Assembly (NCBI GenBank): GCA_902500755.1
Contig: CABVRV010000012.1
Coordinates: 1 to 56,466 of the forward strand
DNA: 56,466 bases
From: an uncultured Nitrospira sp.
GTDB lineage: Bacteria; Nitrospirota; Nitrospiria; Nitrospirales; Nitrospiraceae
Reading direction: 5' to 3'
The notes beneath the pieces were generated by a model that was given only the letters and a program-made list of their open reading frames with translations, searched no databases and was not told the origin of the DNA. Numbering within the stretch: position 1 is the first letter of the stretch; each line of letters begins with the position of its first letter. Below, piece by piece: positions 1-56,466 of the stretch. Made by a program: the position numbers and the translations under genes.

Positions 1-2
1 TC

Positions 3-2210
3 GTCGTATTTTTCGTGGCGCTGCCCTTATGTCTCGGAATCGCACTCGCTTCCGGCGCCCCACTGATTTCAGGATTATTGGCCGGAATCGTCGGCGGAAT
101 CATAGTGGGACTTCTTAGCGGATCGCACACGAGTGTGAGCGGTCCGGCTGCTGGACTGTCGGCGGTCGTGGCCGCACAAATCCTCTCACTCGGTTCTTTT
201 TCAGTGTTTCTGATGGCCGTGATTCTTGCAGGCTTCATTCAAATCGGCTTGGGCCTCGCAAAAGGAGGGTTCATCGCTTCGTTCTTTCCATCCAGCGTGA
301 TCAAAGGACTGTTGGCAGCGATCGGTGTGATCATTATCTTGAAACAAATTCCACATCTTGTCGGACATGATCTCGATCCGGAAGGAGAAATGTCGTTTTT
401 TCAACCGGACTTCGAGACAACGTTTTCGGAACTACTGCTGACGTTCGGAGACGTTCAATTGGGGGCCGCCATCGTCGGTTTGACCTCCGTTGCGTTGCTT
501 GTGCTCTGGGATCATTGGAAGCCGCTGAAGACCTCTCTCTTCCCCGCTCCCGTCGCCGTGGTGCTGTTCGGTATCGGAGCGGGTTTGTTGTTTCAGCAAC
601 TCGGGGAGCCCTGGCTCATCAAGCCGAGTCATCTTGTTCAAGTGCCAGTAGCAAGCGACTTAGCTGAGCTTGTGGGGCTTCTTCCACGACCTGACTTTTC
701 GCAGTGGATTAATCCGGCCGTCTATACCGCTGCGTTGACCCTTGCGATCGTGGCGTCTCTGGAAACCTTACTTAATCTCAACGCTGCTGATCGACTTGAT
801 CCACAGCAACGCACCTCGCCTCCGAGTCAAGAACTGTTAGCGCAAGGCATCGGGAACGTGGCGTGTGGATTGGTCGGCGGACTCCCGGTCACCTCCGTGA
901 TCATTCGCTCCTCCGTGAACGTCATCGCCGGCGGAAAAACGAAACTTGCCACGGTTGTGCATGGCGCCTTGCTGCTGGTGAGTGTGCCGCTCATCCCGGC
1001 ATGGCTCAATACCATCCCATTATCCTGTCTTGCCGCGATCTTGCTGATGACCGGGATCAAGCTGGCGAGTCCGGTACTAGTCAGGCAAATGTGGTACGAG
1101 GGGCGCTACCAGTTCATTCCGTTTGCAGCAACCGTGACGGCCATCGTGTTCACCGATCTTTTGATCGGTATCATCATCGGGCTCGTCGTAGCCGTCGGGT
1201 TCATCCTGAATAGCAGTATGCGCCGCCCGGTGCGCCGGTTTGTGGAAAAATATTTGGGCGGCGATGTTGTGCACATCGAGTTGGCCAATCAAGTGAGCTT
1301 TCTGAATCGTGCTGCTTTGTTGAGCGCCTTGGCTGAAGTTCCACGCAATGGCCATGTCCTTCTAGACGCACAAAACACGGATTACATCGATCCAGACGTT
1401 TTGGATCTGATCCGAGACTTCAAAGAAAAAGTGGGACCGGCTCACGGTATCGAGATCAGTCTTGTCGGCTTTCGGAGTGCTGAGTACAAGTTCGAGAATC
1501 ATATCCAATATGTGGATTACTCGACGCGTGAACTTCAGGATGCCATCACGCCGCAGCAGGTGTTGGAAATTCTCAAAGATGGACACGAACGGTTTCGCTG
1601 CGGGCGGCGGCTGACGCGAGATTTCACCAGACAGATACGCGCCACGGCGGAGGCACAACATCCGTTGGCCGTCGTGCTCAGCTGCATCGATTCTCCAACA
1701 CCTGCTGAGCGGGTATTCGATCTTGGTATGGGCGACATCTTCAGTGTGCGCATTGCGGGCAATATCTTGGGCCAAAAGGTTCTCGCCAGCGCGGAATACG
1801 GATGCGCTGTAGCCGGCGCAAAGCTGATTCTCGTCATGGGGCATACGCGATGCGGCACCGTCGGGTCAGCTGTCAAGCTTTTGTGCTCGCCTCAAACGAC
1901 CGTCGAATCGACATGCTGCGAACACTTCCATCACATTATCAACGAACTTCAACAATCAGCCGACCAAGAGATCTGTCGAGCGTGGGATAAGAGATCGATT
2001 GAGGAAACAGAGGCGCTAGTCGATGCCGTGGCTCGTCGGAATGTTGTAAGAGTGGTTGACCAGATGCATAAGCAGAGCAGGACCCTCGCTCGTCTGATGA
2101 AAGAAGGACGGATCGAAATCATGGGAGCGATGTATGATGTCGTCACCGGGAACATCGTGTTTGTACCGAACGATCTGCGGACTTATGAAGAAGCGAGGGA
2201 GTCGATATAG
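3..2210 (+). CDS. SulP family transporter fused to a C-terminal beta-carbonic anhydrase domain (5' end outside window)
   Basis: The reading frame is open to the window edge. Codons before the GTG at 15 read VVFF and join the conserved SulP start VALPLCLGIALASG, so the true start lies upstream. Residues 1-400 (counted from that GTG) are hydrophobic, with about ten to twelve membrane segments. A STAS-like domain follows at about 410-510, then a beta-carbonic anhydrase domain at about 520-731. SulP-CA fusions are usually seen as bicarbonate or anion transporters with coupled CO2/HCO3- exchange at the inner membrane. The zinc ligands look present: C557, D559, H610 and C613. The usual CxDSR motif reads C-I-D-S-P here, so the Arg of the Asp-Arg dyad is Pro561. 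A separate carbonic anhydrase follows, which fits an inorganic-carbon supply role. Confidence 0.92.
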   Translation, partial: VVFFVALPLCLGIALASGAPLISGLLAGIVGGIIVGLLSGSHTSVSGPAAGLSAVVAAQILSLGSFSVFLMAVILAGFIQIGLGLAKGGFIASFFPSSVIKGLLAAIGVIIILKQIPHLVGHDLDPEGEMSFFQPDFETTFSELLLTFGDVQLGAAIVGLTSVALLVLWDHWKPLKTSLFPAPVAVVLFGIGAGLLFQQLGEPWLIKPSHLVQVPVASDLAELVGLLPRPDFSQWINPAVYTAALTLAIVASLETLLNLNAADRLDPQQRTSPPSQELLAQGIGNVACGLVGGLPVTSVIIRSSVNVIAGGKTKLATVVHGALLLVSVPLIPAWLNTIPLSCLAAILLMTGIKLASPVLVRQMWYEGRYQFIPFAATVTAIVFTDLLIGIIIGLVVAVGFILNSSMRRPVRRFVEKYLGGDVVHIELANQVSFLNRAALLSALAEVPRNGHVLLDAQNTDYIDPDVLDLIRDFKEKVGPAHGIEISLVGFRSAEYKFENHIQYVDYSTRELQDAITPQQVLEILKDGHERFRCGRRLTRDFTRQIRATAEAQHPLAVVLSCIDSPTPAERVFDLGMGDIFSVRIAGNILGQKVLASAEYGCAVAGAKLILVMGHTRCGTVGSAVKLLCSPQTTVESTCCEHFHHIINELQQSADQEICRAWDKRSIEETEALVDAVARRNVVRVVDQMHKQSRTLARLMKEGRIEIMGAMYDVVTGNIVFVPNDLRTYEEARESI

Positions 2211-2386
2211 CGTGTGATACAGACGGCAGGGTGATGGCACATGTCTCTTGGTCCGCTCAGCGTCGGTGCTAAAAGATCATGAGATGCGTCCGTTCTCGAT
2301 CTGTCTCCAGTGAGAGACTGGGTGCCTTCTATGGCTAGCATGATGATTTCACCCACTTGAGTAGACGATCATAATAAGGCTGGATC

Positions 2387-3040
2387 ATGGAAAAACTTGT
2401 CAGAGGTTTCTTGAAGTTTCGCAGCGAAGTGTTTGGAAAAAAGAAAACATTGTTCACGCGGTTATCATTGAGTCAGGCTCCTCGTGCGCTCTTCATTACC
2501 TGTTCCGACTCGCGAGTTGATCCCACGCTCCTGACACAGACCGAGCCCGGCGAACTGTTTATTCTCCGCAATGCCGGGAATATTGTGCCGCCGTACGGGT
2601 CGATGCAGGGCGGCACGACCGCAACTATCGAATACGCGATGGCGGTCTTGAAGGTCCCGCACATCATTGTCTGCGGCCATACCGATTGCGGTGTGATGAA
2701 GGCCCTGTTGCATCCGGATGACGTGCAGAACTTACCAGCCGTGAAAGAATGGGTGGGGCAAGCTGAAACGACCAGACGGTTGATGCAGGAGATCTATGCG
2801 GATGTCACAGGCACTGATCGGCTCATCAAGACGACTCAGGAGAATGTCCGCGCCCAACTTGAGCACCTACGCACACATCCATCGGTCGCCCTTCAACTAC
2901 GTAAGGGCACCGTCGATCTGCATGGATGGGTATATTCCATTTCGAGCGGGGATATATGGGTCTACGACTTCAATTCGCAGGAGTTTGACTCGCTCTATGA
3001 GAAGGCTTCGCCTGGTTTAATGGACGCGGATAATTCATGA
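2387..3040 (+). CDS. Beta-class carbonic anhydrase
   Basis: This 217-residue protein has the typical length of a soluble beta-carbonic anhydrase, which interconverts CO2 and bicarbonate in the cytoplasm. The zinc site is complete: C39-x-D41-S-R43 and H98-x-x-C101, with the RNAGN stretch at 61-65 and a GGT..IEYA segment typical of the family. The Asp-Arg dyad (D41/R43) is intact, unlike in the carbonic anhydrase domain of the upstream SulP fusion. The gap of about 175 bp from that gene contains no other gene, so the two may share control, but no promoter was identified. The ATG at 2387 begins the recognisable family N-terminus. It could be called can or cynT, but no cyanase is nearby. Confidence 0.95.
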   Translation: MEKLVRGFLKFRSEVFGKKKTLFTRLSLSQAPRALFITCSDSRVDPTLLTQTEPGELFILRNAGNIVPPYGSMQGGTTATIEYAMAVLKVPHIIVCGHTDCGVMKALLHPDDVQNLPAVKEWVGQAETTRRLMQEIYADVTGTDRLIKTTQENVRAQLEHLRTHPSVALQLRKGTVDLHGWVYSISSGDIWVYDFNSQEFDSLYEKASPGLMDADNS

Positions 3041-3086
3041 GACGCCGTGCTTGAGGAGGTGGTTCAATGATTCGTCAAGCCAGCCC

Positions 3087-4412
3087 TTATCGGATCACCT
3101 GAATCTGTCGCCAGCGCTCAGATTGGTAGCGCCATAACAACACTCCCATCCGGACCATCCAGTCTGCAATCATGGTCGTCCACACATAGTAGACTCCTAG
3201 CTCCAGCCATATACCAAAGACAAAAGCCAGAGGCACTCGCACCCCCCACATGCCGGCGGTCGTCGCCCACATGATAAATCGTGTGTCACCGGCTCCCCGC
3301 AGCGAGCCGGCCAAGACCATGGTGAGAGCCAGGGGAATCTGGAGCAGTGCGACGATCTTGAGAAACATAGTGCCCAGTTCGATGACGGCCTCGTCTGTGG
3401 TGAAGGCACGAAGCAGGGCGTACGGAAAAAAGAAGAAGATGATGCCCATGCAGGTCATGATCGCCATGGCCAGCCGGTTGGCTTCCCAGTTTTCGAGTTT
3501 CGCTCTGGTATATTTGCCGGCCCCGATGCTTTGTCCCACCATGGTGGCGGCGGCAATGGCAAGACCATAGCCAGGCAGGAACGAAAATGATTCGATCGAC
3601 AAGCCGACCTGGTGGGCGGCATAGGCCACGGTGCCGTAGAGTAGAACAAGTTTGGTATAGATAAAAATTCCAGCCTGCTGGACGACCCGTTCGCCGGAGA
3701 CCGACGCACCCACATCCCAGATTGACCGAATGAGATCGAGACGTAGTCGTACGGACGTCTTTAAGATGGGGCGACAACGCAGCAAAAGATACAGGGCGCC
3801 TGTTGCTTCAGCGAGGCCGACGGCAATGGCTGCCCCCTTGATCCCTAAATTAGGTGCGCCCCATCGTCCGTAGATTAAAGGATACGCGAGGAGCCCATGA
3901 AGGAAATTGACGCCGATCATGGCAAACATGGGTGTCTTGGTATCGCCGACACCCTGAAGAACAGACGACAGGACTTGGATCAGGACGGTACAAGGGATGA
4001 CGAGGAAAATAAGTGTTGAATAGGGGAGAGCCAGCTCAATGACGGCCGGCTCCGCGCCCAACTGTTGCATCACCAACCGATTACCCGCTATTCCAAGGCC
4101 GGCCAACACGAACGACAGGCCAAGGGAAAGCCAGAGGAAATGCCGTGCAGCTTCTCCTGCATCCTGCAGCCGTCGAGCGCCCCAGAGCTGGGCGACGATG
4201 ACGTTGGTCCCGACCGAAAGCCCAGAGACTAAGGTCGTCGCGACAAACGCCAGCAGTTGGCCCAGACCAACCGCCGCGATTGAAGTGGCACCCAGTCCGC
4301 CGACCAAAAATACTGCTACAATGCCTTCTGCCCGCTGAAGGAGGCTGCTGACAGTGACGGGAAGGGCGAGAGTCAGGACGGAGCGTCTGATCTGGGCGAC
4401 ACCGTTGGCCAT
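3087..4412 (-). CDS. MATE family efflux transporter
   Basis: At 441 residues with about twelve hydrophobic segments, this matches the size of NorM/DinF-type MATE exporters. It shows the two-fold pseudo-repeat: an N-terminal half starting RRSVLTLALPVTVSSLLQR and a second half with GLAIAAATMVGQSIGAGKY, which resembles the conserved MVGQ.LGAG motif of MATE proteins. MATE proteins expel cationic drugs or metabolites using Na+ or H+ gradients; the substrate here cannot be told. It is convergent with the carbonic anhydrase gene and divergent from the DUF2779 gene at 4481, with only 68 bp for two promoters. The start ATG at 4412 directly precedes the first conserved helix. Confidence 0.93.
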   Translation of the reverse strand: MANGVAQIRRSVLTLALPVTVSSLLQRAEGIVAVFLVGGLGATSIAAVGLGQLLAFVATTLVSGLSVGTNVIVAQLWGARRLQDAGEAARHFLWLSLGLSFVLAGLGIAGNRLVMQQLGAEPAVIELALPYSTLIFLVIPCTVLIQVLSSVLQGVGDTKTPMFAMIGVNFLHGLLAYPLIYGRWGAPNLGIKGAAIAVGLAEATGALYLLLRCRPILKTSVRLRLDLIRSIWDVGASVSGERVVQQAGIFIYTKLVLLYGTVAYAAHQVGLSIESFSFLPGYGLAIAAATMVGQSIGAGKYTRAKLENWEANRLAMAIMTCMGIIFFFFPYALLRAFTTDEAVIELGTMFLKIVALLQIPLALTMVLAGSLRGAGDTRFIMWATTAGMWGVRVPLAFVFGIWLELGVYYVWTTMIADWMVRMGVLLWRYQSERWRQIQVIR

Positions 4413-4480
4413 GGGGCGCTATCCTAACAGAGTTCCTCAGCACAACCTGATAAGAAATCAGTGATCGCACAAGAGACAGG

Positions 4481-6010
4481 ATGACGATGGCTAATTCTCA
4501 CAACGGAGTACCGGGCAGTTCCCTACCACCCCGTTTGTCAAAATCGAAATTCCTCTCAGGACTGCAATGTCACAAGCGGCTCTACTTAGAGATTCATCAG
4601 CCTTCATTGGCCGCCCCACCGGATGCGTCGATGCAGGCGATCCTGGATATGGGAACGGAGATCGGCATCCTTGCGCAGCAGCGTTTTCCCGGCGGCGTTC
4701 TGGTGAAAGCGGGCTTCCGTCAGCGAGAGGCGGCGATTGCCGAGACCGCTGCCTTGCTTCAACGTTCCGAGATCCTCGCCATCTTCGAAGGGGCGTTTGA
4801 ATATGACGGCGTGCTTGTGCGCGTGGATGTGTTAGAGCGAGTGCAGCGCCGTGAAGAGGGATCGCCGTCCTGGCGTTTGATCGAGGTGAAGTCATCGAGC
4901 AGAGTGAAAGATGTTCACCTTGATGACCTCGCCATACAAAGCCATGTTGTACAAGGGACGGGGTTGAGGCTTGATGCGACTAGTCTGATGCACATCAATA
5001 CGGGGTACCTCTACCAAGGTGGGGAGGTTCATCTGGAAGCGCTCTTTTCAATTGAAGACGTATCGGAAGCCGTGACAGATCGTCGAGGTCAGGTGCTGGA
5101 ACGGTTGGCTGCTATGAAAACAGTATTGCTGAAATCGGAGCCACCGGTGATCGAGCCAGATCAACATTGTCATACTCCGTATGAATGTCCATTTTGGGCT
5201 CATTGCACGAAAGAAAAACCGTCGCGCTGGATCTATCATCTGCCGGGGAAAAAAGAAATGGTGAACCACCTTGTGCAGCAAGGCATCACGACGATCGACG
5301 AGATTCCGGATGGGACACGACTATCGGATGCGCAGCGAAGGGTCAAAGCCAATGTCGAGTGGATCTCCTCTGAATTGGAGAAAGTCCTTCGTTCCGTCAC
5401 CTATCCCGTGCATCACCTGGACATCGAAACCGTCATGTTGGCGTTGCCGCGGTTTCCCTTGACCAGGCCCTATCAGCCCATTCCTGTCCAATGGTCCAAT
5501 CACATCGAACTGGAATCCGGTGAACTATCTCACCAGGAGTTTCTCCACAGCGAGGCCTCGGAGCCTCGTAAACAGTGGGCGCAGGCATTGATCGAATCAC
5601 TTGGGGAGAAAGGTAGCATTGTTGTCTACTCCGCGTACGAAGAAGCGATCATCCGGCAACTTGCGGGTACCTATCCTGAGTTCAAATCGGCATTCAGATC
5701 GATTTTGAAACGGTTGTGGGATCTCCTCCCGGTTATTCGTGGGCACTATTACCATCCAGACTTCAATGGATCCTACTCGATTAAATCCGTCCTGCCGGCG
5801 GTTGTGCCATCGCTTGGGTACGACGATCTTGCGATTCAGGCAGGAGGACAAGCCGCCGCCGAATACTACCGCATGGTATTCGTCGAAACCGATTGGGTGG
5901 AAAAGGCTGAGCTACGGGAGTCATTGTTGCGCTATTGTGCGAGAGATACGTTGGCAATGGTGGAATTGCGGAGGGTGCTGAGAGAGAAAACAAGAGAGGT
6001 CGAGTCTTGA
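4481..6010 (+). CDS. DUF2779 domain protein (RecB/Cas4-like nuclease fold, probable Fe-S cluster)
   Basis: 509 residues. The N-terminus (LSKSKFLSGLQCHKRLYLE, about 19-37) is the start typical of DUF2779/TM0106-type proteins. A PD-(D/E)XK-like core follows: FEGAFEYDGVLVRVDVLE, then LIEVKSSSRVKDVH with the E-x-K pair near 136-138. Cysteines at about 229-241 (C-HTPYE-C-PFWAH-C), with C29, could bind an iron-sulfur cluster as in Cas4/AddB. The C-terminal half (HHLDIETVMLALPRFP to YCARDTLAMVELRR) looks like an RNase H/exonuclease fold, with D-x-E and D-T acidic motifs. Such proteins are thought to be nucleases; the role is not established. A second ATG at 4487 is an alternative start. No CRISPR is nearby. 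Confidence 0.82.
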   Translation: MTMANSHNGVPGSSLPPRLSKSKFLSGLQCHKRLYLEIHQPSLAAPPDASMQAILDMGTEIGILAQQRFPGGVLVKAGFRQREAAIAETAALLQRSEILAIFEGAFEYDGVLVRVDVLERVQRREEGSPSWRLIEVKSSSRVKDVHLDDLAIQSHVVQGTGLRLDATSLMHINTGYLYQGGEVHLEALFSIEDVSEAVTDRRGQVLERLAAMKTVLLKSEPPVIEPDQHCHTPYECPFWAHCTKEKPSRWIYHLPGKKEMVNHLVQQGITTIDEIPDGTRLSDAQRRVKANVEWISSELEKVLRSVTYPVHHLDIETVMLALPRFPLTRPYQPIPVQWSNHIELESGELSHQEFLHSEASEPRKQWAQALIESLGEKGSIVVYSAYEEAIIRQLAGTYPEFKSAFRSILKRLWDLLPVIRGHYYHPDFNGSYSIKSVLPAVVPSLGYDDLAIQAGGQAAAEYYRMVFVETDWVEKAELRESLLRYCARDTLAMVELRRVLREKTREVES

Positions 6011-6023
6011 TGAAAGATGAACA

Positions 6024-6054
6024 AGGTGCTGGTTCAGAGACGGAATCAGCACCT
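6024..6054. terminator. Possible hairpin after the DUF2779 gene
   Basis: The inverted arms AGGTGCTG and CAGCACCT (8 bp) sit 14 bp after the stop codon of the DUF2779 gene, with a loop of about 14 nt. There is no clear T-run afterwards, so this is only a weak terminator candidate. Confidence 0.3.
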
Positions 6055-6243
6055 GAACTAACGGATGTTTACTCTGGGACAGAAAGCATTTGCTTTAGCC
6101 TACGGCGACCAGAGCTTGATTTATAGAACCGTTCCGCCGCACACGCCTCGCTCAAAGTTTGAAACGCTTTTGTATAAAGTATTCCGTATGGGCGATAGGA
6201 ACGGGAGGATTTTACTCTGCCACTATTAAGGAGCAGGCGGATC

Positions 6244-6268
6244 CGTCAGCTTGCATTGCAAGCTGACG
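6244..6268. repeat. Perfect 25-bp palindrome
   Basis: The arms CGTCAGCTTGCA and TGCAAGCTGACG are perfectly complementary around a single T. It lies 6 bp from the 53-bp palindrome at the 3' end of tRNA-Ser. It has no T-tract on either side, so it is not a standard intrinsic terminator. The surrounding stretch 6055-6243 holds no gene I can support. Confidence 0.85.
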
Positions 6269-6274
6269 AGATCT

Positions 6275-6412
<138 letters not shown>

Positions 6413-6567
6413 GTTTTGTCGATGCTCGGCTGGTTGGCCTATCGCAAGCGCGATAGCAAGTGAGGTCAAAGAACGTGCCGAGCTTACCTTGGCCATTGAT
6501 GTTTTGCAATGGCTTCATACATCTCTCTTGATCTTCATTTGCCGGCATGATGAAAAGAAATGACCAA

Positions 6568-7755
6568 CTACCCGGTTGCTGAAGGGAATGACAACTCGGT
6601 CAGCTCGACATTCTCCAGCCCTCGCTTGACCAAAGTCGGAATATCCAGTATGCGTTCAATCTTCCTCACATCCTCCATGCGAGTTTTGGTGCTCGGGTGG
6701 GGCGGGACAAAGAGTTTGCAGCAATCTTGGTCCGGTTCGATTGAAATGTCGTACGTGCCGATACGTTTCGCCTCATCGATGATCTCGCGTTTATCCATTC
6801 CGATCAGAGGTCGGAGAATCGGAAATTCAGCCGCGTCTTCGATCGCGCATAAATTGTGGGGAGTCTGGGATGCAACCTGACCGAGACTATCGCCGGTCAC
6901 GAGTGCCCAACAGTGCTCCTTCCGGGCCAATTCCTCCGCTATTCGCACCATCATCCGCCGATACAGCACGACTCGGAATGGGGCGGGTGTGCCGAGGACA
7001 ATCTCACGCTGGATCTCCCCAAACGGAACGACATAGAGCCGAGAATCGTATTGATAGGCAGTCAAGGTTTGGACAAGGTCGCGGACTTTATCCTCAGAGG
7101 CTCGGCTGACCAAAGGGCGACCAGAAAAGTGTATGAAACTCGCCACGCACCCGCGCTTGATCATGCGATAGGCGGCGACCGGAGAGTCGAGTCCACCTGA
7201 GGTCAGGCAGGCAACCTTGCCGCTCACGCCGACCGGCATGCCGCCAGGACCCTCGATTTTCTCTGCGGAGCAAAATGCTTCCTTCGACAGAAGTTCGATG
7301 TAAATCGTTACATCAGGGTTCTTCAAACTGACTTTCTTTCCGGTTCTGTCACAGACTGCCGCACCGAGCGTCCTTTCAATATCCATTGAAGTCAAAGTCA
7401 GACGCTTGTCGGCGCGTCTCGCGGTCACTCGGAAGGTCGAAAATGAATGTGGCGCGATCTCCTCGAGGACAGCGGCGATGAGCGTATCCAGATTAGGGTC
7501 AGAAAGCCGGAGCGGGAGTACTCGGCCTACTGAAAAGTTCGCGATCCCACAGACACGCCGTAACCGGTCTCTGACGACTTCCGGGCGTACTTCCAGCGGG
7601 AGTCGAATGCGGATGCGACTATGGAGGTTCTCAACCTGTCGGACTCCTACATCCTTGAGGGCGGTTCGAATGTTTCGGATGAGGCAGTGCTCAAAGTATT
7701 CGCGATTGCGGCCCTTCAGTGCAAGCTCATGATAGTGAACGATAGCGCAACGCAT
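6568..7755 (-). CDS. thiI: tRNA uridine 4-sulfurtransferase ThiI
   Basis: 395 residues. There is an N-terminal ferredoxin-like/THUMP region (about 1-165, with VHYHELALKGRNREYFE at the start) and a PP-loop pyrophosphatase domain with SGGLDSPVAAY near 190-200. This is the ThiI family, which adenylates U8 of tRNA and transfers sulfur to give 4-thiouridine. The C-terminal rhodanese domain of enteric ThiI is absent, so another carrier must relay sulfur, as in many short ThiI proteins. It lies downstream of trxB and the four-helix-bundle gene on the same strand. An inverted-repeat copy begins 5 bp upstream of the ATG, so the 5' leader has been remodelled. Confidence 0.94.
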   Translation of the reverse strand: MRCAIVHYHELALKGRNREYFEHCLIRNIRTALKDVGVRQVENLHSRIRIRLPLEVRPEVVRDRLRRVCGIANFSVGRVLPLRLSDPNLDTLIAAVLEEIAPHSFSTFRVTARRADKRLTLTSMDIERTLGAAVCDRTGKKVSLKNPDVTIYIELLSKEAFCSAEKIEGPGGMPVGVSGKVACLTSGGLDSPVAAYRMIKRGCVASFIHFSGRPLVSRASEDKVRDLVQTLTAYQYDSRLYVVPFGEIQREIVLGTPAPFRVVLYRRMMVRIAEELARKEHCWALVTGDSLGQVASQTPHNLCAIEDAAEFPILRPLIGMDKREIIDEAKRIGTYDISIEPDQDCCKLFVPPHPSTKTRMEDVRKIERILDIPTLVKRGLENVELTELSFPSATG

Positions 7756-7760
7756 GTCAG

Positions 7761-7792
7761 CGTGAAACGTGAGACGTGAAAAGTGAAAGGTG
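7761..7792. repeat. Left copy of inverted repeat flanking the four-helix-bundle gene
   Basis: This is a GTGAAAC-rich sequence built from short iterations (CGTGAAACGTGAGACGTGAA and onward). Its first 21 bases are the exact reverse complement of 8223-8243 on the other side of the four-helix-bundle gene, and the similarity continues imperfectly for about 9 more bases. It sits 5 bp upstream of the thiI start codon. Confidence 0.85.
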
Positions 7793-7830
7793 TAAAGCGT
7801 CTGGTAACAGGCGGCGATAATTCAGGGCTC

Positions 7831-8193
7831 TCACCGTTTGGCTCGCAGGTGACGAATAAGCCCGCTGAGCATCTTGTCCACCCGTTCAAGCAGCTCGTTG
7901 AGGTTCTCCCATTCGTTCTGTCCCAGGTACCCAAGCCGTCTGGCTAGTTCTAGCTGCGTATCCAACTCACTTAATGAGCCTTTCGCGATATGGAGGAATT
8001 GGAGAAACTCCTTTCTTGATTGTCGAGCAGCTCCTTCGGCTATATTGCACGCAATACTTACAGCCGCTCGCCTGGCTTGATTTGTCAAGCCGAACCGCTC
8101 ATTGGTGGGGAATCGGTCTGTGGTTGTGTAGACCAGTTGCGCTAACTCAACAGCAGAAGTCCAGGCGTCAAGCCTCTTATGAGGTTTATTCAT
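7831..8193 (-). CDS. Four-helix-bundle protein (S23/IVP family)
   Basis: At 120 residues this is typical for the TIGR02436 family: the N-terminal LDAWTSAVELAQLVYTTTDRFP, NQARRAAVSIACNIAEGAAR and the KEFLQFLHIAKGSLSELDTQL segment are hallmark positions. The family was first noticed as ORFs within 23S rRNA intervening sequences and is structurally related to the Avd protein of diversity-generating retroelements. Its cellular role is unknown. The gene sits between trxB and thiI, framed by an inverted repeat of at least 21 bp, which suggests it arrived as a small cassette. No reverse transcriptase or variable repeat is present nearby. Confidence 0.9.
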   Translation of the reverse strand: MNKPHKRLDAWTSAVELAQLVYTTTDRFPTNERFGLTNQARRAAVSIACNIAEGAARQSRKEFLQFLHIAKGSLSELDTQLELARRLGYLGQNEWENLNELLERVDKMLSGLIRHLRAKR

Positions 8194-8213
8194 GCTTTTC
8201 TTCTCGCCGGGAT

Positions 8214-8243
8214 CGTTTCACCTTTCACGTCTCACGTTTCACG
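8214..8243. repeat. Right copy of inverted repeat, overlapping the 3' end of trxB
   Basis: This is the reverse-complement partner of 7761-7792, with 21 identical bases. The last three codons of trxB (R-E-T) and its TGA stop lie inside this repeat. The insertion therefore supplies the present end of that gene. Confidence 0.85.
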
Positions 8244-9152
8244 AATTTCGAGGAATCGCTCCGCGTCGATGGCAGCCATGCACCCGGTGCCGGCTGCGGT
8301 GACGGCTTGTCGGTATGTTGAATCCTGGACGTCCCCGGCGGCAAAGACACCGGAGACACTCGTGGCCGTTCCGGCGTGAGTGCGGATGTACCCTTTCTCA
8401 TCCATCTCAATGTGGCCGTGAAACAGCGCAGTATTGGGTTTATGCCCGATGGCCACGAAGACGCCGGCACAGGCCACCTCGGACACTCTGCCGGTCGCCG
8501 TATTCTTGAGTCGGACGCCGGTCACCACGTCGGTCCCGAGGATGTCTTCTACGACCGAGTTCCAGAGGAACGAGATTTTTTCGTTCTTCATCGCTCGATC
8601 TTGCATAATCTTCGATGCACGAAGCTTATCGCGTCGATGGACGATCGAGACTTTCGTCGCAAACTTGGTAAGGAAGGTCGCTTCTTCCATCGCACTGTCG
8701 CCGCCACCAACCACAATGAGTTCCTTCCCTCTGAAGAAAAACCCATCGCAGGTGGCACACGTGGAGACACCATGGCCGGTCAGCCGCTTCTCATTGGGGA
8801 GTCCAATTTGAATCGCCGAAGCACCGGTGGCGATGATGATGGTCTTAGCCTCCACACTACTTTCCCCGTCAATAGTCAGCGAGAACGGCTGGTGTCTGAA
8901 ATTGACGGAAGAGACATCGCCCGTGAGGAACTCCGTCCCAAACCGTTCTGCTTGAGATCGCATCTCCTTCATCAACTCCGGTCCCATGATGCCCTTAGCA
9001 AAGCCTGGGTAATTCTCAACTTCCGTGGTCGTCGTGAGTTGCCCGCCGGATTGCCACCCTTCAATGAGCAGCGGCGAGAGGTTGGCTCGCGCCGCATAGA
9101 TGGCGGCAGTCAATCCTGCTGGACCCGAACCGATGATGACAACATCGTGCAT
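8232..9152 (-). CDS. trxB: Thioredoxin reductase TrxB
   Basis: 306 residues, the normal length for low-molecular-weight thioredoxin reductase, which uses NADPH and FAD to reduce thioredoxin. An FAD-binding GSGPAGLTAAIYAARA is at about 8-23. The redox-active CATC is near 133-136 (GVSTCATCDGFFF). The NADPH-binding GGGDSAMEEA follows, and the C-terminal FAD site reads GVFAAGDVQD..YRQAVTAAGTGCMAA. The last residues RET and the stop codon come from the flanking repeat, but the family core is complete, so it should be functional. Confidence 0.96.
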   Translation of the reverse strand: MHDVVIIGSGPAGLTAAIYAARANLSPLLIEGWQSGGQLTTTTEVENYPGFAKGIMGPELMKEMRSQAERFGTEFLTGDVSSVNFRHQPFSLTIDGESSVEAKTIIIATGASAIQIGLPNEKRLTGHGVSTCATCDGFFFRGKELIVVGGGDSAMEEATFLTKFATKVSIVHRRDKLRASKIMQDRAMKNEKISFLWNSVVEDILGTDVVTGVRLKNTATGRVSEVACAGVFVAIGHKPNTALFHGHIEMDEKGYIRTHAGTATSVSGVFAAGDVQDSTYRQAVTAAGTGCMAAIDAERFLEIRET

Positions 9153-9197
9153 GCGGCGACTGTATCACAGCGAGGGAAGCAGAGGGTAGAAGGTTTG

Positions 9198-9773
9198 TTA
9201 CGGCTTGGCAGAAATCAGCACGTAGTGCAGTTCGCCTTGCAGTCCGAGGCGTTCCGCCCAGGACCAGAGATGGTCGAGATCAAGTCGGACCTTGGGATTC
9301 GCAACAATCGTCACCACGTCATCAAAATCGTGAGGGCGACCCGCGGCTAATTTGAGAAGAATCAGATCTTCTGGAGAACTGACCGAGACATCAATGCCAT
9401 TAAGAGACTGCAACTGCCGCCTTTTCAGCACAATGTGATGAAGCTCCGACGTTGCAAAAATTAGATCCAGAGGAAAATCGGGAGCCGATGGGTGCTCCAA
9501 TCGTAAGACAACGTCTCGCGCCATGGGATTCGCCTGTTGCCAAGCGGCCGAGACCTGAAACCCTCTGGCGACGAGCGGTTTAAGATATGTGTCGCAAGCT
9601 GTTCGGTCGGCCAGTATCAGCAGGTCCAAGTCATGTGTGGCGCGGGGACGCCCATGGGCACCTAATGCGACAGCGCCAATAAGGCAATAGGGCAACGCTT
9701 CCGCAGAAAAGGCTGAAACGACCATACTCAGTAGCTCAACGTAGCCAAGTAGCGGAGCATCATGTGAGGCCAT
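9198..9773 (-). CDS. Nucleotidyltransferase-fold protein (unknown substrate)
   Basis: 191 residues. The N-terminal half shows a minimal nucleotidyltransferase pattern: LIGAVALGAHGRPRATHDLDLLI (about 32-54), which corresponds to the G-[GA]-x..R.T.DLD motif, then a further acidic position in FPLDLIF. The C-terminal part has SPEDLILLKLAAGRPHDFDDV, a sequence common in AbiEii-like and DUF6036-like NTases. Members often act as toxins or tRNA/protein-modifying enzymes, but the substrate here is unknown. A 67-residue ORF ends 12 bp upstream on the same strand, possibly a paired gene. Pairing and toxin activity are inference. Confidence 0.75.
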   Translation of the reverse strand: MASHDAPLLGYVELLSMVVSAFSAEALPYCLIGAVALGAHGRPRATHDLDLLILADRTACDTYLKPLVARGFQVSAAWQQANPMARDVVLRLEHPSAPDFPLDLIFATSELHHIVLKRRQLQSLNGIDVSVSSPEDLILLKLAAGRPHDFDDVVTIVANPKVRLDLDHLWSWAERLGLQGELHYVLISAKP

Positions 9774-9784
9774 GCGGGATTAGT

Positions 9785-9988
9785 TCAATGTTCAGTGTGA
9801 GGTGCGTCTGAACCACAATTGAGAGACTTTCCAAACTCCTGAGAAAGAGCCAGTGCTGCATCCGAGAGCCGGCAGACTTGAAGGATGCCTTCTTCGGGGG
9901 TCGCTGGATAGTCGGTCAGACTAATCTGCGCGGCGCTTACATGCAACTTGCGCAACCAGATGGGGGGATCGTCAGGATCAATCGGCAT
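9785..9988 (-). CDS. Hypothetical 67-residue protein upstream of the nucleotidyltransferase
   Basis: This short ORF ends 12 bp before the nucleotidyltransferase gene in the same direction. The sequence is mildly acidic with no membrane segment; I recognise no family. Its N-terminus MPIDPDDPPIWLRKLHVSA and predicted helical C-terminus are compatible with a small partner protein. It could be the antitoxin or chaperone half of a pair, or a chance ORF. An opposite-strand ORF over the same bases has no support. The flanking 9989-10132 holds nothing clear. Confidence 0.5.
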   Translation of the reverse strand: MPIDPDDPPIWLRKLHVSAAQISLTDYPATPEEGILQVCRLSDAALALSQEFGKSLNCGSDAPHTEH

Positions 9989-10132
9989 GGGGTCATGATA
10001 TCGCAGAAGACGGGAAAAACCTATCGGGGAGAGCCAATAGATCGATCACTTGATTGGTGGCGGCTCTTTGCCTTCTTCCACCTCAGCCATGGAGTCCACC
10101 ATCTTATCGATGGCGAGTTCAGTGAGTGTTGG

Positions 10133-10735
10133 TCAGGAAGGGATGTGAAACTGACCAAGAAGGCTGGAAACTTTCCGAACTAGCTGGCTTCGCCGCATTG
10201 TTCCATCAAGGACATAATCTGCCAGTTTGTTCTTCTTGGCGAGGGGCATCTGGCTTTTGATCCGACGGATAGCTTCGATTCTCGTAAGTCCGTTTCGTTT
10301 CTTGAGACGGGCGATCTGGGTTTCGCGATCAGCCGTGACGACGATGATCTTGTCCACTCGTTTGTCGATGCCGGCTTCAAAGAGAAGGGGGACGTCATAG
10401 ACCACGATTGCGTTCGGGTCTTCACATGCTGCCTGTCTGGTCAGGTTGGCTTGCTCTCGGGCGACACGAGGGTGGATGATTCGTTCGAGTCGTCGAAGCT
10501 CCACACGATTGCCAAATACGATCTGGCCGAGAGCCTGCCGGTTAATGGTTCTGTCAATATTCAACACGGATTGTCCAAATCGGCGAACAATATCCCGCCA
10601 GGCTGGTTTGCCAGGTTGAACCACCTCTCGAGCCAACTTATCAGCGTCGATGACAATGGCACCACACCGCTCGAACATCTTCGCCACGGTGCTTTTCCCG
10701 GTGGCGACACCTCCGGTGAGTCCGATCAGAATCAT
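10133..10735 (-). CDS. coaE: Dephospho-CoA kinase
   Basis: The product phosphorylates the 3'-hydroxyl of dephospho-CoA in the last step of coenzyme A synthesis. The P-loop GLTGGVATGKST lies at the very N-terminus, followed by GAIVIDADKLAREVVQPG and the VVYDVPLLFEAG lid/CoA-site segment, all typical of CoaE. The frame is open further upstream to 10786, but the family begins at MILIGLTGG, so I place the start at 10735 (about 200 residues). No strong ribosome binding site decides it. It is divergent from the beta-helix gene at 10817. Confidence 0.94.
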   Translation of the reverse strand: MILIGLTGGVATGKSTVAKMFERCGAIVIDADKLAREVVQPGKPAWRDIVRRFGQSVLNIDRTINRQALGQIVFGNRVELRRLERIIHPRVAREQANLTRQAACEDPNAIVVYDVPLLFEAGIDKRVDKIIVVTADRETQIARLKKRNGLTRIEAIRRIKSQMPLAKKNKLADYVLDGTMRRSQLVRKVSSLLGQFHIPS

Positions 10736-10816
10736 GACGGCGGAGCTTATCATGTGGCGTGCCATCGAAGGAACCGCGATTGACATCCTCAGTTTCCAGC
10801 TTGTAAGACCTTCCGT

Positions 10817-11845
10817 ATGCGAAACGCTTTCCTTGCAATGATCGGCATCTGGATCGCCGGGACTGGGTTAGGTATTGCTGGAACCGAAAACACTGTGCTC
10901 GGCTCACGGACGATCACCGTCGCACTCGACGGTTCAGGGGATTTCACGTCGATTCAAGAGGCTGTCGATAGTGCCAGGAACGACGATACCGTGGTGATCA
11001 CAGCTGGGTCCTATGCACAGGATCTGACCATCCATAGCAAGGAGAAGATCAAGATTGTCGGTGCCGGGGTCGATAAGGTCACACTCCAGGGGCAAGGAGA
11101 AATGGTCGGTGTGCTGCATGTCGGGAAGTGGCCCTATGGAGCAACGGACATCGAGATCAGCGGGCTCACCATCAACGAACATGGAGGGCACGCTGTCGGC
11201 ATCTTCAACGGAAACCGCATCACGCTCCGACAGCTTCGTGTGAAGGGAATGGTGTTTGGCCAGCAGGTACAGGATGTCCGAATCGAAGACTGCATGATCG
11301 GTGGAAGCGAGACGACGGGTGTCCACTTCGCTGATTCTCAGGCCCTACTGATCGGAAATGTTATCCACGACAACGATCATGGTGTGAATGTGAGTGGGAA
11401 GTCTACCGTCCGGCTTGAACGAAACGTCATCACGAGAAGTCTATTCGAGGGGGTCGTGGTGAGCGATCAGGCAAAGACGGTGCTGATCAACAATACTCTC
11501 GTGAAAAACGGTGGGGGAGCAGCGTTCCTTGGCTTATCTATCAACGAGGTGTCGGGGAATATTTTCGGTTTGAACAAGGTTGGCCTGCTGATCGCTTCAT
11601 CGAGTCGGACCACGACTTCGTATAACGCATTATTCAATAGTGAAGCCAACTACAGGAGAGTCGGACCGCCCAATCTTCATGCCCCGGAGCTTGAGGTCGA
11701 GTCGGACATTACCGCCGATCCACGTTTTGTCGATGCAGAGCATAATGACTTCCGCTTAAAGTCCGACACAACTCTGGTCGATCTCGGCGGGTTTCGTTAC
11801 CTCGGAGCGCTCCCCCCTGTTCTGCCGCCGGTATCGACACGCTAA
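10817..11845 (+). CDS. Secreted right-handed beta-helix (pectinesterase/NosD-like) protein
   Basis: 342 residues with an N-terminal signal peptide (about 1-22, MRNAFLAMIGIWIAGTGLG). The mature N-terminus VALDGSGDFTSIQEAVDSA resembles the start of pectinesterase and parallel beta-helix proteins. Rungs of about 22 residues follow: IEISGLTINEHGGHAVGIFNG, LIGNVIHDNDHGVNVSG, VRLERNVITRSLFEGVVVSD. The fold usually binds or cleaves polysaccharide, but catalytic residues cannot be assigned. Location is periplasm or outside. It stands alone between coaE (opposite strand) and a small gene. Confidence 0.8.
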   Translation: MRNAFLAMIGIWIAGTGLGIAGTENTVLGSRTITVALDGSGDFTSIQEAVDSARNDDTVVITAGSYAQDLTIHSKEKIKIVGAGVDKVTLQGQGEMVGVLHVGKWPYGATDIEISGLTINEHGGHAVGIFNGNRITLRQLRVKGMVFGQQVQDVRIEDCMIGGSETTGVHFADSQALLIGNVIHDNDHGVNVSGKSTVRLERNVITRSLFEGVVVSDQAKTVLINNTLVKNGGGAAFLGLSINEVSGNIFGLNKVGLLIASSSRTTTSYNALFNSEANYRRVGPPNLHAPELEVESDITADPRFVDAEHNDFRLKSDTTLVDLGGFRYLGALPPVLPPVSTR

Positions 11846-11989
11846 TATCTTATAAAAACAAATAGATAGCTGAGCTCATGCTGGGGAGAATGCGTATGGT
11901 ATGCTTTCTCAGTGGCACACGGGCCTCAGAGTCATTTTCCTCAAGTATTGACGTGAGCGTGCCGAGAAGGATTCAACCAGGAGGTTTCC

Positions 11990-12175
11990 TTGGCTAGCTT
12001 CCGCAGCAATCTTGAGAAACTGTCGGGTGAAGGGATTCCTTCGCTCATGGATATGGAATCCGGCAAGTTGGTCGGTGCAGTGTTGCCGATGTCTGAGCAG
12101 GCACAGATCCAAATGCGCAATAGTATCGAAGTGATCGACTACCTCTTAAATCAGGAACGCGTCGTCTGGAGTTGA
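11990..12175 (+). CDS. Hypothetical 61-residue protein (TTG start)
   Basis: A strong Shine-Dalgarno AGGAGG at 11979-11984 sits 5 bases before the TTG codon, which makes translation likely. The product MASFRSNLEKLSGEGIPSLMDMESGK and onward has no membrane segment or cysteines and is probably a small cytoplasmic helical protein. I recognise no family. It is followed by 265 bp without a convincing gene before the glucosidase at 12441. A weak inverted pair TTGAGCC/GGCTCAA lies just after the stop. Confidence 0.6.
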   Translation: MASFRSNLEKLSGEGIPSLMDMESGKLVGAVLPMSEQAQIQMRNSIEVIDYLLNQERVVWS

Positions 12176-12440
12176 GCCCTCGATTCCTGAATCCCTCATC
12201 ATACTGGCTCAATGCTCACACGAATGTAGAGTCTTCCAGCCCTCCCTGGTAAGACCACCTCGTGCAGGTCATGCCCTTCTTCCCTCGTTCTCGCAAGCAC
12301 TGTACTAAGTTCAAACCCTCAAAAGACCGAAGAAGGAGCGAACGAGCTCTTCTCTCAACTGAGGCTCGACTTGATTCTTGTCACGAGCAGGTGCATGGTG
12401 GCCAGCGTCGGCTCGTCATGGCACCGCTGAATGAGGTCGC

Positions 12441-15122
12441 GTGGGACAAACAAATCGGACATCTGCTCATTCTAGCGCCGCTCAAGGCGCTGAGCGTCAG
12501 AGGCTCGAAGAGGACGCCGTCCGCAAGCAACATTGGAAACGGTGGGGGCCATATTTGAGCGAGCGTGCCTGGGGAACGGTACGCGAAGACTACAGTCCCC
12601 ACGGAACTGCCTGGGAATCGTTCCCCCATGACCATGCTCGCTCACGCGCCTACCGCTGGAACGAAGATGGGATTGCCGGGATCTCTGACCGTCATCAATA
12701 TATCTGCTTCGCTATTGCCCTCTGGAACGGACGCGACCCCATTTTGAAAGAACGGGTATTCGGGCTAACGGGAAACGAGGGTAACCATGGGGAGGACCCC
12801 AAGGAATATTATTTCTATGTCGATTCAACACCAACCCATTCGTACATGAAGTATCTGTATAAGTACCCGCAGGATGAGTTTCCCTATGCAAAACTGGCTG
12901 AGGAGAATCGACGCCGACAACGTGGAGAATTGGAGTATGAGTTGATCGATACCGGCATCTTTGACGAGAATCGTTACTTTGATGTCACCGTGGAGTACGC
13001 GAAGGCCACACCCGAGGAGATACATATCCGCATACAAGTCGTGAATCGCGGGCCTGAGCCCGCAGTACTCACACTCCTGCCCACACTGTGGTTTCGAAAT
13101 ACTTGGTCGTGGGGACTGGATGCTCGCCGACCGAGAATGCGTGAAGGCACCGCAGTTGATAACTGGAGTGTGATCGAGCTGGATCATGAGTACTACGGAA
13201 AACGCCGACTCTGGTGCGAGCGAAAGCCCCTGTTACTCTTTACTGAAAATGAGACAAACTCCAGACGATTATACGGCGATCAAGAGGGGGCCAAGTACGT
13301 AAAAGACAGCTTTCATGATTATGTGATCGGAGGTCAAACTGATGCGATTAACCATGAGAAGTTTGGCTCAAAGGGAGCTGCCCATTATGTCTTCACGTTA
13401 CCGCCAGGGAAATCTGACGTGGTGCGGCTACGGTTAACGAACGAGGTAGGGTTGGGTGGATTCGATGCTGCGGAGTGCGATCGTCTTTTCACACAGCGAA
13501 TTGGGGAGGCCAATGAGTTCTATGACGAACTCGCGCCGCCTGATCTCTCCGAAGATGCAAAGCAAGTCCAACGACAGGCCTTTGCCGGATTGCTGTGGAG
13601 CAAACAATTCTATCACTATGATCTGAAGCGCTGGCTCGTGGGTGATCCGGGGATGCCGGATCCTCCTCCTGAACGACTGCGTGGAAGAAATTCAGACTGG
13701 TCCCATCTGTACAACGCCGATGTGATCTCGATGCCGGACAAGTGGGAGTACCCGTGGTATGCCGCTTGGGATTTGGCATTCCATTGCATCCCCTTGGCCC
13801 TTGTCGACTCGACCTTCGCCAAGGAACAGCTGATTCTGATGCTGCGAGAATGGTACATGCACCCGAACGGTCAGATTCCGGCGTATGAATGGGCTTTTGG
13901 AGACGTCAACCCTCCGGTCCACGCCTGGGCAGCCTGGCGAGTCTATAAGATTGAAAAAAAGAGGAAAGGAGTCGGCGATCGAGTCTTCCTCGAGCGTGTG
14001 TTTCATAAGTTACTCTTAAACTTTACCTGGTGGGTCAATCGGAAGGACGCCGAGGGCAAGAACATCTTCCAAGGTGGATTCTTAGGACTCGACAATATCG
14101 GGGTCTTCGATCGAAGTGCACCCTTGCCGACCGGTGGTCATATCGAACAGTCGGATGCCACGAGCTGGATGGGTATGTATTGCCTGAATATGCTCTCAAT
14201 CGCACTGGAGTTGGCACGTGATAATAGAGCGTATGAAGATGTCGCAAGCAAGTTCTTTGAACACTTCGTCTATATCTGCAGGGCCATGAACAACATCGGC
14301 GGGGAAAAAATCGAATTATGGGATCGAGAAGACGGTTTCTTCTATGATGTGCTGCATCTGCCTGATGGGCAAACCTGCCCTCTCAAAATTCGCTCGCTTG
14401 TGGGATTAATCCCCCTGTTTGCCGTCGAAACGCTGGACTCTGAGTTGATCGACAAGCTTCCACGGTTCAAGCATCGCATGCAGTGGTTTATCGAAAACCG
14501 TCCTGATTTCAGTGCTCACGTGGAGACCCAGTCCCTCAATGGCGAGGTACGAAGATTTTTATCGCTGGTCAATCCAACGCGTCTTCAGTCCGTGTTGCGC
14601 TATATGCTCGACGAGGAGGAATTTCTGTCGCCCTATGGCATCCGCGCGCTCTCTCGTTACCATAGAGACCACCCCTATATACTCTCCATCATGGGGCGTG
14701 AATACCGTGTAGATTATGAACCTGCCGAGTCTAGGACCGGGTTGTTCGGAGGCAACTCAAACTGGCGTGGTCCCATTTGGTTTCCAGTCAACTATCTGTT
14801 GATCGAATCACTCCAGAAGTTCCATTACTTTCTTGGCAATAGCTACAAGGTTGAGTACCCGGTTCGAAGCGGCCGATTCGTCTCTTTGAACGAAGTTGCT
14901 TCAGAGCTCTCGCGACGACTAACCCATATTTTCCTTCGTGATGGAACCGGACGACGGCCTGTCTTTGGAGGGGCCAGGAAGTTTCAGAAAGATTCGCTCT
15001 GGCGCGAGGCGATACTTTTCTACGAGTACTTCCATGGCGACAACGGGGCCGGTCTTGGAGCCAGCCATCAGACAGGATGGACCGGGCTTGTCGCCAAGTT
15101 GATCCAGCAATCCGGGGAGTAG
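12441..15122 (+). CDS. GH63/MGH1-like glycoside hydrolase (glucosidase)
   Basis: 893 residues. The N-terminus [36 protein letters not shown] and [18 protein letters not shown] is the signature of large bacterial GH63-type glucosidases. A C-terminal (alpha/alpha)6 barrel contains [34 protein letters not shown] and [19 protein letters not shown]. These enzymes hydrolyse alpha-glucosides or mannosyl/glucosyl-glycerate; the substrate here is not determinable. No signal peptide is seen, so it is cytoplasmic. It starts at a GTG with a poorly spaced GAGGT. It is followed 132 bp downstream by an amylo-alpha-1,6-glucosidase, suggesting joint glycogen or compatible-solute glucan turnover. Confidence 0.88.
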
Positions 15123-15254
15123 TGTACAGCCCAGATCCATTGTATCCTCACTCATCTAGAGACTTGTTCGGTCCACTACACAAACCCAGTAATTTGGTCT
15201 TTCTCGGCCAACACTACGGCTGAATCCGGTGCGCTCCAAGGTACGGCTCGGGAC

Positions 15255-17246
15255 ATGAGGATTGGAAAGGAAGACTGTCAGAATTTGGATCGTGCGCTCA
15301 GCCTCGAATGGCTGGAGACAAACGGTCGTGGCGGGTTTTCGTCTGGGACGATATCCGGCGCCAATACCAGACGGTACCATGCCCTATTACTCACATCACC
15401 GGACTCAGAAAGCACCCGGTACGCGTTAGTCAATCAGATTGAGGAATGGCTCCAGATCGACGGAGAGAGGCATTCTCTCTCCACAAACTTATATCCGGAG
15501 GCAGTTCATCCTCTCGGATATCGTCACTGCATCTCGTTTACATCGACACCATGGCCAACATGGGAGTTTATGTATAACGGCACGGCATGTCGGCGTGAAC
15601 TCATGTGTGTTCAGGGCTACGATCTTGTCGTTGTGCGTTGGACGGTCGTCGAATCAACAAGTCAGATGCTCACCCTCCTGGTGCGGCCGATGTTGACGGG
15701 CCGCGACTATCACGCCCTGCATCATGAAAACCGACAACTTTCGTCTGCCTCCACCGTGAGACCCGAATGGGTAAGCTGGCAGCCCTATCACAGCCTCCCG
15801 CCCGTGCATAGTTTCCACACCGGACTCTACCACCATACTCCAGACTGGTACCGGCAGGTGCAGTTTCCTCTTGAAAAAGAACGTGGCTTGGAGTTTCAAG
15901 AAGACTGGTGGTCTCCTGGTGAATTTACTTTCGAGTTAGATTCTAGCAAGGAGCACGTGCTGGCATTTACAAGTGAACCGATTGATACCCTCGACGTGAT
16001 GAAGCTCCTTCACAGTGAGCAGAACCGACGAATACATGTACGCAAGGGAACGGCAGGATCTGATTGCTTGCTCGAATCACTTCGAGAGGCGACAACTCAC
16101 TATGTGGTTCGGCAAGGGACCAAGCAGACCGTGATAGCTGGATACCCGTGGTTTACAGATTGGGGAAGAGACACGTTTATCTCGCTCCCAGGCCTCTGTC
16201 TCGTAACCGGTCGGCACGAAGTGGCCTGGGAGATCATTCGATCGTTTTCCTCCTTCGTGTCGGAAGGCATGGTCCCGAATCGCTTTCCCGATGCTGGCAA
16301 AAACCCAGAATACAACTCCATTGATGCATCCCTCTGGTTCATCTACGCCATTGACCGATACCTTGCATATAGCGATGATATGAGGCGCGTGCAGTCTGTG
16401 GCTTGGCCCACGATCAAACAGATTCTCGACGGCTATCGAAGGGGTACGCGATATTCCATCCACATGGACATCGATGGGCTCGTCGCTGGTGGAACACCAG
16501 GCACTCAACTCACGTGGATGGATGCGAAAATCGGCGACTGGGTTGTCACCCCACGGCATGGGAAGCCGGTCGAGATTCAAGCGTTATGGATGAAGGCCTT
16601 GGAGATCGGCGCGCGACTCGCGACACAGTTTCGGGAAGCACACTACGCCAAAGACTGTCGCGAAGATAGGGCGCGGGCGGTAGCATCCTTCCGTGCAAGA
16701 TTCTGGTATGAGAACGGCCAATATTTGTACGATACGATAGATGGACCGGCCGGCAACGATACATCGATACGACCAAATCAGCTTTATGCGATCTCTCTCT
16801 GTGATGATGTACTCACGAGAGAGCAGGCAAGGCGGGTACTTCTGGTTGTCAAAGAACATCTCCTGACCCCTGTAGGATTGAGAACCTTGTCACCCCAAGA
16901 TGCTCGATATTGTCCACGCTATGAAGGCGGTCCGGTGGAACGAGATGGAGCATATCATCAAGGAACTGTCTGGCCGTTTCTTTTTGGCCCCTTCATCGCT
17001 TCCTGGGTGAAGACATTCGGATCGACGGGTGATCGAAAAATCGTGGCGCGGTCGTTTCTCCACGGGCTAGAGGATCACATACACGAAACTTGCCTCGGGC
17101 AGATCTCCGAAATCTTTGATGGAGACCCTCCACATCACCCGCGAGGATGTCCGGCTCAAGCCTGGTCCATCGCTGAACCTCTCCGAGCGATGGTGGAAGA
17201 TCTTGGGTACCCGATCACGGCCTTGTCTGCCATGCATCGACAATAG
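15255..17246 (+). CDS. Glycogen debranching enzyme (amylo-alpha-1,6-glucosidase type)
   Basis: 663 residues, matching archaeal/bacterial GDE-type enzymes (GDE_N then GDE_C). The N-terminal domain begins SLEWLETNGRGGFSSGTISGANTRRYHALL, diagnostic for the family. The catalytic (alpha/alpha)6 domain includes AGYPWFTDWGRDTFISLPGL near 295-314, GTPGTQLTWMDAKIGDWVVTPRHGKPVEI and EGGPVERDGAYHQGTVWPFL, with conserved acidic residues. It removes alpha-1,6 branch residues from glycogen. It has no signal peptide. With the preceding GH63-like gene it forms a glucan-degradation pair. No synthesis genes (glgA/B/C) are in the window. Confidence 0.93.
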   Translation: MRIGKEDCQNLDRALSLEWLETNGRGGFSSGTISGANTRRYHALLLTSPDSESTRYALVNQIEEWLQIDGERHSLSTNLYPEAVHPLGYRHCISFTSTPWPTWEFMYNGTACRRELMCVQGYDLVVVRWTVVESTSQMLTLLVRPMLTGRDYHALHHENRQLSSASTVRPEWVSWQPYHSLPPVHSFHTGLYHHTPDWYRQVQFPLEKERGLEFQEDWWSPGEFTFELDSSKEHVLAFTSEPIDTLDVMKLLHSEQNRRIHVRKGTAGSDCLLESLREATTHYVVRQGTKQTVIAGYPWFTDWGRDTFISLPGLCLVTGRHEVAWEIIRSFSSFVSEGMVPNRFPDAGKNPEYNSIDASLWFIYAIDRYLAYSDDMRRVQSVAWPTIKQILDGYRRGTRYSIHMDIDGLVAGGTPGTQLTWMDAKIGDWVVTPRHGKPVEIQALWMKALEIGARLATQFREAHYAKDCREDRARAVASFRARFWYENGQYLYDTIDGPAGNDTSIRPNQLYAISLCDDVLTREQARRVLLVVKEHLLTPVGLRTLSPQDARYCPRYEGGPVERDGAYHQGTVWPFLFGPFIASWVKTFGSTGDRKIVARSFLHGLEDHIHETCLGQISEIFDGDPPHHPRGCPAQAWSIAEPLRAMVEDLGYPITALSAMHRQ

Positions 17247-17317
17247 TGACCTGCCGCGCTCTTGACAGCGTTTCCCCTGCAGCCGTAGTGTAAATACGAA
17301 GCCTCGGAGGTAGACAG

Positions 17318-17866
17318 ATGGCACAGTTGCTCATACAGTTACGATTGAGTCGGATCTTCGTAATCGGCCTATTGACATTCGGGACATCGAATCTAGATGA
17401 ACATCATGTTGGGGCTGCTGATGAACTACCGAAAGAATCCCAGTTGCCACTTGGTCTCGCCAATAAGGCAATCCAAGCGGCCGTCGATGCCTGTAAAAAA
17501 GATGGATATCGAGTAAGCGTTTCAATTGTGGATCGTACCGGCGTCCTTCGCGCGATGGGACGTGCTGATGGATCAGGACCACATACAGTCGATAGCAGCC
17601 GAAAGAAAGCTTATACGGCGGCAAGTGTGCGCCGCACGACGAGCGAATTAGCTGAGCTGATTGCAAAAACTCCCACTCTGCAAGCCTTGCGAGACATGAA
17701 CGGCGAAATTCTTATTTTGGGTGGCGGACTCCCGATTGAAATCGGCGGAGAAGTAGTTGGAGGGATCGGTGTCGGTGGAGCACCGGGTACCCACCTCGAT
17801 GATGCCTGCGCTCAGGAAGGCCTTGATTCCATTGGAGCGGCTCCCAAGATACCCACAGCAAAGTGA
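17318..17866 (+). CDS. Exported GlcG/HbpS-like heme-binding-family protein
   Basis: 182 residues. A hydrophobic N-terminal segment (about 8-22) is followed by a GlcG/HbpS fold (PF03928): LANKAIQAAVDACKKDGYRVSVSIVDRTGVLRAMGRADG, SSRKKAYTAASVRRTTSELAE and GGGLPIEIGGEVVGGIGVGGAPG. Some members bind heme or cobalamin-like ligands, though many have no known function. A good GGAGGT sits 7 bases upstream of the ATG. The stop codon overlaps the GTG of the next gene by 4 bp, indicating translational coupling. Confidence 0.85.
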   Translation: MAQLLIQLRLSRIFVIGLLTFGTSNLDEHHVGAADELPKESQLPLGLANKAIQAAVDACKKDGYRVSVSIVDRTGVLRAMGRADGSGPHTVDSSRKKAYTAASVRRTTSELAELIAKTPTLQALRDMNGEILILGGGLPIEIGGEVVGGIGVGGAPGTHLDDACAQEGLDSIGAAPKIPTAK

Positions 17867-18321
17867 ACACACAGCCATGGCTTTTTATCATTGGGAGTGC
17901 GGTGCTTTTATCTTGCATCGCGTGCAATCGTAATGCTCCTGAGCCCGCATCAGCAGACATAGCCTCTGCGAGACTTCGGTTAACAATCGTTAGGATGGCG
18001 ACCGACCCATTCCTTCAGCGTTTCAATCTCACCATGAATATCAGTGGAACTGAAGGATGTTCGTCCTCAACCGAGTTGTTTCCTGATACCGGCTACGCAG
18101 GGAGGCGGAATGTATATCAGGCCGCCGAGGGCATGGTGTATGTGGTGGGACAGTTTGATGCGCGAGTCATTGATTCTCGGACGTGTCGAACGAGTCTCTC
18201 AGAGTTTCGTCATCTTGATCGAGATGTGATATTCCTTGGAAGCTTTGACCAGGATGAGGAAAAGCGATGGAGGTATTTCTCTTCCGCTCAGCGGCTGGAA
18301 CTGCCGTTCGTCAAACGCTAG
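17863..18321 (+). CDS. Hypothetical exported protein, possible lipoprotein
   Basis: 152 residues starting at a GTG that overlaps the previous stop. The N-terminus MNTQPWLFIIGSAVLLSCIAC has a hydrophobic stretch ending in cysteines. L-L-S-C could be a lipobox, with C18 as the lipidated residue and C21 as an alternative. The mature part (RLRLTIVRMATDPFLQRFNLTMNISG) has no motif I recognise. Coupling to the GlcG-like gene implies a shared periplasmic or outer-membrane role. Confidence 0.65.
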   Translation: MNTQPWLFIIGSAVLLSCIACNRNAPEPASADIASARLRLTIVRMATDPFLQRFNLTMNISGTEGCSSSTELFPDTGYAGRRNVYQAAEGMVYVVGQFDARVIDSRTCRTSLSEFRHLDRDVIFLGSFDQDEEKRWRYFSSAQRLELPFVKR

Positions 18322-18422
18322 CCGATACGGGCAGTTATGAGGTTGAGGGTAGAACCGTCGTGAGCTTCCACGTTGTGTTGTGTGATTCTGCTCTATTTTC
18401 CTAATATCAAACGATTTGGGAT

Positions 18423-18617
18423 ATGCAACAAGCAATCACTGGATATCACCAAGACGAATACGGAGATTGGGTAGCTGAGTTGGCCTGTGGCCATGGACAG
18501 CATGTGCGACATCAACCGCCTTTTATCAATCGTCCATGGGTAGTCGGCGCTGCCGGACGCGAACAGCATCTCGGTACGTATCTCAATTGTAAAAAGTGTG
18601 AGGAACCAAGTTCGTAA
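18423..18617 (+). CDS. DUF3565 family protein
   Basis: 64 residues with the complete DUF3565 pattern: QAITGYHQDEYGDWVAELACGHGQHVRHQPPFINRPW followed by HLGTYLNCKKCEE. The residues C22-x-H24, H27/H30 and the terminal C-x2-C could chelate a metal such as zinc. The family is small, cytoplasmic and of unknown function. It stands alone. The 283-bp stretch after it (18618-18900) holds no gene; a TTGACA at 18827 has no convincing -10 partner. Confidence 0.85.
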   Translation: MQQAITGYHQDEYGDWVAELACGHGQHVRHQPPFINRPWVVGAAGREQHLGTYLNCKKCEEPSS

Positions 18618-18878
18618 TGTGTCTCAAACCCCATAACAGACCCTCCCGTAGTCGTTCGTCCTCCTCAAGGGAGTCGATATGAAAAGCAATGGGTCTTGCA
18701 TAAGAAGTTCTTCTTTCCACATATTTATTGTAAGGCGCGATGATTAGACGATCATGGGATATCGAATCTGAGGGCTTGAGGGAGGCCTGATTGGATCTTG
18801 TCCTAGGTCAGAGCCGTTCGGACCTCTTGACAGAGGCCGCGTATTTGCCCGAAAACCATTGCCAAGTGCCACCTCCTA

Positions 18879-18895
18879 GCTCTCTAGAAGAGAGC
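18879..18895 (+). promoter_or_regulatory. Hairpin covering the ribosome-binding region of the ydbH-like gene
   Basis: GCTCTCT and AGAGAGC form a perfect 7-bp stem with a 3-nt loop, ending 5 bases before the ATG at 18901. The purine-rich AGAGAG that would serve as Shine-Dalgarno lies in the 3' arm. Initiation of the three-gene operon could therefore be gated by RNA folding. The structure is visible; the regulation is inferred. Confidence 0.5.
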
Positions 18896-18900
18896 GGTTC

Positions 18901-21690
18901 ATGCTGACTCAACGATACCAAGTCGCCGTACTATTCGGACTGGTCGTCATCATTGGCTGCTATCTTCTGCTGCCGTTGGGAGCATCCTATTTTCTGGCTG
19001 AAGGGCTTCGTCACCGCGGATATAGCAATGTGATTTTGCAATTGGGTTACCCCGGATGGAAACGACTGCACATCCCCGTCGTCTCGTTTCAGGAAGATTT
19101 GAGTGGGGAGCGATTGATTGTCTCGTTGATGAACGCGGAACTCCGATATGATCTGTCTCAGCTGCTTCAAGGCCGCGTGAGTCGCATTGTGCTTCGAGAC
19201 GCAGCAGTTCAGGTGCTGAATACTCCCTCAATGGGTTCATTTAAAGAAGGTAACAGAGATATCGACAAGACCGATCACCAACAGTCACCCGGGAGTTGGC
19301 TCACAGCCGGTGATCTCTTACGAAGTGTGCCGATTCTCCCATTCGATGAGTTGCAGCTTGATCATCTCACCATCTTTCGTGAGCAAGCGACCGGCCCCCT
19401 CCGTAGGGTCACGATTACCGGAAACCTGACGTACAGTGGCGCAGAGTTAGGTGGTCATCTATCGTTTCAAGGCCTTGATACTGCCTCGTATGGACTTGTG
19501 ATCGTGGGGAATTCTGCGAGCACGTGGTCGGCAATCTTGGCATCCCAACGGCCGCAAGCGACCCCGATAGTGGCATGGCAGTCGCAGGCCCATCCAAGCG
19601 GCTCACAGGTTCAGATCACTGGGCGCCTACAGGTCAATGTACAGGAACTCGCTCCATTTATCGCGCTCATGGTCCCAATCGGCCCAGAGCTGGAAAAGGT
19701 GACAGGTCACGTAGCGATCGATTGGGCTGGAAAGGCTGACACAGATACCACGCTCAACGCTCTCAAGCAGGATGCACAGACACATGTGGAAGGTACTATG
19801 CGAGTCAATGCCACACTGCCGAGTCTGAAAGGGATTGCGAAGGATATCGCAATTGCGTATGAGGGAACATTTAGAGGAAATGCCTCTCAGCTCGAATGGT
19901 CTCTGAGTCCTGGTGTCCTGCTGGCAGCAACGGTCAATACCCAACCGAAAATCATCCCCGAAATGATTCGGTTGATTCTTCCTCTTGGTGATCAACCCGT
20001 ACGGATGGAAAACACGAAACCCGTGCAAGGGACCTTATACTGGAGGGAAACTCCTATTCGAATGATTGTCCAGGGCCCGCTGCTTGTCACCTATGGTCAG
20101 AGTTTAGGCTCGTTGGTCGCACAATTCCAATCCACTCGTGCTGAAGGGGTGGGCGATGAGTTGGTCCTGGCCGAAGGAACCTATGATCTGGAGGGAGCCC
20201 TTCCGCACGCTATCACTAAAGTCTTCTCGGCCAAAGAAGCGATGGGAGGTGTTCGTGGCACAGTGAAGATAAGCAGAACGCAGATAAAGGGAGTGCTGTT
20301 GCCTCGATCGTCTGTAACAATGAAGCAGATCGGAAGAGGGACGACCAACATTCCAGGTCTCACACTACAGCTTTCAGAGCCAATGACAGTTGAATGCAAT
20401 CTGACGGCGTCGCACTGTGACGGAGGACCACTGATCGCAACCGTGCATGCACCCACTCTTAAAATAAGCGGTCGGAATGTGCATACCAGTCAAGGCCTCG
20501 TGCGTTTTGAGCACGTGAAAACCAGAGGGTCTGAATGGCAGGCAGAAGGAACCGTATCAGTCGATGGAGTACGCTTGAATTTAAGCTCTTGGGCCATGTT
20601 ACCCACCACGTGGGCCGTTACGTTTGCTGCAGATCAGACCAAGATCAATGCCAACCTTCGTATTGAACTGCCGACACGCGCCGAAATTATCACGGGAAGG
20701 ATCGAACAGCCGCTGCAAGGGAAATCGGGGAGGTTCCACGGGACGATTGGTCCGCTCACGTTTAACAACGACGAAGGTCGGCTAAGCAAAATCATCATGG
20801 GACTTCCTCCGTCGACAGATATCGTCGAAGGGACATTCAGCGTGACGGCTGATGCGTCTTGGTCCGGCGGCCTCGGCAATTCCATGAGCGGAATGAGGAT
20901 CATATCAACCGATGCCAAGGTCGTGGGGGAAAAGCTGTCGGGATACTACTCCGACTATGTTGTGAAGGGTCTCAGTACCACGATGGCTCTGCACTTAGAC
21001 GAAGCCGATTCAGTATCCATGATTCAACCGGCCTCCATCTTGGTGACATCGATGCGCAGCGGCCTTGAAATTTCCAATCTGGCAGCTCTCTACCAAATCC
21101 GATGGCCATTCGAAAATACGCTGCCGGTCATCGACGTAAAAGATTTTCAGTGCGACGTGCTCGGAGGACGAGTCACGAACCCTGGCCTTGTGGTAGACTT
21201 AGAAAAGCCGCCCTTTTCCACCACTTTCTTCTTACATAAACTGGATCTTGCAAAAGTTCTGAGCGTGGAACAGCAACGAGGGCTTCATGGCACTGGGACA
21301 CTCAATGGGTCGGTACCTGTGACCTTCACGTCCAGCGGGGCCATTGTGAAAGATGGGCGCATCGAGGCTCAACCTCCGGGAGGAGTGTTGCGGTACATCT
21401 CTTCGACGGAACCATCACGAGATGTCTCGGAATCAGGCCATCAACTTCGGTTCGTAGAGCAGGCGCTGAACAACTTTCACTATACACTCTTGCGGGTCGG
21501 TCTGAAGTACGAAGAAACGGGGATGTTGGATCTGGTCGCTCGGCTTGAAGGAAAGAATCCGGATTTGAAGAACACTCCGCCGATTCATTTTAATTTAACT
21601 GTGCAGGAACACATTCCCACCCTTCTGAAGAGTCTGCGTCTGGTTGATGAGATTCGTGGCTCTATTGAGAGAAAGTATGGACGATTATGA
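18901..21690 (+). CDS. ydbH: YdbH-like intermembrane phospholipid transport protein (AsmA-like)
   Basis: 929 residues with an N-terminal membrane anchor (about 10-30) and a long periplasmic beta-rich body, as in YdbH/TamB/AsmA-like bridge proteins. The C-terminus has the family's dicarboxylate-binding-like ending (LDLVARLEGKNPDLKNTPPIHFNLTVQEHIPTLLKSLRLVDEIRGSIERK). In E. coli, YdbH spans the periplasm and moves phospholipids toward the outer membrane, redundantly with TamB and YhdP. The assignment rests largely on context: it overlaps by 4 bp a YnbE-like lipoprotein gene, followed by a YdbL-like gene, exactly the enteric gene order. A hairpin covers its ribosome binding site. Confidence 0.88.
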   Translation: MLTQRYQVAVLFGLVVIIGCYLLLPLGASYFLAEGLRHRGYSNVILQLGYPGWKRLHIPVVSFQEDLSGERLIVSLMNAELRYDLSQLLQGRVSRIVLRDAAVQVLNTPSMGSFKEGNRDIDKTDHQQSPGSWLTAGDLLRSVPILPFDELQLDHLTIFREQATGPLRRVTITGNLTYSGAELGGHLSFQGLDTASYGLVIVGNSASTWSAILASQRPQATPIVAWQSQAHPSGSQVQITGRLQVNVQELAPFIALMVPIGPELEKVTGHVAIDWAGKADTDTTLNALKQDAQTHVEGTMRVNATLPSLKGIAKDIAIAYEGTFRGNASQLEWSLSPGVLLAATVNTQPKIIPEMIRLILPLGDQPVRMENTKPVQGTLYWRETPIRMIVQGPLLVTYGQSLGSLVAQFQSTRAEGVGDELVLAEGTYDLEGALPHAITKVFSAKEAMGGVRGTVKISRTQIKGVLLPRSSVTMKQIGRGTTNIPGLTLQLSEPMTVECNLTASHCDGGPLIATVHAPTLKISGRNVHTSQGLVRFEHVKTRGSEWQAEGTVSVDGVRLNLSSWAMLPTTWAVTFAADQTKINANLRIELPTRAEIITGRIEQPLQGKSGRFHGTIGPLTFNNDEGRLSKIIMGLPPSTDIVEGTFSVTADASWSGGLGNSMSGMRIISTDAKVVGEKLSGYYSDYVVKGLSTTMALHLDEADSVSMIQPASILVTSMRSGLEISNLAALYQIRWPFENTLPVIDVKDFQCDVLGGRVTNPGLVVDLEKPPFSTTFFLHKLDLAKVLSVEQQRGLHGTGTLNGSVPVTFTSSGAIVKDGRIEAQPPGGVLRYISSTEPSRDVSESGHQLRFVEQALNNFHYTLLRVGLKYEETGMLDLVARLEGKNPDLKNTPPIHFNLTVQEHIPTLLKSLRLVDEIRGSIERKYGRL

Positions 21691-21917
21691 CCATCATGAG
21701 GCGCACTATACGGAGCGGAGCCAGGATGATCGGTACCGGAATGTTGCTGTGGGGAGCTGTGCTCGCCACCCTGGGCGCATGTACTCCACGTGTCGAAGTG
21801 GCCCCATCGGACAAGCCGATCACGATCAATCTCAATGTGAAGATTGATCATGAAATTCGACTAAAAGTAGAAAAAGACCTCGATGAAGTCATCTCGAATG
21901 ATAGCGGATTGTTTTAG
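21687..21917 (+). CDS. ynbE: YnbE-like outer-membrane lipoprotein
   Basis: 76 residues overlapping the ydbH stop codon (ATGA). A signal peptide ends in a lipobox L-G-A-C32 (LATLGACTPR). The mature part APSDKPITINLNVKIDHEIRLKVEKDLDEVI is the conserved YnbE sequence. In E. coli, YnbE multimers in the outer membrane continue the beta-sheet groove of YdbH, completing the lipid conduit. The ATG at 21696 is an alternative start. Confidence 0.9.
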   Translation: MTIMRRTIRSGARMIGTGMLLWGAVLATLGACTPRVEVAPSDKPITINLNVKIDHEIRLKVEKDLDEVISNDSGLF

Positions 21918-21932
21918 CTGCGGGAGGGACTG

Positions 21933-22268
21933 ATGTTGATTATACGGTTGGCCATGGCAACATGTGTGGCGATCCTATGGGCAACGATGGCATCGCCGGT
22001 TTCCGCGCTGTCACTGGACGAAGCCAAGGCAAAGGGCTTGGTCGGGGAACGAACCAACGGCTACCTTGGAGCGGTCAACACATCCAATGCCGATGCCCAA
22101 GCATTAATCTCGGATATCAATGGAAAACGTCGGCAGGCGTATGAGGATATTGCCAAAAGAAATCGAACGCCGCGGACGGTGGTAGAGACACTGGCAGGTG
22201 AAAAAGCCATTCAGAACACCAAACCGGGACACTTCGTCGAAAGTTCGGGCGGCTGGATAAAAAAATAA
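21933..22268 (+). CDS. ydbL: YdbL/DUF1318 family periplasmic protein
   Basis: 111 residues: signal peptide (about 1-25, ending SALS), then LDEAKAKGLVGERTNGYLGAV, INGKRRQAYEDIAKRN and TVVETLAGEKAIQNTKPGHFVE, the classic DUF1318 pattern. YdbL is reported in E. coli as a chaperone that prevents uncontrolled YnbE multimerisation. It lies 15 bp after ynbE, completing a three-gene operon. It converges with the molybdoenzyme gene, with only 3 bp between stop codons. Confidence 0.92.
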   Translation: MLIIRLAMATCVAILWATMASPVSALSLDEAKAKGLVGERTNGYLGAVNTSNADAQALISDINGKRRQAYEDIAKRNRTPRTVVETLAGEKAIQNTKPGHFVESSGGWIKK

Positions 22269-22271
22269 CGG

Positions 22272-22916
22272 TTAGCCGTACCGATCGTTCTTCCAGGGAA
22301 AAGCTGTGTTGGAGTAGCCACGAACCTCCCAGAACCCTTTTTCGTCCCGATCTGAAAACGTAATCTCCTTCACCCACTTCGCTCCCTTCCACGCATACCG
22401 TTTTGGAACAATCACACGGACCGGCCCTCCATGTTCCCGGGAGAGCGGTTTGCCGTTCCAGCTGTGGGCAAGCAACACATCGTCATCGTCACAGGCCTCA
22501 AGCGGTAGGTTCGTGGTGTAGTCGTCGTAGGACTTGAACAGGACAAATCGCGCAAGTGAGAGCGGTTTCACAACGGCGATGAGGTGTTTGAAGCTGATAC
22601 CTTCCCAGTCGTTGTCGTAACGGCTCCATGACGTGACACAATGGAAATCCGACCGATCTTTGAATTGGGGCTGTGCCAGGAATTGCTCCCAGGTCCATGT
22701 GATGGGCTCAGCCACAAACCCGCCGATACTGAGCGTCCATTCACTTAATGAAAGCTCCGGCTTGAAGCCTAGATCAAGCACAGGAAAGTTGTCGACAAGA
22801 TGTTGGCCTGGAGGTAATCGATCATCGCCTTCATAAAAGACTTCTCGTTCTTCTCCACCTCGCCGAGCCTTTGCCCACTGTTCTTTGGTCCTGGTCAGTC
22901 TGCTCGATTCATCCAT
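22272..22916 (-). CDS. Sulfite-oxidase-like molybdopterin oxidoreductase
   Basis: About 214 residues from the ATG at 22916, which has a GGAGAT ribosome binding site 4 bases upstream; the frame extends to 23000 but without family sequence. PPGQHLVDNFPVLDLGFKPELSLSEWTLSIGG leads into the Mo-cofactor domain. C93 in DFHCVTSWSR is the expected molybdenum ligand, and GGPVRVIVPKRYAWKGAKWV follows. It has no Tat signal and no heme or dimerisation domain, so it belongs to the short cytoplasmic sulfite-oxidase-like group. Its electron partner and substrate are unknown. Confidence 0.9.
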   Translation of the reverse strand: MDESSRLTRTKEQWAKARRGGEEREVFYEGDDRLPPGQHLVDNFPVLDLGFKPELSLSEWTLSIGGFVAEPITWTWEQFLAQPQFKDRSDFHCVTSWSRYDNDWEGISFKHLIAVVKPLSLARFVLFKSYDDYTTNLPLEACDDDDVLLAHSWNGKPLSREHGGPVRVIVPKRYAWKGAKWVKEITFSDRDEKGFWEVRGYSNTAFPWKNDRYG

Positions 22917-22974
22917 TGTGATCTCCTTCCGACAGACTACGAGAATTCCAGTCGATCTGACAACTCCTTTCTGG

Positions 22975-24143
22975 GTGGTGGACGCTGCGGCGGATTTCAA
23001 GCACGGAGTCGATGCCTATGTCGGAACCGGGCGATTTCTCGGTACCGATACGATCCAAGTGAGTGGTTCTGCTGGTGATCGGATTCTGACATTCCTGAAA
23101 GCCGCCGTCTGTACCGGAGCCCGCGCTTCGGGACCGCCTATACCAGCCCTCCAGGAGGGGCGGGGTACCTCACGAAACAGACCATCTTTTCCCTGACCAC
23201 ACTACCGCAGCGGATTGGAGTGATCGGGGCAGGTCCGACTGGATGTGAACTGGCGCAGGCCTTCGCTCGGTTTGGAAGCCACGTCTATCTCATCGAGGCC
23301 GCACACGGCATCATGCCGAATGAAGATCGAGATGCCGCAGACATCGTGGAGCGCACCATGCTACGAGATGGAGTGACGCTGCTCTGCTGCGGAAAGGACT
23401 TGCACGTGAAGAAGACCGAAGCTGGCAAGCGCTTAACAGTCGATTCACATGGGCAGCAGTATGACCTGACTGTCGACGACATTCTTGTTGGGGTCGGGCG
23501 GGCTCCGAACACAGAGGGGATTGGCCTCGAAGCAGCAGGGGTGGAATATGACAGAAACGGCATCAAGGTAAACCAACGGTTGCAAACGACGAATCCAACG
23601 ATCTATGCGGCGGGCGATATCTGATCACGGTACAAATTTACCCATGCCGCCGACGCGATGGCTCAAATCGCCATTCAGAACGCCCTCTTTCCTCACCCCT
23701 TTGGCTTGGGGCACGCCAGCGCCGAGTCGTTGACCATGCCATGGTGCACCTTCACTGATCCGGAAATTGCTCACGTCGGCATGTACGAGCAGGATGCCGA
23801 GGAAAATGGTCTCGAAGTGGAAACTTACACCTACAAACTCGACGAGGTCGATCGGGCAATTCTCGACGGAGACGATGAAGGGTTTGCACGGGTTCACATC
23901 CAAAAGGGGACCCACAAGATCCTTGGGGCCACGATCGTCGCAAGTCATGCCGGCGACATGATCAGCGAGTTCTCGGTCGCCATGAAGACAGGAGGTGGAG
24001 CTAAACTCATCGCGGGAACGATCCATCCTTATCCGACTCAAGCCGAAGTGAACAAGAAAGTGATTACTCTTTGGAGAAAAGCGCACTTTACGCAGAGAAC
24101 GAAAGACCTTTTGATAGAGCTCTTTGCCTGGATGAGACGCTAA
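22975..24143 (+). pseudogene. Decayed FAD-dependent pyridine nucleotide-disulfide oxidoreductase (mercuric-reductase/Lpd-like)
   Basis: Family sequence runs AADFKHGVDAYVGTGRFLG ... ICTGARAS-like ... IGVIGAGPTGCELAQAF ... VGVGRAPNTEGIGLEA ... IYAAGDI, then a C-terminal dimerisation domain (WCTFTDPEIAHVGM, HPYPTQAEVNKKV). Three lesions are seen. The N-terminal third, with the FAD-binding GxGxxG and redox CxxxxC, is missing. The frame shifts at about 23157-23163 in a G-rich run (GAGGGGCGGGG). An in-frame TGA lies at 23622-23624, where relatives would have Cys after AAGDI. It is therefore very unlikely to work. The truncated start abuts the promoter of the divergent molybdoenzyme gene. Confidence 0.87.
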
Positions 24144-24231
24144 GCATTGAGACCGCATCACCCGGTGTCTGATCCTTCCATCGATACCTGCCTAAGCATG
24201 TGAATTTGTTCCTCATCAACTCCGGCCATCC

Positions 24232-24263
24232 GTGATGCTTTCGTGATAATCGCCTGTTATCCT
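24232..24263 (+). promoter_or_regulatory. Candidate operator/promoter of the response-regulator gene (two GTGA repeats, 11-bp spacing)
   Basis: GTGA starts at 24232 and 24243, exactly 11 bp apart. A -10-like TATCCT begins 12 bases after the second repeat (24258-24263), just upstream of the ATG at 24271. The same geometry recurs upstream of the sigma factor and beta-propeller genes. Spacing of 11 bp matches tandem binding by PhoB/OmpR-type regulators such as the one encoded here, suggesting autoregulation. Confidence 0.6.
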
Positions 24264-24270
24264 AGCAATC

Positions 24271-25017
24271 ATGGCAGACGAAGCACAGCATCGGCAAAGC
24301 GTAAAGCCTCGCAATATTCTGGTAATTGAAGACGACAGGGACATTGCGCGTCTCCTGGAGCTCCATCTCCATGATGGAGGGTATGACGTCCATGTGGCGC
24401 AGGATGGCGCGACAGGGCTCAAGCATGCACTGGCTCATGCCTACGATTTAATCATTCTCGATCTCATGCTTCCAGGGATGGAAGGTTTAGACGTATGTAG
24501 AAACGTACGTGCCAAACCCGACTACACCCCTATTCTGATGCTGACGGCTAAGTCGACTGAATTGGATCGCGTCCTTGGTCTCGAGGTCGGCGCGGATGAT
24601 TATCTGACCAAGCCATTCAGCATTCGTGAACTTCTGGCTCGGGTGAAGGCGTTGTTCCGTCGCATGCAGGCGCTTGAAGCGCAACGAGCTCCCGACAAGC
24701 CACCCATAATTCAGACAGGCGATCTCATAATTGATACCGAGAAACGCAAGGTTACGTTGTGTGGCAAAGCGGTGGACTTGACCGCGAAAGAGTTCGATCT
24801 CTTACTTCAGTTCGCCCAACACCCAGGTCGCGTGTATACCCGTTCGCAACTACTCGACTTGGTGTGGGGGTATACACATGCCGGCTATGAACACACCGTG
24901 AATTCTCACATTAATCGTCTACGGGCCAAAATCGAGCGCGATACGAGCCATCCTCAGTACATCTTGACGGTCTGGGGTATTGGCTACAGTTTTGCCGAGG
25001 AACACCAGCAGGGGTAG
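24271..25017 (+). CDS. OmpR/PhoB-family response regulator
   Basis: 248 residues. The receiver domain spans about 14-130, with the acidic pair D21/D22, phospho-acceptor D64 (LIILDLMLPG) and K114 (YLTKPFS). A winged-helix DNA-binding domain occupies about 150-245 (LTAKEFDLLLQFAQHPGRVYTRSQLLDLVWG ... VNSHINRLRAKIE). It is a complete transcriptional regulator paired with the histidine kinase starting 4 bp later. Its likely targets are the three 11-bp-spaced GTGA arrays in this window, one of them its own promoter. Confidence 0.96.
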   Translation: MADEAQHRQSVKPRNILVIEDDRDIARLLELHLHDGGYDVHVAQDGATGLKHALAHAYDLIILDLMLPGMEGLDVCRNVRAKPDYTPILMLTAKSTELDRVLGLEVGADDYLTKPFSIRELLARVKALFRRMQALEAQRAPDKPPIIQTGDLIIDTEKRKVTLCGKAVDLTAKEFDLLLQFAQHPGRVYTRSQLLDLVWGYTHAGYEHTVNSHINRLRAKIERDTSHPQYILTVWGIGYSFAEEHQQG

Positions 25018-25021
25018 CTGA

Positions 25022-26551
25022 ATGTTCACTACTCTGTACGGGAAGCTTGCAAGTGTTCTCATCGGGCTGTTTTGCCTCCTAGGCGCTGGAGGCGTCCTGC
25101 TGACTGTGTATACGACCCAGTTGCATTTCCAAGAGGTGAACCAAAAGCTTAACCAGACATTGGCCGAACGCATCGTGTCCGAAAAGCTCCTGATTCAGGA
25201 AGGACTGGTAAATGAAGAGGCCATCAAGGATGTTTTTCACATGCTCATGGTGATCAATCCCAGTATCGAAGTCTATCTGCTCGATGCTCAGGGAACGATC
25301 CTGACCTTTTCGGCTCCTCCGTCAAAAGTGAAACGACATGGTATCGCTCTTGACCCACTCAAGCGGTTTTTGTCTGGAACCGAAGACCTCCCCATCCTGG
25401 GTGACGACCCGCGCGATCTCAATCAGCAAAAGATTTTTTCAGCGTTTCCCATCGAATCTCTGAGCGGTTCAATCCAGGGCTATCTGTACGTGATCCTGGG
25501 AGGAGAGGAGTTTGACTCCGTGGCACAAGTGTTGGAAGGAAGTTACATTCTCCGCTTGAGCATGTGGGCTGTGTTGGCAACGGTGCTGTTTGCCCTTGTG
25601 ACCGGCCTCTTCACGCTCAGGATCTTGACTCACCGGCTCAGAGCGCTTGCCGTGACGATGGAGAGCTTCAAACGGAGCGATTTCTCCAAACAATCAGCGG
25701 TGATCTACCGATCTCCTCTGCAACCGATGCACAGTCAGCCTCGGGATGAAATTGACGAATTGGACGCGATCTTTAGCCAGATGGTCGATCGCATTCACAC
25801 GCAAGTCACGCAGCTTAATCAGACTGATCAGTTGCGGCGTGAACTGGTCGCCAATGTCTCCCATGACCTCCGCACGCCTCTGACATCGCTCCAGGGGTAT
25901 CTTGAGACCCTGCTGTTGAAGGAAGGCACGCTGTCGCCACAGGAGCAGCGAAACTATCTCGAAATTGCCATGAAGCATAGCAAGCGATTAAGCAAGTTGA
26001 TCGCTGAGCTGTTTGAGCTGGCCAAATTGAATTCGCAGGAAATAATGCCTCAAGTCGAACCGTTTTCCCTCAGCGAGCTTGTCCAAGATGTGGTCCAAAA
26101 GCTCACGTTTGTGGCAGCGAAGAAGCAGGTGAATCTTCAGACGGATATACGAGAAGATCTTCCATTTGTCTCTGCTGACATTGGGCTGATCGAACGAGTT
26201 CTTGAAAACCTCATCGTCAATGCCGTCCGACATACTCCAGAAAGAGGCGTCGTCGTCGTGGCCCTGAGTCTTAGGAAAGGGACGCTTGTGACACAGGTTA
26301 CGGATACCGGTTGCGGAATTCCACCAGAGGACCTTCCGTACATCTTTGATCGCTATTATCGAGTCGGCAACAACGAGCAAGGGAGAGCGACTGGGGCAGG
26401 GCTTGGCCTGGCCATCTCCAAACGAATTCTGGAGCTTCACGGAAGTTCCATTGAGGCTCACAGTATCCTGAATAGCGGAACAACCTTCACGTTTCATCTC
26501 AGTACGGTTCAGCCACCCATCCAGATTCCTGATTCTTCAGCCAGGGCATAG
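25022..26551 (+). CDS. Membrane sensor histidine kinase
   Basis: 509 residues. Transmembrane segment 1 is at about 8-30, a periplasmic sensor region of about 145 residues follows, and transmembrane segment 2 is at about 180-200. Next come a HAMP linker, a HisKA domain with phospho-accepting H281 (NVSHDLRTPLTSLQGYLE), and a HATPase domain with N box ENLIVNAVRHT (N396/N400), G1 DTGCGIP and G2 GAGLGLAIS. All catalytic boxes are intact. It is co-transcribed with the response regulator. The ligand is unknown; the sensor region has no motif I recognise. A wide inverted pair TCCTCAAGA/TCTTGAGGA (26553-26599) lies just after the stop. Confidence 0.95.
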   Translation: MFTTLYGKLASVLIGLFCLLGAGGVLLTVYTTQLHFQEVNQKLNQTLAERIVSEKLLIQEGLVNEEAIKDVFHMLMVINPSIEVYLLDAQGTILTFSAPPSKVKRHGIALDPLKRFLSGTEDLPILGDDPRDLNQQKIFSAFPIESLSGSIQGYLYVILGGEEFDSVAQVLEGSYILRLSMWAVLATVLFALVTGLFTLRILTHRLRALAVTMESFKRSDFSKQSAVIYRSPLQPMHSQPRDEIDELDAIFSQMVDRIHTQVTQLNQTDQLRRELVANVSHDLRTPLTSLQGYLETLLLKEGTLSPQEQRNYLEIAMKHSKRLSKLIAELFELAKLNSQEIMPQVEPFSLSELVQDVVQKLTFVAAKKQVNLQTDIREDLPFVSADIGLIERVLENLIVNAVRHTPERGVVVVALSLRKGTLVTQVTDTGCGIPPEDLPYIFDRYYRVGNNEQGRATGAGLGLAISKRILELHGSSIEAHSILNSGTTFTFHLSTVQPPIQIPDSSARA

Positions 26552-26756
26552 CTCCTCAAGAAGATTTCGATCATGAAGGTCTGCATTTGCTCTTGAGGAT
26601 GAAGCCAGCTCGGGATCATGCAATAACGGCAAATCCTTCTACTCGGTCAATTGCCTGCCCGTTTGCGAACGACCCCCCGATTCGCCTCTCAATCTGACCG
26701 CTTTATACCATCCATCTGCAAAACTGTCCCCACGCCTCCCTCGCGTCTGTGCATTC

Positions 26757-26810
26757 GTGACCAAGATGTCATGATTGTGTGACCGTTCTGTGATCAACGG
26801 TCGCAACAAT
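26757..26810 (+). promoter_or_regulatory. Candidate operator/promoter with four 11-bp-spaced GTGA-type repeats
   Basis: GTGA, GTCA, GTGA and GTGA start at 26757, 26768, 26779 and 26790, each exactly 11 bp apart. Twelve bases after the last lies AACAAT (26805-26810), a possible -10 element. The ECF-like sigma gene begins 65 bp further on. The spacing and downstream geometry match the other two arrays. The preceding 26600-26756 holds no gene. Confidence 0.7.
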
Positions 26811-26874
26811 GGCTCTGGATCATGGCAGATACGTTCAGCGTGGGTATACCAATATCGCGGATTGGAGGTGGAGC

Positions 26875-27561
26875 ATGCATACGGCGGTCGATGATCATGT
26901 CGTCTCAACTCACAGGAGGGCAGTCGTGCGCAAGAGATTCTGCTGTATGTCAGCCGAGGATAGGCTCCTCGTGAGACTGAGGCTCCGTGAGGAACAGGCC
27001 TTCGATGAGCTTGTAACCCAGCAACATAACCTGCTGATCCGAATAGCCATGCGATATGTCGCCAGTCGGGACGTGGCCGAAGAAGTCGTCCAGGAGACCT
27101 GGATAGCAGTACTCACAAGTATAGAGCGCTTTGAAGGTCGATCGTCTCTTCGTGCTTGGATCTGCGGCATTCTGATTCACAAAGCCAAGGATCGCGGTGT
27201 TCGTGAAAAACGCTATACGCCCTTCGCAGACTTCGAATTGAATGGTGATCACCATGGTGATGTACTCGACTCATTCCACTTCCAATCGTACGGGGATTGC
27301 GCTGGGGACTGGTCATTCTCCAGGTCGCTCTTCGACGATCGGACACCGGAGAAACTCTTGCTGTCAAAACAAGCCGTGCACTGTATACGACGCGCGATGG
27401 ATGCTTTGCCGCTCAATCTCAAGGAAGTCCTGATTCTCCGCGATGTAGATGGGCTGGAAACCAACGAGGTCTGCACCAGGCTGAACATCTCTGACACGAA
27501 TTTCTACGTGCGGTTACACCGGGCTCGAGAACGAGTACGAGGGCGGTTAGGGACTCGTTGA
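26875..27561 (+). CDS. ECF-type RNA polymerase sigma factor
   Basis: The ATG at 26875 is chosen because GGAGG lies 6 bases upstream and the earlier ATG at 26809 overlaps the predicted -10. The product is 228 residues. Region 2 (EEQAFDELVTQQHNLLIRIAMRYVASRDVAEEVVQETWIAVLTSIERFEGRSSLRAWI) is followed by a long linker with a variable 45-residue insert. Region 4 reads CIRRAMDALPLNLKEVLILRDVDGLETNEVCTRLNISDTNFYVRLHRARERVRGRL. No anti-sigma gene follows; the next gene is a secreted beta-propeller protein with the same operator type. Control through the neighbouring two-component system is inferred. Confidence 0.92.
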   Translation: MHTAVDDHVVSTHRRAVVRKRFCCMSAEDRLLVRLRLREEQAFDELVTQQHNLLIRIAMRYVASRDVAEEVVQETWIAVLTSIERFEGRSSLRAWICGILIHKAKDRGVREKRYTPFADFELNGDHHGDVLDSFHFQSYGDCAGDWSFSRSLFDDRTPEKLLLSKQAVHCIRRAMDALPLNLKEVLILRDVDGLETNEVCTRLNISDTNFYVRLHRARERVRGRLGTR

Positions 27562-27606
27562 GGTGAGTGCGGGGTGTAGGCCTGTAGCAAACTGTGCTCC
27601 GATCTT

Positions 27607-27660
27607 GTGACTGAGATGTGACCGATATGTGAACGTTTTGTGATAACTCGCGATTACGAT
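27607..27660 (+). promoter_or_regulatory. Candidate operator/promoter with four perfect 11-bp-spaced GTGA repeats
   Basis: GTGA begins at 27607, 27618, 27629 and 27640. A -10-like TACGAT (27655-27660) starts 12 bases after the last repeat. It precedes the beta-propeller gene at 27708. This is the best-formed of the three arrays. Confidence 0.75.
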
Positions 27661-27707
27661 GAATCCTGTAGCCAGCCATTCCCTTACTTACTAGAGGAGG
27701 TAGGATC

Positions 27708-28802
27708 ATGAGAAAGCCTTTCGTGCGTATGATCGCACTCGTCCTGGCCGTATCGGCAGGGTTGCTCGGCAACGCCTTCGCCGGTCAGAAAGGACGGATG
27801 GTATATACGATGTCAAATGCCGTGTCCGGGAATGCTGTCTTGGTATTTGAGCAGCGTGGCGATACCTTGATCCCATCTGGAAGCTTTCCTACGCAGGGGA
27901 CCGGGTCAGGCGGTGGCCTGGGTAATCAAGGTGCGATCGCGATCAGTGACGACGGGGAGACTCTCTTTGCCGTGAATGCAGGAAGCCATGAGGTATCGGT
28001 GTTTCAAGTCCATGAGCATGGCTTACGGCTCACGGATAAGGTAAGTTCGGGTGGGGTGAGTCCAATCAGTATTGCGATCCACGAGGACTGGGTCTATGTA
28101 CTGAATGGGGGTGGGACGGGCAACATTACGGGGTTTCTGTTGACGAAACGCGATACGTTGAAACCCATTCCTGGATCGACGCGTTCGCTCAGTGGTCCTG
28201 CCACGGCACCTGCGCAGATCGAGTTTAACCCCGAGGGCGATACGCTGGTGGTGACAGAAAAAGCCACCCAGATTATCGATACCTATACGGTTGATGAGGA
28301 CGGTGTCGCAACTGGGCCAGTCTCTCAACCTTCATCGGGCGCCACACCATTCGGGTTTTCCTTCAATAAACGAGGCGTGCTCATCGTGAGTGAGGCATTC
28401 GGTGGCAGAGCCAATGCCAGTGCCGTCTCGAGCTATGTGTTACGAAAAGGAGTGTTGGATCTTCGGAGCGGTTCAGTTCCTGATTTTCAATCGGCTGCCT
28501 GTTGGATTGTGGTCACCAAGAACGGGAAGTTTGCCTACACCAGTAACACCGGTAGTAACAACCTCTCGAGCTATCGTGTTGGGCGAGGCGGGGCGCTTAC
28601 CTTGATCGAGGGTGTCGCTGCTTCTACCGGAGCCGCTCCAATTGATATGGCATTGAGTGGAAACAGCAGATTGCTCTATGTCTTGAATGCAATCGCGCGC
28701 ACCATCGATGTGTTTCGCGTTGATCGAAGAAGTGGGGAGCTTACGTTCCTGAGCAGCATGTCCGGTCTGCCGGCAGGGGCCAATGGCCTTGTGGCGCAAT
28801 AG
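27708..28802 (+). CDS. Exported lactonase-family seven-bladed beta-propeller protein
   Basis: 364 residues with a signal peptide (about 1-25, ending NAFAG). The repeats are typical of the lactonase/Pgl family (PF10282): GAIAISDDGETLFAVNAGSHEVSVFQV, GVSPISIAIHEDWVYVLNGGG, CWIVVTKNGKFAYTSNTGSNNLSSYRV and PIDMALSGNSRLLYVLNAIARTIDVFRV. A very strong GAGGAGGT ribosome binding site is 9 bases upstream. The family includes 6-phosphogluconolactonases, but exported members are mostly uncharacterised. Its promoter carries four GTGA repeats, so it is the likely output gene of the two-component/sigma module. Confidence 0.9.
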   Translation: MRKPFVRMIALVLAVSAGLLGNAFAGQKGRMVYTMSNAVSGNAVLVFEQRGDTLIPSGSFPTQGTGSGGGLGNQGAIAISDDGETLFAVNAGSHEVSVFQVHEHGLRLTDKVSSGGVSPISIAIHEDWVYVLNGGGTGNITGFLLTKRDTLKPIPGSTRSLSGPATAPAQIEFNPEGDTLVVTEKATQIIDTYTVDEDGVATGPVSQPSSGATPFGFSFNKRGVLIVSEAFGGRANASAVSSYVLRKGVLDLRSGSVPDFQSAACWIVVTKNGKFAYTSNTGSNNLSSYRVGRGGALTLIEGVAASTGAAPIDMALSGNSRLLYVLNAIARTIDVFRVDRRSGELTFLSSMSGLPAGANGLVAQ

Positions 28803-28938
28803 CGATTCACCGAGAGGATGACCTAATCACTCGGCTTACATTGTACTTGAAACTGTCCTGTAAGAAATAGAACGAGTATCCGACAAACACTCAGGGACAA
28901 CACAGCCCGCCTAATCGAGGCGGCTGCGCACGAAGCGA

Positions 28939-29316
28939 TCATTGGATCGAATTGGCAAAACCGCTGTGGGTGATTTCAGCGCGAACATGATCGCCAACTT
29001 TCTTGCGACCCCCAAGCTGTTTAGTTTCTCGGCTCACGAAAAGTTGAACCTGGTTTCCTTCATAATCTTCGATCGTGTACACCGTGTCTCTCATCTGCTT
29101 GACCGTCCCTCCGATTGTCCTCCAAGCGGGACCTGGCCGATTGTCGGAATGGCGTGCAGCTGGAGGAATCAGGCTTTTTGTTGAGGATGAAGGTGAAACG
29201 GCTTTTGCCTTCTCCTCATGCTTTTGGCCAGCCATGGAGAAAGAGGGGACAGCCAACAACATCGCGGTCAGTCCTCCGATTGTCGCGAGGTAGATTTTCG
29301 GATGATCGTTCTTCAT
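28939..29316 (-). CDS. Hypothetical exported small beta-barrel-like protein
   Basis: 125 residues with a signal peptide (about 1-29, ending SMAG), a Ser/Lys-rich linker, then about 60 residues (IGGTVKQMRDTVYTIEDYEGNQVQLFVSRETKQLGGRKKVGDHVRAEI). This resembles an OB-like/DUF5666-type strand pattern. Function is unknown; the location is periplasmic. It converges on the beta-propeller gene and diverges from the radical SAM operon. The ribosome binding site is an AGGAGG just before the ATG. Confidence 0.75.
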   Translation of the reverse strand: MKNDHPKIYLATIGGLTAMLLAVPSFSMAGQKHEEKAKAVSPSSSTKSLIPPAARHSDNRPGPAWRTIGGTVKQMRDTVYTIEDYEGNQVQLFVSRETKQLGGRKKVGDHVRAEITHSGFANSIQ

Positions 29317-29512
29317 GATGAGCCTCCTATGAAAGTAATCATCTTGGCCGGAAAATTCTCAGCAAGGCACATGCCGGTGATAGAAAACCCATGGACTATG
29401 AATTTCAAAGTGTTACAAGGCTTGCTGAAAGGGGATCTGGAGACGAATTTCAGGCGAGGTAAAAAACGGTCAGCACTGTACAGATCTGAGCAGGGCATAT
29501 CCAGCGTGGCGT

Positions 29513-30571
29513 ATGCTGATACAAATTGAACGAACTAGGCAAAAACTTCATGATCGTGCGATCGAACCCACGACGTTCGAGGGGAGGAGGCCGGGTCTCC
29601 ACCAAGCCTTATGGGGCGGGTTGACCAATCTTATTTTTCAGCGACCGGTGCTTGCTATTTTTCAGGCGTGCCTTCGCTGTAACTCCTCTTGCGGGTACTG
29701 CAACCTTCCCTTGAACGTTGGTCGGTATGAGCTCACCCGAGATGAGATTCGGCAGGCCTTTACAGGACTCTACAAGGAAGGCGTTCGGTTCGTATTCCTA
29801 CAGGGTGGTGAACCCTTACTGCGCAAGGACTTGGTTCTAATTCTTCAAGATTTAGTTCAGCTTGGGTTTCACATCACGCTCATTACAAACGGCACCAGGT
29901 TGACCGCAAGTCTTGTGCAAGCATTCAACACCCTTTCGGTCACGCTTTCGATTAGTCTGGATACGCTTGACCCGATTAAATATGAACGTATCCGAGGCGG
30001 CGATCAACTTGATCACGTTCTCGCTGGGCTTGAGCTACTGAGAGACTATCATCATCCCAAATTTCTGACCTGTATCGTCAGTGAAGTCAATCGTCAGGAA
30101 GTCACCCAGTTGGTTCGATTTGCTCAGGAGCGAGGTTTCTTGCCGGTTGTCGGCGCCTACCATTGGGATGTCGGACTGTACGGAAAGCAAGAACCTTTAT
30201 TGATGTATGAGCGTGAACGGGCGCGCGCGGTGTTTGAGGGGCTGCTTAAAGAGAATGTCCTCCCACCTGGTTATCTACGACAATACGCGAAGGACAATGT
30301 ATCCTGGCTCGGTGGTAAAACACTCAGGCCCTGCGACGCCGGACGATATAGCATTGCCATCGATGCATCGGGTAATGTCTCTCCCTGCTTGTCACTTCCT
30401 GAGGCCGGGAATCTCCTCGAGTCTTCGTTGAGCGAAATCCTTGCGCGGTTTGATCGGCAATCGATTCAACGTTGTTCGGATCGATCGTCCTGTAACAGAC
30501 TAGACGGGCGCGTGATCGGGTCGATATTGCGGCACCCAATTGCTGCATGGCAAACCCCGGTGCAATGGTGA
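29513..30571 (+). CDS. Radical SAM protein with C-terminal SPASM-like cysteines
   Basis: 352 residues. The Fe4S4/SAM motif C-N-S-S-C-G-Y-C lies near 59-66. It is followed by FLQGGEPLLRKDL (the GGEP motif), ITLITNGTRL and LSISLDTLDPIKYERIRGG, the classic radical SAM core. The C-terminal LRPCDAGRYSIAIDASGNVSPC and the later Cys pair (RCSDRSSC) fit a SPASM-type auxiliary cluster, used by enzymes that modify peptides or cofactors. It heads a four-gene overlapping operon with a DUF547 lipoprotein, a ferritin-like protein and a glycosyltransferase. The substrate is unknown, and no obvious precursor-peptide gene is adjacent. Confidence 0.9.
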   Translation: MLIQIERTRQKLHDRAIEPTTFEGRRPGLHQALWGGLTNLIFQRPVLAIFQACLRCNSSCGYCNLPLNVGRYELTRDEIRQAFTGLYKEGVRFVFLQGGEPLLRKDLVLILQDLVQLGFHITLITNGTRLTASLVQAFNTLSVTLSISLDTLDPIKYERIRGGDQLDHVLAGLELLRDYHHPKFLTCIVSEVNRQEVTQLVRFAQERGFLPVVGAYHWDVGLYGKQEPLLMYERERARAVFEGLLKENVLPPGYLRQYAKDNVSWLGGKTLRPCDAGRYSIAIDASGNVSPCLSLPEAGNLLESSLSEILARFDRQSIQRCSDRSSCNRLDGRVIGSILRHPIAAWQTPVQW

Positions 30572-31383
30572 CGAAGGCGACGGGCTTCATGAAATGCGTC
30601 ACCGTGAGCCTCGCGATCGTTCTCGCGGGATGCTCCACGGTTCCGACATCCTTCACCCCTCTCAATCCGACTCCGCCAGAAGAATTCTCACACACGGTTT
30701 TTCATGAGGTGGTGCGCGCCCATGTTCGAGACGGCAGCGTCGATTATCCTGCCATCCATTCTGATGATCGGCTACCGATGTATCTCGATCAGCTTGACCG
30801 AGTAGATCCCAATGCATTCACGACGCAGAATGAGCGACTGGCCTTCTGGATCAATGCGTACAACGCCTTCGCGATCAAGGGCATCCTCGACAAGTACTCG
30901 CCCACGAGTTATTGGGGACGGTATCGCTATTTTATCGGCCGGGACTATCGTGTCGGCGGAGAAATCCTTAATCTGTACGACCTGGAACGAACGGTGTTGA
31001 TCGCGCAGTTCCATGAACCGCGGATCCATTTTGCAATCGTCTGCGCGTCGTTGTCCTGTCCGAAGCTTCAACCCTGGGCGTTCGAGCCGGATCAGCTGGA
31101 ATTCCAGCTGGACCGTGTGGCCAGGGAGTTTATCAACGACCCGATTCGGAATCATTTTGACCGTGTGAAGAAAGTAGCGTCGCTCTCCATGATCTTCAAG
31201 TGGTTTGATGAGGATTTCACGAGAGTTGCCGGATCGGTTCTGACCTACGTCATCCGCTACGTGGATGATCCTGAACTGGTTCAGGATCTCATACGATCGG
31301 AATACCGCATCGAGTATCTCGACTATGACTGGAGCCTCAACGGAATACCCCTCAAGGAGCAGAACCATGTTGGTCCGTCCTGA
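30565..31383 (+). CDS. DUF547 domain lipoprotein
   Basis: About 272 residues from the ATG at 30565, which overlaps the radical SAM stop; an in-frame ATG at 30547 is also possible. The signal peptide ends in lipobox VLAGC. The DUF547 core is clear: VRDGSVDYPAIHSDDRLPMYLDQL, NERLAFWINAYNAFAIKGILD, PRIHFAIVCASLSCPKLQPWAF and FKWFDEDF. The DUF547 fold has conserved Cys/His residues (here the CASLSCP region), suggesting papain-like or transglutaminase-like ancestry, but activity is unproven. It probably sits on the periplasmic membrane face. Confidence 0.9.
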   Translation: MVTKATGFMKCVTVSLAIVLAGCSTVPTSFTPLNPTPPEEFSHTVFHEVVRAHVRDGSVDYPAIHSDDRLPMYLDQLDRVDPNAFTTQNERLAFWINAYNAFAIKGILDKYSPTSYWGRYRYFIGRDYRVGGEILNLYDLERTVLIAQFHEPRIHFAIVCASLSCPKLQPWAFEPDQLEFQLDRVAREFINDPIRNHFDRVKKVASLSMIFKWFDEDFTRVAGSVLTYVIRYVDDPELVQDLIRSEYRIEYLDYDWSLNGIPLKEQNHVGPS

Positions 31384-32002
31384 CGAGAAAGTGCCGATCG
31401 CGCGACTGTTGACTTTTCTGGAGCATGGCGAGCGGATGGCCCATGATTGCGCAACGGCTCAAGCTGCATTGTCCGAAGATGCCGGAACGCGCCGGTTTCT
31501 CCTCAGCCAGGCCAAACAAGAAGCGATGCATGCGGTAGTATTTCAGGGGGCGATCGCCTGGCTGGCGCCGAAACATCTGCGCGATGCCCCATTTCTTGCC
31601 GCTCTGGAAGAGTATCGAAGTATGCTGGATGATGCACTGGATCGCCATGATCTTCTGGAAACGTTCCTGGCCGAGCAAGTCGTTCTTGAAGGTTTGGGTG
31701 AAGTAGTCCTTACCCGTATCGAGCAGGGGTTGGTAAAGCGAGCGGCTCCATTCGGGCGACTTCGCCGGATATTGTTGCGACAAGAAGAGGCACATCATGG
31801 ATTCGGCCGACGTCAGCTGGAATGGGCCGTTGAGAGAGGTGAAACCGATCGTGCAACGCTCAAGCAACGGGCTCAGCGCTATCTCGTATTGACCGACGCC
31901 ATGGTCCTTACCCTCTGCGACCTGTTCGAGAGCATTGATGAGGATGCTGCGGCTTGGGCAAATGACGTCCGGACATTCTTGCCTGACTGGTGCGTGGCAT
32001 GA
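31367..32002 (+). CDS. Ferritin-like di-iron protein
   Basis: The ATG at 31367, with AAGGAG 7 bases upstream, gives 211 residues; the longer frame from 31265 has no support. The helical sequence carries repeated E-x-x-H motifs (SQAKQEAMHAVVF and LRQEEAHHGFG) plus mid-helix Glu (FLAEQVVLEG). This is a ferritin-like four-helix bundle with a likely di-iron centre, perhaps a hydroxylase or oxidase rather than iron storage. It overlaps DUF547 by 17 bp and the glycosyltransferase by 4 bp, so it works in the same pathway. Confidence 0.82.
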   Translation: MLVRPDEKVPIARLLTFLEHGERMAHDCATAQAALSEDAGTRRFLLSQAKQEAMHAVVFQGAIAWLAPKHLRDAPFLAALEEYRSMLDDALDRHDLLETFLAEQVVLEGLGEVVLTRIEQGLVKRAAPFGRLRRILLRQEEAHHGFGRRQLEWAVERGETDRATLKQRAQRYLVLTDAMVLTLCDLFESIDEDAAAWANDVRTFLPDWCVA

Positions 32003-32709
32003 TCAGCGTCGTGATGCCCGCCTATAATGAGGAAAAGGCGCTGCCGCACACATTGCGCGCATTGTACCTTCAGCAAGGCGAATTCGAAGTGATCGTAGTG
32101 GACGGCGGCAGCTCCGACGGGACACATGTCGTCCTATCGAACTTTGGTTTTCAGTGTCCCTCACCCCTTACGCCTTACCCCTCACGCCGGTTGTTAGCGG
32201 CTTCCAAGGGCCGGGCCTCGCAGATGAATGCCGGTGCCAAGCAAGCGAGGGGAGAGTGGTTGCTCTTTCTCCATGCCGATACCCAGTTGCCGGTCGGGGC
32301 AATTCAGCAGCTCAATGATATGGAGAGCGATCAGACCATTCAGGCCGGCGGCTTCATGCATCAGTTCTCCGGAGACGACTGGCGGCTCCGACTCATCTCG
32401 TACTTGGATAACTTTCGATGTGTTCGGAGCCGGATCATCTATGGTGACCAAGCTCTTTTTATCCGGCGATCCTTGTTTGAAGAATTAGGAGGGTTTCCTC
32501 ATCAGCCGATTCTTGAAGACGTTGCCTTTTGCGAACGACTCATCAAAAAGACATCCCCTCTGATCCTCTCTCCGCCAGTCGTTACGGATGCGCGTAAGTT
32601 TCTGAAGATGGGCATCGTTCGAAGTTTTGTTCGCGTCCTCTTGATTATCCTACATGTCGAATTCCACCTGCCGGTGCTTCCTCGATCCTTTTTCCAAGAT
32701 GTGCGGTAG
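31999..32709 (+). CDS. GT2-family glycosyltransferase (TIGR04283-like) with an internal repeat insertion
   Basis: 237 residues from the ATG in the ATGA overlap. It has the GT-A start ISVVMPAYNEEKALPHTLRAL, EVIVVDGGSSDGT, KGRASQMNAGAKQARGEWLLFLHADTQLP and DQALFIRRSLFEELGGFPHQPILEDVAFCERL. These match the TIGR04283 rSAM/selenodomain-associated transferase group, found with radical SAM genes. An odd stretch of about 13 residues (QCPSPLTPYPSRR) between the DGGSSDGT strand and KGRASQMN is encoded by an intergenic-type repeat (32157-32189). The core motifs on both sides are intact, so activity may survive. Confidence 0.88.
   Translation: MISVVMPAYNEEKALPHTLRALYLQQGEFEVIVVDGGSSDGTHVVLSNFGFQCPSPLTPYPSRRLLAASKGRASQMNAGAKQARGEWLLFLHADTQLPVGAIQQLNDMESDQTIQAGGFMHQFSGDDWRLRLISYLDNFRCVRSRIIYGDQALFIRRSLFEELGGFPHQPILEDVAFCERLIKKTSPLILSPPVVTDARKFLKMGIVRSFVRVLLIILHVEFHLPVLPRSFFQDVR
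32157..32189. repeat. Short CCCTCACCCCTTACG-type repeat inserted in a coding region
   Basis: Pyrimidine-rich iterations (CCTCACCCCTTACG, CCTTACCCCTCACG) form a degenerate tandem of about 12-bp units, unlike the flanking codon usage. It lies in frame within the glycosyltransferase gene and adds about 11 codons. It resembles intergenic repeat DNA more than coding sequence. Confidence 0.65.
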
Positions 32710-32904
32710 TGCCTCGTTTCAGCCCAGGCCGGTGCTTACGCTAGATTTGCTGCAGTCCGCCTCTGACGTGTGATAGAAGGCGTTTGGAACCCCATCGCTA
32801 TCAACGCCCCCTGCTTTTGCTGGGCCTAAGTGTTCCAAGATCCCCGTTTACCTTTCCCTTCCCTCTCCGTCTAACCCATCAGACAAGGTTGGAAGGAGGG
32901 GATT

Positions 32905-33345
32905 ATGCAACCATTCTGTTCAAGAGTGTGCGCGTTTGTTCTATCCGCTGCGCTGTTGTCGTCCGGCTGTACCTCGACCTTAGTACGCGATGAGGTGAAA
33001 CGGACGGCTGAGGTGGAAGGGCATTGTTCAGGGAGTGAGTGGGTCGACGATTCGTCCATAGCAGTTCTGCCAGTCCCGGTTGTCTCATTTGTGACGCCTC
33101 ATGTCGATCTTCGTAACGTGTCCGGTGAACCATATGTGAGTCGCTGTGGCGCTTCTACTCAGGTCATCAATCGCGATGTGTCGGTGAATCGTGTCGCCTG
33201 CATTCCGGCTGGGTTGACCCGGATTATCAGCTTAGGTGTCTGGCAATGGTGCCCGGTGCGCGTCACCTGGTCTGCCGACGTCTTGGCCAATATGCCCAGT
33301 TCCACCACCTTTTCGCTCGGTCAGCAACGAAAGCAGAAATCGTAA
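32905..33345 (+). CDS. Hypothetical lipoprotein
   Basis: 146 residues with a lipoprotein signal: LSAALLSSGC with lipobox S-S-G-C22. The mature part contains four further Cys (EGHC, SRCG, VACIP, WCPV), which could form disulfides in the periplasm. No family recognised. GGAGGGG lies upstream of the ATG. It precedes the DUF5666 gene by about 25 bp and may share its transcript. The 195-bp gap before it holds no gene. Confidence 0.7.
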   Translation: MQPFCSRVCAFVLSAALLSSGCTSTLVRDEVKRTAEVEGHCSGSEWVDDSSIAVLPVPVVSFVTPHVDLRNVSGEPYVSRCGASTQVINRDVSVNRVACIPAGLTRIISLGVWQWCPVRVTWSADVLANMPSSTTFSLGQQRKQKS

Positions 33346-33372
33346 CCACAATTGTTCAACAAGGAATACATG

Positions 33373-34803
33373 ATGAAAACCTCACGATGGATCGTCAGTT
33401 GGTTGGGGATGATGGGACTCGCGGGACTCCTTGCGGCTTGTGGCAGTGAGGGAGCGCCATCTGTATCGGCAAGTGGATCGGGGAGCGGTTCCGGCTCCGC
33501 GTCGGCGTCGGGCACCATCACCGGCTTCGGTAGCGTCTTCGTCAACGGCAAGAAGTTTGAGACGAGGGGTTCTTCGTTCACCGTCGATGGCCAATCCGGC
33601 AGCCAGAGCGATCTCAAGGTCGGGATGACCGTGACGGTCAACGGCTCGTTGAACGGGAATGAACGTTCGGCGAGCACCGTTCTTCAGAAAGATGCGGTCG
33701 AGGGGCTGGTCCAATCGGTGGCCTCGGATGGTCTCAGCTTGGTTGTCATGGGGCAAACGGTATTGGTGGACGATGCCACCTTGATCGACGACAACATCCC
33801 CGGACGAAATGTTCGCAATCTGGTGGCCGGAACCGATCACGTCGAGGTGAATGGCCACATTCGTTCGAATGGTGTCATTCAGGCGACGGTCATTGAGAGG
33901 AAGCTGGTCAATGTTACACCGGAAGTTCGTGGCTTCGTGAGCAATCATAGTGCTGGTTCATCGACATTTCGGATCGGAAACCTCTCGGTCAATTACAGCG
34001 GAGCAGACATCAGTGACATGTCGATCCCCAATGGCAACAATTGGGACGGTCGTTTTGTCGAGGCCAAGGGAGCAAATTTCAACAGTGTCTCGACGACGCT
34101 CTTTGCAACGAAGGTCGAGCCCGAGAACCAGGGCATCGGTCAGGCAATCGATGAATTGGAGGTCGAAGGGTTTGTGACACAGGCCGGTACACCAACCGGC
34201 AGCAGTCTCGAGTTCACCATTGGGACTACTCCTGTGAGGACGACGAACAACACGGAGTTCCGGGGCGGGACAGTTGATGAAATCGTGGTCGGCGCTAAGA
34301 TGTCCGCCGAGGGTCGATTCGATGGCAGCACACTCATCGCCAAGCATGTGAAGTTCCAAGACAGTGTACGACTCGAAGGCGATATCGCCACGATTGGATC
34401 GAATGCGTTCACCATCAACGGTTTGCCTGGGGTCAGCGTCAGGGTGAACAGCCAGACGGATCTCAGAGGTATCAGCCTGGGTGCGCTGTCGCCTGGTGAC
34501 CATGTGCGGGTGCGTGGTCGCGTCGGCGGCACAGCCTCAGTCAGCGCCACACGTGTCGAGCTGCGCTCAGCCGATACGGATCTGGATCTTCAAGGGCCGG
34601 TTCAACCGATCACCGGCAATAACCTGGTCATTCTTGGTGTATCGGTGGATACGAATTCGATCAAGCACTTTGAGAGTGTGAGCGGCTCGTCCATGAGTCG
34701 CGCGGGATTCTTGGCAACGGTGAAGGTGAATTCACTTGTGAAGTTTAAAGGGGAATGGAACGGGACTGTGGCGGTGTGGGACGAGGCAGAGTTGGAAGAT
34801 TAG
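33373..34803 (+). CDS. Exported multi-repeat DUF5666 lipoprotein
   Basis: About 476 residues from the ATG at 33373 (AAGGA 7 bases upstream; the ATG at 33370 is equally possible). The lipoprotein signal ends LLAACGS, followed by a Gly/Ser linker and five or more OB-like DUF5666 repeats (GTITGFGSVFVNGKKFETRGSSFTVDG; LVQSVASDGLSLVVMGQTVLVDD; EGFVTQAG...LEFTIGTTPVRT; GDIATIGSNAFTINGLPGVSVRV). The function of DUF5666 proteins is unknown; the repeats suggest an extracellular or periplasmic scaffold. It heads a run of secreted proteins leading to an ECF sigma factor. Confidence 0.85.
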   Translation: MKTSRWIVSWLGMMGLAGLLAACGSEGAPSVSASGSGSGSGSASASGTITGFGSVFVNGKKFETRGSSFTVDGQSGSQSDLKVGMTVTVNGSLNGNERSASTVLQKDAVEGLVQSVASDGLSLVVMGQTVLVDDATLIDDNIPGRNVRNLVAGTDHVEVNGHIRSNGVIQATVIERKLVNVTPEVRGFVSNHSAGSSTFRIGNLSVNYSGADISDMSIPNGNNWDGRFVEAKGANFNSVSTTLFATKVEPENQGIGQAIDELEVEGFVTQAGTPTGSSLEFTIGTTPVRTTNNTEFRGGTVDEIVVGAKMSAEGRFDGSTLIAKHVKFQDSVRLEGDIATIGSNAFTINGLPGVSVRVNSQTDLRGISLGALSPGDHVRVRGRVGGTASVSATRVELRSADTDLDLQGPVQPITGNNLVILGVSVDTNSIKHFESVSGSSMSRAGFLATVKVNSLVKFKGEWNGTVAVWDEAELED

Positions 34804-34867
34804 CTAGGCGCCTATCAGTACGTAAGCGAGACTGTGACGACGTGTGACACAACAAAGGAGATGACGG

Positions 34868-35437
34868 ATGAACCGTATCAGTTGGAAAGAAATCATGGTA
34901 GGGACGCTCGCGGGACTCTCGGTCATGGCCTCACCGGCTGTGGGGAAGATGCATGGTCCCATTGAAGGATCAGAGATGCGTATAGACAACCGGGGGCATA
35001 GGTCACTCAATAGCGGGCCGGAATCGCTGAATAGTGGTCCTGAATCCATCAACAGAGGTCGAGATAGTGGAGAAACTGGAACAAGACACGGGCGAGACTA
35101 TACCGTTATGGCTCAAGCCAATGACGTACGCCAGGAAGATCGACGAGCGGACCGGAGAGAGGACCGTCGAGACGATCGCCGGATGGACAGGCAAGAGGAT
35201 CGCCGTAACAATCAAAGGTCGAACGCCGACGACGAACTCCGCGGATTGGATCGGGCCGACCATGCGGCCGGCGAACATGGCAGAGAGGGCCGAGAGAATG
35301 CCCGCATGATGCAGATGGACCGGCCGAACCGACCAGAGCGAATGGAACGATTTGAACGACCAGAGCGCCAAGATCGCCTCGAAAAACCGGAGCGGCCCGA
35401 ACGCCCCGAGAGACCTGAACGCTCTGGGAGAAACTAG
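34868..35437 (+). CDS. Hypothetical exported Arg/Glu/Asp-rich low-complexity protein
   Basis: 189 residues with a signal peptide (about 1-27). A short tandem repeat (LNSGPES twice, then INRGRDS) follows. Then come charged repeats: RQEDRRADRREDRRDDRRMDRQEDRR and a C-terminal RPER/ERPE series. This is likely a disordered, highly charged periplasmic or surface protein. No family recognised. AAAGGAG is 7 bases upstream of the ATG. A strong terminator lies 31 bp after the stop. The composition resembles the Arg/Asp-rich tail of the protein at 38388-39281. Confidence 0.7.
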   Translation: MNRISWKEIMVGTLAGLSVMASPAVGKMHGPIEGSEMRIDNRGHRSLNSGPESLNSGPESINRGRDSGETGTRHGRDYTVMAQANDVRQEDRRADRREDRRDDRRMDRQEDRRNNQRSNADDELRGLDRADHAAGEHGREGRENARMMQMDRPNRPERMERFERPERQDRLEKPERPERPERPERSGRN

Positions 35438-35467
35438 ATCGAGTCAACCAGCACAATGTGGAGCGGC

Positions 35468-35498
35468 AACGGCGTCGAGGCTGTCTCGACGCCGTTTT
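35468..35498 (+). terminator. Intrinsic terminator
   Basis: Arms AACGGCGTCGAG and CTCGACGCCGTT pair perfectly over 12 bp with a 5-nt loop, followed by a short T-run. It separates the DUF5666/charged-protein transcript from the beta-barrel gene. Confidence 0.8.
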
Positions 35499-35624
35499 GC
35501 TGTGTGTGCCGACTGTCCATCGGATCGTTGCACGTCGCAAGGGCCGTTGCTAATCTAGCAATTATGTATTGGTTCGTAAGAGATGATATGGCCGAAGAGA
35601 TCTGCAGCCAGAAAGGGATGGTGA

Positions 35625-36539
35625 GTGAAGATGCGGAAGCGGATGGTCGCGGTGGTGACAATGCTCGGGATCGTTGGATTGTGGATGGGACAACTGTTTG
35701 CAGCAGATCCGATCGACAAGCGACCACAGCCCGCGTCTGAAAGAAATTGGCAGATCGGGATGACCCCCAGTTACAGCAGCGGCAACTTCGGCACCAATAC
35801 CACCAGTGAATTTGTGTACGTCCCGTTTTCGGTGCGTCGGTACTTTAGAGACGGTGATGTGTCGTTGGTCATTCCGTTTGTGTCCGTCACTAGTAACGGC
35901 ACGGCGACGTTAGTCGGCGGTCAGCCGATTCAAACCTTGCCTGGACGGTGCCTCAAGAAGGGTGGAACAGAAATCGATACCGACAAGCCGGAGTGTCTTG
36001 CCTTGCTCAATGCCGGTCAGGGAGTCGCAGGGCAGGCGGCTCAAAAGGTGACCAATTCAGGTCTCGGCGATATCATCCTCAGGGGGCGCTACTATCTCGT
36101 GGAAGAACGTGACTATGTTCCACTCATTGCGATCACGGGGCGATTAAAGATCCCTACCGCGAGTGAAGGAAAGGGTTTGGGAACCGGCGCCCTTGATCAT
36201 GGGTATGGGATCGAGATGTCCAAGCTCATTGGAGAGAAGTGGTTGGCGTTCCTCGACGGCGGATACAATTTCATCGGAAATCCGAATGGCGTGGAGTTAC
36301 AGAATCAATATTGGTATGACGTCGGTGCCGGGTACTATTTCACCAAGAACCTCCTGGCGAGCGTCTATTTTGAAGAGTATCGGGCACTGGTGCCCGGCCT
36401 GGTGAATATTCGAGATTTCTTTTTTGCGATGAATTACAAAGCGTCCGCCGCGTGGAGATTCAATGGTGGCGTGGCGGTCGGTGTCTCCAATGGGGCACCG
36501 GACTATGTCGTTTCAATCGGCACCAGTTACCGGTTTTAG
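35625..36539 (+). CDS. Outer-membrane beta-barrel protein (transporter/MetA-like)
   Basis: 304 residues starting at GTG (an ATG at 35631 is an alternative). The signal peptide ends FAADP. The mature protein has alternating beta-strand patterns (WQIGMTPSYSSGNFG, EFVYVPFSVRRYF, LGDIILRGRYYLVEE, WYDVGAGYYFTKNLLASVYFEEYRAL) and ends in aromatic YRF, typical for outer-membrane insertion. It resembles the MetA-pathway phenol-degradation/transporter barrels. Substrate unknown. It directly precedes an ECF sigma gene. Confidence 0.8.
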   Translation: MKMRKRMVAVVTMLGIVGLWMGQLFAADPIDKRPQPASERNWQIGMTPSYSSGNFGTNTTSEFVYVPFSVRRYFRDGDVSLVIPFVSVTSNGTATLVGGQPIQTLPGRCLKKGGTEIDTDKPECLALLNAGQGVAGQAAQKVTNSGLGDIILRGRYYLVEERDYVPLIAITGRLKIPTASEGKGLGTGALDHGYGIEMSKLIGEKWLAFLDGGYNFIGNPNGVELQNQYWYDVGAGYYFTKNLLASVYFEEYRALVPGLVNIRDFFFAMNYKASAAWRFNGGVAVGVSNGAPDYVVSIGTSYRF

Positions 36540-36622
36540 CCGGACCGTCCATCTTTTGAGGCTGTTTACGCCGCTCAGACCCTTGCGTCTAATGACATGT
36601 GTAGGCCAAAGCAGACGGTCCT

Positions 36623-37237
36623 GTGGCATTGGACCAGACTAACCGGAGTCGGAGCATGCCACCGGATCAGCAGGTAGGACCCGATGATGCGCAACTGGTT
36701 GCCCGCAGCCTCAAGCACGATCATGAGGCGTTCGGACAACTGATCGAGCGATATGCGTCCACGATTGTGAACTTGTCCTATCGGATGGTGGGCAATCGTG
36801 CAGAAGCTGAGGATCTGGCTCAGGAAGCGTTTCTTACAGCCTTCAAGGCGCTACCAACCTTTCGTGCGGATTCCAAGTTCTCGACGTGGCTCTACCGGAT
36901 CGGAGTCAATAAGTGTAAGGACTGGTTGCGAGCCAAGCGTCCGGGAAAGGGACCGGCCGATCTGGATGTTGATGAGGCTTTGGATAGCCATGTTGCTGAA
37001 ATGCAGACACCCGAACGGCTACTTTCACAGCAGCAGGTGGCTCAGGAGCTGGAACAGGCGATCGCGCGCTTACCACCTCTCTATCGTGAGGCATTCGTCC
37101 TGAAGCACGTCGAAGGGCTCAGTTATGAGGAGATGGAAGAGATCCTTGAGGTGAATGGTGACACGTTGAAAATGCGGGTCTATAAAGGGCGGCTTCAACT
37201 CAGTCGAGACCTCGCCGCCCTGAACCCGGCGCGGTAG
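36623..37237 (+). CDS. ECF RNA polymerase sigma factor (RpoE-like)
   Basis: 204 residues with region 2 (HEAFGQLIERYASTIVNLSYRMVGNRAEAEDLAQEAFLTAFKALPTFRADSKFSTWLYRIGVNKCKDWLR) and region 4 (LEQAIARLPPLYREAFVLKHVEGLSYEEMEEILEVNGDTLKMRVYKGRLQLSRDL). The start is the GTG at 36623; the ATG of MPPDQQ at 36656 is possible. It is followed 22 bp later by a membrane protein with an anti-sigma-like N-terminus and a glycogen-binding domain, so release is probably controlled across the inner membrane. Confidence 0.95.
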   Translation: MALDQTNRSRSMPPDQQVGPDDAQLVARSLKHDHEAFGQLIERYASTIVNLSYRMVGNRAEAEDLAQEAFLTAFKALPTFRADSKFSTWLYRIGVNKCKDWLRAKRPGKGPADLDVDEALDSHVAEMQTPERLLSQQQVAQELEQAIARLPPLYREAFVLKHVEGLSYEEMEEILEVNGDTLKMRVYKGRLQLSRDLAALNPAR

Positions 37238-37259
37238 GACGTGGCGATACGGTGACCAT

Positions 37260-37940
37260 ATGATTGAACCAGCGCTCCTGATTCAACGTTTCCTGGATGA
37301 TGATCTCACGCCGGAGGAACGGGTTACTTTTTTGCAGGCGGTTGATGCCGACCCTATGTTACGTCGGCGTTGGCTCAATCTGGAGATGGTGGTCGCTGAA
37401 GCGTCGCGATTACCGAAGTTGATCCCATCGCCGAGGTTCTTGAGTGAGCTCAAGGTCAAAGTTGCCCCACCGGTCCCCAACTGGTGGGAGCGCTTGTGCG
37501 CCGCTGTGACCACGTCGCGAACGTTTGAGTGGAACCTGGCCGGTGCCGCTGCCGCGGTTTGCGTCGCAATTGTGGCGGTGGCGGGGCTGTTGACCATGAT
37601 GCCGGAACGAGTGGTGGAGGTGCCGGTCGCGACGGCCCCAACCCAGACGACTGCAGTCGGGATGAAACAGGAGCCGACGGTGTTTGTCCGGCTCGTCCTC
37701 CTACAACCAGAGGCACGATCTGTCTCTGTGGCGGGAGACTTTAATGGATGGAACCCGGCGCGAACGCCCCTGGAACGGTCGGACGGCGGGATGTGGACCG
37801 CCACGATTCCCCTTAGCCCCGGTCGATATCAATATATGTTCGTCATTGACGGTACACAATGGATCGCCGATCCGCTGGCGACTGAAGAAGCCACAGATGG
37901 GTTCGGCTCACACAATGCGGTGCTTGATGTGGAAATTTAG
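37260..37940 (+). CDS. Anti-sigma-like membrane protein with C-terminal CBM48 glycogen-binding domain
   Basis: 226 residues. The cytoplasmic N-terminus (about 1-50, IQRFLDDDLTPEERVTFLQAVDADPMLRRRWL) resembles anti-sigma domains but lacks the zinc HxxxCxxC. One membrane helix follows at about 92-113. A CBM48/AMPK-beta-type domain occupies about 140-226: VSVAGDFNGWNP (W164), YQYMFVIDGTQWIADP (W201) and SHNAVLDV (N219). These match the aromatic and Asn positions that bind glycogen in AMPK-beta; the usual Lys is Met193. The predicted topology places the CBM48 in the periplasm. Position directly after an ECF sigma gene supports an anti-sigma role. This is inference. Confidence 0.85.
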   Translation: MIEPALLIQRFLDDDLTPEERVTFLQAVDADPMLRRRWLNLEMVVAEASRLPKLIPSPRFLSELKVKVAPPVPNWWERLCAAVTTSRTFEWNLAGAAAAVCVAIVAVAGLLTMMPERVVEVPVATAPTQTTAVGMKQEPTVFVRLVLLQPEARSVSVAGDFNGWNPARTPLERSDGGMWTATIPLSPGRYQYMFVIDGTQWIADPLATEEATDGFGSHNAVLDVEI

Positions 37941-37993
37941 CGTGCGCTCGGAACTCCTTGCAACAGGCCTAGTCCTTCGGTACTCTCCCGCGT

Positions 37994-38383
37994 ATGCATA
38001 CGAGACCGACGGGGCTCAGCCTGCAATTTCAGACCCTCATCATCGTGATCATCCTGGCGTGTGGATTCTGGGCCTGTGCCAACCTTCCAGTGATAAAACC
38101 GGACATGCCCAAGCCTCTGGCCGGGACTGTGCGTTTCACGGTGGTTGTGCGGGGGGCCAAACAGGTCTTTCTCGTCGGGTCCTTCAATGGCTGGGTCAAG
38201 GAATCGACCCCGATGAAAACCATGCATGGCTCCTCGCTCTGGTCGGTTGATGTGCCGCTAGCAGAGGGAGAACACACGTTCATGTATGTGATCGATGGAG
38301 TTCGATGGATGACGCCGCCTCAGGCTGAGGATTTCGTCACCGATGGGTTTGGGCAAACAAACGGGGTCGTGATCGTGCGGTAA
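37994..38383 (+). CDS. Exported CBM48-domain protein, possible lipoprotein
   Basis: 129 residues. The hydrophobic N-terminus (about 12-28) contains C23 and C28, possible lipidation sites, though the lipobox is imperfect. The rest is one CBM48 domain: VRFTVVVRGAKQVFLVGSFNGW (W67), FMYVIDGVRWMTPP (W105) and GFGQTNGVVIV (N123). It parallels the domain of the upstream anti-sigma-like protein and keeps the same two tryptophans and Asn. It lies 53 bp downstream in the same direction, so the two may sense or compete for the same polysaccharide in the envelope. No catalytic domain is attached. Confidence 0.8.
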   Translation: MHTRPTGLSLQFQTLIIVIILACGFWACANLPVIKPDMPKPLAGTVRFTVVVRGAKQVFLVGSFNGWVKESTPMKTMHGSSLWSVDVPLAEGEHTFMYVIDGVRWMTPPQAEDFVTDGFGQTNGVVIVR

Positions 38384-38387
38384 GGCG

Positions 38388-39281
38388 ATGAGCAAAAGAA
38401 GGAACATAGCGATGGGAGTGCTGAGCGTGATGGTCACGTTGACCACTACTTCGGTCTTGGCCGAACCCCTCTCGGTTCAGGATCGAGAAGCGATCAGCCG
38501 GCTTGGCTCGGCGCAGGGTCGTTCGGAGAGCGAGATTACTCCCTTACTGGAACACGTGAACAAGGCCGGCGAGCGGGGGCTTCCCACGGAGTCGTTACTG
38601 AACAAGGTGAGGGAAGGTCTGGCGAAAGGGGTTGAGCCAAAGCGCATCGATCCGGTGCTGCGGCAGATGACATCTCGGCTTGAGTCTGCTCATGAAGTCT
38701 TGGAAGAAGCGAAGGGTCGCGGCATGCCCGAAGGCAATCGGCAGCGCGCGCTGGAAACCATGGCTGAAGCGTTTACGCGAGGAGCCACGCCGGACGAGGT
38801 GCGGGAGCTGAGTAGACTGTCTCAAGAAGGCCGTCATAAGACGACGCAGGAAGAACTCGCGGCAGGCGCAAAGGGCTTAGCCGTGATGAAGGAAGGACGA
38901 ATTCCGTCGAAAGACGGAACTGCCTTGGTCGGAGAAGGGATGAAGCAAGGCTATCGTGCGGCTGAGCTCTTGGACCTCAGCCGAGAAGTGCGACGGCGAG
39001 GGTCTGACTTTGAAGAAGGCCGTGCCAGTCTTCAAACACTTCGAGACAAGGTCAGCAAAGGGGAACGAAGCGATCGACTCTTCCATGATGAGCACGGCGG
39101 CTCCGGTGGCGATCGCGATCGTGGTCGTCGGGATGACCGTGGTGGGCGAGACGATTCAGACCGTGAGCGGTCTGATCGATCAGACCGCTCTGGGCGCAGC
39201 GATCGTCCGGACCGAATTGACCGTCTCGACAAAGTGGACCGACCAGATCGTTCGGATCGGTCAGGCCACGGCAGGGACTGA
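38388..39281 (+). CDS. Hypothetical exported helical protein with Arg/Asp/Ser-rich tail
   Basis: 297 residues starting 4 bp after the CBM48 lipoprotein gene. The signal peptide ends SVLAEP. Residues about 30-215 form amphipathic helical repeats with recurring GRGMPEGNRQRALETMAEAFTRG, GVEPKRIDPVLRQM and RGLPTESLLNKVREGLAKG motifs. The last 75 residues are a low-complexity DR/SDR/RPDR tail. No family recognised. The tail resembles the charged protein at 34868 and contains a 26-bp perfect DNA palindrome. It ends the sigma/CBM48 gene run. Confidence 0.75.
   Translation: MSKRRNIAMGVLSVMVTLTTTSVLAEPLSVQDREAISRLGSAQGRSESEITPLLEHVNKAGERGLPTESLLNKVREGLAKGVEPKRIDPVLRQMTSRLESAHEVLEEAKGRGMPEGNRQRALETMAEAFTRGATPDEVRELSRLSQEGRHKTTQEELAAGAKGLAVMKEGRIPSKDGTALVGEGMKQGYRAAELLDLSREVRRRGSDFEEGRASLQTLRDKVSKGERSDRLFHDEHGGSGGDRDRGRRDDRGGRDDSDRERSDRSDRSGRSDRPDRIDRLDKVDRPDRSDRSGHGRD
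39165..39190. repeat. Perfect 26-bp palindrome inside the Arg/Asp-rich coding tail
   Basis: GAGCGGTCTGATC is followed directly by its reverse complement GATCAGACCGCTC. Within the gene it encodes E-R-S-D-R-S-D-R-S. It may be a by-product of repeat expansion or an mRNA hairpin. Confidence 0.75.
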
Positions 39282-39413
39282 CCGGGCTGAATCAGCTATT
39301 TCCTACATGCTAAGAATTTCGACAACGCTCAAGCCGGCTAGTAATGTGCCTTCCCGACCTGTGGAAGGTTAAGTGCCATGTCACCTCCTGAAATCCCCTG
39401 CTAGAATGCTCTC

Positions 39414-42056
39414 ATGGAAGTGATCGCTACGCACAGCAATGCGGATTTTGATGGTGTGGCCTCCATGGTGGCTGCGCGAAAACTTTTTCCGAATGCCAAG
39501 CTGGTCTTGCCCGCCGGCGCACAGGAAACGGTTCGCAATTTTCTCGCCGAGCACGATCTGGACATCGTCAAGCTCAAAACGATCGACCATTCTCAAATCA
39601 CCAGGCTGATCCTCGTCGACACCCAAGATCCCGATCGAATCGGATCACTCAAGTCTTGCGTCGAGGATCCCTCCGTTGAGGTGGTAGTGTTCGATCATCA
39701 TGTTGACGAGGTCTCTCCATGCACCGGTCGTTCTTCGTTGTCGATTGTACAGACCGCCGGCGCAACGACGACGTTGCTCATTGAACAACTTCGCCAAAGA
39801 AATATGACGGTGACGCCTTTTGAAGCAACGGTGATGGCTCTTGGCCTTTACGAAGAAACCGGCTCGTTCGGCTTTGTCTCCACAACCGCTCGAGACCTCC
39901 AAGCCGGCATCTTTCTTCTGGAGTCCGGAGCAGACCTGACGGTCGTCATGGATGTTCTTCGCCGTCCACTGGATGCCGATACCGTGGCGCTCATGAACGA
40001 TCTGCTGGAACATAGCGACATACAGTATTTGGAGGGGCGTAAAGTTCTCATCGCAACCAGCACCAGCGATCGACGTCGAGGTGAAGCAGCCGGTGTCGTG
40101 CACTTGCTCGCTGAAATGGAGGGTGTCGACGCCGTCCTTGTCGCCGTGATGATGGAAGATCGAGTGCAGGTGATCGGAAGAAGTCGCCGGCCTGAAATCG
40201 ACGTCGGGTGGATCGCCCGGGAGTTTGGAGGTGGTGGTCATGCTGTTGCCGCTGCCGCGACGGTCAAGGGACAGACACTCTCGGAAGTCAGAGAGCGACT
40301 CGTCGAACTGCTCACGACGCGCTATCGGCCCACCCTCTTGGCACGAGACGTCATGACTCATCCGGTACAGTTCATTGGAGCGGATACCACTGTTTCGGCA
40401 GCCGGGCAACGGTTGACGACCTATGGGATCAACGTGTTCCCCATTCTCGATGAACATGACCATTTTGTAGGAATGATCGGTCGGGAATTGATTCAAAAGG
40501 CCTTATACCATCGGCTTGGCAAGGCAGCTGTTCGGGACATCATGCAAACCGATGGTTACACTGCAGAGCCGGAGACGCCGTTTCATGACATTGAAGTCGC
40601 CATGATCGAGCGGAACCAGCGGTTCGTTCCTGTTCTGAAAAAAACACAAATCGTGGGCGTGATTACGAGGACCGATTTGCTGAGAACGATGCACAACGAT
40701 GTCCTGAAAAATGGCATTCGCGGCGTTCATGATGTATCCCAACTCAAGGCAAGAGGGCCGCATCGCAACGTGACGGCATTGCTTCGAAGCCGATTGCCTA
40801 AGCACGTGGTGACCTTGCTGGAAGAAGCAGGGCGCTTCGCCGATCGCTCGGATGTACCGCTGTACGTCGTCGGCGGCTGTGTCAGAGATCTGTTGCTGAA
40901 CATTAAAAACCTGGATCTGGACTTGGTCGTAGAGGGCGATGGAATCGCGTTCGCGCGACAACTCGGTGAGGTCGTGCATGCTCGCGTGAAGGTGCACGAG
41001 CGATTCGGCACGGCCATCTTGCTGCTGCCTGATGGATTCAGACTGGATGTCGCCACCGCAAGGACGGAATACTACGAATATCCGACCGCCCTGCCGACGG
41101 TGGAGCAAAGTTCCATCAAGAAAGACCTCTACCGCCGGGATTTTACTATCAACGCGCTGGCCATCCGCTTAAACGGAAAGGGCTTTGGGGAAGTCCTGGA
41201 CTTCTACAGCGGGCAACGGGATCTGAATGAGAAGGTCATCCGAGTGCTGCATGGATTGAGTTTTGTGGAGGATCCGACTCGCGTCTTCCGTGCCGTTCGT
41301 TTTGAGATTCGCTATGGATTCCGCTTAGGACGGGATACCACGGCTCTCATCGAGGGAGCCGTGAAGATGAACCTGTTCAATCGATTATCCGGACATCGTG
41401 TACTGGAAGAGCTGAAGTTGCTCCTCACAGAGCGTGAGCCAAAGCTGGCAATCAAACGATTGGCAGACTTGGGTCTGCTGAAGTTCTTCCATCCCAAACT
41501 GTCGTGGTCGAATCGTTTAAGTGTCCTGCTCAATGCCGTCGATCAAGCGGTCGACTGGTATCGACTCTCCTATCTCGATCGGAAAATGGACGTGTGGATG
41601 GTTTATCTCATGGCACTGTTGGAAGTCTTACCGGAGCGAGCCGTCTCAGAGGTTCTCAAGCGATTTCCTTTTTCTGAGTCAGAAGAGACCAAGCTAAGAA
41701 CGGCTCGTCGGAGTTGCCACACGGTGATTCGTCGACTTGGAACGCGATCGCCGCTCAAGCCGGCAGAGGTGTATGGTGTGTTGTCTGAACTCTCGGATGA
41801 AACGCTTCTGATCATCATGGCAAAGAGCAAGGGCGAGACGGTCAAGCGGCAGGTCTCAGCCTTTCTCACGACGTACCGGCACGTAAAGCCACTTCTGACG
41901 GGTACCGACCTGAAGGCGATGGGGATGAGACCGGGTCCACAGTTCAAGAAAGTCCTCGACCGACTACTCGAGGCTCGCTTGAATGGGGACGTTACGACCG
42001 AGTCTGATGAGCGGAGACTCGTGAACACACTGGCGGGTATAGGAACACCCGGCTAG
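39414..42056 (+). CDS. cca: CBS/DHH-domain CCA-adding (or A-adding) tRNA nucleotidyltransferase
   Basis: 880 residues with three modules. A DHH phosphoesterase plus DHHA1 occupies about 1-310 (THSNADFDGVASM, VDTQDPDR, VFDHHVDE, GGGGHAVAAAATV). Two CBS domains occupy about 315-430 (ARDVMTHPVQFIGADTTVS, VRDIMQTDG). A class II poly(A) polymerase/CCA-transferase head occupies about 450-880 (LYVVGGCVRDLLLNIKNLDLDLVVEGDG, RRDFTINALAIRL, EDPTRVFRAVRFEIRYGF). The catalytic D-x-D and the RRDFTINA motif are intact. This architecture is known from Aquificae and related phyla. It matures or repairs tRNA 3' ends; whether it adds C, A or both cannot be read here. Confidence 0.93.
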   Translation: MEVIATHSNADFDGVASMVAARKLFPNAKLVLPAGAQETVRNFLAEHDLDIVKLKTIDHSQITRLILVDTQDPDRIGSLKSCVEDPSVEVVVFDHHVDEVSPCTGRSSLSIVQTAGATTTLLIEQLRQRNMTVTPFEATVMALGLYEETGSFGFVSTTARDLQAGIFLLESGADLTVVMDVLRRPLDADTVALMNDLLEHSDIQYLEGRKVLIATSTSDRRRGEAAGVVHLLAEMEGVDAVLVAVMMEDRVQVIGRSRRPEIDVGWIAREFGGGGHAVAAAATVKGQTLSEVRERLVELLTTRYRPTLLARDVMTHPVQFIGADTTVSAAGQRLTTYGINVFPILDEHDHFVGMIGRELIQKALYHRLGKAAVRDIMQTDGYTAEPETPFHDIEVAMIERNQRFVPVLKKTQIVGVITRTDLLRTMHNDVLKNGIRGVHDVSQLKARGPHRNVTALLRSRLPKHVVTLLEEAGRFADRSDVPLYVVGGCVRDLLLNIKNLDLDLVVEGDGIAFARQLGEVVHARVKVHERFGTAILLLPDGFRLDVATARTEYYEYPTALPTVEQSSIKKDLYRRDFTINALAIRLNGKGFGEVLDFYSGQRDLNEKVIRVLHGLSFVEDPTRVFRAVRFEIRYGFRLGRDTTALIEGAVKMNLFNRLSGHRVLEELKLLLTEREPKLAIKRLADLGLLKFFHPKLSWSNRLSVLLNAVDQAVDWYRLSYLDRKMDVWMVYLMALLEVLPERAVSEVLKRFPFSESEETKLRTARRSCHTVIRRLGTRSPLKPAEVYGVLSELSDETLLIIMAKSKGETVKRQVSAFLTTYRHVKPLLTGTDLKAMGMRPGPQFKKVLDRLLEARLNGDVTTESDERRLVNTLAGIGTPG

Positions 42057-42694
42057 TTCATCGGAATAATCGTGGTCGACACTTCATTCGGCAGCAGGAG
42101 CGTGACCATCGCCTGATTGTGCTCGCCTGGTTGAATCAATGCGAACAACGGGACCGGCTGAGGAATTGCCCCTGGCGGCATCGACAACATCGCCGGAAAA
42201 TCAAGCAACGGTGAGAGCGTTCCTTGAGTGGCAAGCCTGAGGCGAAACGCCATAAGAACGTCTCGAAGCCGTATCGACTTTTCTTCGTCTGACAGCTCCT
42301 CGGTCGGTGCAATTCCAATTTCCCACAGGGGTTTCGTGACTGTGACAGAGAAGCTCAGTCCAAGTTTTTTCGCATCGGCCGTCACATCGATCAGAAACCC
42401 TGAGTCAATGGCTTGCTGTCGAGAGACGCTCTGATTCTCAGGGGTTACAGCCGTAATTGAGACCTCGTCCAATGACTGAGGCACATCGCTCTCTGGCTCT
42501 GAATCTGTCGGCAGAGACTGGATGCGTGGCGAGCCTGACTCACTCTGGAAATTCGGCATCGCCCCGATCAAACCTTCGTATACCTTTTTCGCGGACTCTG
42601 ACCAGGTCGGATTGCATGGACGACCAGCAAACGCCGCGTTAGCCGCTTTTCGTTCGTCATGGGTGAGCAGTCTGGGAGTGTGTTTTGTATCCAT
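42053..42694 (-). CDS. Hypothetical protein (DUF6573-like C-terminus)
   Basis: 213 residues, soluble, no signal. The N-terminus MDTKHTPRLLTHDERKAANAAFAGRPCNPTWSESAKKVYEGL reads like a conserved small domain. The segment RQQAIDSGFLIDVTADAKKLGLSFSVTVTKPLWEIGI resembles the DUF6573 family, associated with plasmid or phage genes. A Pro/Ser-rich linker separates them. Function unknown. It overlaps the 3' end of the cca gene by 4 bp in convergent orientation. Confidence 0.75.
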   Translation of the reverse strand: MDTKHTPRLLTHDERKAANAAFAGRPCNPTWSESAKKVYEGLIGAMPNFQSESGSPRIQSLPTDSEPESDVPQSLDEVSITAVTPENQSVSRQQAIDSGFLIDVTADAKKLGLSFSVTVTKPLWEIGIAPTEELSDEEKSIRLRDVLMAFRLRLATQGTLSPLLDFPAMLSMPPGAIPQPVPLFALIQPGEHNQAMVTLLLPNEVSTTIIPMN

Positions 42695-42740
42695 GCGTTA
42701 AAGATAAGCCGGGAGACCGGAAAGTCAAGGGTGGCAAAGG

Positions 42741-44006
42741 CTAATCCGGAAGGCGTTGGCCCTTTGTTTCAGGAGCAAACAAAAGCACAATAAGTCCGAT
42801 CAGATAGACCAGCGCGATCGTGCTGGCTGCACGTCCAAACGTGCCCAATGACGTGACCAGCCAGCCGGTCATGAGAGGGGAGGCCGATGCCAAAACGCGT
42901 CCCGCGTTGAAACAGAATCCAGCTCCTGTTGCCCGCAATCGCGTGGGGTACAACTCCGGAAGATAAATCGGAAATCCACTGAAGATTCCGTTATTAAAAA
43001 ACCCGAGGATCGGCAGGAGCATCAAGACACCACTATAACTCGAGGGCATCAAATAGGTGACCGGCAACATGATAAAGCTCCCAAGGCACATGAAGGCGAA
43101 TACCGGTCGTCTGCCGAACCGGTCTGCGAGGGGACCGAATCCGAGATAGCCGAAGATCGCGCCGGCGTTCAGCGACATGATGGCATAGCTGACATACTGG
43201 GTGAGTGTCGCCGGGTCCTGCCCTTTCAAATCCGGCAATTCACGGATCAGCGTCGGGGCCCAATTTGTCGAACCCCAAAGGCCGAACACAGCGACAAATG
43301 CGAGAGCTGAACCGACCAGCGTCGCTCGTCGTAAGTCACCATGAAAGATGGCCGTCAGGGGAACGGCTTGCTGCTCATGCGCATGGGTCCATCGTTCCGG
43401 CTCTTTGACCCACCAGCGAACCAGCAGGGCGACGAAGGCCGGAAGGATGCCGATGACAAACAATCCTCGCCATCCATAGGCGTCTTTTAAGGTCAGGTTC
43501 ATCGTAGCCGCCAGAAAAAAACCAACGGCCCACGCCGACTGAAGGATGCCGGCCGCCTTGGCACGCTTATCTTCCGGCCATGTCTCTGCTACGATTGCAG
43601 CCCCCGCGGCCCATTCACCACCGATGCCAAGCGCAGTCAAGAAACGAGACAATGCCAGGTGCCACCAAGTTTCCGCCAATGCGGCTGCGCCAGTGAACAC
43701 GGCATACATGATGATCGTGGCAATCAGAACTTTGGTGCGTCCGAATCGATCGGCCAGAATACCGAACGTAATGCCACCAATGGCCCATCCGATGAGGAAG
43801 ATGGAAAAGATAATCCCGCCGTACCAACCGATCTGCTCGGCGGTCGGTGGTCCGGTTTCCGTGTGCAGCAGATCGTGCAACGCCGGATGCAAGACGATGG
43901 CATAGATCGTCGCATCCATGGCATCGAAGACCCAACCAAGCCAGGCGACGAAAAGCACCAACCATTGGTACCTGGTGACCCCGAATCGCCATGCCGAACT
44001 GTTCAT
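42741..44006 (-). CDS. MFS transporter (AAHS/sialate-type)
   Basis: 421 residues, twelve predicted membrane helices. The MFS signature GITFGILADRFGRTKVLI (loop 2-3) and its second copy FGPLADRFGRRPVFAF (loop 8-9) are clear. WLGWVFDAMDATIYAIVL with acidic residues in helix 1 and RFLTALGIGGEWAAGAAIVAE in helix 4 are typical of the metabolite:H+ symporter/AAHS and sialic-acid-type groups. It is an organic-acid or related solute transporter; the substrate is unknown. Divergent from the J-domain gene, with 130 bp between. Confidence 0.92.
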   Translation of the reverse strand: MNSSAWRFGVTRYQWLVLFVAWLGWVFDAMDATIYAIVLHPALHDLLHTETGPPTAEQIGWYGGIIFSIFLIGWAIGGITFGILADRFGRTKVLIATIIMYAVFTGAAALAETWWHLALSRFLTALGIGGEWAAGAAIVAETWPEDKRAKAAGILQSAWAVGFFLAATMNLTLKDAYGWRGLFVIGILPAFVALLVRWWVKEPERWTHAHEQQAVPLTAIFHGDLRRATLVGSALAFVAVFGLWGSTNWAPTLIRELPDLKGQDPATLTQYVSYAIMSLNAGAIFGYLGFGPLADRFGRRPVFAFMCLGSFIMLPVTYLMPSSYSGVLMLLPILGFFNNGIFSGFPIYLPELYPTRLRATGAGFCFNAGRVLASASPLMTGWLVTSLGTFGRAASTIALVYLIGLIVLLFAPETKGQRLPD

Positions 44007-44136
44007 GCTGTCAATCTGCCGCTAGCTGATTTCGTGCCGCTGGTTCAATGGTCCGCACTCCAGCGTCGCCAAGGCTACGGAGGATCTCGGCCACAGTCAA
44101 GGTGAAGCGGCAGAACCTCCATGCTATAGTCTTCGC

Positions 44137-44775
44137 GTGGCACGAATGGATTACTATCAAGTGCTCGGCGTCGCTCGCGAAGCCTCTGACGAAGACATCA
44201 AGAAGGCCTATCGAAAGCTGGTCTTTGAGCACCACCCCGACCGTAACCCACACAAGGCGGACGCAGACGAACGCATCAGAGAGATCAATGCCGCCTATGA
44301 AATCGTCGGTGATCCGGAAAAGCGTAAGAGCTACGATCGACTGTCCTGGGGAGATGAGCCTCGGGCTACGGCGGTTGATCCCGAGATCATTCTTAAGGAA
44401 ATGGAGCAGAAGCTCTTCGATGAGGGACGAAAAGAGCTATTCGCGATTTTGATGCAGAATGTCGCGCGGGTGAAGGATGAATTAACGGTGATCCGCGCAC
44501 GAACAATTCAAGCGCAGGGGTATGATTCATTCTTTGAACCGGTAGTCCAGGCACGAGCATATGAAATAATGGATAATTTAGTCACGGAAGACATAAATGG
44601 GCGAATGCAACGCCTCGTCGAGGTGGCCACTGAAATGCTTGTCTCTCAGGGGATCACCAAACGAGGGAATGAAGGTGGGATTCGCTCACTTCGAGCTCGC
44701 CTGGAAGAGGGTTTTCACAAAGGCCGTGTTCACGGATTTGCCTCGGCGCTGGAGCTGTTCTACGAAAGACGGTAG
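44137..44775 (+). CDS. J-domain (DnaJ-like) protein
   Basis: 212 residues. The N-terminal J domain (about 3-67) reads DYYQVLGVAREASDEDIKKAYRKLVFEHHPDRNPHKADADERIREINAAYEIVGDPEKRKSYD, with intact HPD at 32-34. The remaining 140 residues are helical, with no G/F region, zinc centre or client-binding CTD, so it is not DnaJ itself but a specialised DnaK co-chaperone. The frame reads from GTG at 44137; the ATG at 44143 (MDYYQVLG) is as likely. Confidence 0.9.
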   Translation: MARMDYYQVLGVAREASDEDIKKAYRKLVFEHHPDRNPHKADADERIREINAAYEIVGDPEKRKSYDRLSWGDEPRATAVDPEIILKEMEQKLFDEGRKELFAILMQNVARVKDELTVIRARTIQAQGYDSFFEPVVQARAYEIMDNLVTEDINGRMQRLVEVATEMLVSQGITKRGNEGGIRSLRARLEEGFHKGRVHGFASALELFYERR

Positions 44776-44829
44776 ATAGATCGCGAATAATGATTGCGTT
44801 TGTGGTCGTCAAATGCGTTTTGAGCTTCT

Positions 44830-44856
44830 TCAAAAGAAACACCGTGCTTCTTTTGA
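44830..44856. terminator. Possible hairpin after the J-domain gene
   Basis: TCAAAAGAA and TTCTTTTGA pair over 9 bp with a 9-nt loop. It is A/T-rich with no separate T-run, so terminator function is uncertain. The interval 44776-45127 contains no gene I can support. A second dyad CCATATA-GT-TATATGG lies at 44911-44926, of operator-like size. Confidence 0.35.
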
Positions 44857-45127
44857 TTGAGAAGGTCTTTCCGCTCATCCCATTCAAACTTGGCTTCGGC
44901 ACTTAAGATACCATATAGTTATATGGGACCATACAACATTGCGGCTCTCCCTGTAAATGAATAAGAAGAGGCTGGTTCAACGCTCCACCGAAGTCAAAAC
45001 TACAGAGTATGAGTGAAAAAAGGAAGGTCGGGATGGACTTCCAAGGGTTTTGCGGACACAACTGCGCCGGCGGAGCAGTCCCAATCATCGAGTTCCGACT
45101 TTGCGTTAATTTCGAGGTATGCCTCAT

Positions 45128-46477
45128 CTAAAAATTGATCCGCATCGTAATCGCGCCGGCATGTATGGTGGTCTGATAAGTGCCGCTCACCGTCGGATTC
45201 GGATTGCCGGTGACGGTTCGAGATTCGAACACAAGAGCTTGGTACGCTACATCAATTCCGAGGGCTTTCCTGCCGAAGAAGCCTGCCTCTGATCCACAAG
45301 TCAAAACCCCAAAAAATAGTCCGCGCTCTTTGCATAGGAGGCCGACACCGACAGATAAAGTATGGGACGGGGCGTCCGGCGCCGCCGGATTGAAATTCAC
45401 ATCCGGTATCGCTTGCTGAGAATGAAGGTAACCGGTGCGCAAGGCAACATTCCAAGCGGGATAACCAGGGAAAGAGAGCCATCGGTATTCTGTGCCGACG
45501 CCGATGCTGAGGGCATTGCTCCACTGTTGTGGGTTAGTCAGGATCACGCCATTCGAAAGACGGACATCGAAATCTCGAATTGATTCCCATCGCGCATAAT
45601 CCGCATCCACCTCAACCTTCCATTCGCGCTCTGCGTTTCGGATGGGCCAGAAGGCCACGCCCCACGTATAGATCTCAGGAAGGCGAATCGACGAGGCAGC
45701 ATTCGCTACCAGGGCTCCGTCCACCAGAAAGACCCCGTCAATGGGAAGCACCGCTTGACTGCGCCAGACAAAGGCCAGATTGAGCCGGGGCTTACCTTCA
45801 TTGGTTTGAAGCAGCGTATATAACAAGCTGGCATTGAGACCGGCCGTGGTGCCCTTCCCATTCAATTCAATGGTGCTGCCTCCTTGAACAGACTGCTGTT
45901 CCAAATGACCTTCGCCAAGGAGACTGACAAACGTAAAAATGTCGGCGCCGAGCCCGACAGAAAGTCTGTCTGTCACTCTGTAGGCAAAGGTCGGTTTGAT
46001 ATCGATCAGTGGAAACTGAGCGAACGTGACGGCACTGGCAAACGGCCCATTCCGCGGATACTTGGCCGCGAAACCAAAGAGGTTCTGTAACCCGAGACCC
46101 ACCGACAAGTTGCCCAACGCCTGAATCCCAAGATCCTTGAGATTGGCCGTGATGAACAGTTGCCCTGGTGGCGGCAGACCAATCGGGAACGGTTGGTCGT
46201 TTCTGGTCGAAACGCCGGTCGGACTCGTGAAGTGTGTGTTGACACTGACGAACTGCACACCTGCCGTGTGTTGAACGCCATGCAGCTGTGTCATCCCGGC
46301 GGGATTATAAAAGACTGCCGTAGGATCATCGGCCTGCGCCGCGAAGGCATTCCCCTGTGCAATGGCGGCTGCGCCCTGGAAAGGATTGCGGATACCGTCG
46401 GCTCGGACGGATGAAGACCAACCAAGCAGATCGAAAAGAACAATGCTCAGCAGAAGCAGGCACGGGGTGTTTCGCAA
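45128..46477 (-). CDS. FadL/OmpP1-type outer-membrane transport protein
   Basis: 449 residues with a signal peptide (about 1-26). The FadL N-terminal hatch is recognisable: RNPFQGAAAIAQGNAFAAQADDPTAVFYNPAGMTQLHG, with the NPAGM..L motif that begins the family. Beta-strands such as LSVGLGADIFTFVSLLGEG and WKVEVDADYARWESIRDFDVRL follow, and the last residues ITMRINF end in Phe. FadL proteins carry hydrophobic molecules such as fatty acids or hydrocarbons across the outer membrane by lateral diffusion. It is monocistronic. The interval to the next gene (46478-46646) is a divergent promoter region. Confidence 0.93.
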   Translation of the reverse strand: MRNTPCLLLLSIVLFDLLGWSSSVRADGIRNPFQGAAAIAQGNAFAAQADDPTAVFYNPAGMTQLHGVQHTAGVQFVSVNTHFTSPTGVSTRNDQPFPIGLPPPGQLFITANLKDLGIQALGNLSVGLGLQNLFGFAAKYPRNGPFASAVTFAQFPLIDIKPTFAYRVTDRLSVGLGADIFTFVSLLGEGHLEQQSVQGGSTIELNGKGTTAGLNASLLYTLLQTNEGKPRLNLAFVWRSQAVLPIDGVFLVDGALVANAASSIRLPEIYTWGVAFWPIRNAEREWKVEVDADYARWESIRDFDVRLSNGVILTNPQQWSNALSIGVGTEYRWLSFPGYPAWNVALRTGYLHSQQAIPDVNFNPAAPDAPSHTLSVGVGLLCKERGLFFGVLTCGSEAGFFGRKALGIDVAYQALVFESRTVTGNPNPTVSGTYQTTIHAGAITMRINF

Positions 46478-46646
46478 TGTTTTACCCGTATCTCGGATTG
46501 CTCGCGTAGAAACGCAATACAGGTGGCCGGATTTCTAGAATGCAGTAGCCATCATCATTATCTACGGCGAGACGGGGAGTCAATGTTTCATGTTGAGTTA
46601 TTCCGGGCAGGCATGGGATGATGCGACTGCTTTGGTAACCTATTGA

Positions 46647-48677
46647 GTGCGGGGATGCCAAATGCCACGGGTGCTCCAATCCCGCAAGCCCTCCGGTACT
46701 CTGGCCAAGCTTAATCCGCCGCGTCTTCCAGCCATTGTCGAACGTCCCAGACTGTATCAGTTACTGGATCGTGCCCGTAAGCGGCCGGTCATCTGGATCA
46801 ATGCCCCGCCGGGATTCGGGAAGACCACGCTCGTGGCGAGCTATCTGCGCGCTCGCAAGGTTCGCCCCTTGTGGTATCAGGTGGACGAAGGTGACAGCGA
46901 CATCGCCACGTTTTTTCATTATCTGAGTGTTGCCGCCAAGCAAGCAGCACCGCGATATCGTACCCCTCTTCCTCATCTGACCCCCGAATACCTGCAAGGT
47001 CTGCCGACGTTCACCCGCCGCTTTTTCGAACAACTGTACGCACGACTCAAACCACCCACGCTCCTGATTCTTGACAACTATCAGGAAGTACCCTTGGATT
47101 CTCTTTTTCATGAGACGGTGGCGCTGGGCATCGAGACATTACCTGAAAAGATCGGCATGGTGATCATAAGCCGTGCTTTACCCCCATCGGCATTCGCGCG
47201 CCTACAAGCAACTCAGCAGATCCACTCCATAAGCGAGCAAGATCTGCGGCTGACAAAATCAGAAGCACGAGCTGTTGTGCTTCTGCACACGGGGCCAAAC
47301 GAGCCGCCGAGGTCGGTACAGATTGAGGCGTTGCATGACAAACTCCAAGGGTGGGTGGCGGGCCTGGTCCTCGAACTGGAGCAGGCTAAAGCAATCCGGT
47401 CAGAGCAAGCAGTCGCTGCTGAAGAGACTCCTCAAGTGATATTCAACTATCTGGCGCGCGAGGTCATGCAGCGGCTCAGCCCGGAAGCACAGAACGTTTT
47501 ATTGCGCACGGCTTTTCTACCCGACATGACGGCGACTATGGCGGAGAAACTGACGGGAGAGGCGTCGGCTGGTGACATGTTGGCTGGGCTGTATCAATCC
47601 CGCTATTTCACGGAACGGCGAGCTGAAGGCGCCTACATTTATCAGTACCATCCGTTGTTTCGAGAATTTTTACGCGCCCATGCCCGCGCTACCCTGCGTC
47701 CTGATGAAGTCACGGAAATCCAGCGGGCTGCGGCTTCTCTCTTAGAGGAAGCAGAGAGAATTGAAGACGCTGTGGCGTTGTACATCGAGGCTGGCCAGAC
47801 CCAGGAAATTATTCGGTTAGTGCTCACGCGCGCTCCAGACTTACTCCAACAGGGGCGGAGTCAGACATTGGAACGATGGCTTGCTCAGCTCCCAGCCATC
47901 CATTTCGAGCAAGAACCCTGGCTCTTCTATTGGCTGGCCTCTTGCCGATTGTCGACTGCTCCACTCGAAGCCGAGGACATTTATGCTCGAGCGTTCGAGT
48001 TATTCAAGGCGCAGAGGAATATGGCGGGCGTGTTGCTGACGTTGTCCGGCATTGTCTCAGCGATCCAATTTTCCTGGATCGATATCAGCCGATACGATCG
48101 CTGGATCGACGTCATGCTAGCGATGGCCCCACCTGACGTCTCGTTTCCTTCAAAGGAGATCGACATCCAGTTTACGTTTTCCATACTGACGGCACTGATG
48201 TGGAGGCGGCGGCAACCTTCACTTGTTACAGCGTGGATCAATCGCGCAAAGCATATTCTTGAAGAAGTGCCGGACGTCGAGAAGTATTCGTTTTTGGCGG
48301 CCGTTTTAGGCAACTTCTTCACATGGATCGGTGATCTGGAATCTGCTGACAAATATTCGAGAATCTTGAGATCAGCCGCCGAATCCGAAGCCAGCCCGCC
48401 TTTGATGCGCCTGGTCTATTATGCAAACAGAGCGATCGTAGACTGGAGCTGCGGAGATCCGAAGGAATCGTTGCGTCTCGTCGAACAGGGGCTCGCAATC
48501 TCCAGGAAATCCGGGGTACATGTGTTTGATGTGGCGCTGCTCGCAGCAGGTGTCTATGCTTCGCTGTTTCGGAATGATGTAGTTTCCGCTGAGCATTATC
48601 TCGAACAAAGTGGTTCCTTGCTGACGCACCCTGCGCATGTGATGCGCGCGAATTACCTTTTTTGCAGGCTTTGGTGA
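46647..48677 (+). CDS. STAND-type ATPase/TPR regulator, N-terminal part (frameshifted from the next ORF)
   Basis: 676 residues. The MalT-like start AKLNPPRLPAIVERPRLYQLLDRARKRPVIWINAPPGFGKTTLV has a Walker A G-F-G-K-T-T near 55. LLILDNYQEVPLD (Walker B-like), a winged-helix region and TPR-like helical repeats follow. It is collinear with the 1061-residue protein downstream. It ends prematurely (NYLFCRLW) at a C-T6-G run, while the matching continuation lies in the -1 frame from 48662. Either a sequencing or true indel split the gene, or slippage at the T-run rejoins it. Full-length relatives are transcriptional regulators with a C-terminal DNA-binding domain. Confidence 0.82.
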   Translation: MRGCQMPRVLQSRKPSGTLAKLNPPRLPAIVERPRLYQLLDRARKRPVIWINAPPGFGKTTLVASYLRARKVRPLWYQVDEGDSDIATFFHYLSVAAKQAAPRYRTPLPHLTPEYLQGLPTFTRRFFEQLYARLKPPTLLILDNYQEVPLDSLFHETVALGIETLPEKIGMVIISRALPPSAFARLQATQQIHSISEQDLRLTKSEARAVVLLHTGPNEPPRSVQIEALHDKLQGWVAGLVLELEQAKAIRSEQAVAAEETPQVIFNYLAREVMQRLSPEAQNVLLRTAFLPDMTATMAEKLTGEASAGDMLAGLYQSRYFTERRAEGAYIYQYHPLFREFLRAHARATLRPDEVTEIQRAAASLLEEAERIEDAVALYIEAGQTQEIIRLVLTRAPDLLQQGRSQTLERWLAQLPAIHFEQEPWLFYWLASCRLSTAPLEAEDIYARAFELFKAQRNMAGVLLTLSGIVSAIQFSWIDISRYDRWIDVMLAMAPPDVSFPSKEIDIQFTFSILTALMWRRRQPSLVTAWINRAKHILEEVPDVEKYSFLAAVLGNFFTWIGDLESADKYSRILRSAAESEASPPLMRLVYYANRAIVDWSCGDPKESLRLVEQGLAISRKSGVHVFDVALLAAGVYASLFRNDVVSAEHYLEQSGSLLTHPAHVMRANYLFCRLW

Positions 48678-49738
48678 TGAGAGTCAAAGGAGATCTCACA
48701 AAGGCGTGGGAGTTCATCCGGGAAGCGTTAGCTGTGAAGGGATTGAATGGAAGTTCGTTTGCCGAAGCGATGATAGCTTGTGCGGCTGCGGAAGTGATTC
48801 ACGGGCTTGGTGACGATCGACAGGCGGAGCAATACCTTGATCACGTCCAACTCATTGGAGACGAAATGGGGAGTTTTAACCTGCAGTTCAGAGGCTATCT
48901 GTTGGAATCGCAATTTGCGTTTGACCAGGGACGCGAAGAAGTCGGTTTGGCAGCACTGCGACGAGCCCTTGCCATAGGCAGGGAAAGGGGATTCATCTTT
49001 TTCCATTGGTTTTTGCCAAAAACGATGGCGCGGATCTGCGCTAAGGCGTTGGAAGCGGATATTGAGGTCGAGTACGTGCAGAATCTCATTCGTAAGACCC
49101 GTTTGGTGCCGGATGGTTCGGACTCTATCAGCAAAGCCTGGCCTTGGCCGGTCAAGATTTATACACTGGGTCGTTTTGAGATTCATGTGGATGGCAAGCC
49201 GCTGCCGCCGCGCCGCAAGGCGCCGTATCGCATGCTGACGTTGCTGAAAGCGATGATTGCCATGGGCGGTCATGACATTCCGGTGTCACGCCTGATCGAT
49301 GCGCTCTGGCCGGAGACAGAAGGGGATACCGGATCAGAGACTTTGCATAAGACGCTCCAACGCCTACGGCGGTTCCTGAACCACGACAGCGTCATCCAAG
49401 TCAGAGAAAATAAGGCGTCGTTGAATCGACAAGTCTGTTGGGTGGATGCCCTGGCGTTTGACGATTTGCTCAGTCATCGAGACAGAACAGATAAGAAGGA
49501 ATCGGACGAAACGGCTACTTGGGTAAAGACCTATGAGCAGGCTGTCCAGCTCTATCGAGGCCACTTTCTCGATGGCGATGAGACGACGTGGGCGCAGGCT
49601 CGGCAGGATCGGCTGCGTCGGAAATTCCTCGATGCAACCGAACGGCTACGCGTATATTGGACAGAGTTGGGTGACTCGACACGAATGGCGCACATGACAA
49701 GAAGGATGCACGAGGTCGAACCTGCAGAGGTCGAGTAG
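48662..49738 (+). CDS. BTAD/SARP-like regulator, C-terminal part (continuation of frameshifted gene, 3' shortened)
   Basis: 358 residues in the -1 frame relative to the preceding ORF, with 16 bp overlap. The TPR end (MRVKGDLTKAWEFIREAL) continues the paralog alignment. Then comes an OmpR-type winged-helix domain (IYTLGRFEIHVDGKPLPPRRKAPYRMLTLLKAMIAMGG...LIDALWPETEGDTGSETLHKTLQRLRRFL) and part of a BTAD domain. It stops at EVEPAEVE, roughly 45 residues earlier than the downstream paralog, so the last BTAD helices are missing. A TTG start at 48662 is nominal; independent translation is doubtful. Confidence 0.75.
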   Translation: MQALVMRVKGDLTKAWEFIREALAVKGLNGSSFAEAMIACAAAEVIHGLGDDRQAEQYLDHVQLIGDEMGSFNLQFRGYLLESQFAFDQGREEVGLAALRRALAIGRERGFIFFHWFLPKTMARICAKALEADIEVEYVQNLIRKTRLVPDGSDSISKAWPWPVKIYTLGRFEIHVDGKPLPPRRKAPYRMLTLLKAMIAMGGHDIPVSRLIDALWPETEGDTGSETLHKTLQRLRRFLNHDSVIQVRENKASLNRQVCWVDALAFDDLLSHRDRTDKKESDETATWVKTYEQAVQLYRGHFLDGDETTWAQARQDRLRRKFLDATERLRVYWTELGDSTRMAHMTRRMHEVEPAEVE

Positions 49739-49790
49739 AGCAGCGGCTCGATTTCTGTGATTCGACGGTGACCGCTGAGTCGAAGGAGCC

Positions 49791-52700
49791 ATGAACCGTC
49801 AATCTCACCTCGCAAAGCTTACGCCGCCGCGTCTTCCCACCATAGTAGAACGTCCCCGCCTGTATCGGCTGCTCGATCGAGCCCGCAAGCGTCCCATCGT
49901 CTGGATCAACGCCCCGCCGGGATTCGGCAAGACCACGCTCGTCACCAGCTATCTTCGAACCCGCAAGCTGCGGTCGCTGTGGTATCAGCTGGACGAAGGC
50001 GACGGCGACCTCGCCACGTTCTTTCACTATCTGGGGCTCGCGGTTCGGGAAGCAGTGCCGCGCGTCAAAAAACCATTGCCCCATTTGACTCCCGAATACT
50101 TGAAGGGACTGTCCACATTCACCCGCCGCTTCTTTGAGGAACTCTATCGGCGGCTCAGGTCGCCCGCCGTGCTGGTCTTCGATAACTATCATGAAGTGCC
50201 CTTAAATGCTGCACTGCATGAAATGCTCGCCCTTGGCATCTCGTCCGCGCCGCCGGGGGTGAATATCATGGTGCTCAGCCGAACTCTTCCTCAGGCGGCA
50301 TGGGCACAGGCGCAAGCGAGGCGGCAGATGGACTTTATTGGGGAAGAAGGCCTGCGGCTGACGAAGCAGGAAGCACGCGCCATTGTGCGCTTACATCGGA
50401 CGACCCGAAGACAAACATCGCCCGACACGATCGGGACGGTGCATGACAAGTTCCAAGGGTGGGTAGCCGGTTTGGTGCTCCAACTCCAACAAGCCACAGT
50501 CGAAGAAATTCCACACGTGGCCACGCCGCAAGTCGTCTTCGACTACTTGGCACGTGAGGTTCTACAGAAACTCAATGCAAACAAGCGGAGGTTTATGTTG
50601 CACACCGCGTTCTTGCCGGACATGACGGCTGCGATGGCTGCCAGACTCACGGGAGAGGCGACGGCAGGTGATATCCTCGACGCTCTCTACCGGTCCCGGT
50701 ATTTCACCGAACGACGCATGGGTGCCGAATCGGTGTATCAGTACCATCCATTGTTCAAGGAGTTTTTGCGATCTCACGCGAAAGCCACGCTGCCGGGCTC
50801 GGAAGTCCAGACGATCCAGCAGACTGCCGCATCACTCCTGGAAGAGGCGGGCATGATTGAGGATGCGGTCGTTTTGTATCAAGAAGCCGGCGAAACCGGT
50901 CAGATTGTCCGACTGATACTCTCCAAGGGACCGGAGCTTCTGGCGCAGGGACGAGCCCACATGTTGGAGGAATGGGTTCGTAAGGTGCCGACGGAACTAC
51001 GGGAGCAGGAGCCATGGCTGCTCTTTTGGCTGGGCTCGTGCCGGCTACCCTTTAACCCAATGGAGAGCGAAGGCATCTTTGCGGCAGCATTCGAGCACTT
51101 CAAAGCTCGGAAGGACACGACGGGCATGTGTATGGCCTGGTGTGGGGCTGTATCATCGATCCAATATTCATGGCTCGATATCGATAGACTCGATCGATGG
51201 ATCGATGTTCTGCCTGAGTTCATGTCGCCGGATGTCTCCTTTCCTTCCATCGAGATTGAAACTCAAGTGACGTTTTGTATCTTCACCGCGTTGATGTGGA
51301 GACGTCCTCAACGAGCGCTCATGAATCCCTGGATCGATCGGGCGAAAGCGCTCATTGCGAAATCGCCGGACCTATCGAAGGGCATGGCCCTAAGTGCGGT
51401 CATGACCCACCTCTTCGTCTGGATCGGAGATTTTGCGTCGGCCGAGAAATACAACCTCATGCTGGAAGCCGCCGCTGCATCTCGATCGGCTCCTCCGCTA
51501 ACCAGAATGCTCTTTTACGAGAATCACACGGTGTTGGCCTGGAACCGAGGGGATGCCGAGGGGGCCTGCAGGGTGGCTGATGAAGCGCTCGCCGTTTCAA
51601 AGACGACCGGTGTGCATCTCTTCGACGCTGCCCTCATGGCATCAGCCATCTATGGTTCATTGCTCCAGAATGATCTCACTCGGACGGAGCACTATCTGGC
51701 ACGAACCGCTCCACTGGTGGCGAATCCCGGTCATGTGATGCGCGGGAATTGGCTTATGTGCCAAGCGTGGCTTGCAAGACTGAAAGGAGATACGACCAAA
51801 GCCTGGGATTTGATTCAATCATGCTTCAAGTTGCGGTGGGTAAAAGGAACCGCTTTTGCAGAAGCTCACCTCAGTTACGCGGCAGCGCTCCTGCTTCACA
51901 CCCGTGGCGATCCACGCGCGCACCAGTATCTCAATCAGGTGAAGCTGATTGGGCAACAGATGGGAAGCAGCCTCTTACAGTTCATGTGTTCATTGCTCGA
52001 ATCTTACTGTGCTCTGAACGAGGGACGAGAGCAGGCAGGCTTGGCGGTTTTGCGAAATGCCCTCACTATAGGCAGAGAAAAGGGCTTCAGTTATTTTCCA
52101 TGGTGGATTCCGCAGATTATGGCACGGCTCTGCGGCAAGGCGTTGGAAGCGGATATTGAGGTCGAGTACGTCCAGAATCTCATTCGTAAGACTCACCTTG
52201 TTCCGGATGACTATGTGTCGGCCAACGACGCCTGGCCCTGGCCGGTGATGATCTATACGCTTGGTCGCTTCGAAATTCATTTGGATGGCAAGCCGCTGCC
52301 GCCGCGCCGGAAAGCTCCCTATCGAGTCCTGAGACTCCTGAAGGCGATCGTTGCGCTGGGCGGCAACGAGGTGGCTACATCGAGGCTCATCGATGCATTG
52401 TGGCCGGATGCCGAAGGAGATACAGGTCAGGAAAATCTTCACAAATCGCTCCAACGCTTACGGCGCCTGCTGGCCATTGACGATCTTATTCGCGTCAGAG
52501 ACGGCAAGGTCTCATTGAACCGCCGGATGTGTTGGGTTGATGCCATAGCATTTCAGACGCTGATAGAGAGAGCCGGTGATCTCAACAATCAGCCACCTCA
52601 TGCCGGTGCCCCAGTCTTTGAGCAAGCGATGGCCTTGTACCGAGGGCCGTTTCTCGATGGAGATGATGCGTATGAGTGGACCGATCAATGCAGGGAACGT

Positions 52701-52976
52701 CTCAGGCATCACTTCGCGCAAGCCGTGCAGCACGTGAGCGACTGGAAGACGACAGCTGGTCAGGAGCAAGCAGCCTTGACCTGTTTAGAAAACGGGCTGG
52801 AAGTCGATCCACTCACCGAGCCACTGTATCCTCGTTTAATCAGACTTCTCTACAACGTAGAACGACAGGATGACGCGAAACAGGTCTTGGCTCGCTATCA
52901 TAAGACCGTAATCATGGCTGGAAGAGAACCTTCCGCGGAGATGCAAGCCATGGCTAAGAGCTTATCCCCATCGTAG
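49791..52976 (+). CDS. Large STAND ATPase-TPR-BTAD transcriptional regulator
   Basis: 1061 residues and intact. Order: MalT-like NTPase (about 1-330; Walker A APPGFGKTTLV, sensor LVFDNYHEVPLN), helical TPR region (about 340-800), OmpR-type winged helix (about 825-920; IYTLGRFEIHLDGKPLPPRRKAPYRVLRLL) and BTAD (about 930-1061). Regulators of this type bind an effector with the repeat region and oligomerise with ATP; the effector here is unknown. It is a tandem paralog of the broken gene upstream. A 56-bp stretch just before the winged helix (52137-52192) matches 49043-49098 with one mismatch, hinting at recombination between the copies. Confidence 0.9.
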   Translation: MNRQSHLAKLTPPRLPTIVERPRLYRLLDRARKRPIVWINAPPGFGKTTLVTSYLRTRKLRSLWYQLDEGDGDLATFFHYLGLAVREAVPRVKKPLPHLTPEYLKGLSTFTRRFFEELYRRLRSPAVLVFDNYHEVPLNAALHEMLALGISSAPPGVNIMVLSRTLPQAAWAQAQARRQMDFIGEEGLRLTKQEARAIVRLHRTTRRQTSPDTIGTVHDKFQGWVAGLVLQLQQATVEEIPHVATPQVVFDYLAREVLQKLNANKRRFMLHTAFLPDMTAAMAARLTGEATAGDILDALYRSRYFTERRMGAESVYQYHPLFKEFLRSHAKATLPGSEVQTIQQTAASLLEEAGMIEDAVVLYQEAGETGQIVRLILSKGPELLAQGRAHMLEEWVRKVPTELREQEPWLLFWLGSCRLPFNPMESEGIFAAAFEHFKARKDTTGMCMAWCGAVSSIQYSWLDIDRLDRWIDVLPEFMSPDVSFPSIEIETQVTFCIFTALMWRRPQRALMNPWIDRAKALIAKSPDLSKGMALSAVMTHLFVWIGDFASAEKYNLMLEAAAASRSAPPLTRMLFYENHTVLAWNRGDAEGACRVADEALAVSKTTGVHLFDAALMASAIYGSLLQNDLTRTEHYLARTAPLVANPGHVMRGNWLMCQAWLARLKGDTTKAWDLIQSCFKLRWVKGTAFAEAHLSYAAALLLHTRGDPRAHQYLNQVKLIGQQMGSSLLQFMCSLLESYCALNEGREQAGLAVLRNALTIGREKGFSYFPWWIPQIMARLCGKALEADIEVEYVQNLIRKTHLVPDDYVSANDAWPWPVMIYTLGRFEIHLDGKPLPPRRKAPYRVLRLLKAIVALGGNEVATSRLIDALWPDAEGDTGQENLHKSLQRLRRLLAIDDLIRVRDGKVSLNRRMCWVDAIAFQTLIERAGDLNNQPPHAGAPVFEQAMALYRGPFLDGDDAYEWTDQCRERLRHHFAQAVQHVSDWKTTAGQEQAALTCLENGLEVDPLTEPLYPRLIRLLYNVERQDDAKQVLARYHKTVIMAGREPSAEMQAMAKSLSPS

Positions 52977-53216
52977 TTTTATCATCCCCTCCGCCTTACG
53001 CTATTCCCTGATCCGCGAAGTATTCCCTTCTCAGCTCGCGTTCCCGAAGCCACAATATCGGCGTTCATATCCCATGCCTGGTTCCTCACAACAATTTCTG
53101 AGGCTCGAGAGGGGCTTCTCGCTATGTGTCCCCCTATCTGTCCGAGTTCTCGTGTTAGGAAGGTGTATGTCGGGAAAGAGAGCGAGGTGTCCGTCACCAC
53201 AACAAGGGAGGGCATC

Positions 53217-54203
53217 ATGATGAGCAGGCGAAGGAGTTGGCTAAGTAAGATCGAGGCCGGCGTACTGATCTGGGGAATGCTACTGACTGGCAGTGGCCCA
53301 GGGGTTGCCTCCGCCGCTTCCCCCACGACGGAAGAAATCCTCGCCAAGGTCGATCAGATTTTGACAGCTATCGGCAGCATCCAGGGAGGCAATTCCACAC
53401 TCCGATGGGATCAGAATCTGCCGGCGGCGCAACGATTCGTTGTGTTGGCAGCCTTCAACAATCAGGCGGTGCTGGATAAGGAAACTGGATTGGTCTGGGA
53501 ACAGGCTCCGTCGACGACGAATCATACCTGGAGTGAAGGCCGCATCCAATGTCTCGGTCGTACGATAGGAGACCGAAAAGGTTGGCGATTACCATCAGTC
53601 TCGGAATTGTTCAGCTTGGTCGATACGGCAAGCTCTAGCCCAAGTTTGCCGTTGGGCCATCCGTTTATCGGTGGTCAGCCTCTCGGCTTTTATTGGTCGT
53701 CAACGTCCAATGCTGAGGATTCCACAAGAGTGTGGGGTGTGAGTTTTAGCCAAGGTAGCATCTTCTTCCCTCCAAAGAACTGGGATCGGAACCTCCCAAG
53801 CGCTTCTCGGTTTACGGTCTTGACGGAATTTAGTAGCGCAGCCGTGAGGGACAACAACACCGGTCTTGTGTGGGAGCAGGCGCCAGAGTTTACGACTATG
53901 GCATGGCCGAGCGCGATTTTTTATTGTCTCCGGAAAAATGTTGGGGGAACCGTGGGGTGGCGGCTCCCCTCAGTGGTTGAATTGAAGAGCGTCCTAGATC
54001 CCACGCTCCCGGGGCCCTTTGTTCCGACGAGTGTGTTTACCGGTGTCCAGACGTTCGTCTATTGGTCGGCCTCGACGACAGCCGCAAGTCCTACTTCGGC
54101 GTGGAGCGTGCTCTTCAACGACGGCGACGTGAACACCTTTGCTAAAGGTCTCACCGCCCATGTTTGGTGTGTGCGAGGTCCGATGCAAGAGTCCGTGTAT
54201 TGA
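53217..54203 (+). CDS. Exported protein with two DUF1566 (Lcl C-terminal-like) domains
   Basis: 328 residues from the ATG at 53217 (GGGAGGG upstream; the longer frame from 53124 lacks support). A signal peptide (about 1-34, ending SAA) is followed by a short coiled segment. Two DUF1566 repeats follow: FNNQAVLDKETGLVWEQAPS...GWRLPSVSELFSLVD...FYWSST and SSAAVRDNNTGLVWEQAPE...GWRLPSVVELKSVLD...YWSAST...VWCVRG. The G-W-R-L-P-S motif is diagnostic. The fold is C-type-lectin/FGE-like and found on cell surfaces; its role is unknown. The interval 52977-53216 holds no gene. Confidence 0.9.
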   Translation: MMSRRRSWLSKIEAGVLIWGMLLTGSGPGVASAASPTTEEILAKVDQILTAIGSIQGGNSTLRWDQNLPAAQRFVVLAAFNNQAVLDKETGLVWEQAPSTTNHTWSEGRIQCLGRTIGDRKGWRLPSVSELFSLVDTASSSPSLPLGHPFIGGQPLGFYWSSTSNAEDSTRVWGVSFSQGSIFFPPKNWDRNLPSASRFTVLTEFSSAAVRDNNTGLVWEQAPEFTTMAWPSAIFYCLRKNVGGTVGWRLPSVVELKSVLDPTLPGPFVPTSVFTGVQTFVYWSASTTAASPTSAWSVLFNDGDVNTFAKGLTAHVWCVRGPMQESVY

Positions 54204-54251
54204 GCGTGCAATGGCTTGAGATGACAAGGGTGACTCTGTTGGGAGGGTGTC

Positions 54252-54347
54252 ATGAAGAACAGTAAGAAATGGATCAGCGCAATCGGGGCAGCCAACATTT
54301 TTCCCGCTTGGTGCGTCCGTGGTGGCGTGAATACGGACCAGTATTGA
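54252..54347 (+). pseudogene. Internal-deletion remnant of a DUF1566 gene (31 codons)
   Basis: GGGAGGGTGTC precedes an ATG opening a 31-codon frame: MKNSKKWISAIGAANIF-like signal-peptide start joined to PAWCVRGGVNTDQY. The W-C-V-R-G ending is the C-terminal hallmark of DUF1566 proteins, seen in the gene just upstream as VWCVRG. The most economical reading is an old paralog whose middle was deleted in frame. It may still be translated, but without a domain. Confidence 0.55.
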
Positions 54348-54422
54348 GGATTCGAAGAACTATCGCGGAAGAGTTATTGGCTGGGCAGGCATTTCCTTGG
54401 CGCGCACAACAAGGAGGCTGTC

Positions 54423-55229
54423 ATGGATGGTCTGAAAACCATTACAAAAGTCACAAGCCTTATACTCGTAGCCTGCATGATGTGTGCTTGCATTCAAGTT
54501 CGGGATCAGACCATCTCGCCGGGTCGTTATGTGTCTGATGCCCCCAATTCCGGGTATGACATCAAAGCTCATGTGAGTTTAGGACCAGGGGTGATTAGCC
54601 CCAAGTTGGAAACGAACATTGTCACAGTCCATGGAGTATCGATTCCTATAACAATGACCAGATCCGGGGTTAATCCAGAATTTGACTACAGTGGTAGGTG
54701 GCGATTAGGGCCCTTCACCCCCTTCTTCATTACAGGTTGCGAGTTTTCGGTTCGCCATGTGGCGCGAGGACGTTTTTGGGGGATCATTCCACTTAAAGAT
54801 TCTTCTGTTAAGCAGATCGGAGGGGATCCATCTCTTCAATCGCTCATGCTTTACGGGTCAGATTGGAGGAAAGCTCCGGTTCACTTAAGTGTTGGAACTG
54901 CGTTGGTCGAGACAGTCCCGATTATGACCGAAAAAGGCATCGGTCTCTCAAACTCGTATCCAGCACCGATAACCGTCAATTCCATTACCTTCTTGTGTGA
55001 TGGAAGGGACTGTGGTTCGATGACCGACCCTCCCATCACTAACGTATCTGTGCCCAGTCTCCCGATCATTCTAAGCTGTGGGCACACGACGTTCGTCACC
55101 TTTAGTTGCACTCAAAAGGCAATCAAGCAGTCTGTCGGCGGACAGCCTGTCGGCGGAAAGGTAAAATTTGAGACTGATAGAGGAATTGTACAAGCAAACT
55201 TTACTTGCTTTCCAGATCCGGGGGCGTGA
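54423..55229 (+). CDS. Hypothetical exported protein, probable lipoprotein
   Basis: 268 residues with AAGGAGG upstream of the ATG. The N-terminal signal ILVACMMCAC contains several Cys; the lipobox is not perfect. The mature part is beta-rich (GYDIKAHVSLGPGVISPKLETNIVTVHGVSIPITMTRSG) with later Cys pairs (LCDGRDC, LSCGHTTFVTFSC), suggesting disulfides and a periplasmic or surface site. No family recognised. The 377-bp interval after it (55230-55606) holds no supported gene; an opposite-strand ORF there lacks coding character. Confidence 0.65.
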   Translation: MDGLKTITKVTSLILVACMMCACIQVRDQTISPGRYVSDAPNSGYDIKAHVSLGPGVISPKLETNIVTVHGVSIPITMTRSGVNPEFDYSGRWRLGPFTPFFITGCEFSVRHVARGRFWGIIPLKDSSVKQIGGDPSLQSLMLYGSDWRKAPVHLSVGTALVETVPIMTEKGIGLSNSYPAPITVNSITFLCDGRDCGSMTDPPITNVSVPSLPIILSCGHTTFVTFSCTQKAIKQSVGGQPVGGKVKFETDRGIVQANFTCFPDPGA

Positions 55230-55606
55230 AGGTGACATAAATAGGATACGTTACTCTCAGATTCATGTTTGTGTTGCGTCGTATGGCGAAGGAACAGATG
55301 CCCATTGTGATGTAAGAGACCGGTGGCGCGCTGCATGAATAGGATTGGATTCAACTGGATCGATTTCCATTCAGTTGGTCCGATACAGCCGGTCGAGCAC
55401 GGCAAGACCAAGCGATGTGAGTTCGCGTGAAACGACATGATTTCCACGGTGATTGTCGCTTTCAGCGGATCGAAGCGTGGCTCGCTGGCAAGAGTACGGG
55501 AATTGCTAATTTTACGTAGCAAGCATCAAGCCGGTGAAGTATTTCATCTGCACGCGAGGTGTGGCTGGCGAGATAATCTATTCGTGCATACAACAAGGAG
55601 GTCTCT

Positions 55607-56200
55607 ATGACATCCTCAAAACAATTGCTATGGGGAGCCGTACTAGGAGTTGGAATTGGAGGGGCGATGATGCTGTGGCCGGCTCGGGCGTGGTCTGACA
55701 CGACCCCAATCAGCCTGCCGGTCGAGACAGTAGCCGATTACATCCATGCCGTCGTCGCGGCTGACCGTGAGGTGTATACCAAACATGCCGTGGAACGGAT
55801 GCAAGTGAAAGGGGTCGTCGCGGTGTCGGAGAAATGGGAAGAAAAAAATACCATGCCCCTTCCGATCCAATTCCTCATGGAATCAGGTCGCGCCATCGGT
55901 AAGAAAGGCCTTGGGGTGCAGTATCGGTTGATCAGCTTTTGGCCGATCAACAAACGCAATATGGCGGCGAACGCGCTTGAAAGTATCGGGCTCGGCGCCG
56001 TTGTGACGAATCCCGATCGTCCTTACACGGGCGTCACGAAGGTCGGCGATACGCGATATTTTGAAGCGGTCTATGCCGACCTAGCGGTTACCCCGGCGTG
56101 TGCCGGTTGCCACAATGCCCATCCCGACAGCCCAAAGCGGGATTTTAAGCTCAACGATGTCATGGGTGCGATCGTGGTCAGTATTCAATTGGGGCAGTAG
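55607..56200 (+). CDS. DUF3365 (Tll0287-like) c-type heme protein
   Basis: 197 residues with a strong AAGGAGG 8 bases upstream. The signal peptide (about 1-30) ends ARAWS. The Tll0287-like sensor domain reads PVETVADYIHAVVAADREVYTKHAVERMQ, VQYRLISFWPINKRNMAANALES and YTGVTKVGDTRYFEAVYADLAV. The C-terminal ACAGCH at about 165-170 is one CxxCH heme-attachment site, followed by PDSPKRDFKLNDVMGAIVVSI. It is a periplasmic mono-heme cytochrome, probably a redox or gas-responsive sensor. No kinase is adjacent. Confidence 0.9.
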   Translation: MTSSKQLLWGAVLGVGIGGAMMLWPARAWSDTTPISLPVETVADYIHAVVAADREVYTKHAVERMQVKGVVAVSEKWEEKNTMPLPIQFLMESGRAIGKKGLGVQYRLISFWPINKRNMAANALESIGLGAVVTNPDRPYTGVTKVGDTRYFEAVYADLAVTPACAGCHNAHPDSPKRDFKLNDVMGAIVVSIQLGQ

Positions 56201-56285
56201 CAGCCCAGGGCCTTCCTGGAGCCGTGGCGCCGAACATGGCGACAGCCAACGTGCTTTAAAGAGGTGAGCCAGTTCTGAGCAGTTC

Positions 56286-56320
56286 CTGGCCAGCGACATG
56301 ACTCTCGCTCCGCTGGCCAG
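56286..56320. terminator. Hairpin downstream of the DUF3365 gene
   Basis: CTGGCCAGCG and CGCTGGCCAG pair perfectly over 10 bp with a 15-nt loop. No T-run follows, so it could be a Rho-independent-like stop with weak tail or an mRNA 3' stabiliser. The rest, 56201-56466, holds no gene. Confidence 0.5.
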
Positions 56321-56466
56321 ATGGGATCAACGAGCGAGCAGAGCATCGGTCATCTACATTCCCTGCATGATGTGACCGCACCGACCAAGCACTTTCGAAC
56401 TGATACGAGGACAACGACTGCGGCTGAACACTGTACGACACGGGAGAGTTGATATTTACACTGGCT

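Follow-up and report, generated by a model that had tools for sequence, protein, structure and literature searches.

We identified a putative autoregulated ECF regulon of predicted envelope proteins in a stretch of 56,466 nucleotides (hereafter, the window) from an uncultured Nitrospira sp. (assembly GCA_902500755.1, contig CABVRV010000012.1). The sigma factor is paired with an anti-sigma factor that carries a predicted periplasmic module of the glycogen-binding type, CBM48. This reading follows from a motif shared by the regions before the sigma gene, the upstream operon, and an outer-membrane barrel gene. We are highly confident that the central gene pair is a sigma/anti-sigma system.

The locus is a run of eight genes on the plus strand, which also carries the predicted promoters. 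The upstream operon begins with lp146 (32905..33345), whose small product has no Pfam match and is predicted to be exported, probably as a lipoprotein. It is followed by genes for a predicted exported DUF5666 protein (33352..34803; PF18914, 112 bits in five stretches; start codon uncertain), for rich189 (34868..35437; predicted exported, with an R/D/E/P-rich tail and no Pfam match; syntenic), and for a predicted outer-membrane beta-barrel of the Phenol_MetA_deg family (35625..36539; PF13557, 39.9 bits). Next come an ECF sigma factor of 204 amino acids with sigma-2 and sigma-4 regions only (36623..37237), a predicted transmembrane anti-sigma factor of 226 amino acids with a C-terminal CBM48 (37260..37940), an exported CBM48 protein of 129 amino acids that is likely a lipoprotein (37994..38383), and a predicted exported all-helical repeat protein with "EGLAKGV" repeats and an R/D-rich tail (38388..39281). 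The names lp146, rich189, and helical-repeat were coined in this analysis as working names. Since the intergenic gaps from the sigma gene to the helical-repeat gene are 22, 53, and 4 bases according to the coordinates, this set reads as one operon. Both rich189 and the helical-repeat protein carry long charged R/D/E-rich tails. The original prediction had described three genes here, for a sigma factor, an anti-sigma-like protein, and an exported CBM48 protein; all three were found where it had placed them and score above the Pfam cut-offs, but it had missed the helical-repeat partner and the promoter common to the two operons.

The sigma gene product scored 75.8 bits for Sigma70_r2 and 51 bits for Sigma70_r4_2, both above the Pfam cut-offs, and matched SigH and SigW in the PDB, including SigW in the SigW-RsiW complex (5wuq_A; E value of 3.2e-30). 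The structure model of its partner has four N-terminal helices (residues 4-68), a further helix (residues 92-112), and a beta domain (residues 141-224). We assign these to a class I anti-sigma-type N-terminal domain without zinc motif (residues 1-69; 37260..37466), a predicted membrane helix (37533..37595), and a CBM48/AMPK1_CBM domain predicted to be periplasmic (residues 138-226; 37671..37937). The architecture proposed earlier for this protein, with an anti-sigma-like N terminus lacking zinc ligands, one helix, and a C-terminal CBM48, is thus confirmed.

The Hx3Cx2C motif is absent from the N terminus of the window protein as read from its sequence, a Pfam scan of this protein returned no anti-sigma domain, and an NCBIfam anti-sigma model gave a score of 23.9 against a cut-off of 100. 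A profile built from Nitrospira anti-sigma proteins only reached no solved anti-sigma factor. A profile of the diverse anti-sigma family matched RsiW (5wuq_C; positions 5-75; E value of 4e-10), and the sigma factor and the anti-sigma family thus correspond to the two partners in a single solved complex, 5wuq. Besides, zf-HC2 was detected above the cut-off together with CBM48 in 3 of 10 distant relatives scanned, and the N termini from Nitrospira and from zf-HC2-type relatives in Atribacterota aligned with an hhalign probability of 95.9, whereas 20 column-shuffled controls gave values of 1.2 or less. The predicted anti-sigma identity of the window protein is linked via these distant relatives, not via a match of its own sequence. 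Charges flanking the helix show little bias (2 versus 1 K/R in 20 residues), and the topology call therefore rests on the anti-sigma role. Database names for the anti-sigma-CBM48 proteins vary between "glycoside hydrolase family 13" and "isoamylase early set domain-containing protein" (P0106, P0068, and others), and three JGI copies are named "anti-sigma factor RsiW."

Both CBM48 proteins score above the Pfam cut-offs for AMPK1_CBM and CBM_48, the anti-sigma protein with 44.2 bits for each (residues 151-225 and 148-207, respectively) and the exported partner with 40.3 and 29.9 bits, respectively. In the anti-sigma protein, W164, W201, and N219 occupy the expected positions and do not vary among the 15 Nitrospira orthologues aligned. 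The exported partner has W67, W105, and N123, invariant in 16 of 16, which bears out the earlier claim of a second exported CBM48 protein with the same key residues. Among 72 anti-sigma-CBM48 proteins (the window, L060-L109, and 21 chosen distant loci from the best 80 of 256 relatives, leaving out the frame-broken L111 and L113 and the partial L125 and L133), W164 was kept in 72, W201 in 71, N219 in 70, and F215 in 72. The suggested resemblance to AMPK-beta (1z0m, 4yee, and 4yef) held for the two tryptophans and the asparagine, but the counterpart of Lys126 is Met193 (in 65 of the 72), and Phe stands in place of Leu146. A DGFGxxN signature likewise departs from AMPK. The W/W/N set is also retained by lone, cytoplasmic-looking CBM48 proteins, and its conservation thus points to a preserved sugar-binding surface and is no specific sign of sensing.

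In each of 14 loci compared, conservation was higher at the CBM48 end than across residues 1-135. Rows of the structural-match alignment (VIA-align) span residues 138-226 only, i.e., not the N-terminal domain, and the closest solved CBM48 relatives include a pullulanase and feruloyl esterases, some of which are secreted enzymes; the earlier statement that CBM48 is normally cytoplasmic was thus too strong. In the exported CBM48 protein of the window, the lipobox is at Cys23 and the invariant cysteine is Cys28. A PROSITE-like lipobox pattern occurs in 11 of the 16 Nitrospira partners and in all 8 of the distant partners that were examined. A third CBM48 protein of 119 amino acids with a K/R-rich N terminus and no evident signal peptide is encoded on contig C7 of the same genome (C7:41666-42022; L004:5667-6023), which also harbors several GH13 genes; similar proteins occur in other genomes of the genus.

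Genome contigs were searched with a profile of the Nitrospira alignment, and the best 80 of 256 relatives were analyzed, so that the distribution given here is a minimum estimate from a nonrandom sample. In these best 80, the sigma gene precedes and a CBM48 partner follows the anti-sigma gene in all 55 close loci (L060-L114; nearly all labeled Nitrospira, Nitrospiraceae, or the like, and two acidobacterial), and the helical-repeat gene is present in 54, the remaining locus (L104) ending at a contig edge. Fourteen loci of the genus in which the anti-sigma gene is complete (L033-L046, several of which share contigs with L060-L114) have the sigma gene and the exported CBM48 gene in every case and the helical-repeat gene in 13, the last being cut by a contig end. 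Farther out, 25 of 30 loci of the best 80 (L110-L139, of which L110-L114 are counted in both sets) have an ECF sigma gene in the same orientation no more than 0.9 kb upstream; the other five (L131, L134, L136, L137, and L139) are other CBM48 proteins without an upstream ECF sigma gene. The original prediction had named lack of conserved linkage in other genomes as one possible refutation; these counts show the sigma/CBM48 linkage to be conserved, and the synteny rules out chance adjacency of the two genes.

The 25 sigma-linked loci are labeled Nitrospirota, Vicinamibacterales/Acidobacteria, Atribacteria, Elusimicrobia, Gemmatimonadaceae, Deltaproteobacteria, Fodinibius (a strain record), and Spirochaetota. 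Thus, the sigma and anti-sigma-CBM48 pair was found in about seven lineages besides Nitrospira among the best 80 of 256 relatives, although single lineage labels could be misplaced because most records are metagenome bins. Only 12 of the 25 distant sigma-linked loci (best 80 of 256; some contigs end nearby) yielded a further CBM48 next to the pair, and the suggested competition between two CBM48 proteins is therefore not a general mechanism. In Fodinibius roseus, the gene directly after the anti-sigma-CBM48 gene (L128:6711-7967) encodes a 419-amino-acid predicted barrel-like exported protein with a C-terminal CBM48; the barrel was called from the sequence, with no Pfam barrel match. The system occurs in records of two cultured organisms, Nitrospira moscoviensis and "Candidatus Nitrospira defluvii" (L102 and L106, respectively), and a possible outer-membrane remodeling signal of a key nitrifier is thus directly testable.

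Across 39 genomes of the genus, the sigma factor was matched in 17 (E value up to 1e-40) and the helical-repeat protein in 20 (E value up to 1e-10): 17 genomes have both, none has sigma only, 3 have the repeat only (among them G007, partial), and 19 have neither (Fisher P of 2.6e-8, ignoring kinship). A sigma match is absent from 22 of the 39, some of which are incomplete, implying that the system is dispensable. In G030 and G033, the sigma and anti-sigma genes are gone or fragmentary, and the exported CBM48 and helical-repeat genes are open; G030 retains the lp146-type promoter. Relic loci of this kind (L047:9774-10734 and L048:4414-5174) have lost the sigma and anti-sigma genes or hold fragments of them and keep the exported CBM48 and helical-repeat genes, and L047 retains the promoter motif before an lp146 remnant. 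Since the relics keep these two genes, both proteins may act beyond serving the sigma factor.

The helical-repeat protein is the most constant partner of anti-sigma-CBM48. A search with its helical part only matched in 21 of the 25 distant loci of the best 80 of 256 (E value of <1e-4), where the gene mostly follows the anti-sigma gene; of the four without a match, L115 and L117 end at a contig edge, L135 is marginal (0.011), and L138 has none. Members of the family occur in many lineages (38388-39281 in the window, L118:6783-7784, L120:6627-7538, L128:7986-8924, and others). The window protein (model pLDDT of 79.7) has no Pfam family above the cut-off, and Foldseek of its model gave no PDB fold match at an E value of 0.001. 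No Pfam match to the RseB family was obtained for the window protein and five distant ones.

The motif GTTTAC-N16-CGTCTAA was read from 55 aligned sigma upstream regions (the window and 54 loci from the best 80 of 256), and the same motif was then found 5' of lp146. We predict that it represents the ECF promoters of the upstream operon (P1; 32846..32874) and of the sigma gene (P2; 36564..36592, beginning 59 bp 5' of that gene), the latter providing autoregulation. A loose form matched three times in the window versus 0.05 expected, and none of 100 shuffles reached three; one of the three matches is the sigma promoter itself, and one, at 54035-54060 and without the TAA end, was judged to be due to chance and was not counted. 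In loci from the best 80 of 256, the loose form GTTTAC-N15-17-CGTC lies within 150 bp upstream of the start of sigma genes in 43 of 55 cases (the set from which the motif was derived), of lp146 in 26 of 32, and of DUF5666 genes in 4 of 33, each of these four loci lacking an lp146 match. It was found before none of 284 rich189, MetA, anti-sigma, exported CBM48, helical-repeat, and downstream DHH genes in the same 80.

The exact 29-base motif was found 27 times, in 12 of the 34 genomes, versus 3 times for the reversed control. Fifteen sites are the two cluster promoters, and the other 12, counting the third site of the own genome, lie before barrel-type open reading frames (four sites, with one frame cut short at 114 amino acids), relatives of lp146 (five), DUF5666 genes (two, in G002 and G008, which may be the upstream operon of the cluster on another contig), and no clear target (one). 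The window's own genome has exactly three: P1, P2, and a site before an outer-membrane barrel gene (PF13505, 50.2 bits). One exact site has no exported gene close downstream (L148:1501-1529; G005:C80), and G007 has an exact site yet no sigma match. Allowing one mismatch added two sites in the own genome versus two in the reversed control, with no clear exported gene, and these were not counted; with the looser pattern TGTTTAC-N15-17-CGTC, fewer matches were obtained genome-wide than with its control (4 versus 8). A scan of 32700-39600 for sigma-70 promoters and terminators gave 4 and 5, against 2.5 and 5.3 in shuffles, and thus no clear excess. Among the 25 distant loci examined, the motif (G or A first) precedes the sigma gene in just two, L114 (Nitrospirales) and L111 (Nitrospira, frame-broken), and it was not found 5' of the sigma genes of other lineages. 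All regulon members of recognizable type are predicted envelope proteins; no recognized glucan hydrolase, synthase, or sugar transporter was found in the predicted regulon.

Based on the order of the genes, the family relationships of the two anti-sigma halves, and the shared promoter motif, all read from the sequences, we propose a glycan-gated control in which a CBM48 sensor activates a pair of neighboring operons and one remote gene with predicted exported and outer-membrane products; we regard this proposal as about evenly poised between right and wrong. From these data we infer sequestration, topology, ligand, proteolysis, and promoter activity as follows. Residues 1-69 of the anti-sigma factor would sequester the sigma factor on the cytoplasmic side, and the CBM48 would reside in the periplasm on a flexible linker (residues 117-132). 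An envelope sugar of the glucan type, which the CBM48 is predicted to bind, might occupy the domain and leave the linker exposed to a site-1 protease; an S2P/RseP-type protease would then release the sigma factor, and S2P-family proteases are indeed present. The freed sigma factor would likely activate the two operons and the distant gene. Both the CBM48 lipoprotein and the helical-repeat protein are predicted to belong to the regulon; they probably act upon, display, or scavenge the same ligand, which would create feedback. A more specific version is put forward only tentatively: a glycogen-binding domain would gate an anti-sigma factor that senses an alpha-glucan-like envelope polymer jointly with the helical-repeat family and governs outer-membrane composition.

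Because the predicted regulon has no recognized glucan enzyme, protein docking is a serious rival. The CBM48 of the anti-sigma factor might be a docking module to which the helical-repeat protein, the lipoprotein, or an outer-membrane barrel binds as RseB binds RseA, and it would then report on outer-membrane or export assembly. The constancy of the helical-repeat gene accords with this, as rseB likewise follows rseA, and so do the envelope nature of every recognizable regulon member and the fusion of the second CBM48 of Fodinibius to a predicted barrel-like protein. However, docking would not need sugar-contacting residues that are near-invariant in 72 proteins, and no RseB-family match was obtained for the helical proteins scanned; we consider docking possible but doubtful. 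If the glycan-gated mechanism operates as proposed, its ligand may also be another envelope or environmental glycan (e.g., exopolysaccharide or a lipopolysaccharide sugar) and not an alpha-1,4-glucan. The feruloyl esterases among the structural matches and the departures from AMPK, DGFGxxN and Met193, are consistent with such a ligand, which we nevertheless hold to be rather unlikely.

Two further readings concern the anti-sigma protein itself. It is very improbable that the topology is reversed, with a cytoplasmic CBM48 sensing stored glycogen and the sigma pairing being incidental or made through the other side. The weak positive-inside bias would allow this, and the genome has a set of GH13 genes and the third, lone CBM48 protein on C7; on the other hand, class I anti-sigma domains function on the cytoplasmic side, one helix lies between the two halves, and the partner CBM48 looks exported, given the lipobox in most Nitrospira partners and in all distant partners examined. 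Equally hard to credit is the view that the second protein is an unrelated membrane CBM48 protein, co-transcribed by chance and no anti-sigma factor. Pfam finds no anti-sigma match in the window's own protein, as this view would have it, whereas the family-level match to RsiW and zf-HC2 and the recurrence near sigma genes in about seven other lineages argue against it.

The alpha-glucan reading, if true, would imply an envelope pool of such a glucan in Nitrospira and several other lineages, for which, to our knowledge, nobody has looked. Genes so far labeled isoamylase early set or GH13 gain a predicted regulon, a promoter, and a partner family.

Among known systems, the AMPK-beta CBM48 differs in that the window domain is on a bacterial anti-sigma factor and is predicted to lie outside the cytoplasm. 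SigW-RsiW (5wuq) has a homologous sigma factor and an anti-sigma domain homologous at the family level, but RsiW is not known to have a CBM48, and the window protein has one and lacks the zinc motif; the regulon is also different. RseA-RseB-SigmaE combines a membrane anti-sigma factor, a gene for an exported protein after it, and a regulon with outer-membrane proteins. The window locus is alike in all three respects; the periplasmic part here is a CBM48, and the helical-repeat proteins scanned are outside the RseB family. Neither FecR nor RsgI_N was matched at the locus in a Pfam scan up to an E value of 1, and the absence of the FecR domain from the window anti-sigma factor separates it from FecR/FecI.

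ECF pairs and CBM-bearing anti-sigma factors are known, but the present combination, partner family, and regulon were not found in the literature searched. No paper there joined an anti-sigma factor with AMPK1_CBM or isoamylase early set with a sigma factor, the titles and abstract openings of literature on CBM48 and anti-sigma factors suggest no such protein, and the main texts of PMC7406223 and PMC8103513, figures and supplements excluded, contain no CBM, carbohydrate, or glycogen.

The best analogy is RsgI/SigI of Clostridium thermocellum. According to reports on this system, the C-terminal module of RsgI binds polysaccharide outside the cell and its N terminus binds the sigma factor (PMC4711584), and RseP and ClpXP complete sigma release (PMC12203970). 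The two systems share adjacent genes for a sigma factor and a membrane anti-sigma factor, a sigma factor controlling its own promoter, and an anti-sigma factor with a cytoplasmic N terminus, a membrane segment, and a C-terminal carbohydrate-binding module, the topology being predicted here. Family membership fails on RsgI_N and on the sigma type, since the window encodes an ECF sigma factor (regions 2 and 4 only) and a class I anti-sigma-type N terminus. Further differences from the system in those reports are that the module here is CBM48, with polysaccharide binding predicted, and not CBM3, PA14, or GH10; that the predicted regulon comprises envelope proteins and not cellulosome enzymes; and that release by proteases, shown there for RseP and ClpXP, is here predicted. 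If our proposal is true, carbohydrate-sensing anti-sigma factors would extend from clostridial cellulosome control to Gram-negative ECF systems that employ the module type with which animals read glycogen.
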